Assembly: GCF_036700095.1 (NCBI RefSeq)
Contig: NZ_CP144918.1
Coordinates: forward strand, 559,001-623,000
DNA: 64,000 nt
Source of the DNA: Pelagerythrobacter marensis
Lineage (GTDB): Bacteria; Pseudomonadota; Alphaproteobacteria; Sphingomonadales; Sphingomonadaceae
Direction of reading: 5' to 3'
The position numbers were made by a program, and so were the translations under genes. The notes under the pieces were generated by a model. It worked only from the letters and a program-made list of their open reading frames with translations. It was not told the origin of the DNA and made no database searches. Numbering within the stretch: the stretch's first letter is position 1; each line of letters starts with the position of its first letter. Below, piece by piece: positions 1-64,000 of this stretch.

Positions 1-1370
1 CCGAGGTCCAGGCCGGCGCCGTCTTCCATCGCCTTGATGAAATCCTCGCACGTCGCCGCTTCGCCGTCGTGGCGATCGAAGTAGAGATCGGTCCCCGCGC
101 GGAACGCCTCGGGGCCGGCCATCGTGCGCATCATGCGGATGACTTCGGCACCTTTGTTGTAGACGGTCGCGGTGTAGAAGTTCGAAATCTCGCGAAAGCT
201 GTCGGGCCGGATGGGATGGGCCAGCGGGCCCGAATCCTCGGGGAACTGGACCGAGCGAAGGACGCGCACGTCCTCGATCCGCTTGACCGCCTCGCCCTGA
301 AGATCCTGGCTGAAAAGCTGGTCGCGCAGAACGGTGAAACCTTCCTTGAGCGACAGCTGGAACCAGTCGCGGCAAGTCACCCGGTTACCCGACCAGTTGT
401 GGAAGTATTCGTGCCCGATGATCCCCTCGATCGCGTCGTAATCGCCATCGGTCGCGGTTTCCGGGTCGGCCAGAACATATTTCGTGTTGAAGATGTTGAG
501 GCCCTTGTTCTCCATCGCACCCATGTTGAAATCGCCCACGGCGACGATGTTGAACTGATCGAGATCGTATTCGCGCCCGAACGTCTCCTCGTCCCATTTC
601 ATCGCTCGCTTGAGCGATTCCATCGCGTGTTCGGTGCGCGGCAGGTCCTCTTCGCGCACCCAGACGTTCAGCGCGACCTTGCGCCCGCTCATCGTGGTGA
701 ATTCATCCGACCGGGCGACGAGATCGCCTGCCACGAGCGCGAAAAGATAGCTAGGCTTGGGCCAGGGATCGTGCCATTCGGCCCAGTGCCGGCCATCGCT
801 CGCCTCGCCTTCGGCCACTTTGTTGCCGTTGGACAGCAGCACGGGGAACTGCGCCCGCGGCCCTTCCATCCGCACCCTGTAGGTCGAGAGGACGTCGGGC
901 CGGTCGGGGAAGAACGCAATGCGGCGAAACCCTTCGGCCTCGCACTGCGTGCACAGCATGCCGTTGGAGGCATAGAGCCCCATCAGCTGCGAATTGGCCG
1001 AAGGATTGACCCCGGTCTCGATCGCGATTTCGTGCGCGTCGCCCGAAAGGGGCAGGATCAGGTCGCCTTCGTCCATCGTCCAGCCATCGGTCGGCGTGCC
1101 GTCGATCGCGACCGACAGCGGCTCCAGCCCGTCGCCGTGCAGACGGATCGTGTCGGCCCGGTCGCCGCGGGCATTGCGCGCCACGGTAAGCCTGGCCTTC
1201 ACCCGCGTCCACTCGAGGCCGAGATCGAAATCGAGCGCGATTTCCGGGACCAGCCAGGGGAAAGGGCGGTAATCCTCGCGCCGGATCAACGGCGGTTCCT
1301 TCGGTTCGGGAGCCGCATCGGCCATTTCGGGATTGTCGTCCGGGGTGGTGGGGTCTGTTCGAATATCCAT
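1..1370 (-). CDS. pepN: Aminopeptidase N (M1 metallopeptidase), 5' portion, cut by window edge
   Basis: This is the first ~456 codons of a PepN-type zinc aminopeptidase, which removes N-terminal residues from peptides in the cytoplasm. The translation shows the exopeptidase motif GAMEN (residues 284-288), the zinc motif HEYFH (320-324) followed by NW, and the downstream zinc-ligand Glu in KEG (~343), in E. coli PepN order. The ATG at 1370 starts MDIRTDPTTP; AAAGGA lies about 15 bases upstream. The C-terminal half lies left of the window. The gene is divergent from the SDR gene across 54 bases. The family call is near certain; the start is less so. Confidence 0.96.
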   Translation of the reverse strand, partial: MDIRTDPTTPDDNPEMADAAPEPKEPPLIRREDYRPFPWLVPEIALDFDLGLEWTRVKARLTVARNARGDRADTIRLHGDGLEPLSVAIDGTPTDGWTMDEGDLILPLSGDAHEIAIETGVNPSANSQLMGLYASNGMLCTQCEAEGFRRIAFFPDRPDVLSTYRVRMEGPRAQFPVLLSNGNKVAEGEASDGRHWAEWHDPWPKPSYLFALVAGDLVARSDEFTTMSGRKVALNVWVREEDLPRTEHAMESLKRAMKWDEETFGREYDLDQFNIVAVGDFNMGAMENKGLNIFNTKYVLADPETATDGDYDAIEGIIGHEYFHNWSGNRVTCRDWFQLSLKEGFTVLRDQLFSQDLQGEAVKRIEDVRVLRSVQFPEDSGPLAHPIRPDSFREISNFYTATVYNKGAEVIRMMRTMAGPEAFRAGTDLYFDRHDGEAATCEDFIKAMEDGAGLDL

Positions 1371-1424
1371 GGTTTGCAGCTTCTAGGTCCTTTCGCTTGC
1401 GCGTCCATCGGATAGAACGCGGAT

Positions 1425-2222
1425 ATGCGCACAATGTTCATCTTCGGCATGGGCTACGCCGCCAGCCGCGTCGCCCGCACGCTGTCCGCGCGGGGCTGGG
1501 CTGTTACCGGGACCGGGCGGCACGGCGATATCGCCTTCGACGACGCGGAGGCCGTGCACGCCGCGCTCGCGCGGGCCGACCACGTGCTGTCGTCGGTCCC
1601 GCCCGACCGCGCGAGCGGCGAGGACCCGGTTCTGACGCGATACGGCCAGCAGCTTGGAGCGGACGGCGGCCGGTGGACCGGATACTTGTCGTCCACCGGG
1701 GTCTATGGCGACACGGGCGGGGCCTGGGTCGATGAAAGCGCGCCGGTCGGCACCGGGCGGCGAGCGGCCCGCGCGGCCGCCGATGCGCTATGGCTGGAAC
1801 GGGGTGCGCGCGTTTTCCGCCTGCCCGGAATCTACGGCCCCGGGCGCAGCGCGCTCGACCGTGTTCGCGAGGGCAAGGCGCACCGGATCGACCTCGGCCC
1901 CGGCGCGCCGGACCAGGTGTTCAGCCGCGTGCATGTGGACGATATCGTGTCCGGCGTGCTCGCCGCGCTGGAGGCGCCGGCAGGGGCATACAATCTCGCC
2001 GACGACCTGCCCGCGAGCCAGAACGCCGTGGTGGAGGAAGCCTGCCGCCTGCTCGGCCGCGACCCGCCGCCCCTGCTGACCCCGGACGAGGCCGGCCTGT
2101 CGGTGATGGCGCGCGGCTTCTACGCCGAAAACCGCCGGATCGCCAATGGCAAGGCGCGGCGCGTGCTCGGCTGGCGGCCGCGCTATCCGACCTTCCGCGA
2201 AGGGCTGGCGGCGCTGATCTGA
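1425..2222 (+). CDS. NAD-dependent epimerase/dehydratase family (SDR) protein, YeeZ-like
   Basis: 265-aa Rossmann-fold protein of the extended SDR/epimerase superfamily. The N-terminus IFGMGYAASRVA carries the glycine-rich dinucleotide-binding loop. YLSSTGVYGD (residues ~87-96) has the conserved STGVYG seen in SDRs close to E. coli YeeZ, and RLPGIYGPGR follows (~132-141). The substrate cannot be deduced. A second ATG three codons downstream is an alternative start. It is a single gene divergent from pepN and convergent with the DMT transporter. Confidence 0.82.
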   Translation: MRTMFIFGMGYAASRVARTLSARGWAVTGTGRHGDIAFDDAEAVHAALARADHVLSSVPPDRASGEDPVLTRYGQQLGADGGRWTGYLSSTGVYGDTGGAWVDESAPVGTGRRAARAAADALWLERGARVFRLPGIYGPGRSALDRVREGKAHRIDLGPGAPDQVFSRVHVDDIVSGVLAALEAPAGAYNLADDLPASQNAVVEEACRLLGRDPPPLLTPDEAGLSVMARGFYAENRRIANGKARRVLGWRPRYPTFREGLAALI

Positions 2223-2231
2223 TCCGCGCGG

Positions 2232-3152
2232 TCAGACGTGGCGGGCGCGCAGGGCGATGATCATTCCCCCCAGGCCCAGCACGGCCCCTGCCACGGCGAG
2301 CGGCGACCAGGCGTATCCTTCCACCAGGGTCGAGATCAGCATGGCGACCACGATCACCAGAACCCCGTTATAGGCCGCCCTGCCCGCGCCGATCTGCCGG
2401 ACGATGGTGTAGTAGAGCGGAAAGGTCACGACGGAACCGGCAATGGCAAGCCAGACCGTCCCCGCCCAGAACGCCGGCGCGGCGGGGATCACGGGCGGGC
2501 CGGCCAGGATCCATGCGATCGCGACGTCGAACCCGGTGCCGTAGAGCATCGACCAGGCCAGAAGGCTCGCCATCGGCAGCGCGCGGCCCGTCTCGTTGGC
2601 CTGGATGACGTTGGCGATCGAGGCGGACAGGATACCGCCCACGGCCAGCGCCACGCCCAGCAGGACGCTGCCGCCCAGCGGCGAGAGACGCGCCTCGTGC
2701 AGCAGCAGCAGCGCGATCCCGGCGATCGCGACCGCGCTGCCGGCGAGGAAGCGCGGAGTCACCTGCTGGCCGAGCAGCCAGCGGCCGAAGAGCGCGTTGG
2801 GCACCATCAGCATGCCGAACATGACCGCGACGACGCCGGACGTCAGGTGCAGCTCCGCCCGATAGACGAAATTGAAATTGCCGCAGAACTGGGTCAGCCC
2901 CACGGCCAGCGCAAGCAGGTGCCCCGCCCGGCCGACGACCAGCGAGCGCCGCATCGCCAGCGCCACGACGAACATCGCCGGGGTGGCGATAGCGAAGCGA
3001 TAGGCGACCGACCAGCTCGGCGGAACGTCGTGAATCTGGCCTGTGATGACATACCAGGTCGAGCCCCAGATCAGGGCCACGATCAGGAACGGCAGCGCGA
3101 TCCGCAGGCGCAGGAGCGCGTGCGGCGGCGCGCCGTTTGCAGGGTTGCTCAC
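2232..3152 (-). CDS. DMT-family (EamA) transporter
   Basis: Roughly 306-aa inner-membrane protein with about ten hydrophobic segments arranged as two EamA repeats. The first begins IALPFLIVALIWGSTWYVI, the usual EamA opening (A-x-I-W-G-S). Such proteins export amino acids or other small metabolites; the substrate is unknown here. I start it at the GTG at 3152, because this overlaps the TGA of the upstream aldolase gene as GTGA, implying translational coupling. Longer in-frame starts would run deep into that gene. Pairing with a threonine aldolase-like enzyme makes an amino-acid-related substrate plausible, but this is inference. Confidence 0.85.
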   Translation of the reverse strand: MSNPANGAPPHALLRLRIALPFLIVALIWGSTWYVITGQIHDVPPSWSVAYRFAIATPAMFVVALAMRRSLVVGRAGHLLALAVGLTQFCGNFNFVYRAELHLTSGVVAVMFGMLMVPNALFGRWLLGQQVTPRFLAGSAVAIAGIALLLLHEARLSPLGGSVLLGVALAVGGILSASIANVIQANETGRALPMASLLAWSMLYGTGFDVAIAWILAGPPVIPAAPAFWAGTVWLAIAGSVVTFPLYYTIVRQIGAGRAAYNGVLVIVVAMLISTLVEGYAWSPLAVAGAVLGLGGMIIALRARHV

Positions 3153-4144
3153 AGGCCGGAAATCGCGCGGGCGAGCGCGGAGACGGCATTCGGGTCGCTG
3201 TTCCACGCCGTCACGAACCGGGCGGCATCCCGCCCCCAGTCATAGAATCCGAAACCCTGCGCGCGCAGCACGGTCCGCTCCTGCTCCGTCAGGCGGACGA
3301 ACAGCTCGTTCGCCTCCACCGGGTGCATCAGCCGGTCGCCGCACGCGGCGGCGATTTCGCGGGCGGCGGTATTGGCCGCGCGCGCGTTGTCCAGCCACAG
3401 ACCGTCCTCGATCATCGCCAGGACTTGCGCGGCAAGGAAACGGCCCTTCGATTGCAGATGTCCCGCCCTCTTGCGGCGATAGCGGGCGAGGTCGGCGGCG
3501 GCGGGATCGAAGAAGACCACGGCTTCCGCGCTCATCGCGCCGTTCTTGATACAGCCGAAGCTCAAGGCGTCGGCCGGCCCCGCCGCCGCCGCCGCCGAAC
3601 AGCCGAGGAAGGCAACCGCATTGGCAAAGCGCGCACCGTCGACATGCAGGCCCAGCCCGCGTTCGCGCGCCAGGCCGGCGATCGCAGCCAGTTCGTCAGG
3701 GCGGTAGCAAAGGCCGTATTCGCTTGCCTGAGTGACCGAGATCGCATGGGGCTGCACCTGGTGGACATCGTCGCGGATCGGATCGATCGCCGTGCGAATG
3801 GTGCCGGGATCGAGCTTCGCCCCCTCCCCGCCGGCAAGGATCAGCTTGGCTCCGTGGAGGTAGAACCCCGGCGCGCCGCCCTCGTCCATCTCGATATGGG
3901 CTTCGCTGTGGCACACGACGCCCCCGTGCGGCTGCACCAGCGTTGCAAGCGCAAGGCAGTTCGCCGCGGTCCCGGTCGCAACCCAGATCGCCGCACACTC
4001 GCGCCCGAACAGTTCGCCGAAGGCATCGTCCAGCCGATGCGACAGCCGGTCGCCGTCGTAAGGGGCGTCGGCCGCATCGGCGGCGCGCATCGCGTCCCAC
4101 ACGCGCGGGTGGACGGCGGCGGCATTGTCGGACAGGAACTGCAT
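3149..4144 (-). CDS. Low-specificity L-threonine aldolase / beta-eliminating lyase family
   Basis: 331-aa PLP enzyme of the fold-type I threonine aldolase family, which typically cleaves threonine or allo-threonine to glycine and acetaldehyde. Visible hallmarks are the N-terminal FLSDNAAAVHP, HVDGAR with the cofactor-binding Asp169, and SFGCIKNGA with the Schiff-base Lys200. The length is typical. It is the first gene of a two-gene operon with the DMT transporter (GTGA overlap) and is divergent from the small GNAT gene. Exact substrate specificity (D or L, threo or erythro) cannot be read from sequence. Confidence 0.88.
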   Translation of the reverse strand: MQFLSDNAAAVHPRVWDAMRAADAADAPYDGDRLSHRLDDAFGELFGRECAAIWVATGTAANCLALATLVQPHGGVVCHSEAHIEMDEGGAPGFYLHGAKLILAGGEGAKLDPGTIRTAIDPIRDDVHQVQPHAISVTQASEYGLCYRPDELAAIAGLARERGLGLHVDGARFANAVAFLGCSAAAAAGPADALSFGCIKNGAMSAEAVVFFDPAAADLARYRRKRAGHLQSKGRFLAAQVLAMIEDGLWLDNARAANTAAREIAAACGDRLMHPVEANELFVRLTEQERTVLRAQGFGFYDWGRDAARFVTAWNSDPNAVSALARAISGL

Positions 4145-4196
4145 TGCGGAACGCGTCTAGACGCCGCAGCGTTGAGCGCAAGAAGGAGCGCATGCG

Positions 4197-4517
4197 ATGA
4201 CTGTCGAAGGCCTCGAAATCACGCGCCACCCCGGGCCGGGCGCGGAACCGGTCCATGGCGAATACCGCGCCCGCGTGCCCGGCAGCGACCATGTCGGGCG
4301 CCTGACCTGGAAAGCGCGCGGGAATGCGCGGATCGCCGATCACACGCTTGTGCCCCCCGAAATCGGGGGACGCGGCGTCGCTGCCGAACTGGTCAAGGCG
4401 CTGGTCGCGGACGCGCGGGAGGAAGGATTCACGATCGTTCCGCAATGTTCCTATGTCGAGGCGCAGTTTCGCCGGCATCCCGAGTGGAGCGAGCTTCTCG
4501 CGCCAACGCCGTCCTGA
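4197..4517 (+). CDS. Small GNAT-like N-acetyltransferase (YjdJ type)
   Basis: 106-aa protein resembling the short YjdJ-type acetyltransferase domain. It has the core HTLVPPEIGGRGVAAELVKAL, where the glycine-rich R/Q-x-x-G-x-G/A acetyl-CoA loop is visible, followed by IVPQCSYVEAQFRRHPEW, the family's conserved C-terminal signature. The physiological substrate is unknown. The start ATG at 4197 lies 52 bases from the divergent aldolase gene; AAGGAG is about 7 bases upstream. Confidence 0.85.
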   Translation: MTVEGLEITRHPGPGAEPVHGEYRARVPGSDHVGRLTWKARGNARIADHTLVPPEIGGRGVAAELVKALVADAREEGFTIVPQCSYVEAQFRRHPEWSELLAPTPS

Positions 4518-4584
4518 GTCGGATCGGGCGCTCAAGTCGCTTTCATCGCGACGGCACCGGCCCGCTTCAGCCTTTGTCGAAACG

Positions 4585-6135
4585 TCAGCCCAGCTGCGAG
4601 AAATCGCGCGCGCAGATGCTGTCCAGAATCGCCTCGCGCAGCGCTCGTGCACGCGCGAGGGGGATCCCGACAATCTCCAGCTTGCCCCCGGCAAGGCCCA
4701 GGTGCAGCGCGGCATAGCCACGCCGCCGCGCGATCGGCCCCTGGGCGATTTCGGCCGAGTGCAGCTTGACCCGGCTGGCCACGTCGGTTCGCGGCGCAAG
4801 CCATCCCCGGCGCGAATAGAGCCAGGTATCGTCGATCGCGTGCCGCTCGAACCGCCAGAGAACCCATTGCCAGGCCGCCAACGCGCCGCCCAGCGCCAGC
4901 GGCACCAGCGCGAGAAGCGGGCTGGCCGCGCCGCTGGCCGATAGCGAGGGGAAGACGGCAAGGGCGACAGCGGCGGCCAGTGCGCCGGCCAGCAGCGCGC
5001 TGTCGAACCGGTAGCGGACGCTCGCGCGGTGCCAGTCGAGCTGTTCGGTCGGCATGGCGAATCCCGCCGCCTGCACGATCGGCGCCAGCTCGTTCCAGCG
5101 CGCGAACGGTGCGACATCGTGGCTCGCCGCGCCGGCATCCTGCGCCAGGCTGACGAACTTGAGCCCGTGCCACCCGAAGCGCCGCCGGATCAGGCCGGTG
5201 CGGAACTTGAGCGCCTGAACCCGATGCACGGGCATGACCACGTCCGTCCGGGTCAGCAGCCCCCGGCGGCGGCGGAAGCCCTTGGCGGTGCGTTCGAGCA
5301 CGAAGCCCCATTCGCGCAGCACGGTGCGGACAAGCCCGGTGGCGATGCCGAGCGCGACCAGCGAAGCCACCGCCAGCGCGCCGCCCACGATCTGCGCGGT
5401 CGGGCCGAGGCCGGAAAGCCACGATCCCGGACCGGCCAGCCGCTCCTCCCACTGGTCGAAATCCCACAGGTCGAACGGCAGGAGGAAATCGAACTGCTGC
5501 GCCGCGCCCGCCACGACGGCCACCACTGCGAGCGAGAATTCGAACAGTCCGAAAACGAAAATCCTGCGCGGCCCCATCGAAAACAGCGGCGCGGCGGCGC
5601 CCGCCGTCTCTTCCTGCCTCGATTCGCCCGACGTCGATTCGCCGGATATGCTTTCGGCGTCCCTGCGCGCACGGACGACTTCGCGCAGACGTTCGCCTTC
5701 GGCCTCGCGCAGGAAGGACAGCGTGAGTTCGTCCTTGCCCCCGGCGCCGGTTTCGAAGCGCACTTCGACCAGGCCGAAAAGGCGGGCGAGCGGTCCCTGT
5801 TCGAGGCTGACGTCCTGGATTCGGTCGTAGGGTACCGAACGCGCCGCGCGGCTCAGCACGCCGCTCTCGACCCGAATGTCCTCGGCGCCGACGCGATAGG
5901 TCAGGCGCCGCCATTGAAGCCAGGCGACCGCGAGCGTCACGGCCAGCATGAGCAGGGCCAGCGGGATCACGGCAAGCAGCCAGCGCCCCTCGTCGCGCAG
6001 GACGAAAGCGGCCGCGATGACGGCGGGAACGATCTGGCGCAGGCCGGTGACCGCATGGAGGACGAGTCCCACCGGCTCCGTCCGGCGCTCGCGCACGTCC
6101 CCCGCGTCGCTATCTGCCACGTCGGGCACGGTCAC
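4585..6135 (-). CDS. Large PH-domain membrane protein (bPH2/DUF304, YdbT-like)
   Basis: 516-aa membrane protein with three bacterial pleckstrin-homology-2 regions alternating with pairs of transmembrane helices, as in B. subtilis YdbT. Recognisable segments are YRVGAEDIRVESGVLSR with VPYDRIQDVSLEQGP (first bPH2, ~80-120), LLTRTDVVMPVHRVQAL (second) and YSRRGWLAPRTDVASR (third). Its start overlaps the stop of the smaller PH protein as ATGA, so the two form a coupled ydbS-ydbT-like pair. The function is poorly defined in general; no catalytic motif is seen. A short acidic Ser-rich linker (ISGESTSGES) separates the first bPH2 from the next helix. Confidence 0.85.
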   Translation of the reverse strand: MTVPDVADSDAGDVRERRTEPVGLVLHAVTGLRQIVPAVIAAAFVLRDEGRWLLAVIPLALLMLAVTLAVAWLQWRRLTYRVGAEDIRVESGVLSRAARSVPYDRIQDVSLEQGPLARLFGLVEVRFETGAGGKDELTLSFLREAEGERLREVVRARRDAESISGESTSGESRQEETAGAAAPLFSMGPRRIFVFGLFEFSLAVVAVVAGAAQQFDFLLPFDLWDFDQWEERLAGPGSWLSGLGPTAQIVGGALAVASLVALGIATGLVRTVLREWGFVLERTAKGFRRRRGLLTRTDVVMPVHRVQALKFRTGLIRRRFGWHGLKFVSLAQDAGAASHDVAPFARWNELAPIVQAAGFAMPTEQLDWHRASVRYRFDSALLAGALAAAVALAVFPSLSASGAASPLLALVPLALGGALAAWQWVLWRFERHAIDDTWLYSRRGWLAPRTDVASRVKLHSAEIAQGPIARRRGYAALHLGLAGGKLEIVGIPLARARALREAILDSICARDFSQLG

Positions 6136-6599
6136 ATCGTGTCGCGCCGGATGCGCGCGCGGATCGTTTCGCGCATCGCCCGCGCATCGCTCTCGGCAAG
6201 CCCGGGCAGCGCGACCGAGGCGTTGTGGTTGCCGGCGGTGTGCAGGGTGAGCGTGGCGAGGCCGTAAGCACGCTCGAGCGGCCCCTGGTCGACGTCGATA
6301 TGCTGGACCCGGCCGAACGGAACCACCGTGTCCGAACGGAACAGAATGCCGCGCACGACCCGCAGCCGGTCCTCACCCATGACATAGCCGCGCGCTGCAT
6401 AGCGGCGCAGCGGGACACGTATGACAAGGAAGGCGGCGACCAGCAGGACCGGCCCTATGAAAGCGCCGGTCGGCAGAACATCAACCGTTTCGAGCACGAG
6501 CGAGCCGATCACGAACGGCACTGCCGCGATCGAGGCCGCGATCCGCATGACCTTGACATGATTCGGGTGCAGCGCGGTCAGCTCTTCGCTCTCTTCCAT
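6132..6599 (-). CDS. Small PH-domain membrane protein (YdbS-like)
   Basis: 155-aa protein with two adjacent transmembrane helices (about residues 20-60) followed by one bacterial PH-2 domain containing YVMGEDRLRVVRGILFR and VPFGRVQHIDVDQGPLERAYG, the latter a classic bPH2 core. It is the upstream partner of the 516-aa PH protein (4-base overlap), matching the ydbS-ydbT pairing seen in many bacteria. Precise role unknown; membrane stress or envelope functions have been suggested for relatives. Confidence 0.85.
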   Translation of the reverse strand: MEESEELTALHPNHVKVMRIAASIAAVPFVIGSLVLETVDVLPTGAFIGPVLLVAAFLVIRVPLRRYAARGYVMGEDRLRVVRGILFRSDTVVPFGRVQHIDVDQGPLERAYGLATLTLHTAGNHNASVALPGLAESDARAMRETIRARIRRDTM

Positions 6600-6695
6600 G
6601 GTGGATTACATGGATAAGACGGTCGCCAAGGGCAAGAGACTGTTTTCGCTTCAGGTCAGGCCGAGCGGCTGAAAGGCGCCGGGCCATCGCCTCGT

Positions 6696-6710
6696 TGACA
6701 GCGTGGGACA
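6696..6710. promoter_or_regulatory. Weak candidate LacI-family operator upstream of the regulator gene
   Basis: TGACAGCGTGGGACA lies 21 bases before the lacI-type start codon. On the opposite strand it reads TGTCC-CACGC-TGTCA. This resembles the TGTCA-N4-TGTCA sites in front of the neighbouring sugar genes but has a one-base-longer spacer and one changed half-site base. It could mediate autoregulation; it may equally be chance. Confidence 0.25.
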
Positions 6711-6730
6711 ACTGCGCCACGAAATGATGA

Positions 6731-7759
6731 ATGGCTCGCGGGAACAAGCGTTCGACAATCGTCGATGTCGCCAAGCTGGCGGAAGTCTCGCCCAAAAGTG
6801 TGTCCCGCGTGTTCAACAACGAACCGCACATCACCCCGGCACTGCGCAAGAAGGTTCTGCGCGCGGCGGAACAGCTCAACTATCACCCCAATGTCATGGC
6901 GCAGGGGCTGGTGCGGCGCCAATCCTATCTTATCGGGCTGGTCTATGAAAAGCCCAGCCCGAGCTATGTCGTCGAGCTGCAGCGCGGCGCGCTGGAACGG
7001 CTGCATGGCGAACGCTACCGGCTGATCGTGCTGCCGGTCGAATCGGTCGGCGATCACCCGAACGACGTGGTGGACACGATCCGTTCGGCCGCGCTCGACG
7101 GGGTCATTCTTGCCCCGCCCGCGGCTGATCACCCGGTTGTGCTCGATGGGTTGGTCCAGGCCCGCATTCCCTTTGCCCGCATCACCCCGCAATCGCGTGA
7201 AGGTCTTGGCCTGGCGACGACGATGGACGGCCTCGCCGCCGCGCGTGAGATTGCCGAGCACGTCATAGGCTATGGTCACAGGCGTATCGCGATCATCAAG
7301 GGCGACCCGGACCACCCGGTCAGCGCGCAGCGACTGATTGCCTATCGTGCGGCCTTTGAGGAGGCGGGGATCGAATATCTTCCCGAACTGGTCGAGGCGG
7401 GCGACTTCAGCTTCGAATCCGGCTACGAGGCGACCAAGCGGATCCTCTCGCGAAAATTGCGCCCGACCGCCATCCTCGCGCAGAACGACGACATGGCCGT
7501 GGGCGCAATTTCGGCCGCGCGGGAGCTTGGTTTCGAGGTGCCGGACGATCTCAGCGTGGCAGGGTTCGACGATTCCGAAATCGCGCGCGTGGTCTGGCCG
7601 CGGCTAACCACAGTGCGCCAGCCGGTCGTGGAAATGGCCCATACCGCTGCGGACATGTTGATACGGCAGCTCGCCGGCGAAGACCCTGGGCCCACCGTGG
7701 TCCACGCGCATAGCCTGATCGAACGACTGACCGTAGCGTCACCGCCAGCCGAAACGTGA
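6731..7759 (+). CDS. LacI-family transcriptional regulator of the adjacent sugar locus
   Basis: 342-aa repressor-type regulator. Residues ~9-55 form the LacI helix-turn-helix and hinge helix (TIVDVAKLAEVSPKSVSRVFNNE, then LRKKVLRAAEQLNYHPNVMAQGL). The rest is a periplasmic-binding-protein-like sugar-sensing domain ending with the typical VAGFDDSEIARVVWPRLTTVRQP. The gene sits next to a TonB-dependent receptor, a GH3 glucosidase and two MFS transporters, and matching operator-like sites occur upstream of those genes. It is therefore the obvious local regulator, probably released by a beta-glucoside-derived sugar (inference). Confidence 0.93.
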   Translation: MARGNKRSTIVDVAKLAEVSPKSVSRVFNNEPHITPALRKKVLRAAEQLNYHPNVMAQGLVRRQSYLIGLVYEKPSPSYVVELQRGALERLHGERYRLIVLPVESVGDHPNDVVDTIRSAALDGVILAPPAADHPVVLDGLVQARIPFARITPQSREGLGLATTMDGLAAAREIAEHVIGYGHRRIAIIKGDPDHPVSAQRLIAYRAAFEEAGIEYLPELVEAGDFSFESGYEATKRILSRKLRPTAILAQNDDMAVGAISAARELGFEVPDDLSVAGFDDSEIARVVWPRLTTVRQPVVEMAHTAADMLIRQLAGEDPGPTVVHAHSLIERLTVASPPAET

Positions 7760-7790
7760 ACCTGGCCCGCTCAGTTGTCGGCTGAGACGG

Positions 7791-7838
7791 GAAAGAGCAA
7801 TGGCGGCCATTGCCAGCAAGGGCCGCCATTACTCTTTC
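7791..7838. terminator. Bidirectional hairpin terminator between convergent lacI and TonB receptor genes
   Basis: An 18-base stem (GAAAGAGCAATGGCGGCC at 7791-7808; complementary arm at 7821-7838) with a 12-base loop lies between the convergent genes. The single non-Watson-Crick position becomes a G-U pair in minus-strand RNA. No long U-run follows on either side, so it may act as a hairpin barrier to read-through. Confidence 0.7.
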
Positions 7839-7853
7839 GGGACGACGCGGATA

Positions 7854-10800
7854 TCAGAAGGTGAATTTGACCCCGCCGTAGATCCGCCGCGAGCCGGATT
7901 GATAACGGAAGGGCAGTTCAGGGAACTGCAGATAGACGCTGGCATTCGCCTTGGTGATATTGATCGCCTCGGCAAAAACCTCGAAATTGTCGGTCAGCTG
8001 GTAGCTGATCTGACCATCGAGCTGGCCGTAGGATTTCTGGTAGATCCCCAGCGTCCGCGTGACCGATCCGTCGGCAAAGCTGAAATTGCCCATGTACTGC
8101 TTCGAACGCCAGGAGTACGACGCGCGAGCGGCAAAGCCCGAGTGTTCGAAATAGACCTGACCGTTGGCCGAATGCTTCGACACCCCGGGCAGTGGCAGGT
8201 TGTCGCTGAAATCGGTGCTGAAGTCGGTTTCGGTGTCCGAGAATGTATAGTTCGCGGTGAAGCCCAGACCGAAATCGAACGCATACTGCGCCGCCAGCTC
8301 CAGGCCCCTGACCCGTCCGCCCGAGCCGTTGGCCGGTTGCGACACCGGACCCATGCGCCCGCCGCCCTGATCGTTGACGAAGACCGTGACGGTTTCGTTG
8401 ACGATGAAGCTGTCCACTTCCTTCCAGAACAGCCCTGCCGAAAGCAGTCCCTGATTGCCGAAATAGTGTTCGAAGCCCAGATCGAACTGATAGGCGCGGA
8501 AGGGATCCAGCTCCGCGTTACCGCGCTTGCCGTTGGTGAACTTGAACAGGTCGTCCGCCGGGTCGCGGGTGAACGTGGTCGAAAACCCTTCGCCCAGCGA
8601 AACCAGCGGCTGGCGGGCGACGACCCGCGCGGCGGAAAAGCGAACCTTGCTGCCCTCTGCCACGTCGAACACCGCGTTCGCGCTCGGCAGGAAATCGGTA
8701 TAGCTGCGGACGATGGTATTGGTCGTGTAATCGCGCAGCACGCCGTTCCAGCTGTCGGTGCCCCAATAGCTCGGATCGGCATTGGCCGGCTGGTTCTGGT
8801 CCACTGTCAGGTTAGTGTTGACGACCCGCAAGCCCACGTTGACGTGGTAGGAATCGTCCAGCCCGCCCAGGTCGACCATGACATAGCCCGACTTGGTCTC
8901 CTCCTTCACCCGATAGCTCTGCAGCGGATCTTCGAAGAAGGTAAAGGGCGTATCCGGATAGAGCGCCTGAATCCATTCGAGGGCGTTCGTCATTTGCGAA
9001 CGGTCGGCGACCAGGACCGTATCGCCCTGGATCCGGCCCCCGCCGGCGAAGTTGCGGATCGCTTCCATCCGCTCGGGATTGCTCACCAGGGTTTGATACG
9101 GCGTGATCAGCGCAGGCGAATTGCCGAAACGGGTGCAACCGGCGAATGCCGCAGGCTTGTTGGATTCGGGCAAGTCGCAGATCTTGTAGCCGATCGCCCC
9201 ATCCTGGAAATAGCCATAGGGCGTCCAGTTGTAAGAATAGCCGTCCACACGCTCATCTTCGGGAATCGCGGTGGCATCGAGCTCGCCCTTGCCGCTGTAA
9301 TCGGCGAGATAGCGGCCCGAGACGAAATCGACCGTGCGCTGGCCATAGCGGAAGCCCGCGCTGAGCGTGATCGTGTCTTCGAAACCGTCGGCGACATCAT
9401 AAGCGAAATCGCCGCGGATCGAATGGCCGTCGATGTCGGAACGATCGCCGAAGGCCCAGTGCGATTTGAAGAAGCCGTAATCGGGATTGCTGAACAGATC
9501 CTGCGGGCTGCCGGGCGCAATGCCGAAGCTGGGGAAATCGCCGTTGGTGTAAGTGAAATCGAATGTCGGCGGGGCGTCCGCATTCGGCGTGAAGCCGGGT
9601 TGCGGCCCGGAAGTACCCGGCCCGCGCACGCCATAGGCAGTGTACCGCACGTCATTGTTGGCGACTTCGCGCTTCATGCTCGACGATGCATAGTTGGCCA
9701 TGACAGATGCGCGGAAATTGGTGTCGTTGTCCCATTCCAGCGCGAACTGCACGTTGTCCGATTTGATTTTCGACACGTCGACGAACGAAATCGCCTCGGC
9801 CGACTGGGCGCGCACGGTGCCTTCGGTCAGGACGCCGTTTTCGTTGATCGAATAGTCGCCGACCAGCCCCTGCGATTCGCCCTGCCCGAACGGGAATTTG
9901 ACCGACGCTTCGCGCGTGTCGATCTTCATGTCGGAATGGAAATACTGCGCACTGACTTCCAGCGTATCGGTCGGGCGATAGGTAATCCCCAGCGATGTGC
10001 CCCAACGCCGGCGATACTGGTCGCGATCGGTGACGTAACGATACTCGGGCGCGTAATAGTTGGTCGGCACGGTTGCCGTGTCGCGCCGCCCCTCGTCAAA
10101 CGCCCAGTTGCCGCGATTGTCACCGCCCAGCACGTTGACGTGATTGTTGGTCTTTTCATAGCTGAAAGAGGCGATGACGCCGAGCCGGTCGTTGAAATTG
10201 TAGCCGAGGACGGCCGCACCCGCCGGCTCCCAGCCGGAGATTTCGCTGCCCTTGCTCATCTTCGCATTGCCCGCCAGCGTCAGGCCGGACTTCAGATTGA
10301 GCGGATTGCGCGTCTTGAGATTGACGATGCCGCCGAGCCCGCCTTCAAGCAGGGAGGCATTGGGCGATTTGAACACTTCGATCCCGCCGATCAGTTCGGA
10401 AGGCACGCCTTCGAGACTGTCGTAACGGTTATAGTTCCCCTCGCCGACCTTGTAGACTTCCAGGCCGCTGACGAAGAGCTCGCCATTCAGCAGCGTGACA
10501 TTTTGCTCAAGCCCGCGGATGCGCACTTTGGAACCCTGGCCGTTCTCGCGGTCGATCTGGATGCCCGGCAGGCGCTGCAACGATTCGGCCACGTTCTGGT
10601 CGGGGAACTTGCCGATATCTTCCGCTGTAACCGATTCGATGATCAGGTTCGATTCGCGCTTGGCATTCAGCGCACTTTCCAGCGAGGCTCTGAAGCCGGT
10701 GACGACGATAACGTTTTCGCCCGCTTCCTCGCTTGCCGCCTGCCCGGTGTCGGTCGCATCCTGGGCCTGCGCGAAGGCCGGTGCGGAGCCGGCACCCAAT

Positions 10801-10859
10801 GCCAGTACCGATGCGGCGGCCAAAAACGTCGACCGGTTGCGTAAAATTCCGCTGTGCAT
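7854..10859 (-). CDS. TonB-dependent receptor (Xanthomonas/Caulobacter type), sugar-locus outer-membrane importer
   Basis: 1001-aa outer-membrane receptor. A signal peptide (residues 1-~30, ending APAFAQA) precedes a TonB-box-like ENVIVVTGFRASL (~50-60). The plug domain contains IGKFPDQNVAESLQRLPGIQI and VRIRGL, followed by a long beta-barrel ending in aromatic RIYGGVKFTF, as outer-membrane insertion requires. The EDIGKFPDQNVAE plug motif is typical of the large TonB-dependent receptors abundant in Caulobacter, Xanthomonas and sphingomonads. Neighbouring GH3, MFS and LacI genes suggest oligosaccharide (beta-glucoside) import. No SusD partner is present. The ATG at 10859 fits the signal peptide. 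Confidence 0.95.
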   Translation of the reverse strand: MHSGILRNRSTFLAAASVLALGAGSAPAFAQAQDATDTGQAASEEAGENVIVVTGFRASLESALNAKRESNLIIESVTAEDIGKFPDQNVAESLQRLPGIQIDRENGQGSKVRIRGLEQNVTLLNGELFVSGLEVYKVGEGNYNRYDSLEGVPSELIGGIEVFKSPNASLLEGGLGGIVNLKTRNPLNLKSGLTLAGNAKMSKGSEISGWEPAGAAVLGYNFNDRLGVIASFSYEKTNNHVNVLGGDNRGNWAFDEGRRDTATVPTNYYAPEYRYVTDRDQYRRRWGTSLGITYRPTDTLEVSAQYFHSDMKIDTREASVKFPFGQGESQGLVGDYSINENGVLTEGTVRAQSAEAISFVDVSKIKSDNVQFALEWDNDTNFRASVMANYASSSMKREVANNDVRYTAYGVRGPGTSGPQPGFTPNADAPPTFDFTYTNGDFPSFGIAPGSPQDLFSNPDYGFFKSHWAFGDRSDIDGHSIRGDFAYDVADGFEDTITLSAGFRYGQRTVDFVSGRYLADYSGKGELDATAIPEDERVDGYSYNWTPYGYFQDGAIGYKICDLPESNKPAAFAGCTRFGNSPALITPYQTLVSNPERMEAIRNFAGGGRIQGDTVLVADRSQMTNALEWIQALYPDTPFTFFEDPLQSYRVKEETKSGYVMVDLGGLDDSYHVNVGLRVVNTNLTVDQNQPANADPSYWGTDSWNGVLRDYTTNTIVRSYTDFLPSANAVFDVAEGSKVRFSAARVVARQPLVSLGEGFSTTFTRDPADDLFKFTNGKRGNAELDPFRAYQFDLGFEHYFGNQGLLSAGLFWKEVDSFIVNETVTVFVNDQGGGRMGPVSQPANGSGGRVRGLELAAQYAFDFGLGFTANYTFSDTETDFSTDFSDNLPLPGVSKHSANGQVYFEHSGFAARASYSWRSKQYMGNFSFADGSVTRTLGIYQKSYGQLDGQISYQLTDNFEVFAEAINITKANASVYLQFPELPFRYQSGSRRIYGGVKFTF

Positions 10860-10974
10860 TTCAGTATCCTCCCCAAAACCGCATCTTCGCGTGCGGATCT
10901 TTCGTGGTGTGCCAATCCCCTGCCCCGACTCGGAGAGCAGTCGACCTGACGTGACTTTACTGGTTGCATATTTC

Positions 10975-10988
10975 TGTCAACGTTGTCA
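10975..10988. promoter_or_regulatory. LacI-type operator site 1 (TonB receptor/GH3 divergent region)
   Basis: TGTCAACGTTGTCA: a 14-base near-palindrome centred on CG (one mismatched pair), also readable as a TGTCA-N4-TGTCA direct repeat. It lies 116 bases upstream of the receptor ATG and 106 upstream of the GH3 ATG. On the minus strand it contains TTGACA, so it could overlap a -35 element for the receptor gene. Confidence 0.6.
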
Positions 10989-11036
10989 AACATCATGCGT
11001 CGTTTGGCAAAAAATCGCGCTTTTCCGCGGAGTTTC

Positions 11037-11050
11037 TGTCAAGGTTGTCA
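11037..11050. promoter_or_regulatory. LacI-type operator site 2 (upstream of GH3 gene)
   Basis: TGTCAAGGTTGTCA repeats site 1 with one central base changed and shares the flanking TTTC on its left. The centres of the two sites are 62 bases apart, close to six helical turns, which would allow cooperative binding or looping. It lies 43 bases upstream of the GH3 start codon. Confidence 0.55.
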
Positions 11051-11093
11051 GACTCAGTCGAGACGCAAAACGCGCCGGCTGGAGCCGTATGGG

Positions 11094-13643
11094 ATGGGAT
11101 CTATGCTTTCGAAAATGCTTCTTTTGTCGGCGGCTGCAGCCGCACTCGCAGTGCCGGCCCCCTCCTTCGCCCAGGCCCGCGATACGGCAATCGACCATCC
11201 AGGCGAAGCCACCATCCATCCCGAGCAATGGCCCGAAGTCGCCTTTCCAAAGGTACTGACCGAGGAAGGCGAAGCGCATGTGCAGGCGCTGCTCGCGCAG
11301 ATGACGCTCAGGCAGAAGGTGGGCCAGATCATCCAGGCCGATATCGCCAGCGTGACGCCCGAGGAAGTGCGCGAATACCGCCTCGGGTCGGTACTCAACG
11401 GCGGCAATTCAGGGCCCTGGGGCGACGATCTCGCCCCGGCGGCGAAGTGGCTCGAACTCGCCGATGCGTTCTACGACGCTTCGATGGACGTGCCCCCCGG
11501 CGAACCCGCGATCCCGATCGTATGGGGCACAGATGCGGTGCACGGGCACAGCAACATCGTCGGCGCGACCATATTTCCGCACAACGTCGGGCTCGGCGCC
11601 GCTCGCGATCCCGAACTGATCGAGCGCATCGGGCAAGTCACTGCGGTCGAGATTCGCGTAACCGGTCAGGAATGGACCTTCGCCCCCACCGTGGCCGTGC
11701 CGCAGGATTATCGCTGGGGCCGCGCCTACGAAGGTTACTCCTCCGATCCCGCGCTGGTCGCCGCCTATGTCGGCAGCATGATTCGCGGGTTGCAGGGGCC
11801 GCCTTCGGTCGCGCCGATCCTTGCCGGGCCGCACGTGGCCGCCTCCACCAAGCACTACCTCGCCGATGGCGCCACCACCGATGGCAAGGACCAGGGCGAC
11901 GCGGCGATTTCCGAACTCGAGCTACGGCTGGTGCATGGCGCGCCCTATATTCCCGCAATAGAGAACGGCGTCGCCACGATAATGACCAGTTTTTCCAGCT
12001 GGAACGGGGTCAAGCTGTCGGCCCATCGCGGACTTGTGACCGACGTGCTGAAAGGGCGCATGAACTTCGGCGGTCTGGTCGTCACAGACTGGAATGCGCA
12101 CGGGCAGGTGGCAGGCTGCAGCAACGCCAGCTGTCCCAAGGCAATCAATGCCGGAATCGACATGCTGATGGCGCCCGACAGCTGGCGCAACCTTTACGAC
12201 AGCACGCTGTCGCAGGTCCGCGACGGCACGATTTCCATGGAACGGCTGGACGATGCTGTGGCGCGTGTGTTGCGCGTCAAACAACGGCTGGGCCTGTTCG
12301 AAATGGGCAAACCTTCGCAGCGCGCGCTGTCCGGGCGGTACGAACTGCTAGGCGCGGCAGACCATCGCGCCGTCGCGCGTGAGGCTGTGCGCAAGTCACT
12401 GGTCCTGCTGAAGAACACCGGCGTCCTGCCGCTCAGGGCCGATGCCCGAATCCTCGTCGCCGGCGACGCGGCCGACGATATCGCGCGCCAGTCGGGCGGA
12501 TGGACGCTGAGCTGGCAGGGAACCGGGCTCGACAACGGCCTGTTTCCGGGCGCGACTTCACTGTGGGACGGCATCGAACAGGCGGTCACGTCCGCCGGGG
12601 GCAGTGCTGAACTCTCTGTCGAGGGTGAATATACCGCACGTCCCGACGCGGCGATCGTCGTCTTCGGCGAAACGCCCTACGCGGAGTTTCAGGGCGACAT
12701 CGCTTCACTGCAATTGCGCCCCGAGCTGCGCCAACCGATCGCGACGATGCGGCGCCTGAAGGAAGAAGGCATTCCCGTGGTCGCCGTGATGATCACCGGT
12801 CGCCCGCTTTATGTGAACGAGGCGCTCAATGTCGCTGACGCCTTCATTACCGCCTGGCTGCCGGGGTCGGAGGGAGGCGGGGTGGCCGATGTGATGTTCG
12901 CCGGGGCTGGCGGTGAACCGGTCCACGATTTCCAGGGCCGGCTGCCAGCGGCGTGGCCCGCCAGCGCGCGGCATGATGGGGAAACGCTGTTCCCCTTCGG
13001 TTATGGCCTGCGCTACGCGGATGGACCGGGCGCATGGACGCCCTTGCCGGAAGACAGCGGCGTAAGCGACGATGGCAGCGACGGGGGCGTGTTTTTCGAG
13101 CGCGGCCTCCCCGCATCGTCCTGGTCGCTCACCGTGTCGCGTGCCGATGGCGGCGAATCGCTGCGTGTGACCACCGTTCCCGCGGAAGCTGTGCAGGGTC
13201 GTGTGCGTATCACCGCCACCGATTACGGCGTGCAGGAAGGCGCGCGCAGCTTCGCCATCGATCCCCACCCTGGCGGGACTGCAATCGAGCTCGGCACATT
13301 CGATCCGATCGACCTTTCGCGCCAGACCAATGGCGACATGCTGCTTCTCACCACCGTTCGGCTGGACGCTCAGCTTTCGCAGGCACCGCGCATGGCCGTG
13401 CGCTGCGAAGGCACGGATTGCAGAGGGGAAGTCCCAATCGCCGAGTTTGGGGCACTGCCTGTCGGAGAATGGCAGACCCTGGGCATCCCCCTCAAGTGCT
13501 TCCAGACTGCGGGCGCCGACATGGGCGCGATCAGCGCGCCGTTCCGTCTGACGACGTCGGGCCCGGCACGCTTCAGCCTGGCGCGCGTGGCCTTGGGCAG
13601 CCTGTCCGATGTCGATGTCCTTGCCGGTTGCCCGACCGACTGA
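11094..13643 (+). CDS. Exported glycoside hydrolase family 3 (beta-glucosidase / exo-glucanase type)
   Basis: 849-aa secreted or periplasmic GH3 enzyme. It opens with a signal peptide (MGSMLSKMLLLSAAAAALAVPAPSFAQA in two parts, cleavage near residue 28). The N-terminal GH3 barrel includes PIVWGTDAVHGHSN and KHYLADG, and the nucleophile Asp332 lies in VVTDWNAHG. The C-terminal GH3 domain contains RKSLVLLKNTGVLPL and ITGRPLYVNEAL, and an extra ~200-residue C-terminal beta-rich region follows, as in larger exo-1,3/1,4-glucanases. I chose ATG 11094 because GGAG lies 9 bases upstream and it directly precedes the signal peptide; an in-frame ATG at 10983 would start inside an operator site. Confidence 0.92.
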   Translation: MGSMLSKMLLLSAAAAALAVPAPSFAQARDTAIDHPGEATIHPEQWPEVAFPKVLTEEGEAHVQALLAQMTLRQKVGQIIQADIASVTPEEVREYRLGSVLNGGNSGPWGDDLAPAAKWLELADAFYDASMDVPPGEPAIPIVWGTDAVHGHSNIVGATIFPHNVGLGAARDPELIERIGQVTAVEIRVTGQEWTFAPTVAVPQDYRWGRAYEGYSSDPALVAAYVGSMIRGLQGPPSVAPILAGPHVAASTKHYLADGATTDGKDQGDAAISELELRLVHGAPYIPAIENGVATIMTSFSSWNGVKLSAHRGLVTDVLKGRMNFGGLVVTDWNAHGQVAGCSNASCPKAINAGIDMLMAPDSWRNLYDSTLSQVRDGTISMERLDDAVARVLRVKQRLGLFEMGKPSQRALSGRYELLGAADHRAVAREAVRKSLVLLKNTGVLPLRADARILVAGDAADDIARQSGGWTLSWQGTGLDNGLFPGATSLWDGIEQAVTSAGGSAELSVEGEYTARPDAAIVVFGETPYAEFQGDIASLQLRPELRQPIATMRRLKEEGIPVVAVMITGRPLYVNEALNVADAFITAWLPGSEGGGVADVMFAGAGGEPVHDFQGRLPAAWPASARHDGETLFPFGYGLRYADGPGAWTPLPEDSGVSDDGSDGGVFFERGLPASSWSLTVSRADGGESLRVTTVPAEAVQGRVRITATDYGVQEGARSFAIDPHPGGTAIELGTFDPIDLSRQTNGDMLLLTTVRLDAQLSQAPRMAVRCEGTDCRGEVPIAEFGALPVGEWQTLGIPLKCFQTAGADMGAISAPFRLTTSGPARFSLARVALGSLSDVDVLAGCPTD

Positions 13644-13658
13644 TGCATCTGCCGCGTC

Positions 13659-14861
13659 TCACTGTACGGCGAAGGCGCGCGGGCGTTCGCGCGCGGCCAA
13701 GATCACGACCGCACCAAGGGCCTTGAGCGCAGCGAAGGTCAGCAGCACGGGCGTGAAGTTTTCCGGTGTGGCCAGGTGCCAGACGATCAGCGTCCCGATA
13801 ATTGCCGGTACGGTATTGGTCAGATTGACCAGACCCAGGTCGCGCCCCCTTCGGTCCGGCCGCGGGAGCAATTGCATCGCGAAAGTGACATGCAGGCTCA
13901 GGAACACCGCGGTGCCGGTTGCATAGACGCAGAATGCAATCGCCCCGTGCCAGGCAGTTTCCGCGAATGCCATACCGATCAGGCCCACCGTTCCGACCAG
14001 GGCTGCACCGAACAGAAACGGCTTGCGCGTTCCCGCCAGGTCCGACCACCGGCCGATCGCCAGCGCGACCGGCAGGGGAATGATGTAGGAGATCGTCAGC
14101 ACGCGGCCGACCAGCCCGGCCGCATCGCCTTCGACCTGCGTCAGCGTCTTGAAATAATAGAGCAGGTAGAGCGTCAGGGTCGCGCAGCTTAGCTGGACGA
14201 GCAGCCTGGAGATCGACGCGATCACGATGTCGCGCCTCTCCCACGGTACGGCAAGTTCCGGTGCGAGAAATTCCTTCCTGGGGCGCAGTGCCAGCAGCGG
14301 GAGGATCAGCGCGAAGGCAGCAGCGGGGACCAGGGCGAACCGGGCCATCTCGACCAGATCGGGTTGCGCCAGAAGTGCGACCGAGAAAGCGGCCGCAACG
14401 GGATTGCCCAGTGCCAGCATCCCGCCCGCTATGCCTTTCCGCCTGGCCGGCACTTCTTCCGCGATGATGGCGAAAAGCGGCGCGAGCACTGCGTTGATTG
14501 CCGCTTGCGCCAGTGCGACCGCGAGCACCAACTGGGCCGGCGTTCCGGCAAGGCTCAGGCCGATATAGGACAGCGCCAGCGCGACCAGTCCGCCCACTAC
14601 CCAGCGCCGGCGTCCGCCACCTTTCGTCGCCGAAAGATCGCTGAGCCAGCCGAACAGGATGTTCGCGCCGCTGGCGACAATTCCGCCGACAACCGCTGTC
14701 GCCGTCAGCAGGTCGATCTTGGCCAGCTCGTCCAGTGCCTCGACCCTCAGCGGCAGCAGGAGGGTGAACAAGGGAAGATAGGAGACCACACCGCCGGCAT
14801 TGGCCAGCGCGACTGCCAGAAGGAGCGCCGCCGTGCGCGCGCGGGGCTGGAACCTGTCCAT
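13659..14861 (-). CDS. MFS transporter (sugar-locus, GPH/MFS-like)
   Basis: About 400-aa inner-membrane carrier with some twelve hydrophobic helices. The loop GWLSDLSATKGGGRRRWVVGG after TM2 resembles the G-x-x-S-D-x-(R/T)-x-x-x-G-R-R signature of MFS/GPH carriers, and the repeat IGRWSDLAGTRKPFLFG appears in the second half. The ATG at 14861 is preferred over one 11 codons earlier because GGCGGGAG sits just upstream. It lies 58 bases downstream of the FucP-type transporter on the same strand, so the two are probably co-transcribed from the LacI-controlled promoter near 16.3 kb. Substrate: probably a mono- or disaccharide released by the GH3 enzyme (inference). Confidence 0.85.
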   Translation of the reverse strand: MDRFQPRARTAALLLAVALANAGGVVSYLPLFTLLLPLRVEALDELAKIDLLTATAVVGGIVASGANILFGWLSDLSATKGGGRRRWVVGGLVALALSYIGLSLAGTPAQLVLAVALAQAAINAVLAPLFAIIAEEVPARRKGIAGGMLALGNPVAAAFSVALLAQPDLVEMARFALVPAAAFALILPLLALRPRKEFLAPELAVPWERRDIVIASISRLLVQLSCATLTLYLLYYFKTLTQVEGDAAGLVGRVLTISYIIPLPVALAIGRWSDLAGTRKPFLFGAALVGTVGLIGMAFAETAWHGAIAFCVYATGTAVFLSLHVTFAMQLLPRPDRRGRDLGLVNLTNTVPAIIGTLIVWHLATPENFTPVLLTFAALKALGAVVILAARERPRAFAVQ

Positions 14862-14919
14862 CAGGCTCCCGCCTTGCCGACCATGAAGGCGCAAGGCAAT
14901 CCGCGGCGGCCTGCCGGGT

Positions 14920-16233
14920 TCAGCTTGCGGCAGGGCGCCGGGCGTAGATGCCGAACACCGCGATCACCGCATAGCAGGCGGCGGGCAGCGCCAGCGACAT
15001 GGCGAGGCTGCCACTGAGATCGGCCAGCGCGCCCATGGCCAGCGGGATCACCGCCCCGCCGAAGATCGCGACATTGATGATCCCCGATCCGTCGGCCGCG
15101 CGGCTGCCCAGCCGCTCACAGGCGAGCGAGAAAATGGTCGGGAACATGATCGAGTTCATCAGGCCGATCGCCAGCAGGCTATAGGCCGCCAGCGTGCCGT
15201 TGCTGTTGGTCGACAGCGCGATCAGCGCGATGGCGCCGACCGCAACCGCGGCGAGGATCTTGCCCGGGCTCACTATGCGCAGCAGCGCCGAGCCTATGAA
15301 ACGTCCGACCATCGCGCCGCCCCAATAGAGGCTAACCATCCAGCCGATCACGTTCTCGGGCTCGCCCAGCACGTCGTCGAGCATCAGATAGTTGATCACC
15401 ACCGAACCGATCGCGACCTCGGCGCCGACATAGAGGAAGATGCACAGCGCGCCGAAGCCGAAGCGCGGGCGCTTGAGCAGGTCGAAGCCGGCCAGCGCGC
15501 TCGAGGCTTCGTGCTTTTCGCCCTGCAGCCGGTTGCGGAACAGCCACACTGCGCCCGCGACCACGGTGATCGCCACCGCGAGGCCGAGATAGGTCTTCAC
15601 GATCATCGCCGATTCCGCGGTGCGATAGGCGGCCAGCGCGGCGCCTTCGAAATCCTCCGCCGAGACATCGGCCAGCTTGCCGAGGATCAGCCCCGCGCCG
15701 ACCAGCGGGAAGACGAAAGTGCCGAAGGAGTTGAACGCCTGCGCGAAGGTCAACCGGCTGTGCGCGGTCTTCTGCGGGCCGAGCAGGCTGATCAGCGGAT
15801 TGACCACCACCTGCACGATCACCACCCCGCTGGCGAGGATGAACAGCGCCAGCAGGAACAGCGGATAGGTGGCGGTGGTGCTGGCGGGGATGAACAGCAG
15901 ACAGCCCGCGGTCATCGTCATCAGCCCGGCCACCGCGCCGCGTATATAGCCGATCTTCTTGACCAGCTTGGCCCCCGGAATGCCGATCACCAGATAGGCG
16001 GCGAAGAAGCAGAACTGCACCAACATCGCTTGCGTGTAATTGAGCGTGAACAGCTCTTTCAGCTTGGGGATCAGGATATCGTTTAGGCTGGTGATCCCGC
16101 CGAAGATGAAGAACAGCGCGAAGACGAAGGGCGGCAGGCTGGGCGCATGGACATGGCCCTCGCCCTCGGCTGGCCCCGGATCGCTTGAGGAGATTTCCTT
16201 CGCCGTGATCGCCGCGGAATCCGTTACCACCAA
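14920..16233 (-). CDS. Sugar MFS transporter, FucP / glucose-galactose (GluP) type
   Basis: 437-aa H+-sugar symporter of the FHS family. After a ~33-residue polar, Gly/His-containing N-terminus come about twelve helices. The family marks FIFGGITSLNDILIPKLKELF (TM1 and the following loop) and AQAFNSFGTFVFPLVGAGLIL are close to FucP/GluP proteins. It probably brings glucose or a similar hexose into the cytoplasm after extracellular or periplasmic hydrolysis. The gene is preceded by a TTGACA/TATTTC promoter whose -35 overlaps a LacI-type operator, and is followed by a second MFS gene in the same direction. Confidence 0.9.
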   Translation of the reverse strand: MVVTDSAAITAKEISSSDPGPAEGEGHVHAPSLPPFVFALFFIFGGITSLNDILIPKLKELFTLNYTQAMLVQFCFFAAYLVIGIPGAKLVKKIGYIRGAVAGLMTMTAGCLLFIPASTTATYPLFLLALFILASGVVIVQVVVNPLISLLGPQKTAHSRLTFAQAFNSFGTFVFPLVGAGLILGKLADVSAEDFEGAALAAYRTAESAMIVKTYLGLAVAITVVAGAVWLFRNRLQGEKHEASSALAGFDLLKRPRFGFGALCIFLYVGAEVAIGSVVINYLMLDDVLGEPENVIGWMVSLYWGGAMVGRFIGSALLRIVSPGKILAAVAVGAIALIALSTNSNGTLAAYSLLAIGLMNSIMFPTIFSLACERLGSRAADGSGIINVAIFGGAVIPLAMGALADLSGSLAMSLALPAACYAVIAVFGIYARRPAAS

Positions 16234-16286
16234 CTTCCCTCCCGATACTGGTCCGCCGCCTCTCGTGTGCAGGGTGCCTGTCTCCG

Positions 16287-16315
16287 GAAATATGAGAGCG
16301 AACCTCCATTGTCAA
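16287..16315 (-). promoter_or_regulatory. Candidate sigma-70 promoter of the sugar-transporter operon
   Basis: On the minus strand, TTGACA (16315-16310) is followed after 17 bases by TATTTC (16292-16287), ~54 bases before the transporter ATG. The -35 hexamer lies within the LacI-type operator at 16310-16323, so repressor binding would block RNA polymerase directly. Confidence 0.55.
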
Positions 16316-16323
16316 CGCTGTCA
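16310..16323. promoter_or_regulatory. LacI-type operator site 3 (sugar-transporter operon)
   Basis: TGTCAACGCTGTCA matches the two sites near 11.0 kb at all ten half-site bases (TGTCA-N4-TGTCA), differing only in the central four. It overlaps the -35 box of the transporter promoter. This places the operon in the same local regulon as the receptor and GH3 genes. Confidence 0.6.
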
Positions 16324-16502
16324 GACACAAGCCTGCGCCACACAGGAATGCAGCCCTGATCTCTGCGCCGACGGTATCGACAGGCCGCCCGTTTCGACGA
16401 ATCGCCGCCTTCCGACCCGAGGTCCGGAAACGGCGGCCATCATTAGGCCGCTCGAGAATTTTTCATGGATTGCGACGCTGACATCGCGAGCACCGGGAAG
16501 AA

Positions 16503-16577
16503 TGGTGCTGCTGGGGAGGATTGAACTCCCGACCTCACCCTTACCAAGGGTGCGCTCTACCACTGAGCTACAGCAGC
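16503..16577 (-). tRNA. tRNA-Thr (anticodon GGT)
   Basis: On the minus strand a complete cloverleaf can be traced: acceptor stem GCTGCTG/CAGCAGC, D arm TAGCTCAGTGGTAGAGC, anticodon stem-loop CACCC-TTGGTAA-GGGTG with anticodon GGT, T arm with GGTTCAA-type loop (GGGAGTTCAATCCTCCC), discriminator A and an encoded CCA at 16505-16503. It reads ACC/ACU threonine codons. Confidence 0.97.
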
Positions 16578-16666
16578 GCCTGACAAGGCGGGCGCGCTAT
16601 TGTCGTGCGCCATACGAAAGTCAAGCCAAGCTTGAGCCTTGGGCGCATTCACGGCAAGACATTTCC

Positions 16667-16828
16667 ATGCCCGACGATCCCGATACCAGGACGACACGCG
16701 AAGAACGGCTCGCGGCGAAGCTGCGCGAGAACCTGCGGCGGCGCAAGGCGCAGGCGCGGGCGAGCAAGGGCGCGCAGGTGGGCGATACCGGCGACAGCGG
16801 GCTTTCCAATCCGGGCACGAAAAGCTAA
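16667..16828 (+). CDS. Small basic hypothetical protein upstream of gpmA
   Basis: 53-aa product MPDDPDTRTTREERLAAKL...NPGTKS, with a highly charged helical middle (REERLAAKLRENLRRRKAQA) and a Gly/Ser/Asn-rich end. It lies between tRNA-Thr and gpmA, 32 bases before gpmA, in the same direction. I recognise no domain. The length, codon usage and consistent position suggest a real small gene, possibly co-transcribed with gpmA. Confidence 0.55.
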   Translation: MPDDPDTRTTREERLAAKLRENLRRRKAQARASKGAQVGDTGDSGLSNPGTKS

Positions 16829-16860
16829 CCGCACACCCCCACCGATAGAGGAGCTTTCGC

Positions 16861-17547
16861 TTGCCCACGCTGATCCTAGTCCGTCACGGCCAGAGCCAGT
16901 GGAACCTGGAAAACCGTTTCACCGGATGGTGGGACGTGGACCTGACCGAAAAGGGCGTGGCCGAGGCGATCGCGGCGGGCGAGCTGCTGGCGGCGAAAAA
17001 CGTGCTGCCGACCCGCGCCTTCACCTCGTTGCAGACGCGCGCGATCAAGACGCTGCATCTCGCGCTCGAGGCCTGCGGACGGCTGTGGATTCCCGAAACC
17101 AAGGACTGGCGCCTCAACGAACGCCACTATGGCGGGTTGACCGGCCTCGACAAGCAGGAGACGCGCGATCGCCACGGCGACGAGCAGGTCCATATCTGGC
17201 GCCGCAGCTTCGACGTGCCGCCCCCGGTGATGGAAGACGGCAGCGACTACGACCTGGCCGCCGATCCGCGCTATGCCGGGATCGAAGTGCCCCGGACGGA
17301 AAGCCTGAAGCTGACCATCGAGCGCGTCCTGCCTTACTGGGAAAACGAAATCCTGCCGGTTCTCGCGAGCGGCGAGACCGTGATCGTTTCCGCCCACGGC
17401 AATTCGCTGCGCGCGCTGGTCAAGCATCTTTCCGCCATTTCGGACGACGACATCACCGGGCTGGAAATCCCGACCGGCCAGCCGATCGTTTACGAGTTCG
17501 ACGGCGCAATGAAGCCGGGCGAGCGCCAGTATCTGAAGGACCGCTGA
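16861..17547 (+). CDS. gpmA: 2,3-bisphosphoglycerate-dependent phosphoglycerate mutase
   Basis: 228-aa glycolytic enzyme interconverting 3- and 2-phosphoglycerate. The phosphohistidine motif [10 protein letters not shown] (His9) is followed by [16 protein letters not shown], then the Glu and second His regions ([29 protein letters not shown]). The C-terminal tail is a little shorter than in E. coli, as in many alphaproteobacteria. Translation probably starts at TTG 16861, eight bases after GAGGAG; no suitable ATG is nearby. It starts a co-directional series running through purE, purK and folA. Confidence 0.95.
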
Positions 17548-17548
17548 G

Positions 17549-18058
17549 ATGGGCGAGGGGAGCGGAGACGGCGCCGGGCCGAAAGTCGCCATCGTCATGG
17601 GCAGCCAGTCCGACTGGCCGACGATGCAATGCACCGCCGACGTGCTCGACGAACTGGGCGTGCCCTACGAGGCGCGGATCGTCTCGGCGCACCGCACGCC
17701 CGATCGCATGTATGCTTTCGGCAAGGGGGCCGCGGACGAGGGCTTTGGCGTCATCGTCGCCGGTGCCGGCGGGGCGGCGCACCTGCCGGGAATGCTCAGC
17801 GCGCTGACGCACCTGCCGGTGCTGGGCGTGCCCGTCGAATCGAAGGCGCTTTCGGGGCAGGACAGCCTGCTGTCCATCGTGCAGATGCCCGCCGGGGTTC
17901 CGACCGGGACGCTGGCGATCGGCAAGGCGGGCGCGACCAACGCCGGCCTGCTCGCGGCCGCGATCCTCGCGCTTGGCGATGCCGGCCTTTCGCGCCGGTT
18001 GCAGGACTGGCGCGCCGCGCGCAGCGCCGCGGTGGCGGAGCGGCCCGAAGACGCATGA
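17549..18058 (+). CDS. purE: N5-carboxyaminoimidazole ribonucleotide mutase
   Basis: 169-aa PurE of de novo purine synthesis, converting N5-CAIR to CAIR. Visible motifs are [14 protein letters not shown] (nucleotide-binding/active-site loop), [12 protein letters not shown] with the catalytic His, and [12 protein letters not shown]. It begins one base after the gpmA stop and its own stop overlaps the purK start (ATGA), the classic purE-purK coupling. Confidence 0.97.
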
Positions 18059-19110
18059 TCCAGCCCGGCGGAACAATCGGCATCCTGGGCGGCGGACAGC
18101 TCGGGCGGATGATCGCGATGGCTGCGGCGCAGCTCGGCTATCGCTGCCATGTCTACGAACCGGGGCGCGACAGCGTGGCCGCCGAAGTGAGCGCGCAGTT
18201 CACCTGTGCGCCCTGGACCGACGAGGCTGCGCTCGCCCGTTTCGCCGAAAACTGCGACGTGGTGACCTGGGAATTCGAGAACGTGCCGGTCGGCCCGCTG
18301 GCCGCGATCGAGCACCTGCTCGCGCCCCATCCCCGTGCGCTCGAAACCGCACAGGATCGGCTGAAGGAAAAGTGCTTCGTCGAAAGCCTCGGCGGCGTGC
18401 CCGCTGCCTATGCGCCGGTCGATACGGCGGAGGAGCTGGCCGATGCGGTCGACCGCATCGGCGCGCCGGGCATCCTCAAGACCCGCCGCGATGGATACGA
18501 CGGCAAGGGTCAATGGCGACTCCGGACCGCGCGCGATGCCGACGCGATCCGCCTGCCGGACGCCCCGACGGTCTACGAGGGCTTTGTCGAGTTCGCGTGC
18601 GAATTCTCGGTCATCCTCGTGCGCGGGCGCGACGGCGAGGTGCGCTTCTGGGACAGCCCGGAAAACACCCATGTGGGCGGCATTCTCGCGACTTCGACCC
18701 TGCCCGCGAGCGAGATGGTCGTGCAGCAGACGCCGGCCGCGCGCGCGCTGGCGGCCCAAGTGGCCGAGGCGCTGGGATATGTCGGCGTGCTGACGCTGGA
18801 ATTCTTCGCCACGAACGAAGGCCCGGTGTTCAACGAAATGGCCCCGCGCGTACACAATTCGGGCCACTGGACGATCGAAGGCGCGGCCACCAGCCAGTTC
18901 GAGAACCACGTGCGCGCGGTCTGCGGCCTGCCGCTGGGCGACACCGCGACCACCGCCGCCCGGGTCGTGATGACGAATATCATCGGCGAAGACGCGCTCA
19001 CTGCCCACGGTTGTCTCGGCGACGGCGACGCGCACCTCCACCTTTACGGCAAGCGCCAGGCGCGCGCCGGGCGCAAGATGGGGCACGTGACGCGGATCGC
19101 GGCGCGGTGA
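18055..19110 (+). CDS. purK: 5-(carboxyamino)imidazole ribonucleotide synthase
   Basis: 351-aa ATP-grasp enzyme making N5-CAIR from AIR, bicarbonate and ATP, feeding directly to PurE. The N-terminus [19 protein letters not shown] is the PurK signature. [17 protein letters not shown] (ATP-grasp loop) and [19 protein letters not shown] (metal/ATP site) follow. The start is the ATG at 18055 overlapping the purE stop; the length is normal. folA follows seven bases later. Confidence 0.97.
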
Positions 19111-19117
19111 GGGGCGC

Positions 19118-19612
19118 ATGACGGCGCCGATCTTTTGCATTTTTGCCCGTGCGGCCAATGGCGTTATCGGCGACCGGGGCCGCCTGCCCTGGCACATTCC
19201 CGCCGACCTGAAACGGTTCAAGGCGCTGACGATGGGCAAGCCGATGATCATGGGGCGCAAGACGTTCGAAAGCCTGCCCGGCCTGCTCCCGGGCCGGCGC
19301 CATATCGTGCTCACCCGCCGCAAGGGGTGGGCCAGCGAAGGGGCCGATGTCGCGCGTTCGCCGCAAGAGGCGCTGGCGCTCGCCGATACGGGCGAGACGG
19401 ACATCGCGGTGATCGGCGGCGCGGCGATCTTCGACGTTTTCCTGCCGCGGGCGGACCGGATCGAGCTGACCGAAATTCACGCCGACTACGAAGGCGACGT
19501 GCTGATGCCCCGGCTCGGCCCCGAATGGAACGAAACCGCGCGCGAATCCCACCCGGCCCGCGGCGAGGTGCCGGCGTTCGATTTCGTCACCTTGCGGCGG
19601 GAGAAGGCATGA
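19118..19612 (+). CDS. folA: Dihydrofolate reductase
   Basis: 164-aa DHFR, reducing dihydrofolate to tetrahydrofolate with NADPH. Family marks are ARAANGVIGDRGRLPWHIPADLKRFK (substrate loop with the acidic Asp), PMIMGRKTFESLP and IGGAAIFDVFLPRADRIELTEIH. The length is normal. It lies just after purK, sensible because purine synthesis consumes formyl-tetrahydrofolate. Its stop overlaps the next start as ATGA. Confidence 0.96.
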   Translation: MTAPIFCIFARAANGVIGDRGRLPWHIPADLKRFKALTMGKPMIMGRKTFESLPGLLPGRRHIVLTRRKGWASEGADVARSPQEALALADTGETDIAVIGGAAIFDVFLPRADRIELTEIHADYEGDVLMPRLGPEWNETARESHPARGEVPAFDFVTLRREKA

Positions 19613-20808
19613 AACGCCGGCTCGCCTGGGGGGCATTGGGGCTGCTGGCCGCGGCCGCCATCGGCTTCTTCGCGCTCGCGCCCGGCATTGTCGAGCGGAG
19701 CATGAACCGGATCGACGGCAAGCCGCCGATCGCGGTTTCCGACGAGGCGCGGGCGCTGCACGCAACGCTCGCCATCGTCGATCTGCATTCCGACACGCTG
19801 ATGTGGGACCGCGACCTCCTGTCCCGCGCGGATCGCGGGCACGAGGATCTGCCGCGGATGGAAGACGGCAATGTCGCGTTGCAGGTGTTCTCCAGCGTCA
19901 CCAAGACGCCGAAGGGCCAGAACTACGACGCGAACGGGGCGGACAGCGACAATATCACCGCCCTGGTGATCGCCCAGCTGCAGCCGGTTCGGACCTGGAC
20001 CTCGCTGCTCCAGCGCTCGCTCTATCACGGCGAAAAGCTCGACCGCGCGGTGGCGCGGGCCGGGGGGCGGCTGCAGAAAGTCGCCGCGCCCGGCGATTTC
20101 GACCGCCTTCTGGCGCAGCGGCAGCGCGCCGAAACCGGCCCGGTCGGGGCGATGCTGTCGGTCGAGGGGCTGCAGAACCTCGAAGGCGATCTCGCCAATC
20201 TCGACCGGCTCCACGCCGCAGGCTTTCGCATGGCCGGGCTGACCCATTTCTTCGACAACGACCTTGCCGGTTCGATGCACGGCATCGACAAGGGCGGGCT
20301 GACCGCGAAAGGGCGCGCGGCGATCCGGCGCATGGAGGCGCTGGGCATGATCGTCGACATTGCCCACTGCAGCCACGCCTGCGTGGCCGACATCCTCGCC
20401 ATCGCGCGGCGCCCGGTCGTGTCCAGCCACGGCGGGGTCCAGGCGACCTGTAAGGTCAACCGCAACCTGTCGGACGCGGAGATCCGCGGCGTGGCGCGGA
20501 CCGGCGGGGTTGTCGGCATCGGGTACTGGGATGCGGCGATCTGCGACACCTCGCCGCGCGCTGCGGCGCGGGCGATGAAGCACGTGCGCGATCTGGTGGG
20601 GATCGAACACGTCGCGCTGGGCAGCGATTACGACGGAGCGACCACCGTGCGGTTCGACGCCGGCCAGCTGGTCCAGGTGACGCAGGCCCTGCTCGACGAA
20701 GGCTTCACCCACGACGAGATCCGCGCGGCGATGGGCGGCAACGCTCTGCGTGTCTTGCAGGCGGGCATTGCGCCGATGGAGCCGGCGCCGATGGAGCCGG
20801 CATCGTGA
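19609..20808 (+). CDS. Membrane dipeptidase (peptidase family M19)
   Basis: 399-aa zinc dipeptidase with an N-terminal hydrophobic segment (residues ~5-27), so secreted or membrane-anchored. Metal-site residues are intact: IVDLHSDTLMW (His60, Asp62), MLSVEGLQNL (Glu), DIAHCSHACVADIL and VVSSHGG (His residues), and LGSDYDG (Asp). It hydrolyses dipeptides, possibly D-amino-acid-containing ones. The C-terminus ends with a short duplication, MEPAPMEPA, encoded by a tandem repeat. It is coupled by ATGA to folA and by GTGA to ribF, an unusual position for a peptidase. Confidence 0.93.
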   Translation: MKRRLAWGALGLLAAAAIGFFALAPGIVERSMNRIDGKPPIAVSDEARALHATLAIVDLHSDTLMWDRDLLSRADRGHEDLPRMEDGNVALQVFSSVTKTPKGQNYDANGADSDNITALVIAQLQPVRTWTSLLQRSLYHGEKLDRAVARAGGRLQKVAAPGDFDRLLAQRQRAETGPVGAMLSVEGLQNLEGDLANLDRLHAAGFRMAGLTHFFDNDLAGSMHGIDKGGLTAKGRAAIRRMEALGMIVDIAHCSHACVADILAIARRPVVSSHGGVQATCKVNRNLSDAEIRGVARTGGVVGIGYWDAAICDTSPRAAARAMKHVRDLVGIEHVALGSDYDGATTVRFDAGQLVQVTQALLDEGFTHDEIRAAMGGNALRVLQAGIAPMEPAPMEPAS

Positions 20809-21731
20809 GGTGGCTCGACCATCGCCAGCCGCTGCCGGGCAGCTTGCGCGGCGCGATCATCGCGCTGGGCAATTTCGACGGCTTCCACCTGGGCCACCAG
20901 GCGGTCGCGCGCGAAGCCATCGGCTGGGCCCGGGCCGAAGGGCGCCCCGCGATAATCGCGACGTTCGATCCGCACCCGGTGCGCTTCTTCAAGCCCGAGG
21001 CGGCGCCTTTCCGCCTGACCACGCTCGAACAGCGGCAGGAACTCTACCTCGCGGCCGGGGCCACCGCGATGCTGGTGTTCCATTTCGACGCCGAGCTGGC
21101 CGGCACCAGCGCGGAGGATTTCGTCCACGTCCTGCTGGGCGAACGGCTGGGCGTCGCCGGCATCGTGACCGGGGAGGATTTCACTTTCGGCAAAGGGCGC
21201 GCCGGGAACCGCGAGCGGCTGGCGCAACTGGGCGGCGAGGCGGGCATTGCCACGCGCGCGGTCGCGCCGGTGATGGACGGCGGGGCGCCGGTGTCCTCCA
21301 GCCGGGTGCGCGAGGCGCTGCGGGCCGGCGAACCGGAAGAAGCCGCCCGCCTCCTCACCCGCCCCTTCGCGATTCGCGGGGTGGTGGAGCATGGCGACAA
21401 GCGCGGGCGCGAAATCGGATATCCGACCGCCAATCTGGCGATCGAGAACTATCTGCGGCCGAAATTCGGCATCTACGCGGTAACCGGCCGCGTGCTCGCG
21501 ACCGGGCGGACGCTGAAAGGCGCAGCCAATATCGGCGTGCGCCCGCAGTTCGCCCCGCCGCGCGAACTGCTCGAACCGCATTTCTTCGATTTCGCGGGCG
21601 ATCTTTACGGTCAGGAGATCGAGGTGGCGTTCCACCATTTCCTGCGGCCGGAGGCGAAGTTCGATTCGATCGAGGCGCTGGTGTCGCAGATGGACAGCGA
21701 TTGCGCCCGCGCGCGCGAACTGCTCGGCTGA
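20805..21731 (+). CDS. ribF: Bifunctional riboflavin kinase / FAD synthetase
   Basis: 308-aa enzyme converting riboflavin to FMN and FAD. The N-terminal FAD synthetase domain shows LGNFDGFHLGHQAV (nucleotidyl-transferase HxGH, residues 28-31), GEDFTFGKGRAG and the VSSSRVREAL element. The C-terminal riboflavin kinase domain shows GDKRGREIGYPTANL (~195-210) and AANIGVRPQF. It starts with GTG at 20805, overlapping the dipeptidase stop. No FMN riboswitch is seen, consistent with its mid-operon position. Confidence 0.96.
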   Translation: MRWLDHRQPLPGSLRGAIIALGNFDGFHLGHQAVAREAIGWARAEGRPAIIATFDPHPVRFFKPEAAPFRLTTLEQRQELYLAAGATAMLVFHFDAELAGTSAEDFVHVLLGERLGVAGIVTGEDFTFGKGRAGNRERLAQLGGEAGIATRAVAPVMDGGAPVSSSRVREALRAGEPEEAARLLTRPFAIRGVVEHGDKRGREIGYPTANLAIENYLRPKFGIYAVTGRVLATGRTLKGAANIGVRPQFAPPRELLEPHFFDFAGDLYGQEIEVAFHHFLRPEAKFDSIEALVSQMDSDCARARELLG

Positions 21732-22771
21732 TGCGCTGGCTGCGCTATCTCGCCTTCGCCCTGGCGCTCGCCTTCCTCGCGCTCACCGTGGTCAACGCGA
21801 GCTGGCTCGCGCCCGAACCGAAAGGCGCGGTGAAGCTGATCGCCCACCGCGGCCTGCACCAGCTTCCCGACCCCGCGGCCGGCGCTGCCGAACCGTGCCC
21901 CGGCACGCGGATCGAACTGCCCGCCCACGACTATCTCGAAAACACCGTCCGTTCGATCGAACGCGCGGCCAGCCTCGGCGCTCATATGATCGCGCTGGAC
22001 GTCGCCCCCACCGCCGACGGGCAGATCGCGGTGTTCGGCGACGAAACGCTCGATTGCCGGACCGACGGCAGCGGCGCGGTGCGCGAGCATACGATGGCCG
22101 CGCTGAAGGCGCTCGATGCCGGCTATGGCTATCGCGCCGAGGGCGAGACATATCCGTTCCGCGGGACGGCCACGGGCGCGATCCCGACTCTGGCCGAGGC
22201 CATCCGCGCGGCGGGTCGTGCGCGCCTGCTCTATCGTTTTACCGGCGAGGATGCGGGCGAGGCCGACCTGCTCGCCGCCGCCTTGCGCGCGGCGGGCCGC
22301 GATCCGGTGGCTGCCGGCGACGGCTTCTACGGCGCGGACGCGCCGGTTTCGCGAATCGGCGCGATCTACCCCGATGCTTGGGCCTTTTCGAAAGCGCGCG
22401 CGGAGGCGTGCACCGGCGCCTATATGCTTCAGGGCTGGTTCGGAATCGTGCCTGCGGCGTGCGAAGGCGGCACGCTGACGATACCGCTCGACCGCCAGTG
22501 GGCCTTCGCCGGCTGGCCCAACCGCCTGATCGCGCGGATGGAGGAAGCCGGCGCGCGCGTGATCGTGGTGGCGCCCGGCGAGGGGGAGGACCTGCGCGGC
22601 CTCCAATTTCCCGAGCAGCTGGGCGACATCCCGGCCAGCTTCAACGGCTATGCCTGGGTCGACGACGGCTTCACCGTGGTCCCCGCGCTCATCAACCGGT
22701 TCGACGACCGCTCGCAGGCCGAAATCGACGCCGCGCAGGCCGCGCTGGAGCGGCGCCGGGCGGCGCGGTGA
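21731..22771 (+). CDS. Glycerophosphodiester phosphodiesterase-like protein with degenerate active site
   Basis: 346-aa protein with one N-terminal membrane segment (residues 4-24), then a GDPD-like TIM-barrel. LIAHRGLHQL (His39, Arg40) and DYLENTVRSIERA (ENT motif) are present. In the next motif, GAHMIALDVAPTADGQIAVFGDETL, the metal-ligand Glu expected two residues before Asp90 is Ala88, and the catalytic His before Asp104 is Gly103. It may thus be a pseudoenzyme or use altered chemistry. Its start overlaps the ribF stop by one base (TGATG). Family membership is clear; activity is doubtful. Confidence 0.82.
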   Translation: MRWLRYLAFALALAFLALTVVNASWLAPEPKGAVKLIAHRGLHQLPDPAAGAAEPCPGTRIELPAHDYLENTVRSIERAASLGAHMIALDVAPTADGQIAVFGDETLDCRTDGSGAVREHTMAALKALDAGYGYRAEGETYPFRGTATGAIPTLAEAIRAAGRARLLYRFTGEDAGEADLLAAALRAAGRDPVAAGDGFYGADAPVSRIGAIYPDAWAFSKARAEACTGAYMLQGWFGIVPAACEGGTLTIPLDRQWAFAGWPNRLIARMEEAGARVIVVAPGEGEDLRGLQFPEQLGDIPASFNGYAWVDDGFTVVPALINRFDDRSQAEIDAAQAALERRRAAR

Positions 22772-22820
22772 CGCGAACCGGCTTTATCGCGCGCGGCAAT
22801 TGCCCTAACGGCCCATCCGC

Positions 22821-25787
22821 ATGACTGAACAGCGCGACTATAAAGACACGGTCTTCCTGCCCAGGACCGATTTTCCCATGAAGGCCGGCCTTCCGCAGAA
22901 GGAGCCGGGCATTCTCGCGCGCTGGGAAGAACAGGGCCTCTATCGCCAGTTGCGCGAAGCGCGCGCCGGGCGCGAGAAGTTCGTGCTCCACGACGGCCCG
23001 CCTTACGCCAATGGCGACATACATATCGGGCATGCGCTCAACCATGTGCTCAAGGACATGGTCGTGCGCACGCAGACTCTGCTCGGAAAGGACGCGCCCT
23101 ACGTTCCCGGCTGGGACTGCCACGGGTTGCCGATCGAGTGGAAGGTCGAGGAGCGGTACCGCAAGAAAAAGCGGAACAAGGACGAGGTGCCTCCGGCCGA
23201 GTTCCGCGCCGAATGCCGCGCCTATGCCCAGCACTGGGTCGACGTGCAGCGTGAGCAGCTCAAGCGGCTGGGCATCAACGGCGACTGGGACAATCCCTAT
23301 CTGACGATGGATTTCGGGGCCGAGGCGACGATCGTTGCCGAGCTGCTCAAGTTCGCGGAAAGCGGCCACCTCTATCGCGGCGCCAAGCCGGTGATGTGGA
23401 GCCCGGTGGAAAAGACCGCGCTGGCCGAGGCGGAGGTCGAGTACGAGGATATCGTCTCCACCCAGATCGACGTGGCGTTCGAGATCGTCGAAAGCCCGAT
23501 CCCCGAACTGGTCGGCGCCCACGCGGTGGTGTGGACGACGACGCCGTGGACGATCCCGGTGAACCAGGCTTTGGCCTATGGGCCTCGCGTCGCCTACGAG
23601 CTTGTCTATGCGAGCGATGGAAACAGGTATCTTGTCGCTCACGAACTCCGCGACGAATTTCTCAAACGTACAGGCTTGGGAGTAGTCGACGCTCCCCAAC
23701 AGGGCGATGTTGATTCAACTGAGGATGTGACCGACTGGGCGAATCGTCACATGTACCTCGGATCAAAGCTCGAAGGCACCTTCGCGCTCCACCCGATCGC
23801 CAAGCTCGTGAGTCTCCGCGAAGGCGGGGACTCGCAGGCGGTCGAATTCTTCCTCAAGCCCCGTCCCTTCCTCCCGGCCGATTTCGTCACCACCGACAGC
23901 GGCACCGGGCTCGTCCATATGGCGCCCGACCATGGCGAGGACGACTTCGTGCTGTGCAAGGCGCACGGCCTGACGCCCAAGTTCGTGGTCGAGGCCGATG
24001 GCCGCTACCGCGACGACTGGGCCTGGCTCGGCGGCGCGGACGAGCGGCGCATGTCGGTCATCAACCCGAAGTTCAACGCACCGGACGGCCCGATCTGTTT
24101 GGACTTGCGCGAAGCCGGCGCGCTGCTTTCGGCCCGTGCCGATTACAAGCATTCCTACCCGCATTCGTGGCGCTCCAAGGCCAAGGTCATCTATCGCTGC
24201 ACCCCGCAGTGGTTCGTGCCGATGGACAAGCCGCTGGCCCCCGCCCCCAAAGGGGGAGGATCGGGTCACGACAATCCTCCCCCTCTGGGGGAGGTGGCAG
24301 CCGCGCCAGCGGCTGACGGAGGGGGCGCGACTCTGCGCAGCACCGCCCTCGCCGAAATCGAGCGCGTGCGCTTCGTGCCCGAAAAGGGGCGCAACCGCAT
24401 CGGCGCGATGGTCGAGGGGCGGCCCGACTGGGTGCTCAGCCGCCAGCGCGCCTGGGGCGTGCCGATCACGCTGTTCGTGAACCGCAAGACCGGCGAGTAT
24501 CTGGTCGATCCGGCGGTCAACGCGCGGATCGTGGAGGCCGTGCGCGCGAAAGGCGTCGACGCCTGGACCGAGGAAGCCGCGGCCGAACTGCTCGGCCCCG
24601 ACTACGACCCGGCGGACTACGAACGCGTGACCGACATTCTCGACGTCTGGTTCGATTCGGGCTGCACCCATGCTTTCGTGCTCGAAAGCGGGCGCTGGCC
24701 CGAACTGCGCTGGCCCGCCGATCTCTATCTCGAAGGGTCGGACCAGCATCGCGGCTGGTTCCAGTCCTCGCTGCTCGAAGCCAGCGCCACGCGCGGACGG
24801 GCGCCTTACGACGCGGTGCTGACCCACGGGTTCACAATGGCGAGCGACGGCAAGAAGATGTCGAAATCGCTCGGCAACACGGTCGATCCGATCAAGGTCA
24901 TGGGACAATACGGGGCGGATATCATCCGCCTCTGGGCGCTCTCGGTGGACTTTACCGAGGATCACCGGATCGGCGACGAGATCCTGAAAGGCGTTGCCGA
25001 CCAGTATCGCAAGCTGCGCAACACCTTCCGCTACATGCTCGGCGCGCTCGACGGGTTCGATTACGAGCGCGAGGGCGTCGACCCGGCGGATATGCCGGAG
25101 CTGGAGCGCTATGTCCTGGGCGAACTTCACGCCCTGGATACCACGCTGCGGCGCGCGATCGCCGATTTCGATTTCAACGAATATACCCGCGCGCTGGTCG
25201 ATTTCGCGAACGAGGACCTGTCGGCGTTTTTCTTCGATATCCGCAAGGACAGCCTCTATTGCGACGGCGAGGACGATTTGCGCCGCCGCGCCTATCGCAC
25301 CGTACTCGACATCCTGTTCCACGCGCTGGTGCGCTATGCCGCGCCGGTGCTGGTGTTCACCGCCGAAGAGGTCTGGACGACGCGCTTTCCGGACCGCGGC
25401 AGCGTGCACCTGCAGGAACTCTCGCCCCTGCCCGACAGCTGGGTCGATCCCGCGCTGGCCGAACGCTTCGCCGGGCTGCGCGCGCTGCGCGAGCAGGTGA
25501 TGGAAGCGATCGAGCCGCTTCGCCGCGAGAAAGTCGTGCGCTCGGGGCTGGAGGCGGAAGTTGCCGTGCCCGCCGCGGCGGTGCCCGAAGGGTTCGGGGA
25601 TGCCGACCTGGCCGAGCTGTTCATCACCGCGTCAGTCACGCGCAGGCAGGGCGACGGCGTGACCGTGACGCGCACCGACGACCACAAATGCGGCCGCTGC
25701 TGGCGGCTGCTGCCCGAAGTGACCGAAGACGGCGCCCTGTGCGGGCGCTGCGCGGACGTGATCGCCCGAACGGATGCCGCCGTATGA
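22821..25787 (+). CDS. ileS: Isoleucyl-tRNA synthetase with an in-frame repeat insertion
   Basis: 988-aa class I synthetase charging tRNA-Ile. Signatures are PYANGDIHIGHALNH (HIGH 68-71), the CP1 editing domain (TTPWTIPVNQAL; GTGLVHMAPDHGEDDF), KMSKS at 679-683, and a C-terminal zinc finger with two CxxC pairs (CGRCWRL...CGRCAD). Between MDKPL (468-472) and TLRSTAL about 31 residues rich in Gly, Pro and Ala (473-503) are encoded by a GC-rich palindromic repeat and have no counterpart in IleS proteins I know. A second stretch near 23.61-23.77 kb in the editing domain is less GC-rich than its surroundings. It ends overlapping lspA (ATGA). Confidence 0.97.
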   Translation: MTEQRDYKDTVFLPRTDFPMKAGLPQKEPGILARWEEQGLYRQLREARAGREKFVLHDGPPYANGDIHIGHALNHVLKDMVVRTQTLLGKDAPYVPGWDCHGLPIEWKVEERYRKKKRNKDEVPPAEFRAECRAYAQHWVDVQREQLKRLGINGDWDNPYLTMDFGAEATIVAELLKFAESGHLYRGAKPVMWSPVEKTALAEAEVEYEDIVSTQIDVAFEIVESPIPELVGAHAVVWTTTPWTIPVNQALAYGPRVAYELVYASDGNRYLVAHELRDEFLKRTGLGVVDAPQQGDVDSTEDVTDWANRHMYLGSKLEGTFALHPIAKLVSLREGGDSQAVEFFLKPRPFLPADFVTTDSGTGLVHMAPDHGEDDFVLCKAHGLTPKFVVEADGRYRDDWAWLGGADERRMSVINPKFNAPDGPICLDLREAGALLSARADYKHSYPHSWRSKAKVIYRCTPQWFVPMDKPLAPAPKGGGSGHDNPPPLGEVAAAPAADGGGATLRSTALAEIERVRFVPEKGRNRIGAMVEGRPDWVLSRQRAWGVPITLFVNRKTGEYLVDPAVNARIVEAVRAKGVDAWTEEAAAELLGPDYDPADYERVTDILDVWFDSGCTHAFVLESGRWPELRWPADLYLEGSDQHRGWFQSSLLEASATRGRAPYDAVLTHGFTMASDGKKMSKSLGNTVDPIKVMGQYGADIIRLWALSVDFTEDHRIGDEILKGVADQYRKLRNTFRYMLGALDGFDYEREGVDPADMPELERYVLGELHALDTTLRRAIADFDFNEYTRALVDFANEDLSAFFFDIRKDSLYCDGEDDLRRRAYRTVLDILFHALVRYAAPVLVFTAEEVWTTRFPDRGSVHLQELSPLPDSWVDPALAERFAGLRALREQVMEAIEPLRREKVVRSGLEAEVAVPAAAVPEGFGDADLAELFITASVTRRQGDGVTVTRTDDHKCGRCWRLLPEVTEDGALCGRCADVIARTDAAV
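24243..24326. repeat. Palindromic GC-rich repeat element inserted in frame within ileS
   Basis: The element starts GCCCCC and ends GGGGGC. Inside are nested inverted repeats: GGGGGAGGAT (24252-24261) with ATCCTCCCCC (24274-24283); CCTCCCCC (24276-24283) with GGGGGAGG (24287-24294) around TCT; and CAGCCGC with GCGGCTG around GCCA (24299-24316). The pattern looks like a dispersed intergenic palindrome of GC-rich alphaproteobacteria, yet here it is translated (...NPPPLGEV...). No second copy was found in this window. The insertion keeps the reading frame. Confidence 0.75.
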
Positions 25788-26314
25788 ACAAGGCCATGAA
25801 ATACCGCCTGATCGGCTTTGCCATTGCCATCGCCCTGTTCCTGGCGGACCAGGCGATGAAGTTCTACGTCACGCAGACGCTGGCAATGAAGCGCGGCGAC
25901 GTGGTGGAGCTGCTGCCGTTCTTCGATTTTCGCATGACGTACAACTTCGGCATCTCGCTCGGCATGTTTCAGGCCGATTCGATGGAGATGCGCTGGCTGC
26001 TGGTCGGCGTCACCAGCCTGATCGCGCTGGTCGTGACGATATGGATGCTGCGCGAGAAAGTGCTGGGCGAAATCGTGGGCCTCGCCCTGATCCTGGGCGG
26101 CGCGCTGGGCAATATCCGCGACCGGTACGAATTCGGCTATGTCATCGACTATGCCGATCTCCATTTCGGCGAGTTCCGCCCCTTCCTGATCTTCAACATC
26201 GCCGATGCCGCGATCACGATCGGCGTCCTGATTATCCTTGCCCGTGCGTTTTTCCTGCGCGACAAGGAGGAAACTTCCCAAACCGAGACGGCGCCTGACG
26301 CCGCGGAGAGCTGA
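25784..26314 (+). CDS. lspA: Lipoprotein signal peptidase (signal peptidase II)
   Basis: 176-aa four-helix membrane aspartyl protease that cleaves prolipoprotein signal peptides. Typical features are LFLADQAMKFYV (TM1), FFDFRMTYNFGISLGMF, GGALGNIRDRYEFGYVIDY with the first catalytic Asp, and FNIADAAITIGV with the second. It starts at the ATG overlapping the ileS stop, the common ileS-lspA arrangement. A downstream lipoprotein gene two bases away is a likely substrate. Confidence 0.96.
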   Translation: MNKAMKYRLIGFAIAIALFLADQAMKFYVTQTLAMKRGDVVELLPFFDFRMTYNFGISLGMFQADSMEMRWLLVGVTSLIALVVTIWMLREKVLGEIVGLALILGGALGNIRDRYEFGYVIDYADLHFGEFRPFLIFNIADAAITIGVLIILARAFFLRDKEETSQTETAPDAAES

Positions 26315-26315
26315 C

Positions 26316-26744
26316 ATGACCCAATTTCCCGGGCGCAAAGCGACCACCCTCGCCCTCCTTGCCGGCGCCGGCGCCATGCTCGCCGCATGCGGCAGCAACG
26401 GCGGCATCCTCGCGCGCGAGCGGCCCGACGAATTCGCGGTGCAGCGGCAGGCGCCGCTGGTCGTGCCGCCCGATTTCAACCTCGTGCCCCCCGCGCCGGG
26501 CGCGCCGCGCCCCGCCGAAGGCACCGCGGGCGAGCAGGCGCTGGAGGCGCTGTTCGGCGGCCCGTCGCCGCGCAGCGCAGTGGAAACCAGCGTGCTCGAC
26601 CGCGCCGGTGCGGCCGAACCCGGCATCCGCTCCACCGTCGGCGACCCGGAGACGAACACCGTCGGCAAAGGCAGCGTGACCCGCGACATCGTCGCCGCGC
26701 CGGAGGGCGACGGACAGTATGCGCAGGCCGTGATCCCGGGCTGA
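26316..26744 (+). CDS. DUF3035-type small lipoprotein
   Basis: 142-aa predicted lipoprotein. The signal peptide ends LAGAGAMLAAC (lipobox LAAC, Cys at ~25). After this comes a family-typical segment RPDEFAVQRQAPLVVPPDFNLVPP, characteristic of the DUF3035 lipoproteins found beside lspA in sphingomonads, then a low-complexity Pro/Ala/Gly tail. Function unknown; probably a periplasmic, membrane-anchored protein. It closes the ileS-lspA operon. Confidence 0.85.
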   Translation: MTQFPGRKATTLALLAGAGAMLAACGSNGGILARERPDEFAVQRQAPLVVPPDFNLVPPAPGAPRPAEGTAGEQALEALFGGPSPRSAVETSVLDRAGAAEPGIRSTVGDPETNTVGKGSVTRDIVAAPEGDGQYAQAVIPG

Positions 26745-26831
26745 GGCGCCCCGGGGCTGAGGCACGGGTCCGGCGTGCGAGAACGTGCGCCGGTATCCCC
26801 GGCCATCGCTCGCCCTTTCAGGACCCGCCGC

Positions 26832-28124
26832 TTACTCGGCGACGACCAGCAGCTTGTCGATCTTGCGCCCGTCCATATCGACGACTTCGAAACGCCAGCC
26901 CTGATCGGTGAAGCTCTCGCCTTCCTGCGGCAGGTTCTTGAGCACCGACAGGACATAGCCGGCAACGGTCGCGAACTCGCGGTCCTCGCCATATTCGATC
27001 CCCAGCCGGTCGGCCAGGTCGTCCGCGGGTAGCGCGCCCGAAACCAGCAGCGAGCCGTCGCTGCGCTCCACGATCCCGGGCTGCTCGCCCTGGTCCTGGT
27101 CGCTCGCGAACTGGCCCGCGATGGCCGTCAGAAGGTCCGAGGGTGTCACGATCCCGTCGAGGTGGCCGTATTCGTCGTGCACCATCGCCATCGCGACTTC
27201 GGACTGTTGCAGCACGCGCAGCGCGTCCATCGCGTCGAGCTGGTCGGGAACGACCTCGGCCTGGCGCATGATCGCGCGCGGCGACACGGATTCCCCCGCC
27301 ACCATTCGCGCCAGGACCTCGCGCACCTTGACCACGCCCACGATCCGGTCGGGCGAGCCTTCCGCTACGGGCAGCAGCGAGTGCGGGCTCGCCTCGATCG
27401 CCGCACGGATTTCGGCTTCGTCGGCATCGGCATCGACCCAGTCGAGTTCGGTCCGCGGCGTCATCACTTCGCGCACCGGCCGTTCGGCCAGCCGCACCAC
27501 GCCGGTCAGGATCTGGTGCTGATCGACCTCGATCACGCCCGAGCGGGTCGCTTCCGCGAAAATCATGTGCAGCTCTTCCGCCGTGACGCTCGACTGTCCG
27601 CCGGGCCGCACGCCGAGCAGGCGGATAAGCAGGCCCGAGGAAGTGTCGAGCAGCCATACGAGCGGCGCGGCGATCCGCGCCAGCAGCGCCATCGGGCGCG
27701 CCATCACCAGCGAGATCGGCACTGCCGCGCGCAGGGCGACCTGCTTGGGAACCAGTTCGCCGACCACCAGGCTGGCATACGTCGTGAGCGCGATGACCGC
27801 TGCGAAGCCGGCCTCGTCCGCATATTTCGCCGGCAGCCCCAGCGCCTCCAGCCGCTCGCCGACAGGCCCGCCGAGGCTCGCGCCCGAATAGGCGCCGGCG
27901 ACAATCCCGATCAGCGTGATGCCGATCTGCACGGTCGAAAGAAACTTGCCCGGTTCGGCGGCCAGCGCGATTGCTGTCGTCGCCGCGCTGCTGCCCTTGT
28001 CGGCGGCCGATTTGAGGCGTGCGGTGCGGGCGGAAACGATCGCCAGTTCGGACATCGCGAAGACGCCGTTGAGCAGGATCAGCCCGGCGATGATGAGCAG
28101 GTCTGGCCAGGGAAAGGGTGTCAC
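26832..28124 (-). CDS. CorC/HlyC-family membrane protein (DUF21-CBS-CorC_HlyC)
   Basis: About 430-aa protein. An N-terminal DUF21 membrane domain (LLIIAGLILLNGVFAMSELAIVSAR..., three to four helices, residues ~1-190) precedes two CBS repeats (REVMTPRTELDWVDAD...; MVHDEYGHLDGIVTPSDLL) and a C-terminal CorC_HlyC domain (WRFEVVDMDGRKIDKLLV). Relatives transport or regulate Mg2+/Co2+ and are often annotated hemolysin-family or CNNM-like. I start it at GTG 28124 because the hydrophobic N-terminus begins there; a longer open frame upstream is basic and unlike the family. Confidence 0.9.
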   Translation of the reverse strand: MTPFPWPDLLIIAGLILLNGVFAMSELAIVSARTARLKSAADKGSSAATTAIALAAEPGKFLSTVQIGITLIGIVAGAYSGASLGGPVGERLEALGLPAKYADEAGFAAVIALTTYASLVVGELVPKQVALRAAVPISLVMARPMALLARIAAPLVWLLDTSSGLLIRLLGVRPGGQSSVTAEELHMIFAEATRSGVIEVDQHQILTGVVRLAERPVREVMTPRTELDWVDADADEAEIRAAIEASPHSLLPVAEGSPDRIVGVVKVREVLARMVAGESVSPRAIMRQAEVVPDQLDAMDALRVLQQSEVAMAMVHDEYGHLDGIVTPSDLLTAIAGQFASDQDQGEQPGIVERSDGSLLVSGALPADDLADRLGIEYGEDREFATVAGYVLSVLKNLPQEGESFTDQGWRFEVVDMDGRKIDKLLVVAE

Positions 28125-28287
28125 GCGGCAAGCGCTAGCACAATTGCCGCGCCGCGCCAGCCTCCTGCGTGCGAAGCGTTGACGGCATTGGGGAACAGGC
28201 GCACCATTCGGACGTTTCGCAATGGCGAGACGCAGGGGGCCACTCGCTCCCGACGGCTTTACGCGTTTGCAGCAGAGGGAGTTACCC

Positions 28288-28977
28288 ATGAAAAAGTCGA
28301 GAATGATCGTCGCCAGCCTTGCCGCCATGTCGCTGGTGAGCGTTTCCGCCTGCGTGACCGATCCCAACACCGGAGAGCGCAAGATCTCGCGCACGGCCAT
28401 CGGCGGCGCCGGCGGCGCGGCGGCGGGCGCGCTGCTCGGCGGCCTGATCGGCGGCAAGACAGGGCGCATCATCGGCGCCGTGGGTGGCGGCGCGATCGGC
28501 GGCGTCGTGGGTTACAAGATGGACCAGCAGATCAAGGAACTGCGCGAATCGACCGCCGGATCGGGCATCGACGTGAGCGAAGTCGACAACGGCGAGGCGA
28601 TTCTCGTCAACCTGCCCGACGGCGTGACGTTCGACGTCGGCAGCGCGACGCTCAAGCCGGCATTCCGCTCCACGCTCGACGATGTTGCCGCCAACCTGGT
28701 GCAATATCCCAACAGCCTGATCGACGTTTACGGGCACACCGATTCGACCGGCTCGGAATCGTTCAATCAGGATCTTTCCGAGCGCCGGGCGCAAACGGTC
28801 GCCAATTACCTGACCAGCCGCGGCGTGAACTCGGCCCGCATCCGCTGGCAGGGTTTCGGCGAGACGATGCCGGTCGCCGACAATTCGACCGATTACGGCC
28901 GGCAGCGCAATCGCCGCGTCGAAATCAAGATCATTCCGCTGACCCAGGCGGAAATCGAGGCAGCGCAGAACCGCTGA
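28288..28977 (+). CDS. OmpA-family lipoprotein with glycine zipper (YiaD-like)
   Basis: 229-aa outer-membrane lipoprotein. Signal peptide with lipobox VSAC (Cys22); a glycine-zipper region (TAIGGAGGAAAGALLGG..., residues ~37-80) that can form membrane-inserted helices; and a C-terminal OmpA peptidoglycan-binding domain (~110-229) with DVYGHTDSTGSESFNQDLSERRA and GRQRNRRVEIKI. The start at 28288 follows AGAGGGAG. It is followed by a strong terminator and probably tethers the outer membrane to the cell wall. Confidence 0.93.
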   Translation: MKKSRMIVASLAAMSLVSVSACVTDPNTGERKISRTAIGGAGGAAAGALLGGLIGGKTGRIIGAVGGGAIGGVVGYKMDQQIKELRESTAGSGIDVSEVDNGEAILVNLPDGVTFDVGSATLKPAFRSTLDDVAANLVQYPNSLIDVYGHTDSTGSESFNQDLSERRAQTVANYLTSRGVNSARIRWQGFGETMPVADNSTDYGRQRNRRVEIKIIPLTQAEIEAAQNR

Positions 28978-29004
28978 GGCTATCGATCGTCATATGAGAC
29001 CGGA

Positions 29005-29040
29005 ACGGGGCCGATCCTTGCCGGATCGGCTCCGTTTTCG
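29005..29040 (+). terminator. Rho-independent terminator after the OmpA lipoprotein gene
   Basis: Thirteen-base stem ACGGGGCCGATCC / GGATCGGCTCCGT (one G-U pair) with loop TTGCC, followed by TTTTCG. It starts 28 bases after the stop codon. Confidence 0.85.
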
Positions 29041-29046
29041 TCGGCG

Positions 29047-29835
29047 CTACCGCCGGGGCCGCGCCAATGCGTGGGCCCTTGTCGCAAGGCGATCGACCGC
29101 CGCCGCGTGAATCGCAGGCGCGCTCACCAGCAGCCCGAAAGCCCGCGGATCGCGCTTGTTGTAATCGAGAGGGTGGCCGAAAGCGTCGCTGATCGCGGCC
29201 CCCGCCTCGCGCGCAATCAGCGCGGCAGCGGCGATATCCCACTCGTATCCCCAGCGCAGGGTGGCGAGCAGGTCCGCCTCGTCCGCAGCGACCATCGCCG
29301 CGCGCAGGGCGATCGAATTGGGCTTCGCCACGGTGGCGAGGTCGCGATCCTCCTTCGGCAGCGAATCGGCCGGCACCCGCGCGCCGGGAAACGTCGTGCG
29401 GCGCGAGGCGCGCAGGCTTTGCCCGTTGCGCCACGATCCCTGCCCCGAAATGCCGATCCATTCCTCGTCCCGGGCCGGCGCCGAGAGCATCCCGATCAGC
29501 GGGCGATGCTCGCTGATCAGCGCAACCGACACCGCCCAGCCCGCCCGGCCGCGGATGAAGTCGCGCGTGCCGTCGATCGGATCGACCAGCCAGATCAGCC
29601 CCCGATCGAGACGGGCCGGATCGTCGGCCGTTTCTTCCGACAGCCAGCCGGCCGAAGGGAGCAGGCGCCCCAGTTCGCGGCGCAGGAACGCATCGACCGC
29701 GAGATCGGCGGCGCAGACCGGATTGCCCGGGGTCTTCTCCCAGCTTTCCAGCGCATGCCCGGCGCCCGGCCAGGCATCGAACGCAATGCGCCCGGCTTCG
29801 CGGACGATTCCTTCGAGGCGGGCACGGTCGATCAT
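29047..29835 (-). CDS. cysQ: Inositol monophosphatase-family phosphatase, CysQ-like 3'(2'),5'-bisphosphate nucleotidase
   Basis: 262-aa Mg2+-dependent phosphatase. Motifs are LSEETADD (metal Glu), [15 protein letters not shown] (metal site DPIDGT) and [15 protein letters not shown] (third metal Asp and helix). The F-I-R/K-G after DPIDGTRD and overall length fit CysQ-type enzymes that remove 3'-phosphoadenosine phosphate produced by sulfate assimilation. A generic inositol phosphatase role cannot be excluded. It stands alone, converging on the OmpA lipoprotein and divergent from sucC. Confidence 0.85.
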
Positions 29836-29938
29836 CGTCGTTCGCTGTTGGGAGCGGACGCCGGACTTTTCAAGCCGGGCAATCCGTGCTTATGCGCGCG
29901 GCATCCTTCCTATCCGCAATCAACGGGGCCCGCCTTCC

Positions 29939-31138
29939 ATGAACATCCACGAATATCAGGCCAAGGAACTGCTCGCGAAATACGGTATCGGCATTCCCGC
30001 CGGCCATGCCGCGACGACCGTCGAGGAAGCCGTCGAAGGCGCGAAGAAGCTTCCCGGCCCGCTTTACGTGGTCAAGGCGCAGATCCACGCCGGCGGCCGG
30101 GGCAAGGGCACGTTCAAGGAACTCGGCCCCGATGCCAAGGGCGGCGTGCGCCTGGCGAAGTCGGTCGAGGACGTCGAGGCGAACGCGCGCGACATGCTGG
30201 GCAACACCCTGGTGACCGTGCAGACGGGCGAGGCCGGCAAGCAGGTCAACCGCCTCTACGTCACCGACGGGGTCGACATCGCCCGCGAATATTACCTCTC
30301 GATGCTGGTCGATCGTGCGACGGGCCGCGTGGCCATGATCGTGTCGACCGAAGGCGGCATGGATATCGAGCAGGTCGCGCACGACACGCCCGAGAAGATC
30401 ACGACGATCACGATCGACCCGGCGCAGGGTTTCATGCCCCATCACGGCCGCGCGGTCGCCTTCGCGCTCAAGCTGACCGGCGATCTCAACAAGCAGGCGC
30501 AGAAGCTGGCGAAGCAGCTCTATACCGCGTTCATGGATCTCGACTGCGCGATGCTGGAGATCAACCCGCTGGTGGAGACCGAGGACGGCCAGTTGCTGGT
30601 GCTCGACACCAAGATGAGCTTCGATTCGAACGCGCTCTATCGCCACCCTGATGTCGAGGCGATGCGCGACGAGACGGAGGAAGATCCGGCCGAAGTCGAA
30701 GCGAGCGAATACGACCTCGCCTATATCAAGCTGGACGGGAACATCGGCTGCATGGTCAACGGCGCGGGCCTGGCCATGGCGACGATGGACATCATCAAGC
30801 TGAACGGCGCCTTCCCCGCCAACTTCCTCGACGTCGGCGGCGGCGCGAACCGCGAGAAAGTGACCGCGGCGTTCAAGATCATCCTCAAGGACCCGGCGGT
30901 CGAAGGTATCCTGGTCAACATCTTCGGCGGAATCATGAAGTGCGACGTGATCGCCGACGGCATCGTCGCCGCGGCCAAGGACGTGAACCTCTCGGTCCCG
31001 CTGGTCGTCCGCCTGGAAGGCACCAATGTCGAACAGGGCAAGGACATTCTCAACAACTCCGGCCTGCCGATCGTGAGCGCCGACGATCTGGGCGACGCGG
31101 CGCGCAAGATCGTGGCCGAGGTGAAGCAGGCGGCCTGA
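29939..31138 (+). CDS. sucC: Succinyl-CoA synthetase (ADP-forming) beta subunit
   Basis: 399-aa ATP-grasp subunit of the TCA-cycle enzyme that converts succinyl-CoA to succinate with ATP/GTP formation. It begins [20 protein letters not shown], the standard SucC opening. [14 protein letters not shown] (nucleotide site), [18 protein letters not shown] (metal site) and [16 protein letters not shown] (CoA/subunit interface) follow. The alpha subunit sucD is not adjacent; the gene ends in a terminator and is followed by etfBA. Confidence 0.97.
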
Positions 31139-31179
31139 GAGGGCGAACGGTTCGCACTGCCCGTCCCGTGTTTCGGAAG

Positions 31180-31224
31180 GGGGCGTCCGGCGGCGATGGA
31201 TCATCGCAGCCGGGCGCCCCTTTT
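31180..31224 (+). terminator. Rho-independent terminator after sucC
   Basis: Two-tier stem: outer GGGGCGTCCGGC / GCCGGGCGCCCC (one U-G pair) and inner GCGATG / CATCGC, followed by TTTT. It separates sucC from etfBA. Confidence 0.88.
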
Positions 31225-31365
31225 CCTTTGCGAGCGGTCGCGCACGACGGCACCTTTCCGCCGGCCGCGGCACGAACCGGCCGACCGATCAGTGCTTGAC
31301 CCCCAAGGCCGCGGAACGCAAGGAGTATGGCCGCATTCAACCAAGGCGACGCGAGTCCTCGCGAC

Positions 31366-31394
31366 TTGACGCTTACGTAAACGCTAGCTAGGCG
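31366..31394 (+). promoter_or_regulatory. Candidate promoter and palindromic operator of etfBA
   Basis: TTGACG (31366-31371) and TAGGCG (31389-31394), 17 bases apart, form a plausible promoter. In its spacer lies CGCTTACGTAAACG (31370-31383), a 14-base palindrome with one mismatched pair around TTACGTAA. The position, between -35 and -10, fits a MerR- or TetR-type regulator. etfBA is often under fatty-acid or branched-chain amino-acid regulators such as LiuR/PsrA in proteobacteria; assigning one here is speculation. Confidence 0.4.
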
Positions 31395-31427
31395 AACCCT
31401 CGTGTAATTCGAGAGGAAGGACAACCG

Positions 31428-32174
31428 ATGAAAATCCTCGTGCCCGTCAAGCGGGTGATCGACTACAACGTGAAACCGCGCGTCAAGGCGGACGGTTCGG
31501 GCGTCGACCTGGCCAATGTCAAGATGAGCATGAACCCGTTCGACGAAATCGCGGTCGAAGAAGCGATTCGGATCAAGGAAGCGGGCAAGGCGGAAGAGAT
31601 CGTTGCCGTCTCGATCGGCCCGGCCAAGGCGCAGGAGACGCTGCGCACCGCCCTCGCCATGGGGGCCGATCGCGCGATCCTGGTCCAGACCGACGACGAG
31701 GTGGAGCCGCTGGCGGTCGCGAAGATTCTCAAGGCGATCTACGAGGAGGAGCAGCCGGGCCTGGTGATCCTGGGCAAGCAGGCGATCGACGACGATTCGA
31801 ACCAGACCGGGCAGATGCTCGCCGCGCTGACCGGGCGGCCGCAAGGCACCTTTGCCAATACCGTCGAAATCGATGGCGACAGCGTGACCGTGAAGCGCGA
31901 GATCGACGGCGGGCTCGAAACGGTCAAGCTGACCCTGCCTGCCATCGTGACGACCGATCTTCGGCTCAACGAGCCGCGCTACGCCTCGCTGCCGAACATC
32001 ATGAAGGCCAAGTCCAAGCCGCTCGATACCAAGAGCCCGGCCGACTACGGCGTCGACACCGCGCCCCGGCTCAAGACGACCAACGTGTCCGAGCCCCCGG
32101 TGCGCCAGGCCGGCGTCAAGGTCGCCGATGTCGACGAGCTGGTCGCCAAGATCAAGGCGCTCGGTATCGCGTGA
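31428..32174 (+). CDS. etfB: Electron transfer flavoprotein beta subunit
   Basis: 248-aa EtfB. It begins [23 protein letters not shown] and contains [19 protein letters not shown] and [22 protein letters not shown] (AMP/FAD-linked region), then the ETF signature [27 protein letters not shown]. It carries electrons from acyl-CoA and other dehydrogenases to ETF:quinone oxidoreductase. It is preceded by the ribosome-binding site AGGAAGGA and followed by etfA after ~125 bases. Confidence 0.97.
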
Positions 32175-32299
32175 GGTTTATCTCCCGTGCCGCCCGACGC
32201 GATTTTTCCGGCCGCGCAGTGCAGCCGCCGGAACGTAAGCCGGGCAGGCGTGGCCGACGACGCTCGGTCCGGGCGGGACAGATTTGAAGGGAAGCTGAG

Positions 32300-33229
32300 A
32301 TGAAGACTCTCGTTCTGGTCGAACACGACAATGCCTCGGTGAAGGATGCGACGCTCGCCACCGTCACCGCCGCCGCCAAGCTGGGCGAAGTCGACCTGCT
32401 CGTGGCCGGCAGCGGCTGCGCGGCGGTGGCCGATGCGGCCGCGAAGATTGCGGGCGTGGGCACCGTCTACCTCGCCGACGATGCGGCTTACGAGCATCAC
32501 CTGGCCGAAAACGTCGCGCCGCTCGCGGCCGACCTGATGAAGGACCACGACGCCTTCCTCGCCCCTGCGACGACGACCGGCAAGAACATCGCCCCGCGCG
32601 TGGCCGCGCTGCTCGACGTGATGCAGATTTCGGACATTCTTTCGGTGGAAGGCGACAAGACCTTCACCCGTCCGATCTACGCCGGCAACGCGATCGCGAC
32701 GGTCGAATCGGGCGACGCCAAGCTGGTAATCACCGTTCGCGGAACGGCGTTCGACAAGGCCGAGGCCGAGGGTGGCTCGGGCACGGTCGAAACGGTAACC
32801 GGCCCCGGCGATGCCGGTATCTCCAGCTTCGTCGGCCAGGAACTGGCAGAGAGCGAGCGCCCCGAGCTGACCAGCGCCAAAGTGATCGTTTCGGGCGGCC
32901 GCGCACTCAAGGACGCCGAAACGTTCGAGGAATATATCATGCCGCTGGCCGACAAGCTCGGCGCCGGCGTGGGCGCAAGCCGGGCGGCGGTCGACGCCGG
33001 CTATGTCCCCAACGACTACCAGGTCGGGCAAACCGGCAAGATCGTCGCGCCGGAAGTCTATATCGCCATCGGCATTTCGGGCGCGATCCAGCACCTCGCC
33101 GGGATGAAGGATTCCAAGACGATCATCGCGATCAACAAGGACGAGGATGCCCCGATCTTCCAGGTCGCCGACGTCGGACTGGTGGCGGACCTGTTCAAAG
33201 CGGTGCCGGAGCTGACCGAGAAGCTTTGA
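32300..33229 (+). CDS. etfA: Electron transfer flavoprotein alpha subunit
   Basis: 309-aa FAD-binding subunit. The C-terminal FAD domain shows [56 protein letters not shown] and [19 protein letters not shown], all hallmark EtfA segments. It forms the heterodimer with EtfB encoded just upstream. The 125-base gap to etfB contains no obvious terminator, so they are likely co-transcribed. Confidence 0.97.
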
Positions 33230-33273
33230 TGGTTCCCCGTTGCGAAGGCCGCTCTCGATGGTAAGTTGAGGGC

Positions 33274-34212
33274 ATGGGGGAATTCCTTAAAAGCGTCGGT
33301 GCCGCGTGCGCGTTTGTTGCTGCGCTGGCGGGTGGTGTCGCTTCGGCTCGGGACAAGGCGCCTCTTGTCCTCGAGCCGACATCACAATGGCATCTGGACT
33401 ACGCCGACGATAGCTGCCGGATGGTGCGGATATTCGGCGAAGGCGACAACAAATCCGTATTCTTGATCGAGCGGTATGAGCCCGGTGATTCGTTCTTCCT
33501 GCTCGTCGCGGGGGAACCTCTGAAAGCGAGCCGTTATGCCGACGCCGCGCTCCGCTTCGGGCCGGGTGGCCACGAATGGGAGGGACCGATCCAGCCGGCG
33601 AACTTCGGCGAGTACTCTCCCGCGGTCATGGCCAACGGAATGTTTCTCGTGACCCCGCCGGGCTTCCACAAAAAGGGGAAGGAGAAGGACTCCGACCTCG
33701 AAAAGGAGGAGGAGGAGGAGGCGCAGCCCCCCGATGTCTTCGGGCAACGGATTTCCCCTGAACAGGAAGCCGTGATTTCATGGCTGGAAGTTCGGCGCGA
33801 ACGGCGGCGGCCTGTCAGGCTTGAACTCGGTTCGATGGAGAAGCCCATGGCAGCCATGCGCCAATGCACTGACGAGCTGCTGACGCACTGGGGAATCGAT
33901 CTTGAAGCGCATCGTGGGTTATCCAGGGCCGCAACCCCGGCGACGGATTACACGCGTTGGGTGCGATCGAGCGACTATCCCGTCGGTTTGATACATCAGG
34001 GCGCACAGGGAATCGTGCAGTTTCGCCTCAGTGTCGGTGCCGATGGCCAGCCGACACAGTGCCATATTCAAAAGTCGACGCGACCTGAAGGCTTTGACAA
34101 GGCAGTATGCAAAGCACTGATGCGCCGAGCACGATTCGAACCTGCCCTGGATGCCGATGGCCAGCCGATCGCATCATACTGGCGCAATACGGTCCACTTC
34201 ATAATGCCATAA
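33274..34212 (+). CDS. Exported protein with C-terminal TonB-like domain
   Basis: 312-aa protein. The N-terminal hydrophobic stretch (residues ~5-25, ending [10 protein letters not shown]) looks like a cleavable signal peptide. A strongly charged run of Lys, Glu and Asp (about 132-150) is followed by a C-terminal ~85-residue TonB_C-like domain ([20 protein letters not shown]...[26 protein letters not shown]). It lacks the proline-rich spacer and clear retained membrane anchor of classical TonB. A periplasmic partner role rather than energy transduction is possible. Monocistronic. Confidence 0.75.
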
Positions 34213-34233
34213 ACGCAGCGAAGACAGCTGCGT

Positions 34234-35523
34234 CTACAGCACGCTGCTGACCGCGTGGATCGTGACGCCCACCAATCCGCCGACAAGCGTGCCGTTGATG
34301 CGGATGAACTGCAGGTCGCGGCCGACGGCGTTTTCCAGGCGGTCGGTGATCGTGCGCGCATCCCAGCGGCGCACCGTTTCGGACACGAGCTGGACGATCT
34401 GCCCGCCATAGCGAGTGGCCACGCCCACGGCGGTGCGGCGCGCGAAGCGGTTGACCTGCATCTGCAAACGGACATCCTGGCGTAGCGCGGCGCCCAGCTC
34501 GCTCAGCGTCGAACCGAGCCACCCGTCGAGCGCGGAATCGGGGTCGCGAGCCATTGCGACGAGACGGATCCGCAGGCGTTCCCACACGCCCTGCCACCAG
34601 TCGGCCACCGCCGGGTTGTCGAGCAGCTCGCGCTTCATCCGCTCGACTTTCTCGCGCGTCTGGGGGTCGTGCACGAGATCGTGCGCCGCCTTCTCCAGCC
34701 CTTCCTCGATCTTGTGCCGCAACGGATGTTCGGGATCGACCAGGACTTCGGCCAGGAGGCGGTAGAGCCCGTCGAGAACCGAGTTCGCGAGCCGTTCGTC
34801 CAGCCCGGTCCAGCGCAGCAGGGCATTGGCCCGCTGGTGGATCATGGCGCGAACCATGTCCTCGTTGTCTTCCAGCGTCAGGCCCGCCCAGCGGATGATC
34901 GCATCGATCAGCGGGAGATGCCGCTTGTCCGCAATGGCCGCTTCCAGCATCTGGCCCAGCAGCGGCGCGACTTCGAACTTTTCCAGCTGCTGTTTCAGCC
35001 CGCTGCGCACCTGGCCGCCGAGCCGGTCGGGGTCGAGCGATTCGAGCACGCCGGCAAACAGCTCGGCTGCGCCTGCGCCGATGCGCGACTGGCTGCCCGC
35101 CGGCGCACGGACCAGGAAATCCCCGATCGCGCGGGCCACGTTCATCGCATACATGCGCCGCGCAACGACGGCCGGCGTCAGGAAATTGTCGCGCAGGAAC
35201 TGCGCCATCGTATCGGCGATCCGGTCCTTGTTCTCCGGGATGATCGCCGTATGCGGGATCGGCAGGCCGAGCGGGTGGCGGAACAGCGCCGTCACCGCGA
35301 ACCAGTCCGCCAATCCGCCGACCATCGCGGCTTCGGCGAAAGCGTGGACGTAGCCCCAGGCGGGATGGAGATCGAGCAGGCGGTGCGTCGCCAGGAATAT
35401 CCCGGCCATGACAAGCAGCATGGCCGTGGCCGTCAGGCGCATCCGGCGCGCACGATCGGGTGGGAGCGGAACGCGCCTCATGAACACGGAACGCGCCGGG
35501 GGCGGCTGGGTTTCGCCGTTCAC
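34234..35523 (-). CDS. DUF445-family membrane protein
   Basis: 429-aa protein with an N-terminal membrane segment (RLTATAMLLVMAGIFLATHRLL), the DUF445 hallmark GGLADWFAVTALFRHPLGLPIPHTAIIPENKDRIADTMAQFLRDNFL, a long helical middle and a C-terminal membrane helix (INGTLVGGLVGVTIHAVSSV). Function unknown. Translation begins at GTG 35523, overlapping the stop of the RND permease (GTGA), so it is the third gene of the efflux operon. Confidence 0.87.
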   Translation of the reverse strand: MNGETQPPPARSVFMRRVPLPPDRARRMRLTATAMLLVMAGIFLATHRLLDLHPAWGYVHAFAEAAMVGGLADWFAVTALFRHPLGLPIPHTAIIPENKDRIADTMAQFLRDNFLTPAVVARRMYAMNVARAIGDFLVRAPAGSQSRIGAGAAELFAGVLESLDPDRLGGQVRSGLKQQLEKFEVAPLLGQMLEAAIADKRHLPLIDAIIRWAGLTLEDNEDMVRAMIHQRANALLRWTGLDERLANSVLDGLYRLLAEVLVDPEHPLRHKIEEGLEKAAHDLVHDPQTREKVERMKRELLDNPAVADWWQGVWERLRIRLVAMARDPDSALDGWLGSTLSELGAALRQDVRLQMQVNRFARRTAVGVATRYGGQIVQLVSETVRRWDARTITDRLENAVGRDLQFIRINGTLVGGLVGVTIHAVSSVL

Positions 35524-38500
35524 TCTGCCGGCTGCGGCCCCGGCGGCGAACGGGGCGTGGCCGGCACCGGCCCGTCATCGACGCTGCCCGGCCCCGGGGG
35601 GCCTTCCTCTGCGCCCGGGCGGTAGGTGAGCAGGCGATTGCGCAGCCACGGGCCGAGGCGCTTCTCCAGCCCGTCTGCCAGGCTGAACCCCGCCGGCACG
35701 ATCAGGAGGGTGAGCAGGGTCGACATGATCAAGCCGCCGATCACCACGGTGCCCATCGGCGCGCGCCAGGCGCCGTCGCCCGACAGCGACAGCGAGACCG
35801 GGACCATGCCCGCGGTCATCGCCACGGTGGTCATCACGATCGGCTGCGCCCGCTTGTGCCCGGCGTCGAGAATCGCGTCGAGCTTGCGCGTGCCCTTGTC
35901 CATCTCCTCCAGCGCGAAGTCGATCAGCAGAATCGAGTTCTTCGACACGATCCCGAGCAGCAGGAGAATGCCGATATAGACAGGCATCGACTGCGGCTGG
36001 CCGACCAGCCAGACAAGGAAGATGCCTCCGAGCGGCGCAAGCGCGAGCGAGGTCATGTTGACCAGCGGGCTCATCAACCGCTTGTAGAGCAGCACCAGCA
36101 CGGCGAAGACCAGCAGGATCCCCGAAATTATCGCGATCATCAGGCTGCCGAGCATTTCCTGCTGCCACTCGTCTTCGCCGACGAGATCGCGGATCACGCC
36201 CTGGGGCAGGTTCTGCAGGATAGGCAGTGCGTTGATCTGCGCATCGGCTTCCCCCTTGACCACGCCCTGCGCGAGATCGGCCCCCACCAGCACGCGGCGG
36301 TTCTGGTTGTAGCGCTGGATCGAGGTCGGGCCGGAGCCGAAGCTGACGTCGGCAACGCGCGAAAGCGGCACGGTGCCGCCGGTGCGCGTCGGCACCGGCA
36401 GATTCTCGATCGTCGTGAGAACCTCTCGCGATTGTTCCGGCAACTTTACGCGAATCGGTATTTGCCGGTCGGACAGCGAGAACTTGGCCGCGTTCTGTTC
36501 GATCTCGCCCAGCGTGGCGATGCGGATCGTCTGGCTCAGCGCCGCCGTCGTAACGCCGAGTTCGGCGGCGAGGTCGGCGCGCGGTTCGATAATGATTTCG
36601 GGCCGGTTGATATCGGCGCTGATCCGCGGAGCGACCAGCGTATCGAGGCCCTTCATCTGTTCGACCAGCGTCGCCGCCGTTTCCTCGAGCAACTCGGGGT
36701 CCGAACCGGCGAGCATGACGGTCAGGTCGCGGCCGCTGCCGAACCCGCCCGATTGCGACTGGAACCGCACGCGGGCATCCGGGATCTGCGCGAGTCGGGG
36801 AGCGAGCGCACGCTCGAATTCGATCGAAGTGCGTTCCCGGTCGGGCTTGAGCGTGATGAAGATCGAGGCATTGCCCACCCGCACGCGTTCCAGCGCGCGC
36901 AGAACCTCCGGCTCCTGGTAAAGGATCTGCGCAACCTCGTCGGCCACCCGTTCGGTGGTTTCGAGAGTCGTGCCCGGGACCATCTCGATCTCGACCCGGC
37001 TGTTGTCGCTGTTAATCTGCGGCTGGAACTGCGGCGGGACGTTCATGAACAGCAGGATGGTGAGGATCAGCGCGAAATAGCCGGTCATCATCATCCACAC
37101 GCGGTGGTCGTAGAAACGCGCCTCGAGCCAGCGCCATCGGTCATGGAAGCGACCGCCGAGCAACCGCCAGGGCAGCCCCAACAGCTTGAGCAACGCCCAG
37201 CCGAAACCCAACCCGATCACCACGACAAGTAGGAGTTCGACGATCTCCAGCGGTTTGAGGATGACAGAATGGAGCAAACCCTCGCCACTCGCGGAGACAA
37301 TGCCGGCGATAGCCTCAGGCGCCCCCACCATCTGAAGTAGAGCATATGAGCCGGGAAGTAGTGGGCCCAGGCCAAATGTAACGATATACGGTACAAGGAT
37401 GAGCAGAAAAACCGTGCCCGCGAATCCCAGGCCATAGAGAAAGCGGCTCCGCGGCGGCTCCAGCCCTTCGCGCCGGGCATACATCTTGCCGCGATCGAGC
37501 GACCACGACAGCACGCGCATATAGCGGTCCATCATCGGCCCTTCGCCGTGCGAGGCGTGGCCCTTGGCCTTGAGGAAATAGGCCGCGAGCATCGGCGTGA
37601 TCATGCGCGCCACGGCGAGCGACATCAGCACCGCGATCACCACGGTAATGCCGAAGTTCTTGAAGAACTGGCCCGAAATGCCCGGCATCAGCCCGACCGG
37701 CAGGAACACGGCGACGATACAGAAACTCGTCGCCACGACCGGCAGGCCGATCTCGTCGGCCGCATCGATCGACGCCTGGTAGGCCGATTTCCCCATGCGC
37801 ATGTGGCGCACGATGTTCTCGATCTCCACAATGGCGTCGTCGACCAGCACGCCGGCGACGAGACCTAGGGCAAGGAGCGACAGCGAGTTCAGGTTGAACC
37901 CCATCAGATCCATGAACCAGAAGGTCGGAATGGCCGAGAGCGGGATCGCGATCGCCGAAATCACCGTCGCGCGCCAGTCGCGCAGGAAGAAGAAGACCAC
38001 GACCACCGCGAGGATCGCGCCTTCGATCATCGCGGCCATCGAGCTTTCGTACTGCTCCTCGGTATATTTGACCGAGTTGAACAGCGGGATGAAGCGCACT
38101 CCCGGATTTTCGGCTTCGATCGCCGCGATCTCTTCTTTCGCGGCATCGAATACGGCAACGTCGGACGCGCCCTTGGCGCGCGACATGGCGAAGTTCACCA
38201 CTTCCTTGTCGCGCACTTTGCTGATCGAGGTCCGTTCGCTGTAACCGTCGCGAACCGTGGCCACGTCGGCCAGTTTCACGGTGCGCCCGTCGCCCAGCTG
38301 GATCTGGCGCTGCGACAGTTCGTAAGCGGTTTCGGTGCTGCCCAGCACGCGCACCGACTGGCGCGTGCCGCCCACCTCGGTATTGCCGCCCGCCGCATCG
38401 AGATTGGTCTGGCGCAGGACATTGTTGATCTGGCTGGCCGTAACGCCGAACGCCTGCATCCGCTCGAGATCGATGATGACCTCGATCTCGCGATCGACGC

Positions 38501-39044
38501 CGGCAAAGCGGTTCACTTCCGCCATGCCTTCGACCGACAACAGTCGCTTGGCGACCGTGTCGTCGATAAACCAGCTCAGCTGCTCGATCGTCATGTCGTC
38601 GGCTTCGACCGCGAAAATGCCCAGGAAGCCGCCGGCGATTTCCTCTTTGGTCACGCGCGGCTCGATAATCCCGTCGGGCAGGCTGCCGCGGATCTGGTCG
38701 ATCGCGTTCTTGACTTCCGACACCGCGTCGTTGGGATCGATGCCGATCTCGAACTCGACGAAGGTGCTGGAATTGCCCTCGCTGGCGGTCGAATTGATCG
38801 ATTTCACGCCGTTGATCGACCGCACCGCCGATTCGACGCGCTGGGTGATCTGGTTCTCGATCTCGGTCGGAGCCGCGCCCGGCTGCGAGATGGAAACATT
38901 GACCGCCGGGAACTCGATGTCGGGATTGTTGACCACGTCCATCCGCGCGAACGACAGCATGCCGGCCAGCAGCAGCGCCGTGAACAGGACGAGCGGAATG
39001 ACCGGGTTGCGGATCGACCAGGCGGAAATGTTGCGGAAGTTCAT
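35520..39044 (-). CDS. RND efflux pump inner-membrane permease with an extra central insert
   Basis: 1174-aa HAE1/AcrB-like proton-driven efflux transporter. It begins [17 protein letters not shown] and has the periplasmic porter domains. The TM4 proton-relay pair is in [14 protein letters not shown] (Asp402, Asp403); [13 protein letters not shown] appears in the second half. AcrB-like proteins are ~1030-1050 aa; about 110-130 additional residues (~520-650) lie in the central cytoplasmic region between TM6 and TM7. They add two hydrophobic segments ([40 protein letters not shown]). Part of this insert is less GC-rich than its surroundings. Substrates are unknown. Confidence 0.93.
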
Positions 39045-39047
39045 GCC

Positions 39048-40247
39048 TCAGTTTCCGTCCGCATCGACCTTGCGCGGCGAGACCGTTTCCCCTTCGGTAA
39101 GGAAGCCGCCGGCTCGCAGGACGACCTGTTCGGTGCCCGAAAGCCCCTCGGCAATGGCGATCCCCCTGTCGGTGACCAGGCCGAGGCGGACCGACCGCCG
39201 CTGCGCCTTGTTCTCGTCGTCGATCACATAGACGTAGCTTCCGTCGTCGTCCGAAAGGATCGCCGATTCGGGCAGCATCGGCGCGACCATCGTGCCGCTG
39301 TTGATGGTGGCGCTGGCGAACCCGCCCGGGCGCAGTTCGGGCGAATAGGACAGGGCGATACGCGCGGTCCCCTGGCGATTGTCCGCCTCGATCGTCGGCG
39401 ACAGCTGCCAGATCTGCCCGGTGAAGCTGGTCTCCGCACCCACCGGCCTGACGCTCGCCTGCGTGCCGACCGACAGCCGCGCGAGATCCGCTTCGCTGAC
39501 TTTCGCCAGCATCTCCATCTCGCCGCCCTTGGCAATGGTGAAAAGCGCCGCGCTGCCGGCGCCGACGGTCTGCCCCGGTTCGACATTGCGCTCGAGCAGG
39601 AGGCCCGAGGCAGGCGCATAGATGTTGAGCCGCGCGGTCCGCTCGCGCAGCTCGGCCAGTTGCGCGCGTGCGACCTGCACGCGCGCCCTGGCGGCATCGC
39701 GCGTGGCGGTGAGCCGGTCGACATCGGCCTTGGAAATGAAACCGCGGTCGACCAGTTGCAGCGCGCGATCGAGATTGGCCTGGGCAAGGTCCGCATCGGC
39801 CTGCGCCACGTCGACATTGGCACGCGCGCTGGCGATCTGCTGCACCTGGACCGCGCGGTCGATCACCGCGAGTACCTGGCCCTGGCTCACCCAGTCACCG
39901 GCATCGACCGGGACCGAGAGGACGCGTCCGCCTTCGCCGACCGATCCCACCGGCAGCGGGCGGCGCGCGGCGAGCGTGCCGGAGGCTTCGATCTGCCCCT
40001 GGATTGTCGTCTTGCCGGGCGTGATCACGGAAATGACCGGCAGCTGCGACTGATCGTCCCCCGCCCCGGCGCCTCCGCCTTCGCCCCCGCGGGCGACGAA
40101 GAATGCGATCGCGCCCAGCACGATCAGTGCCAGTACTCCGATGACGATCCACCGCCGGCGGCGCCGGACGCGCGCTTCGCTCTCGTCGACGAGGCCGCCA
40201 GGATAGGCCTTGGCCGTTTCCGCAGTCACGGGACTCTCGTAATTCAT
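39048..40247 (-). CDS. RND efflux periplasmic adaptor (membrane fusion protein)
   Basis: 399-aa HlyD/AcrA-like adaptor. One N-terminal membrane anchor (RRWIVIGVLALIVLGAIAFFVA, residues ~31-52), the lipoyl half-motifs (GTLAARRPLPVGSVGEGGRVLSVPVDAGDWVSQGQVLAVID and its partner NIYAPASGLLLERNVEPGQTV), and a coiled-coil hairpin between them (ANVDVAQADADLAQANLDRA...). It lies three bases upstream of the permease gene and links it to an outer-membrane channel, not encoded here. A palindromic operator sits just upstream. Confidence 0.93.
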   Translation of the reverse strand: MNYESPVTAETAKAYPGGLVDESEARVRRRRRWIVIGVLALIVLGAIAFFVARGGEGGGAGAGDDQSQLPVISVITPGKTTIQGQIEASGTLAARRPLPVGSVGEGGRVLSVPVDAGDWVSQGQVLAVIDRAVQVQQIASARANVDVAQADADLAQANLDRALQLVDRGFISKADVDRLTATRDAARARVQVARAQLAELRERTARLNIYAPASGLLLERNVEPGQTVGAGSAALFTIAKGGEMEMLAKVSEADLARLSVGTQASVRPVGAETSFTGQIWQLSPTIEADNRQGTARIALSYSPELRPGGFASATINSGTMVAPMLPESAILSDDDGSYVYVIDDENKAQRRSVRLGLVTDRGIAIAEGLSGTEQVVLRAGGFLTEGETVSPRKVDADGN

Positions 40248-40271
40248 CGGGCTCTCGGTCTTGTGGATTGC

Positions 40272-40305
40272 GAAGTGTGTTACAGTGATAACTCACTTCT
40301 GACAA
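40272..40305 (-). promoter_or_regulatory. Promoter and long palindromic operator of the RND efflux operon
   Basis: GAAGTGTGTTA (40272-40282) and TAACTCACTTC (40289-40299) form an 11+11-base inverted repeat with one mismatch around CAGTGA, 25 bases before the adaptor start codon. On the minus strand TTGTCA (40305-40300) and TAACAC (40282-40277), 17 bases apart, could be the -35 and -10, so the palindrome covers the core promoter. Size and placement are like TetR/AcrR operators of RND pumps. No TetR gene is present in the window. Confidence 0.6.
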
Positions 40306-40390
40306 TAGTGCACATTTCCCTAGGCCGGCCCGCTCGCCCCGACAATGCACCGTTCGACGGAGGGCATATCTGCCCGACGAATGACCGCGC

Positions 40391-40426
40391 AAAAAGGGCG
40401 GGCGCGAAAGTATTTCGCGCCCGCCC
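40391..40426 (-). terminator. Rho-independent terminator after the GlsB/YeaQ gene
   Basis: A perfect 14-base stem (GGGCGGGCGCGAAA at 40396-40409, complement at 40413-40426) with a three-base loop. Read on the minus strand it is followed directly by TTTTT, about 28 bases after the stop codon of the small membrane protein. Confidence 0.92.
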
Positions 40427-40453
40427 CAAGTATTCTGCAGTCCGGTCCGCGAA

Positions 40454-40717
40454 CTAGCGGACGCGCCCGCGCTGCACGAGATTGACGATCGCGAGCAGTA
40501 CGACAGCGCCGATGAAGGCGATGATAAGGCCGGTTATCGAGAATTCCTGCACGGACCCTGCCCAGCCGAACTGGTTGGCGATGAGGTTGCCGATCACCGA
40601 TCCGATACAGCCGACCACCACGTTCCAGAAGATGCCCATCGAGGCGTCGCGGTTCATGACGAGGCTTGCGAGCCAGCCGGCGATGCCGCCAACGACGATT
40701 GCAATAATCCAACCCAT
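40454..40717 (-). CDS. GlsB/YeaQ/YmgE-family stress-response membrane protein
   Basis: 87-aa three-helix membrane protein beginning MGWIIAIVVGGIAGWLASLVM, with the glycine-rich segment VVVGCIGSVIGNLIANQFG and a third helix ending in a basic tail (QRGRVR). This is the transglycosylase-associated/YmgE family, often induced by stress. The ATG at 40717 is chosen because a near-consensus AGGAGG lies eight bases upstream. The gene has its own terminator. Confidence 0.9.
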   Translation of the reverse strand: MGWIIAIVVGGIAGWLASLVMNRDASMGIFWNVVVGCIGSVIGNLIANQFGWAGSVQEFSITGLIIAFIGAVVLLAIVNLVQRGRVR

Positions 40718-40868
40718 TATCAATTCCTCCTGTTTCAAGCGCTGCCTGGCTCAAACGTTAGGCGACGCCATGCGGTTCCCCGGCATTCTTCGAGCCGTGG
40801 GGAGAGGATACGCGAAATGGGAAAGCTCTGCTAGGCCCCGCCCGGACCCCCGGGACCGTCGGCCCGAA

Positions 40869-41168
40869 TCAGTATTTCAGCTGGCGTTCGTAAAGATTGC
40901 GGTAATGCTGGATGCGCGTGACGCGCAGGCCCTGCATGCCCGAGCGATCGACCGCGCGCTGCCACGAGGCGAACTCTTCCAGCGTCAGGTTGTAGCGATC
41001 GAGGACCTCGTCGATCGTCAGCAATCCGCCACTGACCGCAGCGACCACCTCGGCCTTGCGGCGCACCACCCACCGCTTGGTATTGCGCGGCGGCAGGTCG
41101 TCGAGCGTAAGCGGCTCGCCAAGCGGGCCGATTACCTGGTCTGGGCGGATTTTCTGGTTCTCGATCAT
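40869..41168 (-). CDS. sciP: SciP-like DUF1153 transcriptional regulator
   Basis: 99-aa DUF1153 protein. It opens MIENQKIRPDQVIGPLGEPLTLDDLPP and continues RWVVRRKAEVVAAVSGGLLTIDEVLDRYNLTLEEFASWQRAVDR as two blocks, forming the helix-turn-helix of the family, and ends YRNLYERQLKY. In Caulobacter, SciP inhibits CtrA-dependent transcription in the cell cycle; orthologues are restricted to alphaproteobacteria. Its ATG overlaps the stop of the upstream small ORF (ATGA), implying coupled translation. Strong family call; the role here is by analogy. Confidence 0.92.
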   Translation of the reverse strand: MIENQKIRPDQVIGPLGEPLTLDDLPPRNTKRWVVRRKAEVVAAVSGGLLTIDEVLDRYNLTLEEFASWQRAVDRSGMQGLRVTRIQHYRNLYERQLKY

Positions 41169-41470
41169 TGCATCTCTCGGTCGCCGGTGCGCCTGTTATT
41201 CGCGGTAGCGAGAACATTGCCGCCAGCGCCTTTGCCATAGGCTAAATCATCAGGGTTAACGATCGGTTCGCAGGACGGAAGCGAGCCTTCGCCGCGGCTG
41301 CCGAAGCATTCGAAATTGCCTGCGCGATGCCGGCCCTCGCACGACACCGCCCGGCGCAACTCGTTCGCGGCGGCGAGGCGCGCGACGAGTTCGGCCCACC
41401 CCGGAACGCTGAGGGGGCCGCCATCGGCCGCCGAATCGACGACGGCGGGAACGATCTTGCCTTCGAACAT
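41165..41470 (-). CDS. Hypothetical protein translationally coupled to sciP
   Basis: 101-aa soluble protein beginning MFEGKIVPAVVDSAADGGPL, with WAELVARLAAANELRR (helical), a middle with three cysteines and a C-terminal NPDDLAYGKGAG segment. I recognise no domain. The four-base overlap with sciP, the acceptable length and coding character support a real gene. A GTTAAC sequence (near 41.25 kb) inside it could be half of a CtrA-type site for an internal sciP promoter, but a second half is not evident. Confidence 0.6.
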   Translation of the reverse strand: MFEGKIVPAVVDSAADGGPLSVPGWAELVARLAAANELRRAVSCEGRHRAGNFECFGSRGEGSLPSCEPIVNPDDLAYGKGAGGNVLATANNRRTGDREMQ

Positions 41471-41495
41471 GGCGCCCTCGTAACCGCCACATCGT

Positions 41496-41533
41496 CAATA
41501 TCGGGTAAAGGCCGCAATATCGGGTAAAGGCCG
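41496..41533. repeat. Perfect 19-base tandem direct repeat in the sciP-operon / mnmA divergent region
   Basis: CAATATCGGGTAAAGGCCG occurs twice with no spacer (41496-41514 and 41515-41533). It lies 26 bases upstream of the hypothetical-sciP start and 79 bases upstream of mnmA. A 19-base period is near two helical turns, so two protein copies could bind the same face. It may be a regulatory repeat or a simple duplication. Confidence 0.8.
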
Positions 41534-41612
41534 CCGCCGCGCGACGTTTCGCGCCGCCGGCACCGGGCGGCACCACTTTATGCGCCGCGGGCGAACGTGT
41601 ATGGGCGCGCGC

Positions 41613-42773
41613 ATGAACGCTCCCGCACGCATTGCCGGCACATCCGATCCCGCCGCCCTGTTCGACCTGCCGCGTCCCGCGCGCGCATGCCGGATCGTCG
41701 TTGCCATGTCGGGCGGCGTCGACAGCTCGGTGGTTGCCGCGCTCGCCGCCGAGACCGGGGCGGAAACGATCGGAGTGACGCTGCAGCTTTACGATTACGG
41801 CGCAGCCACGGGGCGCAAGGGTGCGTGCTGCGCCGGCGACGACATTGCCGATGCGCGTGCCGTTGCGGACCGTCTGGGCATCGCGCACTACGTATTCGAT
41901 CACGAGAGCGCGTTCCGCGAGGAGGTGGTGGAGACTTTTGCCGACGACTATCTCGCGGGGCGCACCCCCGTCCCCTGTATCCGCTGCAACATGGGGCCCA
42001 AATTCACCGACCTCCTGCGCATGGCGCGCGAGCTGGGCGCGGATTGCCTTGCGACCGGGCATTACGTGCGCCGCGTCGAAGGCCCGGCCGGGGCGGAACT
42101 GCACCGCGCGCTCGACCCGGCGCGGGACCAGTCGTATTTCCTCTACGCGACGACCGAAAGCCAGCTCGACTTTCTGCGCTTCCCCCTCGGCGGCCTGCCC
42201 AAGAGCGAAGTCCGCCGGCTGGCCGAGGCGGCGGGCCTGCGCAATGCGGCCAAGCCCGACAGCCAGGACATCTGTTTCGTGCCCGACGGCGATTATGCCG
42301 CGATCGTCCGCAAGATGCGGCCCGAAGGGGGAACCCCGGGTCCGATCGTGCATGCCGGATCGGGCGAGATCCTGGGGCGGCACAAGGGAATCGTCCATTA
42401 CACCGTCGGCCAGCGCAAGGGGCTGGAGATCGGAGGCCAGCCGGAGCCGCTCTATGTCGTCGGGATCGATGCGGAAACCTGTGCCGTGCGCGTGGGACCG
42501 CGGCGAATGCTGGCGGTGGACGCGGCTCGGATCGTCGATACCAACCGCATCGGCCCCCTGCCCGACGCACCGCTGACGGCGAAAGTGCGCAGCCTCGCCA
42601 AGCCGGTTCCGGTGAGGCTGGAAGGGCCGCTGGGCGACGGCGCTGCCACCACCGTTCGCTTCGCCCAGCCCGAATACGGCGTCGCACCGGGCCAGGCAGC
42701 GGTCATCTATGCCGGGGAGAGAGTCGTCGGCGGCGGCTGGATCGATTCGACCGAGGGTGGCAGCGCCGCCTAA
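41613..42773 (+). CDS. mnmA: tRNA-specific 2-thiouridylase
   Basis: 386-aa enzyme forming 2-thiouridine at wobble position 34 of Lys, Glu and Gln tRNAs. The ATP PP-loop [12 protein letters not shown] (residues ~30-40) is followed by the first catalytic Cys in [13 protein letters not shown] and the second in [13 protein letters not shown], then the C-terminal beta-barrel ([14 protein letters not shown]). I chose ATG 41613; earlier in-frame starts add only 11 codons. It converges on, and overlaps by four bases, the small membrane protein gene. Confidence 0.96.
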
Positions 42774-43138
42774 CCCTCCCACGGCTCCATCACGCAGCCG
42801 TATCCGTCGCGCAAGGTGGCGGTTTCGGTGGCGAGGAAGGGGAAGCGGGCGGTGACGCTTTTCGTTTCCACATCCTCGGTCAGGCTGACCAGTTCCATCC
42901 CGGCAAGCTTGTCCTTTCCGCAATCGTCGAGGCTGCGGCCCGCGACGAAGCGGCACGAGCAGGCCACGCGCGCCGAATAGGCCGCGGCAATGCCCGAATA
43001 GCCGGTGATCGGCCCGCGGAAGTACCAGCCGAGAGCGGCGAGCGCTGCCGCGGCGAGCGCGAGCCAGAGCGGCCAGCGGCGACGCCTTGCCGGGCCGGTG
43101 CGTCGTCCTGAACGGCGGGAAGTATTAGCCATTGCCAA
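42770..43138 (-). CDS. Single-pass membrane protein of unknown function (serine hydrolase neighbour)
   Basis: 122-aa protein: basic N-terminus ([14 protein letters not shown]), one membrane helix ([18 protein letters not shown], ~23-40), then an ~80-residue periplasmic part. That part contains [28 protein letters not shown] (described in two overlapping pieces: [18 protein letters not shown] and [10 protein letters not shown]) and ends [10 protein letters not shown]. The ACSCxFVxGRSLxDC pattern with conserved cysteines often occurs in small proteins encoded beside class-C serine hydrolases in sphingomonads (from memory). It is divergent from the hydrolase gene, the starts 29 bases apart. Function unknown. 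Confidence 0.72.
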
Positions 43139-43167
43139 GCCCGGTTTGCTGCGCGAGGGGGTGCCGC

Positions 43168-44295
43168 ATGCGCCCGCGGCCCGCCCCCTTTATCGCCTGC
43201 CTTGCCCTGCTGCCAGCCCTGGTTTCGTGCAGCGATGCCCCGGTTCCGCCGCCGCCGCTGGACGAAACGGCCATAGCCGCGGTGACCGAGAATGCCGGCG
43301 CCCCCGCCCGCCAGCTTGCGCGCCAGGTCGACGATCTGTTCACGAAAGAGGAGGTGGGCGAGACCCGCGCGCTGATCGTGATGCACGGCGGGACGATCGC
43401 CGCCGAACGCTACGCCCCCGGCTACGACCGGAACACCCGGTTCGTCAGCTGGTCGATGGCGAAGACGGTGACAGCGGTGATGATCGGCATGCTCGTCGCC
43501 GACGGGCGGCTGGCGCTCGACGATTCGCCGCCGGTGCCGCGCTGGCAGCGCCCCGGCGACCCGCGCGGGGAGATCACCCTGCGCCAGCTGCTCCAGATGC
43601 GCAGCGGCCTGCGCCACACCGAAGGCGGCGATCCGCCTTACGAATCGTCGGAAGTTCGGATGCTGTTCCTCGACGGGCGCGACGACATGGCCGACTGGGC
43701 CGAGAGCCAGCCGCTCGAGGCGGAGCCGGGCAGCACGTTCGAATATTCGTCCGCCACCAGCGTGATCCTGGCCGACATCGCCGCCCGGGTCCTGTCGCGC
43801 CGCGACGACCCGGAGGCGCGGCGCGAGGCTGTCGCCGGCTATCTCCACACCCGACTGTTCGGACCGCTCGCCATGGAATCGATGGTGCCCGAATTCGACG
43901 CCAGGGGCACGCTGATCGGCGGCAGCCTGATCCACGGCAATGCCCGCGACTGGGCCCGGTTCGGCGACTTCCTGCGCCACAAGGGCTCCTATCGCGGCAG
44001 CCAGCTGGTCCCGCGCAAGTGGGTCGAGGCGATGACCACGCCCAGCCCCCGGCGCGAGAACTACGGCTTCCAGACCTGGCTCAACCGCCAGGTCCCGGGG
44101 GAGAGCGACAATCCGCTGTTCCCCAGCCGCGCGCCGCAATCGATGTTTGCCGCGATCGGGCACATGGGCCAGTATATCCTGGTCTCGCCCGAACAGAAGC
44201 TGACCGTGGTTCGGCTGGGCCACTCCGATGCGGAGGAGCGGGCGGCCCTGCTGCAGGAACTGGCCGATATCGTGGAGCTTTATCCGGCCGAATGA
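43168..44295 (+). CDS. Serine hydrolase lipoprotein (beta-lactamase class C/PBP-like)
   Basis: 375-aa predicted lipoprotein. The signal peptide ends ALLPALVSC (lipobox LVSC, Cys21). The catalytic domain has SWSMAK (Ser96, Lys99), the YSS triad tyrosine in FEYSSATS, and a His-containing GHMGQYILV region near the C-terminus corresponding to the KTG-like motif. Such enzymes are esterases or D-amino-peptidases rather than true beta-lactamases. The start at 43168 is preferred because GAGGGG lies seven bases upstream and the signal peptide begins there. Confidence 0.88.
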   Translation: MRPRPAPFIACLALLPALVSCSDAPVPPPPLDETAIAAVTENAGAPARQLARQVDDLFTKEEVGETRALIVMHGGTIAAERYAPGYDRNTRFVSWSMAKTVTAVMIGMLVADGRLALDDSPPVPRWQRPGDPRGEITLRQLLQMRSGLRHTEGGDPPYESSEVRMLFLDGRDDMADWAESQPLEAEPGSTFEYSSATSVILADIAARVLSRRDDPEARREAVAGYLHTRLFGPLAMESMVPEFDARGTLIGGSLIHGNARDWARFGDFLRHKGSYRGSQLVPRKWVEAMTTPSPRRENYGFQTWLNRQVPGESDNPLFPSRAPQSMFAAIGHMGQYILVSPEQKLTVVRLGHSDAEERAALLQELADIVELYPAE

Positions 44296-44301
44296 TCCAC
44301 C

Positions 44302-45093
44302 TCACGGCAAGTGGAATGCGCCTTCCACCACGGTGACGCAGGGCCCGCCGAGCCAGGCACGGTCGCCCTCAAGCCGGCAGGCGAGGTCCCCGCCGCGACG
44401 CGAGGCCTGATGCGCGGTGAAGCTGTCGCGACCCAGCCGCGCCGCCCAGAACGGCGTCAGCGCGGCGTGGGCCGAGCCGGTCACGCTGTCCTCGTCCACC
44501 CCGCCGCCGGGCACGAACACGCGGCTGACCACGTCGACGTCGCGCCCCGGCGCGGTGCAGATGAACTGATCGTCGCCCAGCGCGCCAAGCCCGCGCAGAT
44601 CGGGGTCGAGCGCGCGCACCTCGTCCTCGCTGGCGAACAGGTAGATCCCGTAGCGATCGGGATTGCGCCAGACTTCGCGTGGCTGTGCGCCGAGCAGGGC
44701 GACCGCTTCGGGCCACTCGGAGCGCTCGGTGGGGATCGCCGGCAGGGCAAGCTCGTACCCCGCATCGCTGCGCCGGACTTCCAGCAAGCCCGCCTTGCGC
44801 GTGCGAAAGCGCACCCGGTCGCCCCCGTCGCGCCCCAGCAGGACGTGCCCGGCGGCGAGCGTTGCATGGCCGCAAAGGCGAATCTCGCACGCCGGAGTGA
44901 ACCAGCGCAGCTCCCAGTCGGCCTCGCCACTGCCGTCCCTCACCACGAAAGCGGTCTCGGCAAAGTTGTTCTCTTCTCCGATCGCCTGGAGAACATCGTC
45001 GGGCAGCCAGCTTTCGAGCGGCATGACCGCCGCCTGGTTGCCGGCGAACGGCCGGTCGGCAAACGCATCGACGTGCCAATAGGGCAGCTTCAT
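44302..45093 (-). CDS. PhzF-family isomerase/epimerase-like protein
   Basis: 263-aa protein of the PhzF superfamily (diaminopimelate epimerase-like fold). It begins MKLPYWHVDAFADRPFAGNQAAVMPL, with the conserved F-A-G-N-x-A. EENNFAETAFV carries the catalytic Glu, ACEIRLCGHATLAAGHVLL the G-H-A-T motif, and GVDEDSVTGSAHAALTPFWA the second anion-binding motif. The substrate is unknown; it is unlikely to make phenazines without other phz genes. Its start overlaps the CDF gene stop (ATGA). Confidence 0.92.
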   Translation of the reverse strand: MKLPYWHVDAFADRPFAGNQAAVMPLESWLPDDVLQAIGEENNFAETAFVVRDGSGEADWELRWFTPACEIRLCGHATLAAGHVLLGRDGGDRVRFRTRKAGLLEVRRSDAGYELALPAIPTERSEWPEAVALLGAQPREVWRNPDRYGIYLFASEDEVRALDPDLRGLGALGDDQFICTAPGRDVDVVSRVFVPGGGVDEDSVTGSAHAALTPFWAARLGRDSFTAHQASRRGGDLACRLEGDRAWLGGPCVTVVEGAFHLP

Positions 45094-46055
45094 TCCACGT
45101 CCTTCCCCAGCTTCTCGAACTCGTCGGCCTCGACCAGCGGGTTGCCGGGTTCGTCGACGTGCCCCTGCGGGTCGATATGGATCAATAGCTCCATTTGCGG
45201 GAAATGGCGGCAAAGATCGGCTTCCACCCGTTCGATGATTTCATGCGCCGCAGCCACCGTGGTCGCCCCGGGCAGGTCGACGTGAAACTGCACGAAGTCG
45301 CGCGTACCGCTGGATCGCGTGCGCAGATCGTGCAGGTTGGACAGCTCGGGATGGCGCGCGGCGAGTTCGACGAAGCGCTGGCGTTTTTCCTCCGGCCATT
45401 CGCGATCCATGATCTGGTCCACCGCATCGCTGCCGGCGCGCCACGCGCCCCACATGAGCCAGGCGGCGATGGCGAGGCCGAACAGCGGATCGGCCGCGGC
45501 AAAGCCGAAATACTGGTCGAGCGCGAGCGCAGCGATCACCGCCACGTTGAGCAGCAGGTCCGACTGGTAATGCACGCTGTCGGTCCTGATCGCTAGGCTG
45601 CCCGTGCGGCGGATCACGTGGCGCTGCCAGGCGATCAGGGCGAATGTCGCCGCGATCGCCGCCACCGACACCGCGATCCCCTCTTCCGCAGCGGCCGTCT
45701 GCCCCCCTTCGACGAGGTGCACGATCGCGCGAAACCCGATACCCGCAGCGGACAGCGCGATCAGCATGACCTGGAAGATCGCCGCCAGCGCCTCCGCCTT
45801 GCCGTGGCCGAAGCGGTGATCCTCGTCCGCCGGCATGGCCGCGATCCACACGCCGGCCAGCGTCGCCAGGCTGGCGACGAGATCGAGCGCAGTATCGACC
45901 AGGCTGCCGAGCATCGCGGTCGAGCCGGTGCGCCATGTCGCCCAGCTCTTGATCGCGGCGAGGAACACCGCCACCGCGATCGAGGCCCAGGCCGCGCTCC
46001 GGGCCAGCGCGGCGCGGCGCGATGCGTCCGCCCCCGTCACGGCCTCCCCCGTCAT
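45090..46055 (-). CDS. Cation diffusion facilitator (FieF/ZitB-like metal exporter)
   Basis: 321-aa CDF transporter with six membrane helices. The metal-site motifs DTALDLVASL (TM2, DxxxD) and HYQSDLLLN (TM5, HxxxD) are present, plus HRFGHGKAEAL between TM2 and TM3 and a C-terminal cytoplasmic metal-binding domain (HDLRTRSSGTRDFVQFHVDLP; LLIHIDPQGH). It probably exports Zn2+, Fe2+ or similar ions in exchange for protons. The ATG at 46055 overlaps the pdxH stop, so pdxH-CDF-phzF form a tight operon. Confidence 0.93.
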   Translation of the reverse strand: MTGEAVTGADASRRAALARSAAWASIAVAVFLAAIKSWATWRTGSTAMLGSLVDTALDLVASLATLAGVWIAAMPADEDHRFGHGKAEALAAIFQVMLIALSAAGIGFRAIVHLVEGGQTAAAEEGIAVSVAAIAATFALIAWQRHVIRRTGSLAIRTDSVHYQSDLLLNVAVIAALALDQYFGFAAADPLFGLAIAAWLMWGAWRAGSDAVDQIMDREWPEEKRQRFVELAARHPELSNLHDLRTRSSGTRDFVQFHVDLPGATTVAAAHEIIERVEADLCRHFPQMELLIHIDPQGHVDEPGNPLVEADEFEKLGKDVE

Positions 46056-46657
46056 GGGTAGAGCAGCGTGCTCGTCCACCCGCCGTCGGCGCGGGTGAAC
46101 AGGCGGCGATCGTGCAGGCGATTGGGCCGGTCGAGCCAGAACTCGATCCGTTCCGGCGCCAGGGTGAAACCGGTCCAGTGCGGCGGGCGCGGCACACGGC
46201 CCTGCGCCCGGCACGCTTCGCCCAGGGCCTCCACCCGGGCCACGTAGTCGGCACGGTCGGCCAGCGGGCGCGACTGGTCGCTGGCGGCCGAGCCGACCTG
46301 GCTGACGAAAGCGCGCGAATGGAAATAGGCATCGGCCGCCTCGGGCGAGACCTCGCGCAGCGGCCCCTCGATCCGCACCTGGCGGCGCAGGCTCTTCCAG
46401 TGGAACAGCAGCGCGGCATGCGGATTGGCGCGAATCTCCTCCCCCTTGCGGCTTTGCGCATTGGTGAAGAAAGTGAAGCCGTCTTCTCCGTGCCCTTTCA
46501 GCAGCACCATCCGAACCGAGGGAAGGCCCTCGCGCGTCGCGGTGGCAAGCGCCATCGCATTGGGATCGTTCGGCTCCGCCTCGCGCGCCTCGGCAAGCCA
46601 GGCATCGAACAGCGCCAGCGGGTCCGTTTCGGGCAGTTGCGAGCGTTCTTCGTTCAT
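46052..46657 (-). CDS. pdxH: Pyridoxamine 5'-phosphate oxidase
   Basis: 201-aa FMN enzyme producing pyridoxal 5'-phosphate. Motifs are NAMALATATREGLPSVRMVLLKG (FMN/PLP site), FFTNAQSRKGEEIRANPHAALLFHW, QVRIEGPLREVS and the C-terminal RLHDRRLFTR signature with WTSTLLYP end. I start at 46657 (MNEERSQLP), which has AGGTGGG upstream and gives a family-typical length; the frame is open further upstream. Coupled to the CDF gene. Confidence 0.95.
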   Translation of the reverse strand: MNEERSQLPETDPLALFDAWLAEAREAEPNDPNAMALATATREGLPSVRMVLLKGHGEDGFTFFTNAQSRKGEEIRANPHAALLFHWKSLRRQVRIEGPLREVSPEAADAYFHSRAFVSQVGSAASDQSRPLADRADYVARVEALGEACRAQGRVPRPPHWTGFTLAPERIEFWLDRPNRLHDRRLFTRADGGWTSTLLYP

Positions 46658-46858
46658 CGCCCACCTGCGATAGCTGGACCGCATGTCGCGCTGCCCCGGC
46701 GCGAAGAACCGCGCTGCCCGTGCGAAGGCGCGGCGCAAGGGGGAACGGACGGGAAAGGCATGGGCCGGAGTGTCATCCGGGTCGCCCTAACGCGCGGAAC
46801 GCATGTAGGAAAGCCTCGCCGCTTGCACCGGCACACTGTTGCACCTAGCTAACACGCC

Positions 46859-47818
46859 ATGGCCGATCCTTACGCAACGCTGGGAATCTCGCGCAATGCG
46901 ACCGAGAAGGACATCAAGAGCGCCTACCGCAAGCTCGCGAAGGAGCTGCATCCCGACCGCAACAAGGACAATCCCAAGGCCGCCGAGCGTTTCAGCAAGG
47001 TGACCCAAGCCTACGACCTGCTCGCCGACAAGGACAAGCGCGCACGCTTCGACCGGGGCGAGATCGACGCCGACGGCAACCCGGCCAATCCTTTCGCGGG
47101 AATGGGCGGCGGCCCCGGCGGTTTCGGCGGCGGGGGCCAGCGCGGTTTCCGCGCCGAGGATTTCCAGGGCTTCCAGCAGGACGGCGTCGATCTGGGAGAT
47201 ATTTTCGAAGGGTTGTTCGGCGGCGGCCAGGGCGGCTTCGCCCGCGGCGGACCGCGCGGGCCGGCGGGTTTCGGGCAGCAGCGGCGCCCGCCCCCGCGCA
47301 AGGGCGGCGACATCGCCTATCGCCTGCGCGTCCCCTTCATCGACGCGGCCACGCGCAAGGACCAGCGGATCACCCTGGCTGACGGCAAGACGATCGATCT
47401 CAAGCTGCCGGCGGGGGTCGAGGACGGCACCCAGATGCGCCTGAAGGGCAAGGGCGAGCGCGGCCCCGGCGGCAACGGCGACGGAATCGTCACGATTGCG
47501 ATCGACCGCCACAAGTTCTTCCGCCGCGACGGCAACGACGTGCGGCTGGATCTGCCGATCACCCTGGCAGAGGCGGTGAACGGCGCGAAAGTGCGCTGCC
47601 CCACGGTCGATGGGCCGGTGATGCTGACGATCAAGGCCGGAACCAGCGGGGGCACGACGATGCGCCTGAAAGGGAAAGGCTTTTCGGCCAAGTCGGGGGG
47701 TCGCGGCGACCAGTTGGTCACGCTCCAGATCACGCTGCCCGACGACGCTGCGGAATTGGCCCGGCGGCTGGATGGGTGGCAGGACGATCGCAATCCACGC
47801 GCCGAGCTGGGGGTATAG
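46859..47818 (+). CDS. DnaJ-class co-chaperone without zinc finger (CbpA-like)
   Basis: 319-aa J-domain protein. The J domain (residues 1-~68) has DPYATLGISRNATEKDIKSAYRKLA and the HPD motif in LHPDRNKD. A Gly/Phe-rich linker (~80-155) is followed by two C-terminal substrate-binding beta domains (~160-300). No CxxCxGxG zinc-finger repeats occur, so this is a type II (CbpA-like) rather than a canonical DnaJ. It stimulates DnaK ATPase. Upstream of yihY and fabI in the same direction. Confidence 0.93.
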   Translation: MADPYATLGISRNATEKDIKSAYRKLAKELHPDRNKDNPKAAERFSKVTQAYDLLADKDKRARFDRGEIDADGNPANPFAGMGGGPGGFGGGGQRGFRAEDFQGFQQDGVDLGDIFEGLFGGGQGGFARGGPRGPAGFGQQRRPPPRKGGDIAYRLRVPFIDAATRKDQRITLADGKTIDLKLPAGVEDGTQMRLKGKGERGPGGNGDGIVTIAIDRHKFFRRDGNDVRLDLPITLAEAVNGAKVRCPTVDGPVMLTIKAGTSGGTTMRLKGKGFSAKSGGRGDQLVTLQITLPDDAAELARRLDGWQDDRNPRAELGV

Positions 47819-47852
47819 TGGACGGGCTGCCGTCTCTCCACGCAATGGGCCG

Positions 47853-48884
47853 ATGAGCGAAACCGATCTTCCCCAGCCCGAAGAACGCCGGGCGCATACG
47901 CTTTCGCCGGAAGAGCGGCGCAAGGAGGCGATAGAGCAGAAGCTGGGCCTGAAAGGCCAGGTGGTTCGCCGGGTCGGCCCCGGAACGCGGGCGTTCGAAG
48001 TCGGCAAGCGGGTGTTCGTGGGCACCTACAACGACGGGTTCATCCATGCGGGCAACCTCGCCTACATGTCGATACTGGCCATCTTCCCGTTCTTCATCCT
48101 CGGCGCGGCGATCTTCTCGATCCTGGGCGAGAACAGCGAACGCGCCGCAACGATCGAGGCCGTTCTCTATGCCCTGCCGCCGATGGTCGGCAACGTCATC
48201 GAACCGGTCGCTCGCAACGTCGTCGAATCGCGCAGCGGCTGGCTCCTCTGGGCCGGCGGGCTGGTCGCTTTGTGGACCGTATCGAGCCTGATCGAGACGA
48301 TTCGCGATATCCTCCGCCGCGCCTACGGCACCGCCGCGACCGAGGCGTTCTGGAAATACCGCCTGCTGTCGGCGGGGGTGATCGTCGCAGCGGTCATCCT
48401 GCTCATGCTGTCGCTGATCGCCCAGGTTGTCATCGGCGCGGCGCAAGAGCTGATCGATGCCTATCTGCCCTGGCTTTCGCATGTGATCGGCGCTCTGCAG
48501 ATCTCGCGCCTGATCCCCGCTTTCGGGCTGTTCGGATCGCTCTATCTGCTGTTCTTCACCCTTGCGCCCAAGACCTATCGCCAGCGCCGCTATCCCAAGT
48601 GGCCCGGCGCACTGGCGACGACGGTGTGGTGGGTGGCGGTCACGATCGCCCTGCCACCGGTGATCCGCCGGTTCTTCAGCTACGACGCGACCTACGGCAG
48701 CCTGGCCGGCATCATGATCGCGCTTTTCTTTTTCTACCTCGTCGGCCTAGGGGTGGTGATCGGCGCCGAACTCAACGCCGCGCTGGCCGAAACTCCCGAG
48801 GAAGAGGAGAACCGCATCGGCCAGATGGATGATCGTCGGCGGGCGGCACGGCAGGAACAGGAAACGAAAGAGGACAGGGCATGA
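47853..48884 (+). CDS. YihY/BrkB-family inner membrane protein
   Basis: 343-aa membrane protein with a ~70-residue charged N-terminus, then about six helices. Family marks are AGNLAYMSILAIFPFFILGAAIF, LWAGGLVALWTVSSLIETIRDILRRAYG and SLYLLFFTLAPKTYRQRRYPKWPGAL, plus FFSYDATYGSLAGIMIALFFFYL. It has a polar Glu/Arg-rich C-terminus. Formerly called ribonuclease BN or BrkB; actual function unclear. Its stop overlaps fabI (ATGA). Confidence 0.9.
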   Translation: MSETDLPQPEERRAHTLSPEERRKEAIEQKLGLKGQVVRRVGPGTRAFEVGKRVFVGTYNDGFIHAGNLAYMSILAIFPFFILGAAIFSILGENSERAATIEAVLYALPPMVGNVIEPVARNVVESRSGWLLWAGGLVALWTVSSLIETIRDILRRAYGTAATEAFWKYRLLSAGVIVAAVILLMLSLIAQVVIGAAQELIDAYLPWLSHVIGALQISRLIPAFGLFGSLYLLFFTLAPKTYRQRRYPKWPGALATTVWWVAVTIALPPVIRRFFSYDATYGSLAGIMIALFFFYLVGLGVVIGAELNAALAETPEEEENRIGQMDDRRRAARQEQETKEDRA

Positions 48885-49687
48885 GCGGGTTGATGGCTGG
48901 GAAACGTGGGCTGATCATGGGCCTCGCGAACGACAAGTCGCTGGCGTGGGGCATCGCGAAGAAATTGCGCGAACACGGCGCCGAGCTGGCGTTTTCCTAC
49001 CAGGGGGACGCGCTGGCCAAGCGCGTGCGCCCGCTGGCCGAGCAGCTCGGCAGCGACTTCGTGTTCGAATGCGACGTGGCGGACATGGACGCGCTCGACG
49101 ACGCGTTCGGCCGCCTGCGGCAACGGTGGGAGACGATCGATTTCGTCGTCCACGCGATCGGCTTTTCCGACAAGAGCGAACTGCGCGGCAAGTATCTCGA
49201 CACCAGCCTCGACAACTTCCTGATGACGATGAACATTTCCGCCTACAGCCTGGTCGCGGTGGCCAGGCGGGCGGCGCAGATGATGCCCGAAGGCGGCAAT
49301 ATCCTGACGCTGACATATTATGGCGCGGAGAAGGTGATCCCGCACTACAACGTCATGGGCGTGGCCAAGGCGGCACTGGAAACCAGCGTGCAGTACCTTG
49401 CCAACGATCTCGGCCCCGACAACATCCGCGTCAATGCGCTCAGTGCCGGACCGATCAAGACGCTCGCCGCCAGCGGGATCGGCGATTTCCGCTATATCCT
49501 CAAGTGGAACGAACTGAACTCGCCGCTGCGGCGCAACGTCACGATCGACGACGTCGGCGGCGCGGGGCTCTACCTGCTGTCCGACCTCTCGTCCGGCGTC
49601 ACGGGCGAGGTGCACCACGTCGACGCCGGATACCACGTCGTCGGCATGAAACAGGAAGACGCGCCGGACATCGCGCTGGATCGGTAG
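48881..49687 (+). CDS. fabI: Enoyl-[acyl-carrier-protein] reductase (NADH)
   Basis: 268-aa SDR enzyme for the last reduction step of fatty-acid elongation. It has GLIMGLANDKSLAWGIAKKL (NAD loop), SYQGDALAKRV, HAIGFSDKSEL and the catalytic YNVMGVAK (Tyr156, Lys163, numbered as in E. coli), then SAGPIKTLAASGI. Length normal. It is translationally coupled to yihY and is the target type inhibited by triclosan/isoniazid-class compounds. Confidence 0.97.
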   Translation: MSGLMAGKRGLIMGLANDKSLAWGIAKKLREHGAELAFSYQGDALAKRVRPLAEQLGSDFVFECDVADMDALDDAFGRLRQRWETIDFVVHAIGFSDKSELRGKYLDTSLDNFLMTMNISAYSLVAVARRAAQMMPEGGNILTLTYYGAEKVIPHYNVMGVAKAALETSVQYLANDLGPDNIRVNALSAGPIKTLAASGIGDFRYILKWNELNSPLRRNVTIDDVGGAGLYLLSDLSSGVTGEVHHVDAGYHVVGMKQEDAPDIALDR

Positions 49688-49695
49688 GGTTCACG

Positions 49696-50112
49696 CTATC
49701 CCTCGGCGGCGGGAGCGATCTTCTGGCGGCCTCCGTTTATCCGCGGGAAACAGCGCGCCAGGATAAGCAGCGCCGTCGGCAGGGCCATGGTGCACGCGAT
49801 GTCCCACGCGGTTTCGACCATCAGCGCCTTGCCGGCAGAACCGTAAGTCAGCGCGCGGGACCAGTCGAGCAACTCGTTGCAGCATTCCAGCACCAGAACG
49901 AGGAGCCACGGCCACCCGCTCGCCAGCCCGCGCCGGGCGAAGGCCGCAAAAACGATCTGCGCCAGAAGGCCCAGATAGACATGCAGCACCGGGTGGCTCA
50001 ACGCAGTCCAGTCGGACAGCCAGACCTTCCACCCGATCCACTCGGCCGCAACGCGGACGATCCACGGATCCGCCTGCGCCGCCAACGCCATGATCGAAAG
50101 GCCGATATCCAT
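49696..50112 (-). CDS. Small integral membrane protein at the end of the polysaccharide cluster
   Basis: About 138-aa protein with three or four hydrophobic segments (HPVLHVYLGLLAQIVFAAFA; WPWLLVLVLECCNELLDW; AWDIACTMALPTALLILA) and a short basic tail. The acidic ECCNELLDW and WDIACT positions within helices recall small VanZ-like or DUF-type proteins in exopolysaccharide loci, but I cannot assign a family. It follows the PglE-like aminotransferase by 58 bases on the same strand, so it may be the last gene of the cluster. Start uncertain. Confidence 0.6.
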   Translation of the reverse strand: MDIGLSIMALAAQADPWIVRVAAEWIGWKVWLSDWTALSHPVLHVYLGLLAQIVFAAFARRGLASGWPWLLVLVLECCNELLDWSRALTYGSAGKALMVETAWDIACTMALPTALLILARCFPRINGGRQKIAPAAEG

Positions 50113-50170
50113 CGTCGGGGAGATGGGGAGCGCCCCCGCGGAGAACAATATATCTACGGCCAAATCGGCT

Positions 50171-51391
50171 TCATCCTGCCTCAGCGCTTGCGGCACGCCG
50201 GAGAACGGCTGCGCTGATTTCGGCCGCCCAACGAATCTGCTCATCAGTAACTGTGGGATGAACCAGCCACATAAGGCTCGTTTCCCCAAGCTCGCGCGCG
50301 ACCGGCAATCGCTCCGGCGGGCGCAGCCCAGTGCCATCGAAGGCGGTTTCCAGATAGACTTCCGAACAGCTTCCCTGAAAGCAGGGAACGCCGGCAGAGC
50401 AGATCTCCGCCACGATACGATCACGGTCCCAACCGGAAGCCAGCGCTTCGGGACGTACGTAGGCATAGAACTTGTACTGGGCGTGCACACTGCCGTCTTC
50501 GGCCGGTTGCGGAAGCCTGAGAACTCCATCGGGCGCGCTATGGGGCAACAATGTCTTCCGCAGTATCCGGGCGTTATGCGTTCGTGCATCGGTCCACTCC
50601 GCCATCCGGCCTAGCTGGATCCGCCCCAGGACCGCCTGCATTTCGAGCATCCGCCAGTTCGTGCCGAAGCTTTCGTGAAGCCAGCGGAACCCCGGAGGAT
50701 GCGAGCGCTCGTAAACCGCGTCCCAGCTCTTCCCATGATCCTTGAACGACCACATCCGTGACCAGAGATCGCGGTCTCCGGTCGTGACCATGCCGCCTTC
50801 GCCACCTGTCGTCATGATCTTGTCCTGGCAGAACGACCAGGCGCCGATGTGACCGATCGAGCCGACACTGCGCCCCTTGTAGCGCGCGCCATGGGCCTGT
50901 GCGCAGTCCTCGATTACCTTGATGTCGCGCGATTCAGCCAGTTCCATGATCGGATCCATGTCGGCGGGCCAGCCGGCGAGATGGACCACGATTATCGCCT
51001 TCGTACGGTCGGTCACGTGAGGCGCAATCGTCACTGCCGAGAGATTTCCATTGTCGCGATCGACGTCGGCAAAGATCGGAACTGCACCGGCATTGACCAC
51101 ACAGCTCACTGACGCAAGGAAAGTTCGCGGTGTCACGATCACCTCATCCGTCGCGGCCCCGCCATTGGCCGCCCCGATGCCCAGTCCGTGCAATGCGAGA
51201 TCGAGTGCGACGGTGCCATTGGCCACCGCGATCGCATGCGGGCATTCCGACCATCGGGCAAACTCGCGCTCGAAATGACGGCATTCCTCGCCGGTCCAGT
51301 AATTGACCCGGTTGGAGCGGAGCACAGCAGAAACCGCGTTCACTTCTTCCTCGGTGTAACTGGGCCAGGGGGCAAAAGCGGTATTCAGCAT
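50171..51391 (-). CDS. DegT/DnrJ/EryC1/StrS sugar aminotransferase (PglE-like)
   Basis: 406-aa PLP-dependent nucleotide-sugar aminotransferase. Motifs are AVANGTVALDLALHGLGIG (cofactor phosphate), VIEDCAQAHGARYKG (Asp162 against the pyridine nitrogen), AWSFCQDKIMTTGGEGGM (Schiff-base Lys191) and FGTNWRMLEMQAVLGRIQL. It lies in the set with a CapD/PglF-like dehydratase, a NeuD/PglD-like acetyltransferase and a PglC-like transferase. The likely reaction is therefore 4-amination of UDP-4-keto-6-deoxy-GlcNAc in bacillosamine synthesis (inference). Confidence 0.9.
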   Translation of the reverse strand: MLNTAFAPWPSYTEEEVNAVSAVLRSNRVNYWTGEECRHFEREFARWSECPHAIAVANGTVALDLALHGLGIGAANGGAATDEVIVTPRTFLASVSCVVNAGAVPIFADVDRDNGNLSAVTIAPHVTDRTKAIIVVHLAGWPADMDPIMELAESRDIKVIEDCAQAHGARYKGRSVGSIGHIGAWSFCQDKIMTTGGEGGMVTTGDRDLWSRMWSFKDHGKSWDAVYERSHPPGFRWLHESFGTNWRMLEMQAVLGRIQLGRMAEWTDARTHNARILRKTLLPHSAPDGVLRLPQPAEDGSVHAQYKFYAYVRPEALASGWDRDRIVAEICSAGVPCFQGSCSEVYLETAFDGTGLRPPERLPVARELGETSLMWLVHPTVTDEQIRWAAEISAAVLRRAASAEAG

Positions 51392-51392
51392 C

Positions 51393-52040
51393 CTATTTCT
51401 TTTCCATGATCCTTGCAGGATTGCCGACCACCGTGGCGCCGGGTGGGACGTCCTTGGTCACCACGGCCCCCATACCCACGGTGGCACCGGCGCCGATGAC
51501 TAACGGCTTTTCAGGGGTGCCCTGGCGAATAATCGCACCAGTGCCGATATAAGCTCCGTCCTCAATCCTGATATTTCCGTTACACATGACCCGCGGGGCA
51601 AAGGTCACAAAATCCCCGATAGTGCAATCGTGAGCAACATAACTATAAATATTTGCGTGGAAACTACGGCCAATTTTGATATTGGATGTTAAAGTCACAA
51701 ATGGCTGTAAGATTGCACCTTCACCAACTTTAATTGCGTCGCCTTGTGAAATGCTATTAGATCTAATTTCGCAAATGGCGATTTGCGCTTGCAAGCAACG
51801 ATCCGTCAAGATTTTGCGTGTGCGGGAATCCGCAATCGCTATCGCTACGCTGCGATCAGCAGCAGTTCGATCCAAGAATTTGTCCCAGCTCAATATATCG
51901 TAGCCGTTGCATGATGCTCTTGAATCGCTGTCATCGATAAAGACAAACTCTGTTTCTGCATCAGAGTATTGTTCTCGAGCAGTCGGCATGACCTCTCTAC
52001 CGAACCCGCTCGCTCCGTATATTCCAATCAACTTTGTCAT
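51393..52040 (-). CDS. NeuD/PglD-type sugar O/N-acetyltransferase
   Basis: 215-aa enzyme: an N-terminal nucleotide-sugar-binding Rossmann-like part (LIGIYGASGFGREV) followed by a left-handed beta-helix of hexapeptide repeats (residues ~100-205). The catalytic-type His137 lies in SYVAHDCTIGDFVTF, and the end VVTKDVPPGATVVGNPARI is typical. PglD N-acetylates UDP-4-amino sugar to UDP-diNAcBac; the neighbours support that role. The middle of the gene is noticeably less GC-rich than the flanking aminotransferase gene, a sign of separate origin. Coupled to the PglC-like gene (ATGA). Confidence 0.88.
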   Translation of the reverse strand: MTKLIGIYGASGFGREVMPTAREQYSDAETEFVFIDDSDSRASCNGYDILSWDKFLDRTAADRSVAIAIADSRTRKILTDRCLQAQIAICEIRSNSISQGDAIKVGEGAILQPFVTLTSNIKIGRSFHANIYSYVAHDCTIGDFVTFAPRVMCNGNIRIEDGAYIGTGAIIRQGTPEKPLVIGAGATVGMGAVVTKDVPPGATVVGNPARIMEKK

Positions 52041-52630
52041 TGCTCTCTCCCAGTAAACAGGGGCATGGTCGCCTCTCCATCAGCGCTGATCCCTTCCCGC
52101 CTCAAAACTTTCAGGACCGTGAGCCAAAGTATCCACACGTCGAGCATCATGCTGCGATTATCGACATACCATACATCAAGCGCGAATTTTTCTTCCCAAC
52201 TCAGGGCATTGCGGCCGTTGACCTGGGCCCAGCCAGTCAGCCCAGGGCGCACCTCGTGACGCCGAGCCTGCTCGGCGCTGTAAAGCGGGAGATACTCCAT
52301 CAGCAGCGGGCGCGGGCCGACCAGGCTCATATCCCCCTTCAACACGTTCCACAGGCCCGGCAGTTCGTCGAGACTGGTCGAACGGAGGAAGCGGCCAAAT
52401 GGCGTCAAGCGCTCGGCGTCGGGTAGCGGAATGCCGTCCGGTCCAACGGCGTCGCGCATGGTACGGAACTTGAGCAACGCGAACGGGTCGCCATTGAGGC
52501 CAGGCCGCATCTGCCGGAAGAAGACCGGCGCTCCCATCTTCAGGCGAAGAAGCCCTGCGATGAGGAGGAGGAGCGGCAGAAGGATCAGCAACGCGCTCGC
52601 CGACAGCAGGATATCAAGGATGCGCTTCAT
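52037..52630 (-). CDS. Monotopic phosphoglycosyl transferase (PglC-like initiating sugar transferase)
   Basis: 197-aa membrane enzyme moving a phosphosugar from UDP-sugar to undecaprenyl phosphate, starting polysaccharide repeat synthesis. One N-terminal re-entrant helix (ILDILLSASALLILLPLLLLIAGLL) is followed by FFRQMRPGLNGDPFALLKFRTM, the catalytic Asp88-Glu89 in STSLDELPGLWN, and GDMSLVGPRPLL and HEVRPGLTGWAQVNGRN. The small size (no extra N-terminal membrane domain) fits PglC rather than WbaP/WcaJ. The start at 52630 follows the upstream stop by two bases. Confidence 0.92.
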   Translation of the reverse strand: MKRILDILLSASALLILLPLLLLIAGLLRLKMGAPVFFRQMRPGLNGDPFALLKFRTMRDAVGPDGIPLPDAERLTPFGRFLRSTSLDELPGLWNVLKGDMSLVGPRPLLMEYLPLYSAEQARRHEVRPGLTGWAQVNGRNALSWEEKFALDVWYVDNRSMMLDVWILWLTVLKVLRREGISADGEATMPLFTGREQ

Positions 52631-52632
52631 GC

Positions 52633-53847
52633 TCACTGTCCGTCCGTGACCCAGCTCACCCATCGATCAGCAAGCTTTTGCCTTTGAAAATCGCGCTCCG
52701 CCAGAATTTCTGCGCGCGACCCCATTGACTTCAATCCGGCGCGATCGTCGGCCGCACGTTCCAAAGCGTCGGCAAACGCCGCCGCGTCGCCGGGCGCGAC
52801 CACAAAGCCGCAACCTTCCCGATCGATCATTTCGGCTAGCCATCCCGGGTAATTGTTAAGCACGGGAAGCCCGGCAGCGATATAATCGAAAAACTTGTTA
52901 GGCGACGTTCCGTAATAGAATGCAGGCACATTGGCCAGAACTTGCATTCCCAGGTCCGCCCCAGCCATCAACCCGGCCAAGCGCTGCTTATCGACCGGCG
53001 GATGGAAAATAACGTTCCACAACCCTTCGCGTCGCGCCCGCTCGTCTAGTGCGCATTTCAGCTTGCCGTCGCCGACCAGAGCCAGTTTGATATCCTCACG
53101 CCCCCGGTCGAGCAGCACCCGCGCGGCATCGAGCACGGCATCGAGGCCGTTTGCCATTCCGTGCGTGCCGGTAAATATCGCCAGAAGGTCGTTCTCGCCC
53201 ACACCCTCCGGACGCCACGGCGCGGCACCGGAGCGAAAGATGTCGATGTCGCAGCCGTTGGGGATGGTCGCAATCTTCGCTTCCGGCACCCCCCGGAGCG
53301 CAATTCCCCGCGCAATCCCCGGGGCCAGCGCAACGCATCGATCGGCAGATCGATAGGAAATCCATTCGAGTACGGACATGGCACCCAAAACCACAGGATT
53401 GGTGACGACCCCCATTGCACGAGGAAGCTCGGGCCACAGATCACGCACTTCGAACACAAACGGTTTGCGACGCAGCCATCGCGCGACAATTGCCGGAATC
53501 CCCGCAGTCAGTGGGGTAGTCGTTGCGAATGCCAGATCGTAGCGTTCGGTCAGCGCGATCCGCAAACTGCCCCAGGCATACTTGAGGAACGTGGCGCTAC
53601 GGCGAAGGAGCCCGTCGCGGTTGGAATAGGACAGATCGAATTCGATCACGTTGATATCGTCGATCGTCCCTCGACGAACTCCGTCACGGAACGGCCCGAT
53701 CAAACCGGTATGTCCGCCCCCGTAACTTCCGCAGACCATCGTCACGCGATGACCGCGCATAATCAGGCGCCGCGCCATCTCGTAGGACCTTATGCCGACC
53801 GCGCCTCGCGGCGTGGAGAAATGCTGGTGGAAATAGAGGACGTGCAT
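52633..53847 (-). CDS. Glycosyltransferase family 4 (WcaI-like)
   Basis: 404-aa GT-B fold enzyme. The N-terminal acceptor half has MHVLYFHQHFSTPRGAVGIRSYEMARRL. The C-terminal nucleotide-sugar half includes ATIPNGCDIDIF and the GT4 donor motif region PAFYYGTSPNKFFDYIAAGLPVL (E-x7-E-like, with the first acid replaced). It probably adds the second sugar to the lipid-linked acceptor made by the adjacent PglC-like transferase; sugar identity unknown. It is two bases from both neighbours in the cluster. Confidence 0.88.
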   Translation of the reverse strand: MHVLYFHQHFSTPRGAVGIRSYEMARRLIMRGHRVTMVCGSYGGGHTGLIGPFRDGVRRGTIDDINVIEFDLSYSNRDGLLRRSATFLKYAWGSLRIALTERYDLAFATTTPLTAGIPAIVARWLRRKPFVFEVRDLWPELPRAMGVVTNPVVLGAMSVLEWISYRSADRCVALAPGIARGIALRGVPEAKIATIPNGCDIDIFRSGAAPWRPEGVGENDLLAIFTGTHGMANGLDAVLDAARVLLDRGREDIKLALVGDGKLKCALDERARREGLWNVIFHPPVDKQRLAGLMAGADLGMQVLANVPAFYYGTSPNKFFDYIAAGLPVLNNYPGWLAEMIDREGCGFVVAPGDAAAFADALERAADDRAGLKSMGSRAEILAERDFQRQKLADRWVSWVTDGQ

Positions 53848-53848
53848 C

Positions 53849-55672
53849 TCAGAAGCTCAACCGCGTTGTTACCAGAGCCGGGGTCACGAGATGGATTTCA
53901 AGCACCGGAAGGGGTGTCTTATGCAAGTAGAACCGGGACTCCATCCCTTCGACTAGGCGCAGGTCCATTGGTGAAGTCGCACTTTCCACCTCGATCGTAC
54001 AGCGCCGCCCGGTCACACGGCGACCGTCCAGGCGCCATTCGCCTGGGTGGAGCCTCCAACGTATGACCACGTCTGCGCCATCGGGGCTGAGTTCGTCCCG
54101 ACAGATCAGGGCGTTCGGCCCGAGTTCCAGCGATCGGACGTGTCTGGCGCCGAGATAGTCCCGATATCCCGCACGCGCATGCACGACGCCCCCGGTCGTT
54201 GCGATCAGTTCCACATCTTCCCCCCGGGGCCATCCACCGAACAGAAAGCGACCGAGCCGGGGCATCTGGTCGCGCCCTTCGAATTGCGCGGTGTTATGCG
54301 ATTCCACGCCGCTGAAATATCTGATGTCATCCCATCCGCTGTTGTAACTGTACGTTCCGCCATCACGCAGGATGTTTTCCTGCCCCAACCAGAAGTCGAC
54401 ATGGAGCAGGTCGCTCTGGCTCGGCCGAAATCGGAAGCGGGGATAGCGCAAGAACGCTCGTGCCTTTCCGCAGCGAAGGATGTGCAGGCCGCCCTCATCG
54501 AAAGACTGGCTTTTCGGTTCATCCAGACGAGCGGGGGGGAGCGCGATGCCGAGCCAAGCCAACTGCTGGTCCCACGGGCCCGATGCGAGTGCAGCCTTTT
54601 CGCAGAACAGTGCGCAGGCCCACTGCAGCGAGGGCCGGAAATCGCGATAGTGGGCGTCGGTCAAAGCCAGTATCCGTGCACCGTCATTTGCGCCCAGGTT
54701 GGGAGCGTCCCCGCTTTCCGGATCGGTCAATTGCCGCAACCACCACGCCGCCGCGCACAGCCGCTCCCGGAACTCTACCGAGAAACTCTCCAACCCCATG
54801 ACCCGGCGCCAGCTCTCGGCGAAAGAGAATGTGTCCAGCATCAGCCGGTGATACACTACGGAATACTGGCTGAAGGTGCCGTCCTGCATAATCAGCGTTC
54901 GGGCGCGTTCTTCCAGCCATTTGCGACCGATCCGCGCCCATCGCTCTCCGACTTGTTCTCCCTGTGCAGCAAGCCAGGTGCCACCGATAAAAAGGGCTGC
55001 CGCTTCAGACGTGCCGTGGTTATTCTGCTGCCCTATCGCATAACCGATCGTTGGAGCAATTCGAGCGAGGTGTATTTGTACGAGATCGAGTAGCGCGCGT
55101 TCCGGCGACTGGGCCTGACCGGTCACGACGGCAGCCAATGCCAGGTGCATCACGCGGATCGACGCCTCTTGTCCGCACTTCCAGTTCGCCCCCAGATAGG
55201 GCGGGTTCGCGGCGAGCCAATCTGCAAGCCAGGCGTTGAGACGATCGAGTTCCGCACCTTCGCCGGAAGCTGCGCGCTGCGCCATAGCGACCAGCCAGTC
55301 AAAGCGTGAAGCTTCCCAAACGGTCTTGATATCGCCAACGCCGGATTCGAAATCGCCAATCTGCGACCAATGCGCCGCCTGCTCTGCCCGCGAACCGCTG
55401 CCGAACGGATTGGCATACCAATCCGGCGGATTTTCACACGGAAGGTGGTGATAGCCGAAGTACAGAGCCTCTTCCTGCCATAAGCGACGCGCCAGAAGGC
55501 TCGATGAAGCCGGCACTGGGCGGGCGAAGAATGGGCCATCCGGGCTGTTCGAGCGCACTCGCAGCACTGGATGAAGTCGTGACCGCAGCCCGGCACGATA
55601 GCCCGCAACGCGGGCAAGGTTCGCCGGACCAAGGGCCAGATAGGTTCTCAGTTTGTCGAGTAATCGCATCAA
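53849..55672 (-). CDS. Heparinase II/III-family protein
   Basis: 607-aa protein. The N-terminal alpha/alpha-toroid half contains WKCGQEASIRVMHLALA and GQQNNHGTSEAAALFIGGTWL (the NNH catalytic region). The C-terminal beta-sandwich heparinase domain has LRYPRFRFRPSQSDLLHVDFWLGQENILRDGGTYSYN. It is related to uronate polysaccharide lyases; no signal peptide is evident. Such genes often accompany a bi-domain dehydrogenase in O-antigen/capsule loci. With UDP-ManNAcA genes nearby, it may edit or epimerise/cleave a uronate-containing chain (inference). The start overlaps the dehydrogenase stop (ATGA). Confidence 0.88.
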   Translation of the reverse strand: MMRLLDKLRTYLALGPANLARVAGYRAGLRSRLHPVLRVRSNSPDGPFFARPVPASSSLLARRLWQEEALYFGYHHLPCENPPDWYANPFGSGSRAEQAAHWSQIGDFESGVGDIKTVWEASRFDWLVAMAQRAASGEGAELDRLNAWLADWLAANPPYLGANWKCGQEASIRVMHLALAAVVTGQAQSPERALLDLVQIHLARIAPTIGYAIGQQNNHGTSEAAALFIGGTWLAAQGEQVGERWARIGRKWLEERARTLIMQDGTFSQYSVVYHRLMLDTFSFAESWRRVMGLESFSVEFRERLCAAAWWLRQLTDPESGDAPNLGANDGARILALTDAHYRDFRPSLQWACALFCEKAALASGPWDQQLAWLGIALPPARLDEPKSQSFDEGGLHILRCGKARAFLRYPRFRFRPSQSDLLHVDFWLGQENILRDGGTYSYNSGWDDIRYFSGVESHNTAQFEGRDQMPRLGRFLFGGWPRGEDVELIATTGGVVHARAGYRDYLGARHVRSLELGPNALICRDELSPDGADVVIRWRLHPGEWRLDGRRVTGRRCTIEVESATSPMDLRLVEGMESRFYLHKTPLPVLEIHLVTPALVTTRLSF

Positions 55673-57804
55673 CCCTGATGCCGCAATTGATCCGCGACAT
55701 CGATTGTCACTTGCGCCACCTCGAACAGTTCATCCGCGGGAATCGGGGTTTGCCCACCATTTTCGATCGCCTGAAGGAAGGATGCCGTGCAACGATCCTG
55801 CCCCTTGTCCTGCCGCCAGAGGTTCTGCTTGCGAAAACCGGGCCAGTTGAACCCCTTCAATCCGATGAAATTGTTCAACTGCAATGTGCGACCGGCGGCA
55901 AATACCTCGATACGCTCCTTGGGGAACGATGCACCGCCATTGGCCAGGTAGTGGATAGTCCCGAACGAACCATCGGCGAACCCCAGAGTGATGCTCGCTT
56001 TGTCTTCCGTGATCGGCACGGCGTCGTTGTCGCCCATGCGGCGCGCACTGACCGCCGTGATTGCTGCGCCAACGAGGAAACGCATGAGATCGATATGATG
56101 GCACGCCTCCCCAATGATGCGCCCGCCGCCAATGGCGGGATCCTGGGTCCAGTGGTCTGGCGGTATCGCACCCGCATTCATCACCATCAGCACGGCCTTG
56201 GGCTCGGCAACGCTGTCAAGAAGACGCTTCATGGTCTGGACCTGCGGCGCGAACCGACGGTTGAAACCGACCATTAGATGCCGCCCTGCATCCTTATGTG
56301 CGGCACGAACCTCGGCCAGTTCCTCATGAGTCAGCGCAAGGGGCTTTTCGACAAACACGTTCTTGCCCTGGGCAAGCGCAGCTACAGTCAAGGCGGCATG
56401 GCTGTCGTGACGTGTGGCAATAGCGACCGTATCGATGTCCGGATCGGCAATCAGATCCTGCGCGCTGGACATTGCCCGCGCAAATCCCGAACGCCTGCCA
56501 TGGACTACCCCGCTGATGCCGCTAGGTGCGGCAATGCTGTGCAGGATCGCCCCTGCTCGCTTGAACGCTGGAATCAGCATACGGGATGCGTAGTTGCCGG
56601 CACCGATGACCCCCAGCACCGGCTTCTGACCGCCCGAGGCGATAGCGGAGGCGCCATCGCCCAAAGCCACGGACTTGCCGTGCCGCTCCGCGACCGGGTG
56701 AGGGTATTCCAGGACGATGCCCAGCGCGCCCTTGTCGTTTGCCAGAGTGTCGTAGGCCTCCTGCGCCCGGTCGAATACGAACCGGTGGGAGATCAGCGAT
56801 TCCACATTGAGCTGTCCGGACGCCATGAGGTCCAGCACCGCCTCGAAGTTGCGTTGCTCGGTCCAGCGGACGAACCCTATCGGATAATCCTGCCCATTGT
56901 TCTCGTACGCCGGATCGTAGCGCCCCGGGCCATAGGAGCAAGATACCTGGAAGGTCAGCTCCTTCTCGTAGAAATCGGCGCGATTGAGCTCCAAGCCCGT
57001 CACGCCGACCAAAACGATCCGTCCACGCTTGCGGCACATGCGCGCAGCTTGGATCACGGGGTCCGACGACTTGGTCGATGCCGTAATGATCACGCCGTCC
57101 ACGCCAACCCCGCGGCTGAACGTCATGCCGGCGGCGACGGGGTCCTCTCCGTTAGCGGGGTTGCACGTTTCAGCGCCGAACAAGCGCGCGACGGCAAGCT
57201 TGGTCTCATCGAAGTCGATCGCCAGCACACGGCAGCCGTTGGCCCGCAGCAACTGCACGGTCAGCAGACCGATGAGGCCCGCCCCGGTTACCACGAACGC
57301 TTCCCCCAAGGTCGGTCGCGCCAGACGCACGCCCTGTAGACCGATGGCACCGACGACCGTGAAGGCCGCAGCTTCGTCGCTCACCGCGTCAGGGATACGG
57401 GCACAGAGGTTCCTCGGCACCGAAACCACATCGGCATGCGGCCCATTGGAGACCACTCTATCCCCGGGCCGAAACCCTTCGACGCCCTCACCCGCCTCGC
57501 TCACAATACCGACGTTGCAATAACCGAGCGGTATCGGCTGGCCGAGTTTCGAACGCACTGCATCGACAGTAGTGAGCAACCCATCCGTCCGGACCTTATC
57601 CAGCACCTGGGCGACCTTTTCCGGCTGCTGACGCGCCTTGGCGACCAGGCCCGCGCGCCCGAAATCGACCAGCATCCGCTCTGTCCCGGCGGAGATCAGC
57701 GACACGCTCGTATCGATCAGCAACTGGCCGCGCCGAACCGCTGGGGCCGGGCACTCAACCAACTCGGTGGCGCCGCTGGAGAGATCTTGGAGAATTTGTT
57801 TCAC
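55669..57804 (-). CDS. Bi-domain oxidoreductase: zinc-type dehydrogenase fused to Gfo/Idh/MocA domain
   Basis: 711-aa fusion. Residues ~1-370 are a medium-chain alcohol-dehydrogenase-like domain (SLISAGTERMLVDFGRAGL; EAFVVTGAGLIGLLTVQLLRANGCRV). Residues ~385-711 are a Gfo/Idh/MocA sugar dehydrogenase (KPVLGVIGAGNYASRMLIPAF; NVFVEKPLALTHEEL). This architecture is typical of polysaccharide clusters and often lies beside heparinase-like proteins; the substrate is unknown. Translation starts at GTG 57804, preceded by AAAGGG; an ATG two bases earlier runs straight into a stop. The Wzy-like reading frame overlaps its first ~50 bases. Confidence 0.9.
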   Translation of the reverse strand: MKQILQDLSSGATELVECPAPAVRRGQLLIDTSVSLISAGTERMLVDFGRAGLVAKARQQPEKVAQVLDKVRTDGLLTTVDAVRSKLGQPIPLGYCNVGIVSEAGEGVEGFRPGDRVVSNGPHADVVSVPRNLCARIPDAVSDEAAAFTVVGAIGLQGVRLARPTLGEAFVVTGAGLIGLLTVQLLRANGCRVLAIDFDETKLAVARLFGAETCNPANGEDPVAAGMTFSRGVGVDGVIITASTKSSDPVIQAARMCRKRGRIVLVGVTGLELNRADFYEKELTFQVSCSYGPGRYDPAYENNGQDYPIGFVRWTEQRNFEAVLDLMASGQLNVESLISHRFVFDRAQEAYDTLANDKGALGIVLEYPHPVAERHGKSVALGDGASAIASGGQKPVLGVIGAGNYASRMLIPAFKRAGAILHSIAAPSGISGVVHGRRSGFARAMSSAQDLIADPDIDTVAIATRHDSHAALTVAALAQGKNVFVEKPLALTHEELAEVRAAHKDAGRHLMVGFNRRFAPQVQTMKRLLDSVAEPKAVLMVMNAGAIPPDHWTQDPAIGGGRIIGEACHHIDLMRFLVGAAITAVSARRMGDNDAVPITEDKASITLGFADGSFGTIHYLANGGASFPKERIEVFAAGRTLQLNNFIGLKGFNWPGFRKQNLWRQDKGQDRCTASFLQAIENGGQTPIPADELFEVAQVTIDVADQLRHQG

Positions 57805-58999
57805 ATGGACCCTTTAAAGATATCGCGAGGGCGACCCCGCTCAGCAAAAATATGACATTGCCCATCACAGAGTAATTCATAATTGGCTGGGTAATAGCCG
57901 TTAATAATAGCGCAAACACACCGCCCATAATGACTCTATACATAGGAAAGGAAAGGCGGTACGTTAAAACTATATTCCTTAATCTCAGTAAAATATACAA
58001 AATAAAGCCAAAGTATATGGAGAATCCAATAAGTCCAGACTTAAAAGCTACTTCAAGAAACTGATTGTGTGCCGTTCCAAACAAGGAATGCTGAGAGAAG
58101 TATCCAAATTTATATCCAAAAAGAGGGGCTCTAAAAATGAGTTCAATCGTCTCCGACCAGATGTCAAATCTTCCAGACGTAATATCTCCTCTTTGAATAC
58201 CGGCCTCAATGCGAGCTGCCAAACCTCTTCCGATTAGGGTGTTCTGCAGGTATTCTAGAGCCGTTGAGAAAAATACGAGACAAAGAACGGTACCCAACAG
58301 TGCGAATTTCCAGTTGTATGCATACAAGAAGAATATAAGAACTATACAAATAGCTAATGTAGCCGAACGCGATAAAGACATGGGGACGATGAATGCAACA
58401 ATCGCCAAGCCCGCTAAAAAACTGATTCTCTGCAATCTCGTCTTGGCGACAAAGTAGGCGCCTGAGAACAATGACGACATTATAGCCAGATAGGCTGAGG
58501 AGCTATTCACGAAACCATATACATCAAATCCAAAAAGGCATCCACCCCAACGACCCTCGGTGCCACAACCGCGAGGAAAGGATCCGAAAAGTAGATCAGA
58601 AATGACGAGGGACAGTGCAATTAAAAGCAAGGCATAGGGCGCCGGTCTAAAAAATGAAAATCCAAAGCGACTGTACAATATGCCGCCAACAAGTAAATGA
58701 AGTGTGGGAGAAAAAAAGGAAGCGCCAGAAAGAAAATTTGTGTAATCGCCGCCCGAGGTCACAGAGCCTAGAATAGCAAGAAAAATAAAGTAACTGAGAA
58801 TAAGCATAGCAAAGCCAAATCGCCTCGGAAGAGGCTTTGATAGCAGCAATAATGCAGGAATAAGAAGAATAATAATATCACTAACAGGAAAATCAATTGG
58901 CTTTTGGCCTATGGCTCCAAAACTTATAGAAAGCGGAGCGAGGTATAATACCCAAACTATAAAGCTAAGACTGTTTGACTTCATTAATTGCATCCGCAA
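57755..58999 (-). CDS. O-antigen/exopolysaccharide polymerase or ligase (Wzy/WaaL-like)
   Basis: About 414-aa membrane protein with roughly twelve helices and a large periplasmic loop region (SGRFDIWSETIELIFRAPLFGYKFG...HNQFLEVAFKSGLIGF). That loop is the Wzy_C/O-antigen ligase signature with the conserved H-N and G-x-G-x-x-x elements. It would polymerise repeat units or transfer glycan. The gene is AT-rich, unlike neighbours on its 3' side. Its last ~17 codons (GPCETNSPRSLQRRHRVG) run into the GC-rich dehydrogenase gene, overlapping it by 50 bases. Start uncertain among ATGs at 58999, 58993 and 58984. Confidence 0.87.
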   Translation of the reverse strand: MRMQLMKSNSLSFIVWVLYLAPLSISFGAIGQKPIDFPVSDIIILLIPALLLLSKPLPRRFGFAMLILSYFIFLAILGSVTSGGDYTNFLSGASFFSPTLHLLVGGILYSRFGFSFFRPAPYALLLIALSLVISDLLFGSFPRGCGTEGRWGGCLFGFDVYGFVNSSSAYLAIMSSLFSGAYFVAKTRLQRISFLAGLAIVAFIVPMSLSRSATLAICIVLIFFLYAYNWKFALLGTVLCLVFFSTALEYLQNTLIGRGLAARIEAGIQRGDITSGRFDIWSETIELIFRAPLFGYKFGYFSQHSLFGTAHNQFLEVAFKSGLIGFSIYFGFILYILLRLRNIVLTYRLSFPMYRVIMGGVFALLLTAITQPIMNYSVMGNVIFLLSGVALAISLKGPCETNSPRSLQRRHRVG

Positions 59000-60044
59000 A
59001 CGAATTGATAAATTCGCGATAGGAGAAATTTTTCATTGCAAAGTTTCGGGCCTTCCGGGACATTAGCTTTATACTACTATCCGATAGGGATGCCGTCTCT
59101 CTAAACATCGAAACCAGAGCCCCTTTGAGTCCATCGTCGGCCCTCAGGACTATCGAAATATCTGAAACCGCCTTGTAACTCTCCAAATTTCTCAATATCG
59201 GAATGACGCCACATGCGGCACCTTCCAGTATAGAGCTTGAAAACTGATCAGATTCTGGTACAGATATGCAGAAATGTGATCGGCTAAGATGCTCAATTAG
59301 TTTGTCTTGATCTACAAAGCCAGTTATGATTTCGATACTAGAACAGCCCACTGTTGCCGCTCGTACGCGAGCCGCATAGTGAGTATCTGCATCCCCCTCC
59401 AGCAGTACCAGCGCCCCTACACCCCCGCTACCGATAAATGTCTTGAAAGCCTCCACAACCGAAATCGTACAGTATAGCTCCGCCATGCGGCGATTGACAA
59501 ACCAAGTACGAACTTGACCACGGCGATCTTCTTCGTTAGCTTCTAAAAATATTGGATCAAGAAGCATTTTTGAGAATATGCGCTCGGGTCGCAATCCGTA
59601 CTTTTTTACTATAGTAGACCTCATATGATCGGAGGATGTAGTTACCAGTTTCGAACTTGATATTATTTCTTTAAGAATCCAATTATAGATCAGTCCGCGC
59701 TGGTGCGCGTTGTATATCTCAGAGCCATAGACTGTTACAATATAGTCTCGCCCTGATAACAGGGCCGAAAGGCCATAACCAGACGCGTTGTGCGCATGCA
59801 GCAAGCCATCGCGCCGGCAAAACCATCGAAGCCACAGTCCCAATGCAGTATATTGGACCAATTTACCGGTGAATCGAAATACTCGTGCTAGTGGAACAAT
59901 AATCGGGGTAAGCGAGCTGTCGATGATGCTCGGCCGATTGGTGTGGATATCGTAAACAACAACATTAAATCGAGCGGGAAGTACACGTAACCATGTCCGA
60001 AGATGGGGGCTGGAAGAGTTTCCTAGGACATTGAGCTTTTTCAT
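58965..60044 (-). CDS. Glycosyltransferase (GT-B, family 4-like)
   Basis: 359-aa AT-rich gene product with a GT-B outline: acceptor half MKKLNVLGNSSSPHLRTWLRVLP and LLHAHNASGYGLSALLSGRDYIVTVYGSEIY. The donor half contains SHFCISVPESDQFSSSILEGAACGVIPILRN, whose E-x7-E-like SILEGAACG is the GT4 nucleotide-sugar site. It would add a sugar to the repeat unit, possibly ManNAcA given adjacent wecBC (inference). It overlaps the polymerase gene by up to 35 bases and follows the Amj-like gene by one base. Confidence 0.82.
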   Translation of the reverse strand: MKKLNVLGNSSSPHLRTWLRVLPARFNVVVYDIHTNRPSIIDSSLTPIIVPLARVFRFTGKLVQYTALGLWLRWFCRRDGLLHAHNASGYGLSALLSGRDYIVTVYGSEIYNAHQRGLIYNWILKEIISSSKLVTTSSDHMRSTIVKKYGLRPERIFSKMLLDPIFLEANEEDRRGQVRTWFVNRRMAELYCTISVVEAFKTFIGSGGVGALVLLEGDADTHYAARVRAATVGCSSIEIITGFVDQDKLIEHLSRSHFCISVPESDQFSSSILEGAACGVIPILRNLESYKAVSDISIVLRADDGLKGALVSMFRETASLSDSSIKLMSRKARNFAMKNFSYREFINSFADAINEVKQS

Positions 60045-60045
60045 A

Positions 60046-60768
60046 CTATAATATCCAGAATATAATTAATAAAAGCAACTGCGCAATCACCGAAACTGCG
60101 AGCCATCGTCCAATTAGGAGAGAAAAGACTAAATCTGCAGCGTCCCGGGACGCCCGATCTATACATCTGGATATCCTGGGTTCTATAACAAATGTCAGGA
60201 GAAGCGCTCCTAATGCATTGACAATTCCTGATGACTGGCTTATCGAAGCGCGATACTCTGGAATTAGGGCCGCGAGATAAAATGATAGAAACATGCCGGA
60301 TGAGTATATAGTGAACACAATTATAGAGACGAATAAAACCTGCCGACCTGCCCCTATTTTTAGATCAGCTGCTAATTCCATGCTGGGGATTTTTGGAGAA
60401 AAGAATGAAGATATATATTTTCCGGTTTCATCATGGCGAAGCAATATGCCTGAATAGTATTTTACTATAGATTTGCGGAATGAAACCACTACTCCTCCGG
60501 CTAGAAACGAGATAATCAAGCTCACATGGGCCATAATTGCATAGCTATCCTTGTCTATTCCGGCATCAATGGCTAGGCCCAGCAATGGCAGCAACATTAC
60601 AAGAAGCAGCCTTGTTGCCATGTAAACAGACTGCTGCAAGGCATACCCGGACATACTCTTAGAAACCTGTAGTCCTGCAATCCGAGCGAGAATGGCTGAC
60701 ATTTCAATTGCCTGAATTCCACCATACAGTATCGGTACCACAAGCATTATTATGTGAGTTATTTCCAT
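60046..60768 (-). CDS. Polytopic membrane protein, possible Amj-type (DUF2837) lipid flippase
   Basis: 240-aa protein with about six hydrophobic segments and no resemblance to 12-14-helix Wzx. The opening with a helix ending EMSAILARIAGLQVSK, the following RLLLVMLLPLLGLAIDAGI, and the C-terminal EPRISRCIDRASRDAADLVFSLLIGRWLA recall the layout of Amj, the alternate lipid II flippase of Bacillus (recognition from memory, moderate confidence). It is AT-rich, overlaps wecC by ten bases and abuts a glycosyltransferase. If Amj-like it may flip the lipid-linked repeat; otherwise function unknown. Confidence 0.5.
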   Translation of the reverse strand: MEITHIIMLVVPILYGGIQAIEMSAILARIAGLQVSKSMSGYALQQSVYMATRLLLVMLLPLLGLAIDAGIDKDSYAIMAHVSLIISFLAGGVVVSFRKSIVKYYSGILLRHDETGKYISSFFSPKIPSMELAADLKIGAGRQVLFVSIIVFTIYSSGMFLSFYLAALIPEYRASISQSSGIVNALGALLLTFVIEPRISRCIDRASRDAADLVFSLLIGRWLAVSVIAQLLLLIIFWIL

Positions 60769-62021
60769 AGAGCACGCACATCAATCAATGTCCCAGAAGG
60801 GACAGGGGTGTGCTGAAATTCAGCATGGTCAACTAGAGCGACATGAATTTTTCCATTCTGACGGGCAATATCTTCATTCACTATAGAAATATAATCGTCA
60901 GAAAGCGCTTCAAGAGAGACATTTGGATCAACTGCCAGCACACACCCTGGATGCTTCTTGGCTAAGGTTTTTACAATTTGTAGAGCAGGGCTCCCACGAA
61001 GATCGTCAATGTCCGCCTTAAAAGTGAGGCCATATGCGGCGATCGTGACGTCACGTGCCGTCTTGTCCGGATTGTTGAGAAGATACTCACCAATCGCCGC
61101 CCAAACCTTCTCCACCACCCACTCCGGCTTCGCGTCGTTCACCTCGCGCGCGGTCCGGATAAGGCGCGCCTCGTCGGGCGTCTTCGAGACGATAAACCAC
61201 GGGTCCACCGCAATGCAGTGGCCGCCCACGCCAGGTCCCGGCTGAAGTATGTTGACCCGCGGATGGCGGTTGGCGAGCGCGATCAGTTCCCAGACATCGA
61301 TATCCAACTTGTCGCAGATCATCGACAGTTCGTTGGCAAAGGCGATATTCACATCGCGGAAGCTGTTTTCGGTCAGCTTCGTCATCTCGGCGGTCCGCGC
61401 GTTCGTCACCACGCACTCGCCTTCCACGAACACCTTGTAAAGCGCGACTGCCGCTTCCGAGCACCGCGGGGTCATTCCGCCGATGACGCGATCGTTGTGG
61501 ATCAGCTCCTGCATGACCTTCCCTGGCAGGACGCGTTCCGGGCAATGCGCGATGCGAACGTCGGATTGCTCGCCGGCATCTTGCGGGAACGTAAGATCGG
61601 AGCGCTCCTCGGCCAGCCAGGCCGCCATCTGCTCCGTAGCGCCGACGGGCGATGTGGATTCTAGCACCACGAGATCGCCAGCCTTTAGGACCGGCGCAAT
61701 CGCACGCGACGCGGCCTCGATGTAGGCGAGATCAGGTTCGTGATTGTCGCCCTTGAAGGGCGTGGGCACTGCGATCAGGAAGGCGTCTGCCGCCTCGGGT
61801 TGCGTGCTCGCGCGCAAATACCCTTCGTTAACGGCCGAGTGGACCGCAATATCGAGATCGGGCTCCACGATGTGGATCTCGCCGCGATTGATCGTTTCGA
61901 CCGTGCGCTCGTTCACGTCGATGCCAACGACCTTGACCCTGCGCGACGCAAACATGGCGGCGGTTGGCAGGCCGATGTAGCCCAGCCCCACGACCGAAAC
62001 GGTTTCGAAACGCCAGTTCAT
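60759..62021 (-). CDS. wecC: UDP-N-acetyl-D-mannosamine dehydrogenase
   Basis: 420-aa UDP-sugar 6-dehydrogenase oxidising UDP-ManNAc to UDP-ManNAc[19 protein letters not shown] (NAD loop), [45 protein letters not shown] and [15 protein letters not shown] with catalytic Cys269 are canonical WecC features. It starts at the ATG overlapping the wecB stop. Composition shifts within the gene: the first ~310 codons are GC-rich, the remainder AT-rich, indicating a recombination joint. Confidence 0.95.
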
Positions 62022-63178
62022 GCAGATTGCCCTTTCTCCGCCAGCTCTGCTGCGGCCCAGTTCCGGATCGCATCGACGATCCGCCCCGATGCCTTGCCGT
62101 CCCCGTAGGGATTGTGCGCGAAACTCATATCTTCATAGGCCTTCCGATCATCCAGCAGCCGGCCAGCCCCCTCGACGATAAGCGAAACATCGGTGCCGAC
62201 CAGTCGGACCGTGCCGGCCTCCAGCGCCTCCGGCCTTTCGGTGGTATCGCGCATGACCAGAACCGGCTTGCCAAGCGATGGCGCTTCTTCTTGGATGCCT
62301 CCAGAATCGGTCAATATGATCGCAGCCCGATTCATCAGATAGACAAATGGCAGATAGTCCTGCGGTTCGATGAGCCGCACGTTGGACAGACCTGACAGGA
62401 GTCTTTCGACCGGCCCCTTTACATTGGGGTTGAGGTGGACCGGATAAATGATTTCAACATCCGACCGCTTCGCAATCCGCGCGAGCGCTTCACAGATTCG
62501 CTCAAACCCGCCACCAAAGCTTTCACGCCGATGGCCGGTCACCAATATCAGACGTTTGTGGGGATCGAGGCCGAAGCGGGCGGCAAACTCCTCTTCCAGT
62601 GCGGGATCGGTTTCGATCCGCGACACCACATCCTGAAGAGCATCGATCACCGTATTCCCGGTCACATGGATCCGCTCTGCCGGAATGTTCTCGGCAAGGA
62701 GATTGTTCTGCGAGCGCGCCGTCGGTGCAAAATGCAGATGGCTGATTACGCCGGCAATCTTGCGGTTCACCTCTTCCGGCCAAGGCGAGAGGATGTTGCC
62801 CGTCCGTAAACCGGCCTCCACGTGGCCTACCGGAATCCTTTGATAATAGGCGGCAAGGGAGGCGGAAAGCGTTGTCGACGTATCGCCGTGTACCAGAATC
62901 ATGTCAGGCGCGAATTCCGCCAACACCGGACGCAGGCCATTAAGAACCTCGACAGTTATATCCGAAAGATCCTGGCCGGGTTTCATCAGATCGAGGTCAT
63001 AGTCAGGCGCGATACGGAACAATTCGAGAACTTGGTCGAGCATCTGCCGATGTTGCGCCGTGACGCAGGTGCGCGTCTCGATATCGCCGGCCTCCGTCAG
63101 CGCCCGCACGACAGGAGCCATCTTGATCGCCTCGGGCCGCGTACCGAACACGGTTAGTATCTTTATCGGGCGGTGCAT
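62018..63178 (-). CDS. wecB: UDP-N-acetylglucosamine 2-epimerase (non-hydrolysing)
   Basis: 386-aa enzyme interconverting UDP-GlcNAc and UDP-ManNAc. Typical segments are [68 protein letters not shown] and [31 protein letters not shown]. Directly coupled to wecC (ATGA), giving the two-step route to UDP-ManNAcA. A 176-base gap with no recognised element precedes it. Confidence 0.96.
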
Positions 63179-63354
63179 ATCGGCAATTGCTCGTTGCTAT
63201 TGAGATTGAGAGGATCAGTCGGTTACCGACTGGCGCTGATATCGCGTAGTGCAGTGGCGAGGAATAGCGAAAGCGGAGGAGCCCCGCCGCTGAGCATTAC
63301 GCCTATTCCCCGGCATGTCAGAGTAAAGTAAAGCTGGCCCAATTTTTCGCACGA

Positions 63355-64000
63355 TCAGCTGGCAGGAGCCGCTACCTTGGAATCGCAGACAATCGCTGAA
63401 CGATACTCCGGCACAAGTCTGGATAGGAGCGCAATAGCTCCCGAACTATCCCCTTGGTCGAGGAGTGCATCCATCCTTGACAGCGATGCCGCAAGAGCAT
63501 TCCACGGGATCATGACTTCGTTCGCGCGCCGAATGCGCTCATGAACCGTCGGTTCCGGACTGTCCCCGATTAGAAGCTCCTCGTACAATTTCTCGCCCGG
63601 TCGCAGGCCAACCTCGCAGATTTCGATATCGCCATCCGGGTTGGCTTCGTCGCGGACGGTCATTCCAGACAGGTTGATCATGCTCTTGGCAAGGTCGAGG
63701 ATGCGCACCGGCTCTCCCATGTCGAGGACAAAGACTTCGCCCCCTTTCGCCATTGCGCCCGCCTGAATGACCAGCTGGGCCGCCTCGGGGATGGTCATGA
63801 AGTAGCGCGTCACGTCACGATGCGTCAGGGTAACGGGCCCCCCTTCGCTGATCTGTCGCTGGAAGCGGGGGACGACCGAGCCGCTCGAACCCAGGACATT
63901 CCCGAACCGCACCATCGTGAGTATCGTGCGCCCCCGTTTGTCCCCGTGCAGCTGCGCCCGTGCCTGCAGGATCAGTTCGCAGACCCGCTTCGACGCGCCC
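63355..64000 (-). CDS. CapD/PglF-like nucleotide-sugar 4,6-dehydratase, C-terminal part (cut by window edge)
   Basis: C-terminal ~215 residues of a membrane or soluble UDP-GlcNAc 4,6-dehydratase. It enters the window at GASKRVCELILQARAQ (the family's MGASKR element) and continues TMVRFGNVLGSSGSVVPRF, VTLTHRDVTRYFMTIPEAAQLVIQAG, GGEVFVLDMGEPVRI and GLRPGEKLYEELL, all hallmark CapD/PglF motifs. It would make UDP-4-keto-6-deoxy-GlcNAc, the first step toward bacillosamine. The N-terminal portion, including any membrane domain, lies beyond the right edge. Confidence 0.93.
   Translation of the reverse strand, partial: GASKRVCELILQARAQLHGDKRGRTILTMVRFGNVLGSSGSVVPRFQRQISEGGPVTLTHRDVTRYFMTIPEAAQLVIQAGAMAKGGEVFVLDMGEPVRILDLAKSMINLSGMTVRDEANPDGDIEICEVGLRPGEKLYEELLIGDSPEPTVHERIRRANEVMIPWNALAASLSRMDALLDQGDSSGAIALLSRLVPEYRSAIVCDSKVAAPAS

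Follow-up and report, generated by a model that had tools for sequence, protein, structure and literature searches.

How does a nest of GC-rich palindromes come to stand, in frame, inside an essential enzyme? The question is raised by the isoleucyl-tRNA synthetase gene (ileS) of Pelagerythrobacter marensis, situated in the 64,000-nucleotide stretch analysed here (the window). A first-pass annotation had noted 31 extra in-frame codons in ileS and attributed them to invasion by a palindrome of dispersed type, likening the case to that of Rickettsia palindromic elements (RPEs). The features of the locus, in window coordinates, are as follows.

22821..25787, plus strand: ileS, isoleucyl-tRNA synthetase, 988 aa, intact (single open frame; Pfam domains)
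24237..24329, plus strand: palindromic insert, in frame, 31 codons (APAPKGGGSGHDNPPPLGEVAAAPAADGGGA, residues 473-503), supported by inverted repeats, fold and comparison with relatives
24237..24298, no strand assigned: large imperfect hairpin, arms 24237-24261 and 24274-24298 (25 nt, 88% complementary)
24276..24294, no strand assigned: CCTCCCCC..GGGGGAGG hairpin, arms 24276-24283/24287-24294 (8 nt, 100%), of a kind also found adjoining other genomic copies
24289..24322, minus strand: CGTC-tagged, REP-like core unit CCTCCGTC-AGCCGC-TGGC-GCGGCT-GCCACCTCCC (core-pattern match, G000:C1:583289-583322)

Organization of the insert

The extra codons occupy exactly the residues given above and continue the open frame without interruption. 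Pfam places tRNA-synt_1 at residues 31-716 and Anticodon_1 at residues 762-915. The GC content of the insert is 76%, compared with 66% for the whole gene. In the sequence alignment with a solved IleRS (PDB 8c9e), residues 468-505 remain unaligned opposite residues 415-418, so that the solved enzyme has ~ 4 residues at this place. This alignment points to a surface loop as the insertion site, which precedes the part of the enzyme that carries KMSKS. The open frame suggests that the peptide is translated, in which case it would form a Gly/Pro/Ala-rich linker in the loop that joins the QWFVPMD motif to the TLR..A stretch.

The nested inverted repeats described before are present as four pairs. 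In addition to the two hairpins listed, they comprise a perfect 10-nt pair (24229-24238/24305-24314) and the terminal GCCCCC/GGGGGC pairing (24237-24245/24318-24326; 9 nt, 89%). The 10-nt match extends beyond the repeat, being shared with the native AAGCCGCTGG codons to its left. Folding of 105 nt (24231-24335) gave an MFE of -68.2, against -52.2 ± 4.2 for dinucleotide shuffles (z -3.8), and 0 of 200 shuffles were as stable.

Dispersal in the host genome

The window element was found at 19 merged places in its own genome, G000 (E ≤ 4.3e-4), and the core pattern occurs there 15 times, with 0 occurrences of the reversed control. The supposition that the repeat is dispersed is thus borne out. The element had been described as 84 bases long; the repeat is real, while this length is only approximate, with sub-hairpin content varying from copy to copy.

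Three further genes (valS, uvrA and truB) contain the same element in frame between recognisable protein segments, and a gene encoding an Smr domain probably does as well. At 12 of the 14 places outside named genes (L004 and L017 were left out), frames were scanned with Pfam. In five of these 12 (L006, L007, L009, L010, and L013), the open frame over the element continues into a downstream Pfam domain. We take these five elements to lie upstream of the true start, an N-terminal in-frame extension being possible. A search of plasmid records disclosed the window-type repeat at three places in two Sphingomonas parapaucimobilis plasmids; at one of these places it is overlapped by an annotated gene.

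The loop in related genomes

An ileS match was obtained in all 59 genomes searched, weakly in G027 and G058, and the loop was read in 39 rows (that of G012 was unreadable). Among 80 named loci, 74 were read and six were not parsed; the 39 rows and the 44 Sphingomonadales rows of the named loci overlap by one genome. In rows L042, L043, and L069 the cut overshot by a few codons into the stretch that follows. The loop has two residues in outgroup families and 6-7 in some relatives; many carry about 26-34 non-repeat residues, and others are of repeat type. Judged by eye, repeat-type loops account for 10 of the 39 rows from the searched genomes (29 are not repeat-type) and for 16 of the 44 Sphingomonadales rows among the named loci (28 are not), compared with 0 of 30 rows from other Alphaproteobacteria. 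The IleRS loop is hypervariable in Sphingomonadales, a feature missed in the first-pass annotation.

The indel expected from alignment with relatives is evident in G006, the nearest relative without the insert, where seven residues separate QWFVPMD from TLR instead of the 34 in the window. G006 belongs to the same supported three-row clade of the tree and differs in flanking codons too. G005, a separately assembled relative, carries a homologous insert at the same place. Both loops remain open, their 27-nt difference in length being divisible by three. Among the relatives examined, no two near-identical strains formed an empty/filled pair.

As judged from these sequences, the age and variability of the loop exceed what had been assumed, because most Sphingomonadales loops read differ in sequence from that of the window. 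The first-pass annotation had reasoned that unrelated DNA in the loop of most Sphingomonadales would count against its reading if the repeat also had no other genomic copies. Most loops do differ, but the combination as a whole does not hold because other copies exist. In some lineages the repeat has probably replaced or joined a pre-existing loop.

Unrelated repeats at the same site

Other lineages carry different palindromes at the same point of IleRS, namely palindromes of CCCTCTCCC/GGGAGAGGG type, dimers of the REP-like TGAGCctGTCGAAG, and palindromes of CCAGC/GCTGG type. These kinds were told apart by inspecting motifs by eye, and repeat-type calls preceded the fold test. The own repeat-type loop was multi-copy in all five genomes searched in that way, a search that omitted G005, G025, G026, and the named genomes except that of L095 (G032, G015, and G033 were searched with the G034 loop only). 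Own-genome places amount to 40 in G021, 32 in G034, 17 in G031, and 14 in the genome of L095, with the loop itself included and places within 150 bp merged because palindrome matches count both strands. The one non-palindromic control loop searched gave, below E 0.01, only orthologous ileS places. In the plasmid search, part of the G033 loop, which is of CCCTCTCCC/GGGAGAGGG type, was found at 70 places in 10 plasmid records from Azospirillum, Xanthomonas, Vitreoscilla, Sinorhizobium, and Deinococcus, all outside the Sphingomonadales.

Fold z-scores mostly separate repeat-type loops from non-repeat ones (z -1.6 to +1.9), L111 (z -1.5) being the only overlap. In L049, L058, L092, L094, and L095, 5-13 of 60 shuffles equalled the longest inverted repeat taken by itself. 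L081 (11 residues) is too short for the fold test, and its peptide was the ground for calling it repeat-type. In L037 one of 60 shuffles reached the 9-nt inverted repeat (z -0.9), and this loop was counted as non-repeat, as was, in the tree, L099, which is palindromic (z -4.2) and assigned to no kind. A tree of 85 of the 113 rows read requires at least 23 changes of loop type; most non-Sphingomonadales rows were dropped from this tree, and its four outgroup rows did not group on one side of a branch. L094 and L102 were omitted from it, taken as the same genomes as G026 and G043.

We also considered whether the AWEGEGD stretch of loops with repeats is left over from the conserved RWEGEGG loop. 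This was not supported; the stretch looks like part of the CCCTCTCCC-type repeat, because it recurs together with that palindrome in several loops.

ValRS and UvrA have loops similar to that of IleRS. They are of repeat type in five of 23 ValS rows and nine of 28 UvrA rows read, the fold test having covered three of the five repeat-type ValS loops and none of those of UvrA. No common motif between ValS and UvrA loops was evident by eye.

Origin of the insert

We consider it highly probable that a short dispersed palindromic repeat of REP/RPE-like character gave rise to the insert, one copy of it having entered ileS in frame and persisting in a peptide-tolerant loop. The repeat is dispersed, the frame is intact, and in other lineages the same loop holds unrelated dispersed palindromes. 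The proposed in-frame invasion by an RPE-like palindrome is supported in this respect, but it is not a unique event, many insertions of several unrelated kinds occupying the same site. Such repeats would insert at many chromosomal places by means of an enzyme, and those in essential genes would persist only where a loop accepts an arbitrary peptide, a surviving element also needing a stop-free frame and a length divisible by three. The loops of IleRS, ValRS, and UvrA would be tolerant sites of this sort, and would therefore collect, swap, and lose repeats over time. Neutrality is assumed, so that inserts would have little or no effect on the enzyme.

Recurrence could instead reflect site choice, and not survival alone, if the insertion machinery prefers these loops owing to a DNA motif, to single-strand exposure in transcription or replication, or to homology with the repeat. 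About four repeat kinds in one loop and the frequent changes of loop type are consistent with such targeting. So are the native KPL codons of the window, AGCCGCTGGC, perfectly complementary to the repeat stem GCCAGCGGCT; the 10-nt inverted match might indicate site preference rather than random landing. Yet unrelated repeat kinds would need a shared preference, the ValS and UvrA loops have no motif in common that is evident by eye, and survival in permissive loops accounts for recurrence without targeting, which we regard as unlikely.

Still less likely is that the insert is kept by selection, its mRNA hairpin or protein linker tuning IleRS through translation pausing, mRNA stability, or partner binding. 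The very stable fold and the element common to the window and G005 at the same place agree with a function, but G006 in the same clade has no insert, and other lineages have unrelated sequence or only 2-7 residues there.

That no mobile element is involved, and that an ordinary GC-rich variable loop is palindromic by chance or composition, is extremely improbable. Most Sphingomonadales rows do vary here and are mostly not of repeat type, but chance is contradicted by the fold shuffles, the genomic copies, and the core-pattern counts, and neither the single control loop nor the z-scores of non-repeat loops resemble the window. A pseudogene or an assembly artefact, for which nothing was found in favour, is equally implausible given the uninterrupted full-length frame, in which catalytic and anticodon-binding domains are both present, the homologous insert in separately assembled G005, and the two listed of six ileS matches in G000, namely full-length ileS and a partial match inside valS.

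Relation to known palindromic elements

In-frame palindromes are already known; what is new is that one site has captured unrelated families time and again. Intragenic CGTC/GTAG REPs are described as short dispersed palindromes, mostly intergenic, some of which lie in ORFs and encode tens of residues (2013, BMC Genomics 14:522, PMC3733652). That account places REPs in tRNA synthetases of X. oryzae, E. lithoralis (E. litoralis), and S. alaskensis, in truB of the latter two, and in uvrA of other species; ileS or valS may already be in its supplementary gene list. Different REPs at about the same site of recB in two Xanthomonas species are a precedent there for recurrence, recB apart, REPs in genes of one functional category being reported at different sites. 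In contrast, several repeat kinds recur here at one site in orthologues across an order.

With CGTC REPs as described there, the window core shares the CGTC tag (CCTCCGTC, 15 places), although the search pattern itself requires it, while the window copy also shares a 4-5 nt loop (TGGC) and a CCA-containing tail (GCCA). Several other genomic copies have 3-nt loops. Unlike the REP stem of 8-9 bp with A/T pairs first and second, the window stem AGCCGC/GCGGCT has 6 bp (7 if the tag C pairs), its second pair is G-C, which departs from the A/T pattern, and extra CCTCCCC/GGGGAGG hairpins flank it.

RPEs are characterized as selfish palindromes translated in frame in conserved genes (Ogata et al. 2000, 2002, via PMC10969869 and PMC2229807), and an RPE-bearing Gmk is reported as translated and active, with changed substrate affinity (PMC2229807). 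As far as these accounts go, the window palindrome is likened to RPEs by behaviour: it is multi-copy and lies in frame in conserved genes (ileS, valS, uvrA, truB) without frame loss. It differs in its hosts, GC-rich Sphingomonadales and not Rickettsia, and in the use of one landing loop by several repeat kinds.

The G021 ileS loop, an inverted dimer of REP-like units with dozens of genomic copies, resembles REPINs, which are described as REPs mobilised by RAYT transposases. In contrast to a REPIN/RAYT system so described, Y1_Tnp (PF01797) had 0 matches in G000 and 0 in G021 at E ≤ 0.001, whereby a RAYT-driven REP was rejected for G000; four of 15 genomes searched had a match. For comparison with MITEs, which combine terminal inverted repeats with a target-site duplication, the terminal GCCCCC/GGGGGC pairing of the window element is present, and no clean empty site that might reveal a duplication turned up among the relatives examined.

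Biological implications

A broader reading, possible rather than probable, is that a few essential-enzyme loops in Sphingomonadales are recurrent docking sites that take up, swap, and erode selfish hairpins of unrelated origin, so that new peptide segments of these enzymes arise from non-coding palindromes. These would be the loops of IleRS after QWFVPMD, of ValRS after GWP, and of UvrA before the FSEKFAC motif, and some current non-repeat loops (e.g. the putative case RWEGEGGAxxPAEE) would be eroded older captures.

Earlier accounts of protein-coding palindromes in GC-rich Sphingomonadales were single reports, which the results extend to a recurrent pattern. One loop of one essential enzyme, filled many times by different selfish DNA, represents a natural replicate experiment in which it becomes testable whether mobile non-coding DNA builds protein and whether inserts are neutral. 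The pattern further points to loops of IleRS, ValRS, and UvrA in which long foreign peptides appear to be tolerated, and such inserts should be anticipated when these proteins are annotated and aligned in Sphingomonadales.

The ileS insert and its surroundings

The isoleucyl-tRNA synthetase (IleRS) gene of the window is a single open frame in which Pfam recognises the catalytic and anticodon-binding domains. It is interrupted in frame by additional codons, flanked by QWFVPMDKPL and TLRSTAL.

22821-25787, plus strand: ileS, 988 codons
24237-24329, plus strand: in-frame insert, 31 codons, residues 473-503

The DNA of the insert is composed of nested inverted repeats, as revealed by an inverted-repeat search, and its RNA fold lies 3.8 standard deviations below dinucleotide shuffles (0 of 200 shuffles as stable). 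The open frame, Pfam domains and folding thus bear out the first-pass annotation in describing 31 extra codons made of inverted repeats within an intact ileS. Across the 93 bases, four of the six frames are free of stops. In the sequence alignment with the best-matching solved IleRS, 8c9e, the gap opposite the insert holds about 4 residues (415-418). Judging by the order of motifs, we take the loop to lie between the editing domain and the KMSKS motif.

The native KPL codons (AGCCGCTGGC, 24229-24238) match the repeat stem at 24305-24314 perfectly in inverted orientation, and the short ileS loops of the relatives G006 and G011 terminate in DGG, as does the right end of the repeat. These likenesses may be due to homology at the site of insertion or to chance. 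Elsewhere in the gene, segment 23580-23790 (roughly residues 254-323) has 56% GC vs 66% gene-wide, and alignments of relatives (G016, G017, G021, G031) also break around it; it may represent another variable region or a patch of foreign DNA. The sole Rfam match in the window above the gathering score is a tRNA at 16506-16577 (minus strand).

Copies in the same genome

A BLAST search of the genome with the 93 bases gave 45 matches at E ≤ 10, and those at E ≤ 4.3e-4 merge into 19 places, the ileS copy counted. The core pattern CCTCCGTCN{8,26}CCACCTCCC has 15 matches, compared with 0 for the reversed pattern used as a control, confirming that the palindrome in ileS is a dispersed one. Copies share the architecture CCTCCCC-x-GGGGAGG-TGGC..hairpin..GACGGAGGGG, read from their flanks. 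By eye, the central stem differs in both arms among the 15 core copies and keeps its pairing (AGCCGC..GCGGCT, AGCGC..GCGCT, AGCCC..GGGCT, GACCC..GGGTC, CCCGCC..GGCGGG).

In four of the 19 places (ileS, valS, uvrA and truB) the repeat lies inside a reading frame with recognisable protein on both sides. The Smr-domain gene is a probable fifth case, in which Pfam recognises the downstream side only and the start ahead of the insert is inferred. Coordinates are those of the chromosome, G000:C1.

2051099-2051222 (L002), minus strand: valS, in-frame double insert of the window's repeat kind, between GWP and YPNDLLISG
1598185-1598279 (L012): uvrA, in-frame palindromic insert
1757083-1757131 (L011): truB, in-frame insert between TruB_N and TruB_C_2
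1187545-1187688 (L005), minus strand: Smr-domain gene, probable in-frame insert

Among the remaining 14 places, frames were scanned with Pfam at 12. At five of these, an open frame across the element runs on into a downstream Pfam domain; in our reading, the element is probably upstream sequence there. No Pfam domain was found in frames over the element at the other seven.

The IleRS loop in relatives

The loop was read in 39 rows from genomes of Sphingomonadales, window counted. It measures 2 residues in outgroup families, 6-7 in G006, G007, G011, G017 and G030, and about 26-34 in many rows, where two non-repeat kinds recur (..RWEGEGGAxxPAEE.. and ..DFDVAPGxPLGGAVAPF..). Palindromic repeats, assigned by eye before folding, encode the loop in 10 of the 39. 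G005 carries the window's element and G025 a related one with identical core. Palindromes similar to CCCTCTCCC/GGGAGAGGG fill the loops of G032, G034, G015, G033 and G031, a dimer of a REP-like unit (TTCGGGCTGAGCCTGTCGAA) that of G021, while the loop of G026 resembles a worn REP-like element.

A further set of 80 named genomes yielded 74 readable loops. Repeat-type loops make up 16 of 44 Sphingomonadales rows, one apparently from the same genome as G026, and L092, L145 and L149 being counted by position in the tree as their record titles omit the order. Sphingobium lactosutens (L095) adds another repeat kind. None was found in 30 rows from other Alphaproteobacteria, where loops have 0-13 residues as cut. 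Loops L098 and L099 open with similar hairpins (ACCTGCC..GGCAGGT and ACCATCC..GGATGGT), which differ by paired changes on both sides and are distinct from other repeat kinds.

Several loops are themselves multi-copy in their own genomes (E ≤ 0.01, merged within 150 bp, ileS loop included): 40 places for G021 (78 matches), 32 for G034 (49), 17 for G031 (21) and 14 for L095 (16 loop matches and one in the flank). As a query, the G034 loop gave 12 matches in G032, 30 in G015 and 51 in G033; the ileS loops of G032 and G033 are among them, that of G015 is not. One non-palindromic control loop (G002), searched in five genomes, found below E 0.01 only the ileS loops of G002, G004 and G014; all other matches were at E ≥ 0.01.

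Fold z-scores, computed for loops of at least 60 nt with 60 shuffles each, range from -2.2 to -10.9 for repeat-type loops, except L111 (-1.5), vs -1.6 to +1.9 for non-repeat loops. L099 is palindromic (-4.2) and falls in none of the assigned kinds. The longest inverted repeat alone is unexceptional in L049, L058, L092, L094 and L095 (equalled by 5-13 of 60 shuffles) and in L111 (25 of 60). An IleRS tree of 85 rows, built with the loop left out, requires 23 or more changes of loop type and 19 between repeat and non-repeat. Gain and loss are indistinguishable in these counts, and the tree has several weak forks and an outgroup that does not group together.

The window's element is multi-copy and in frame, and relatives have unrelated elements, or down to two residues, instead. 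The main reading of the first-pass annotation, in-frame invasion of ileS by a dispersed palindrome, holds.

ValRS and UvrA loops

Comparison with relatives covers the valS and uvrA inserts. The ValRS loop between GWP and YPNDLLISG, readable in 23 of 30 rows, has about 9 residues in most and 22 in G001 and G004. Repeat-type loops are found in five: G000 (the window's genome) and G006, which have one insert in common, G021, with the window's core type, and G007 and G022, with REP-like loops; G005 is without the insert. Surrounding motifs suggest, in our reading, that the ValRS and IleRS sites are non-homologous positions. The UvrA stretch ahead of FSEKFAC, readable in 28 of 30 rows, is repeat-type by eye in nine (G000, G002, G003, G004, G008, G010, G017, G019, G021), several other repeat kinds occupying this loop in relatives. 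With both strands counted, the uvrA element of G002 matches 47 times in its own genome and 29 times in G008.

Probable mechanism and relation to known repeats

Insertion would be widespread across the chromosome and mostly harmful within genes, surviving where any soluble peptide is tolerated in a loop and the element supplies a stop-free frame. The ileS loops of the window and G005 differ in length by 27 nt and both stay open, so the reading frame was probably preserved. A search of 15 genomes for the REP transposase family PF01797 found it in 4 of them and gave no match in G000, G005, G021 and G034. Several ileS loops have repeats of the CCCCAACCCCTCTCCC..GGGAGAGGGG type, which is also on plasmids: 70 places are spread over 10 of them, from Azospirillum, Vitreoscilla, Xanthomonas, Sinorhizobium and Deinococcus.

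In-frame palindromes have long been known in Rickettsia genes, one such protein, Gmk, being active (PMC2229807, PMC10969869). PMC3733652 describes CGTC-tagged REPs, the majority in alphaproteobacteria, and REPs inside ORFs, including tRNA synthetases and truB of E. lithoralis and S. alaskensis; the truB insert described here is reminiscent of the REP and RPE insertions which that paper reports for this gene. Given these precedents, this kind of event is already known, and ileS itself may be among the REP-bearing genes of that paper's supplement. The tag, loop and tail of the window's core are like those of a CGTC REP as described there; its stem departs from the rule, and it is therefore not classed as one. 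The same source notes that recB of two Xanthomonas species has different REPs at roughly one site and that, recB apart, REPs within a functional category occupy different sites. In the portion of the PMC literature consulted, with subscription journals mostly outside it, no description emerged of a single loop occupied by several kinds of repeat across an order. That unrelated hairpins have repeatedly been captured by the same loops in essential enzymes is a more interesting result than the single insert.
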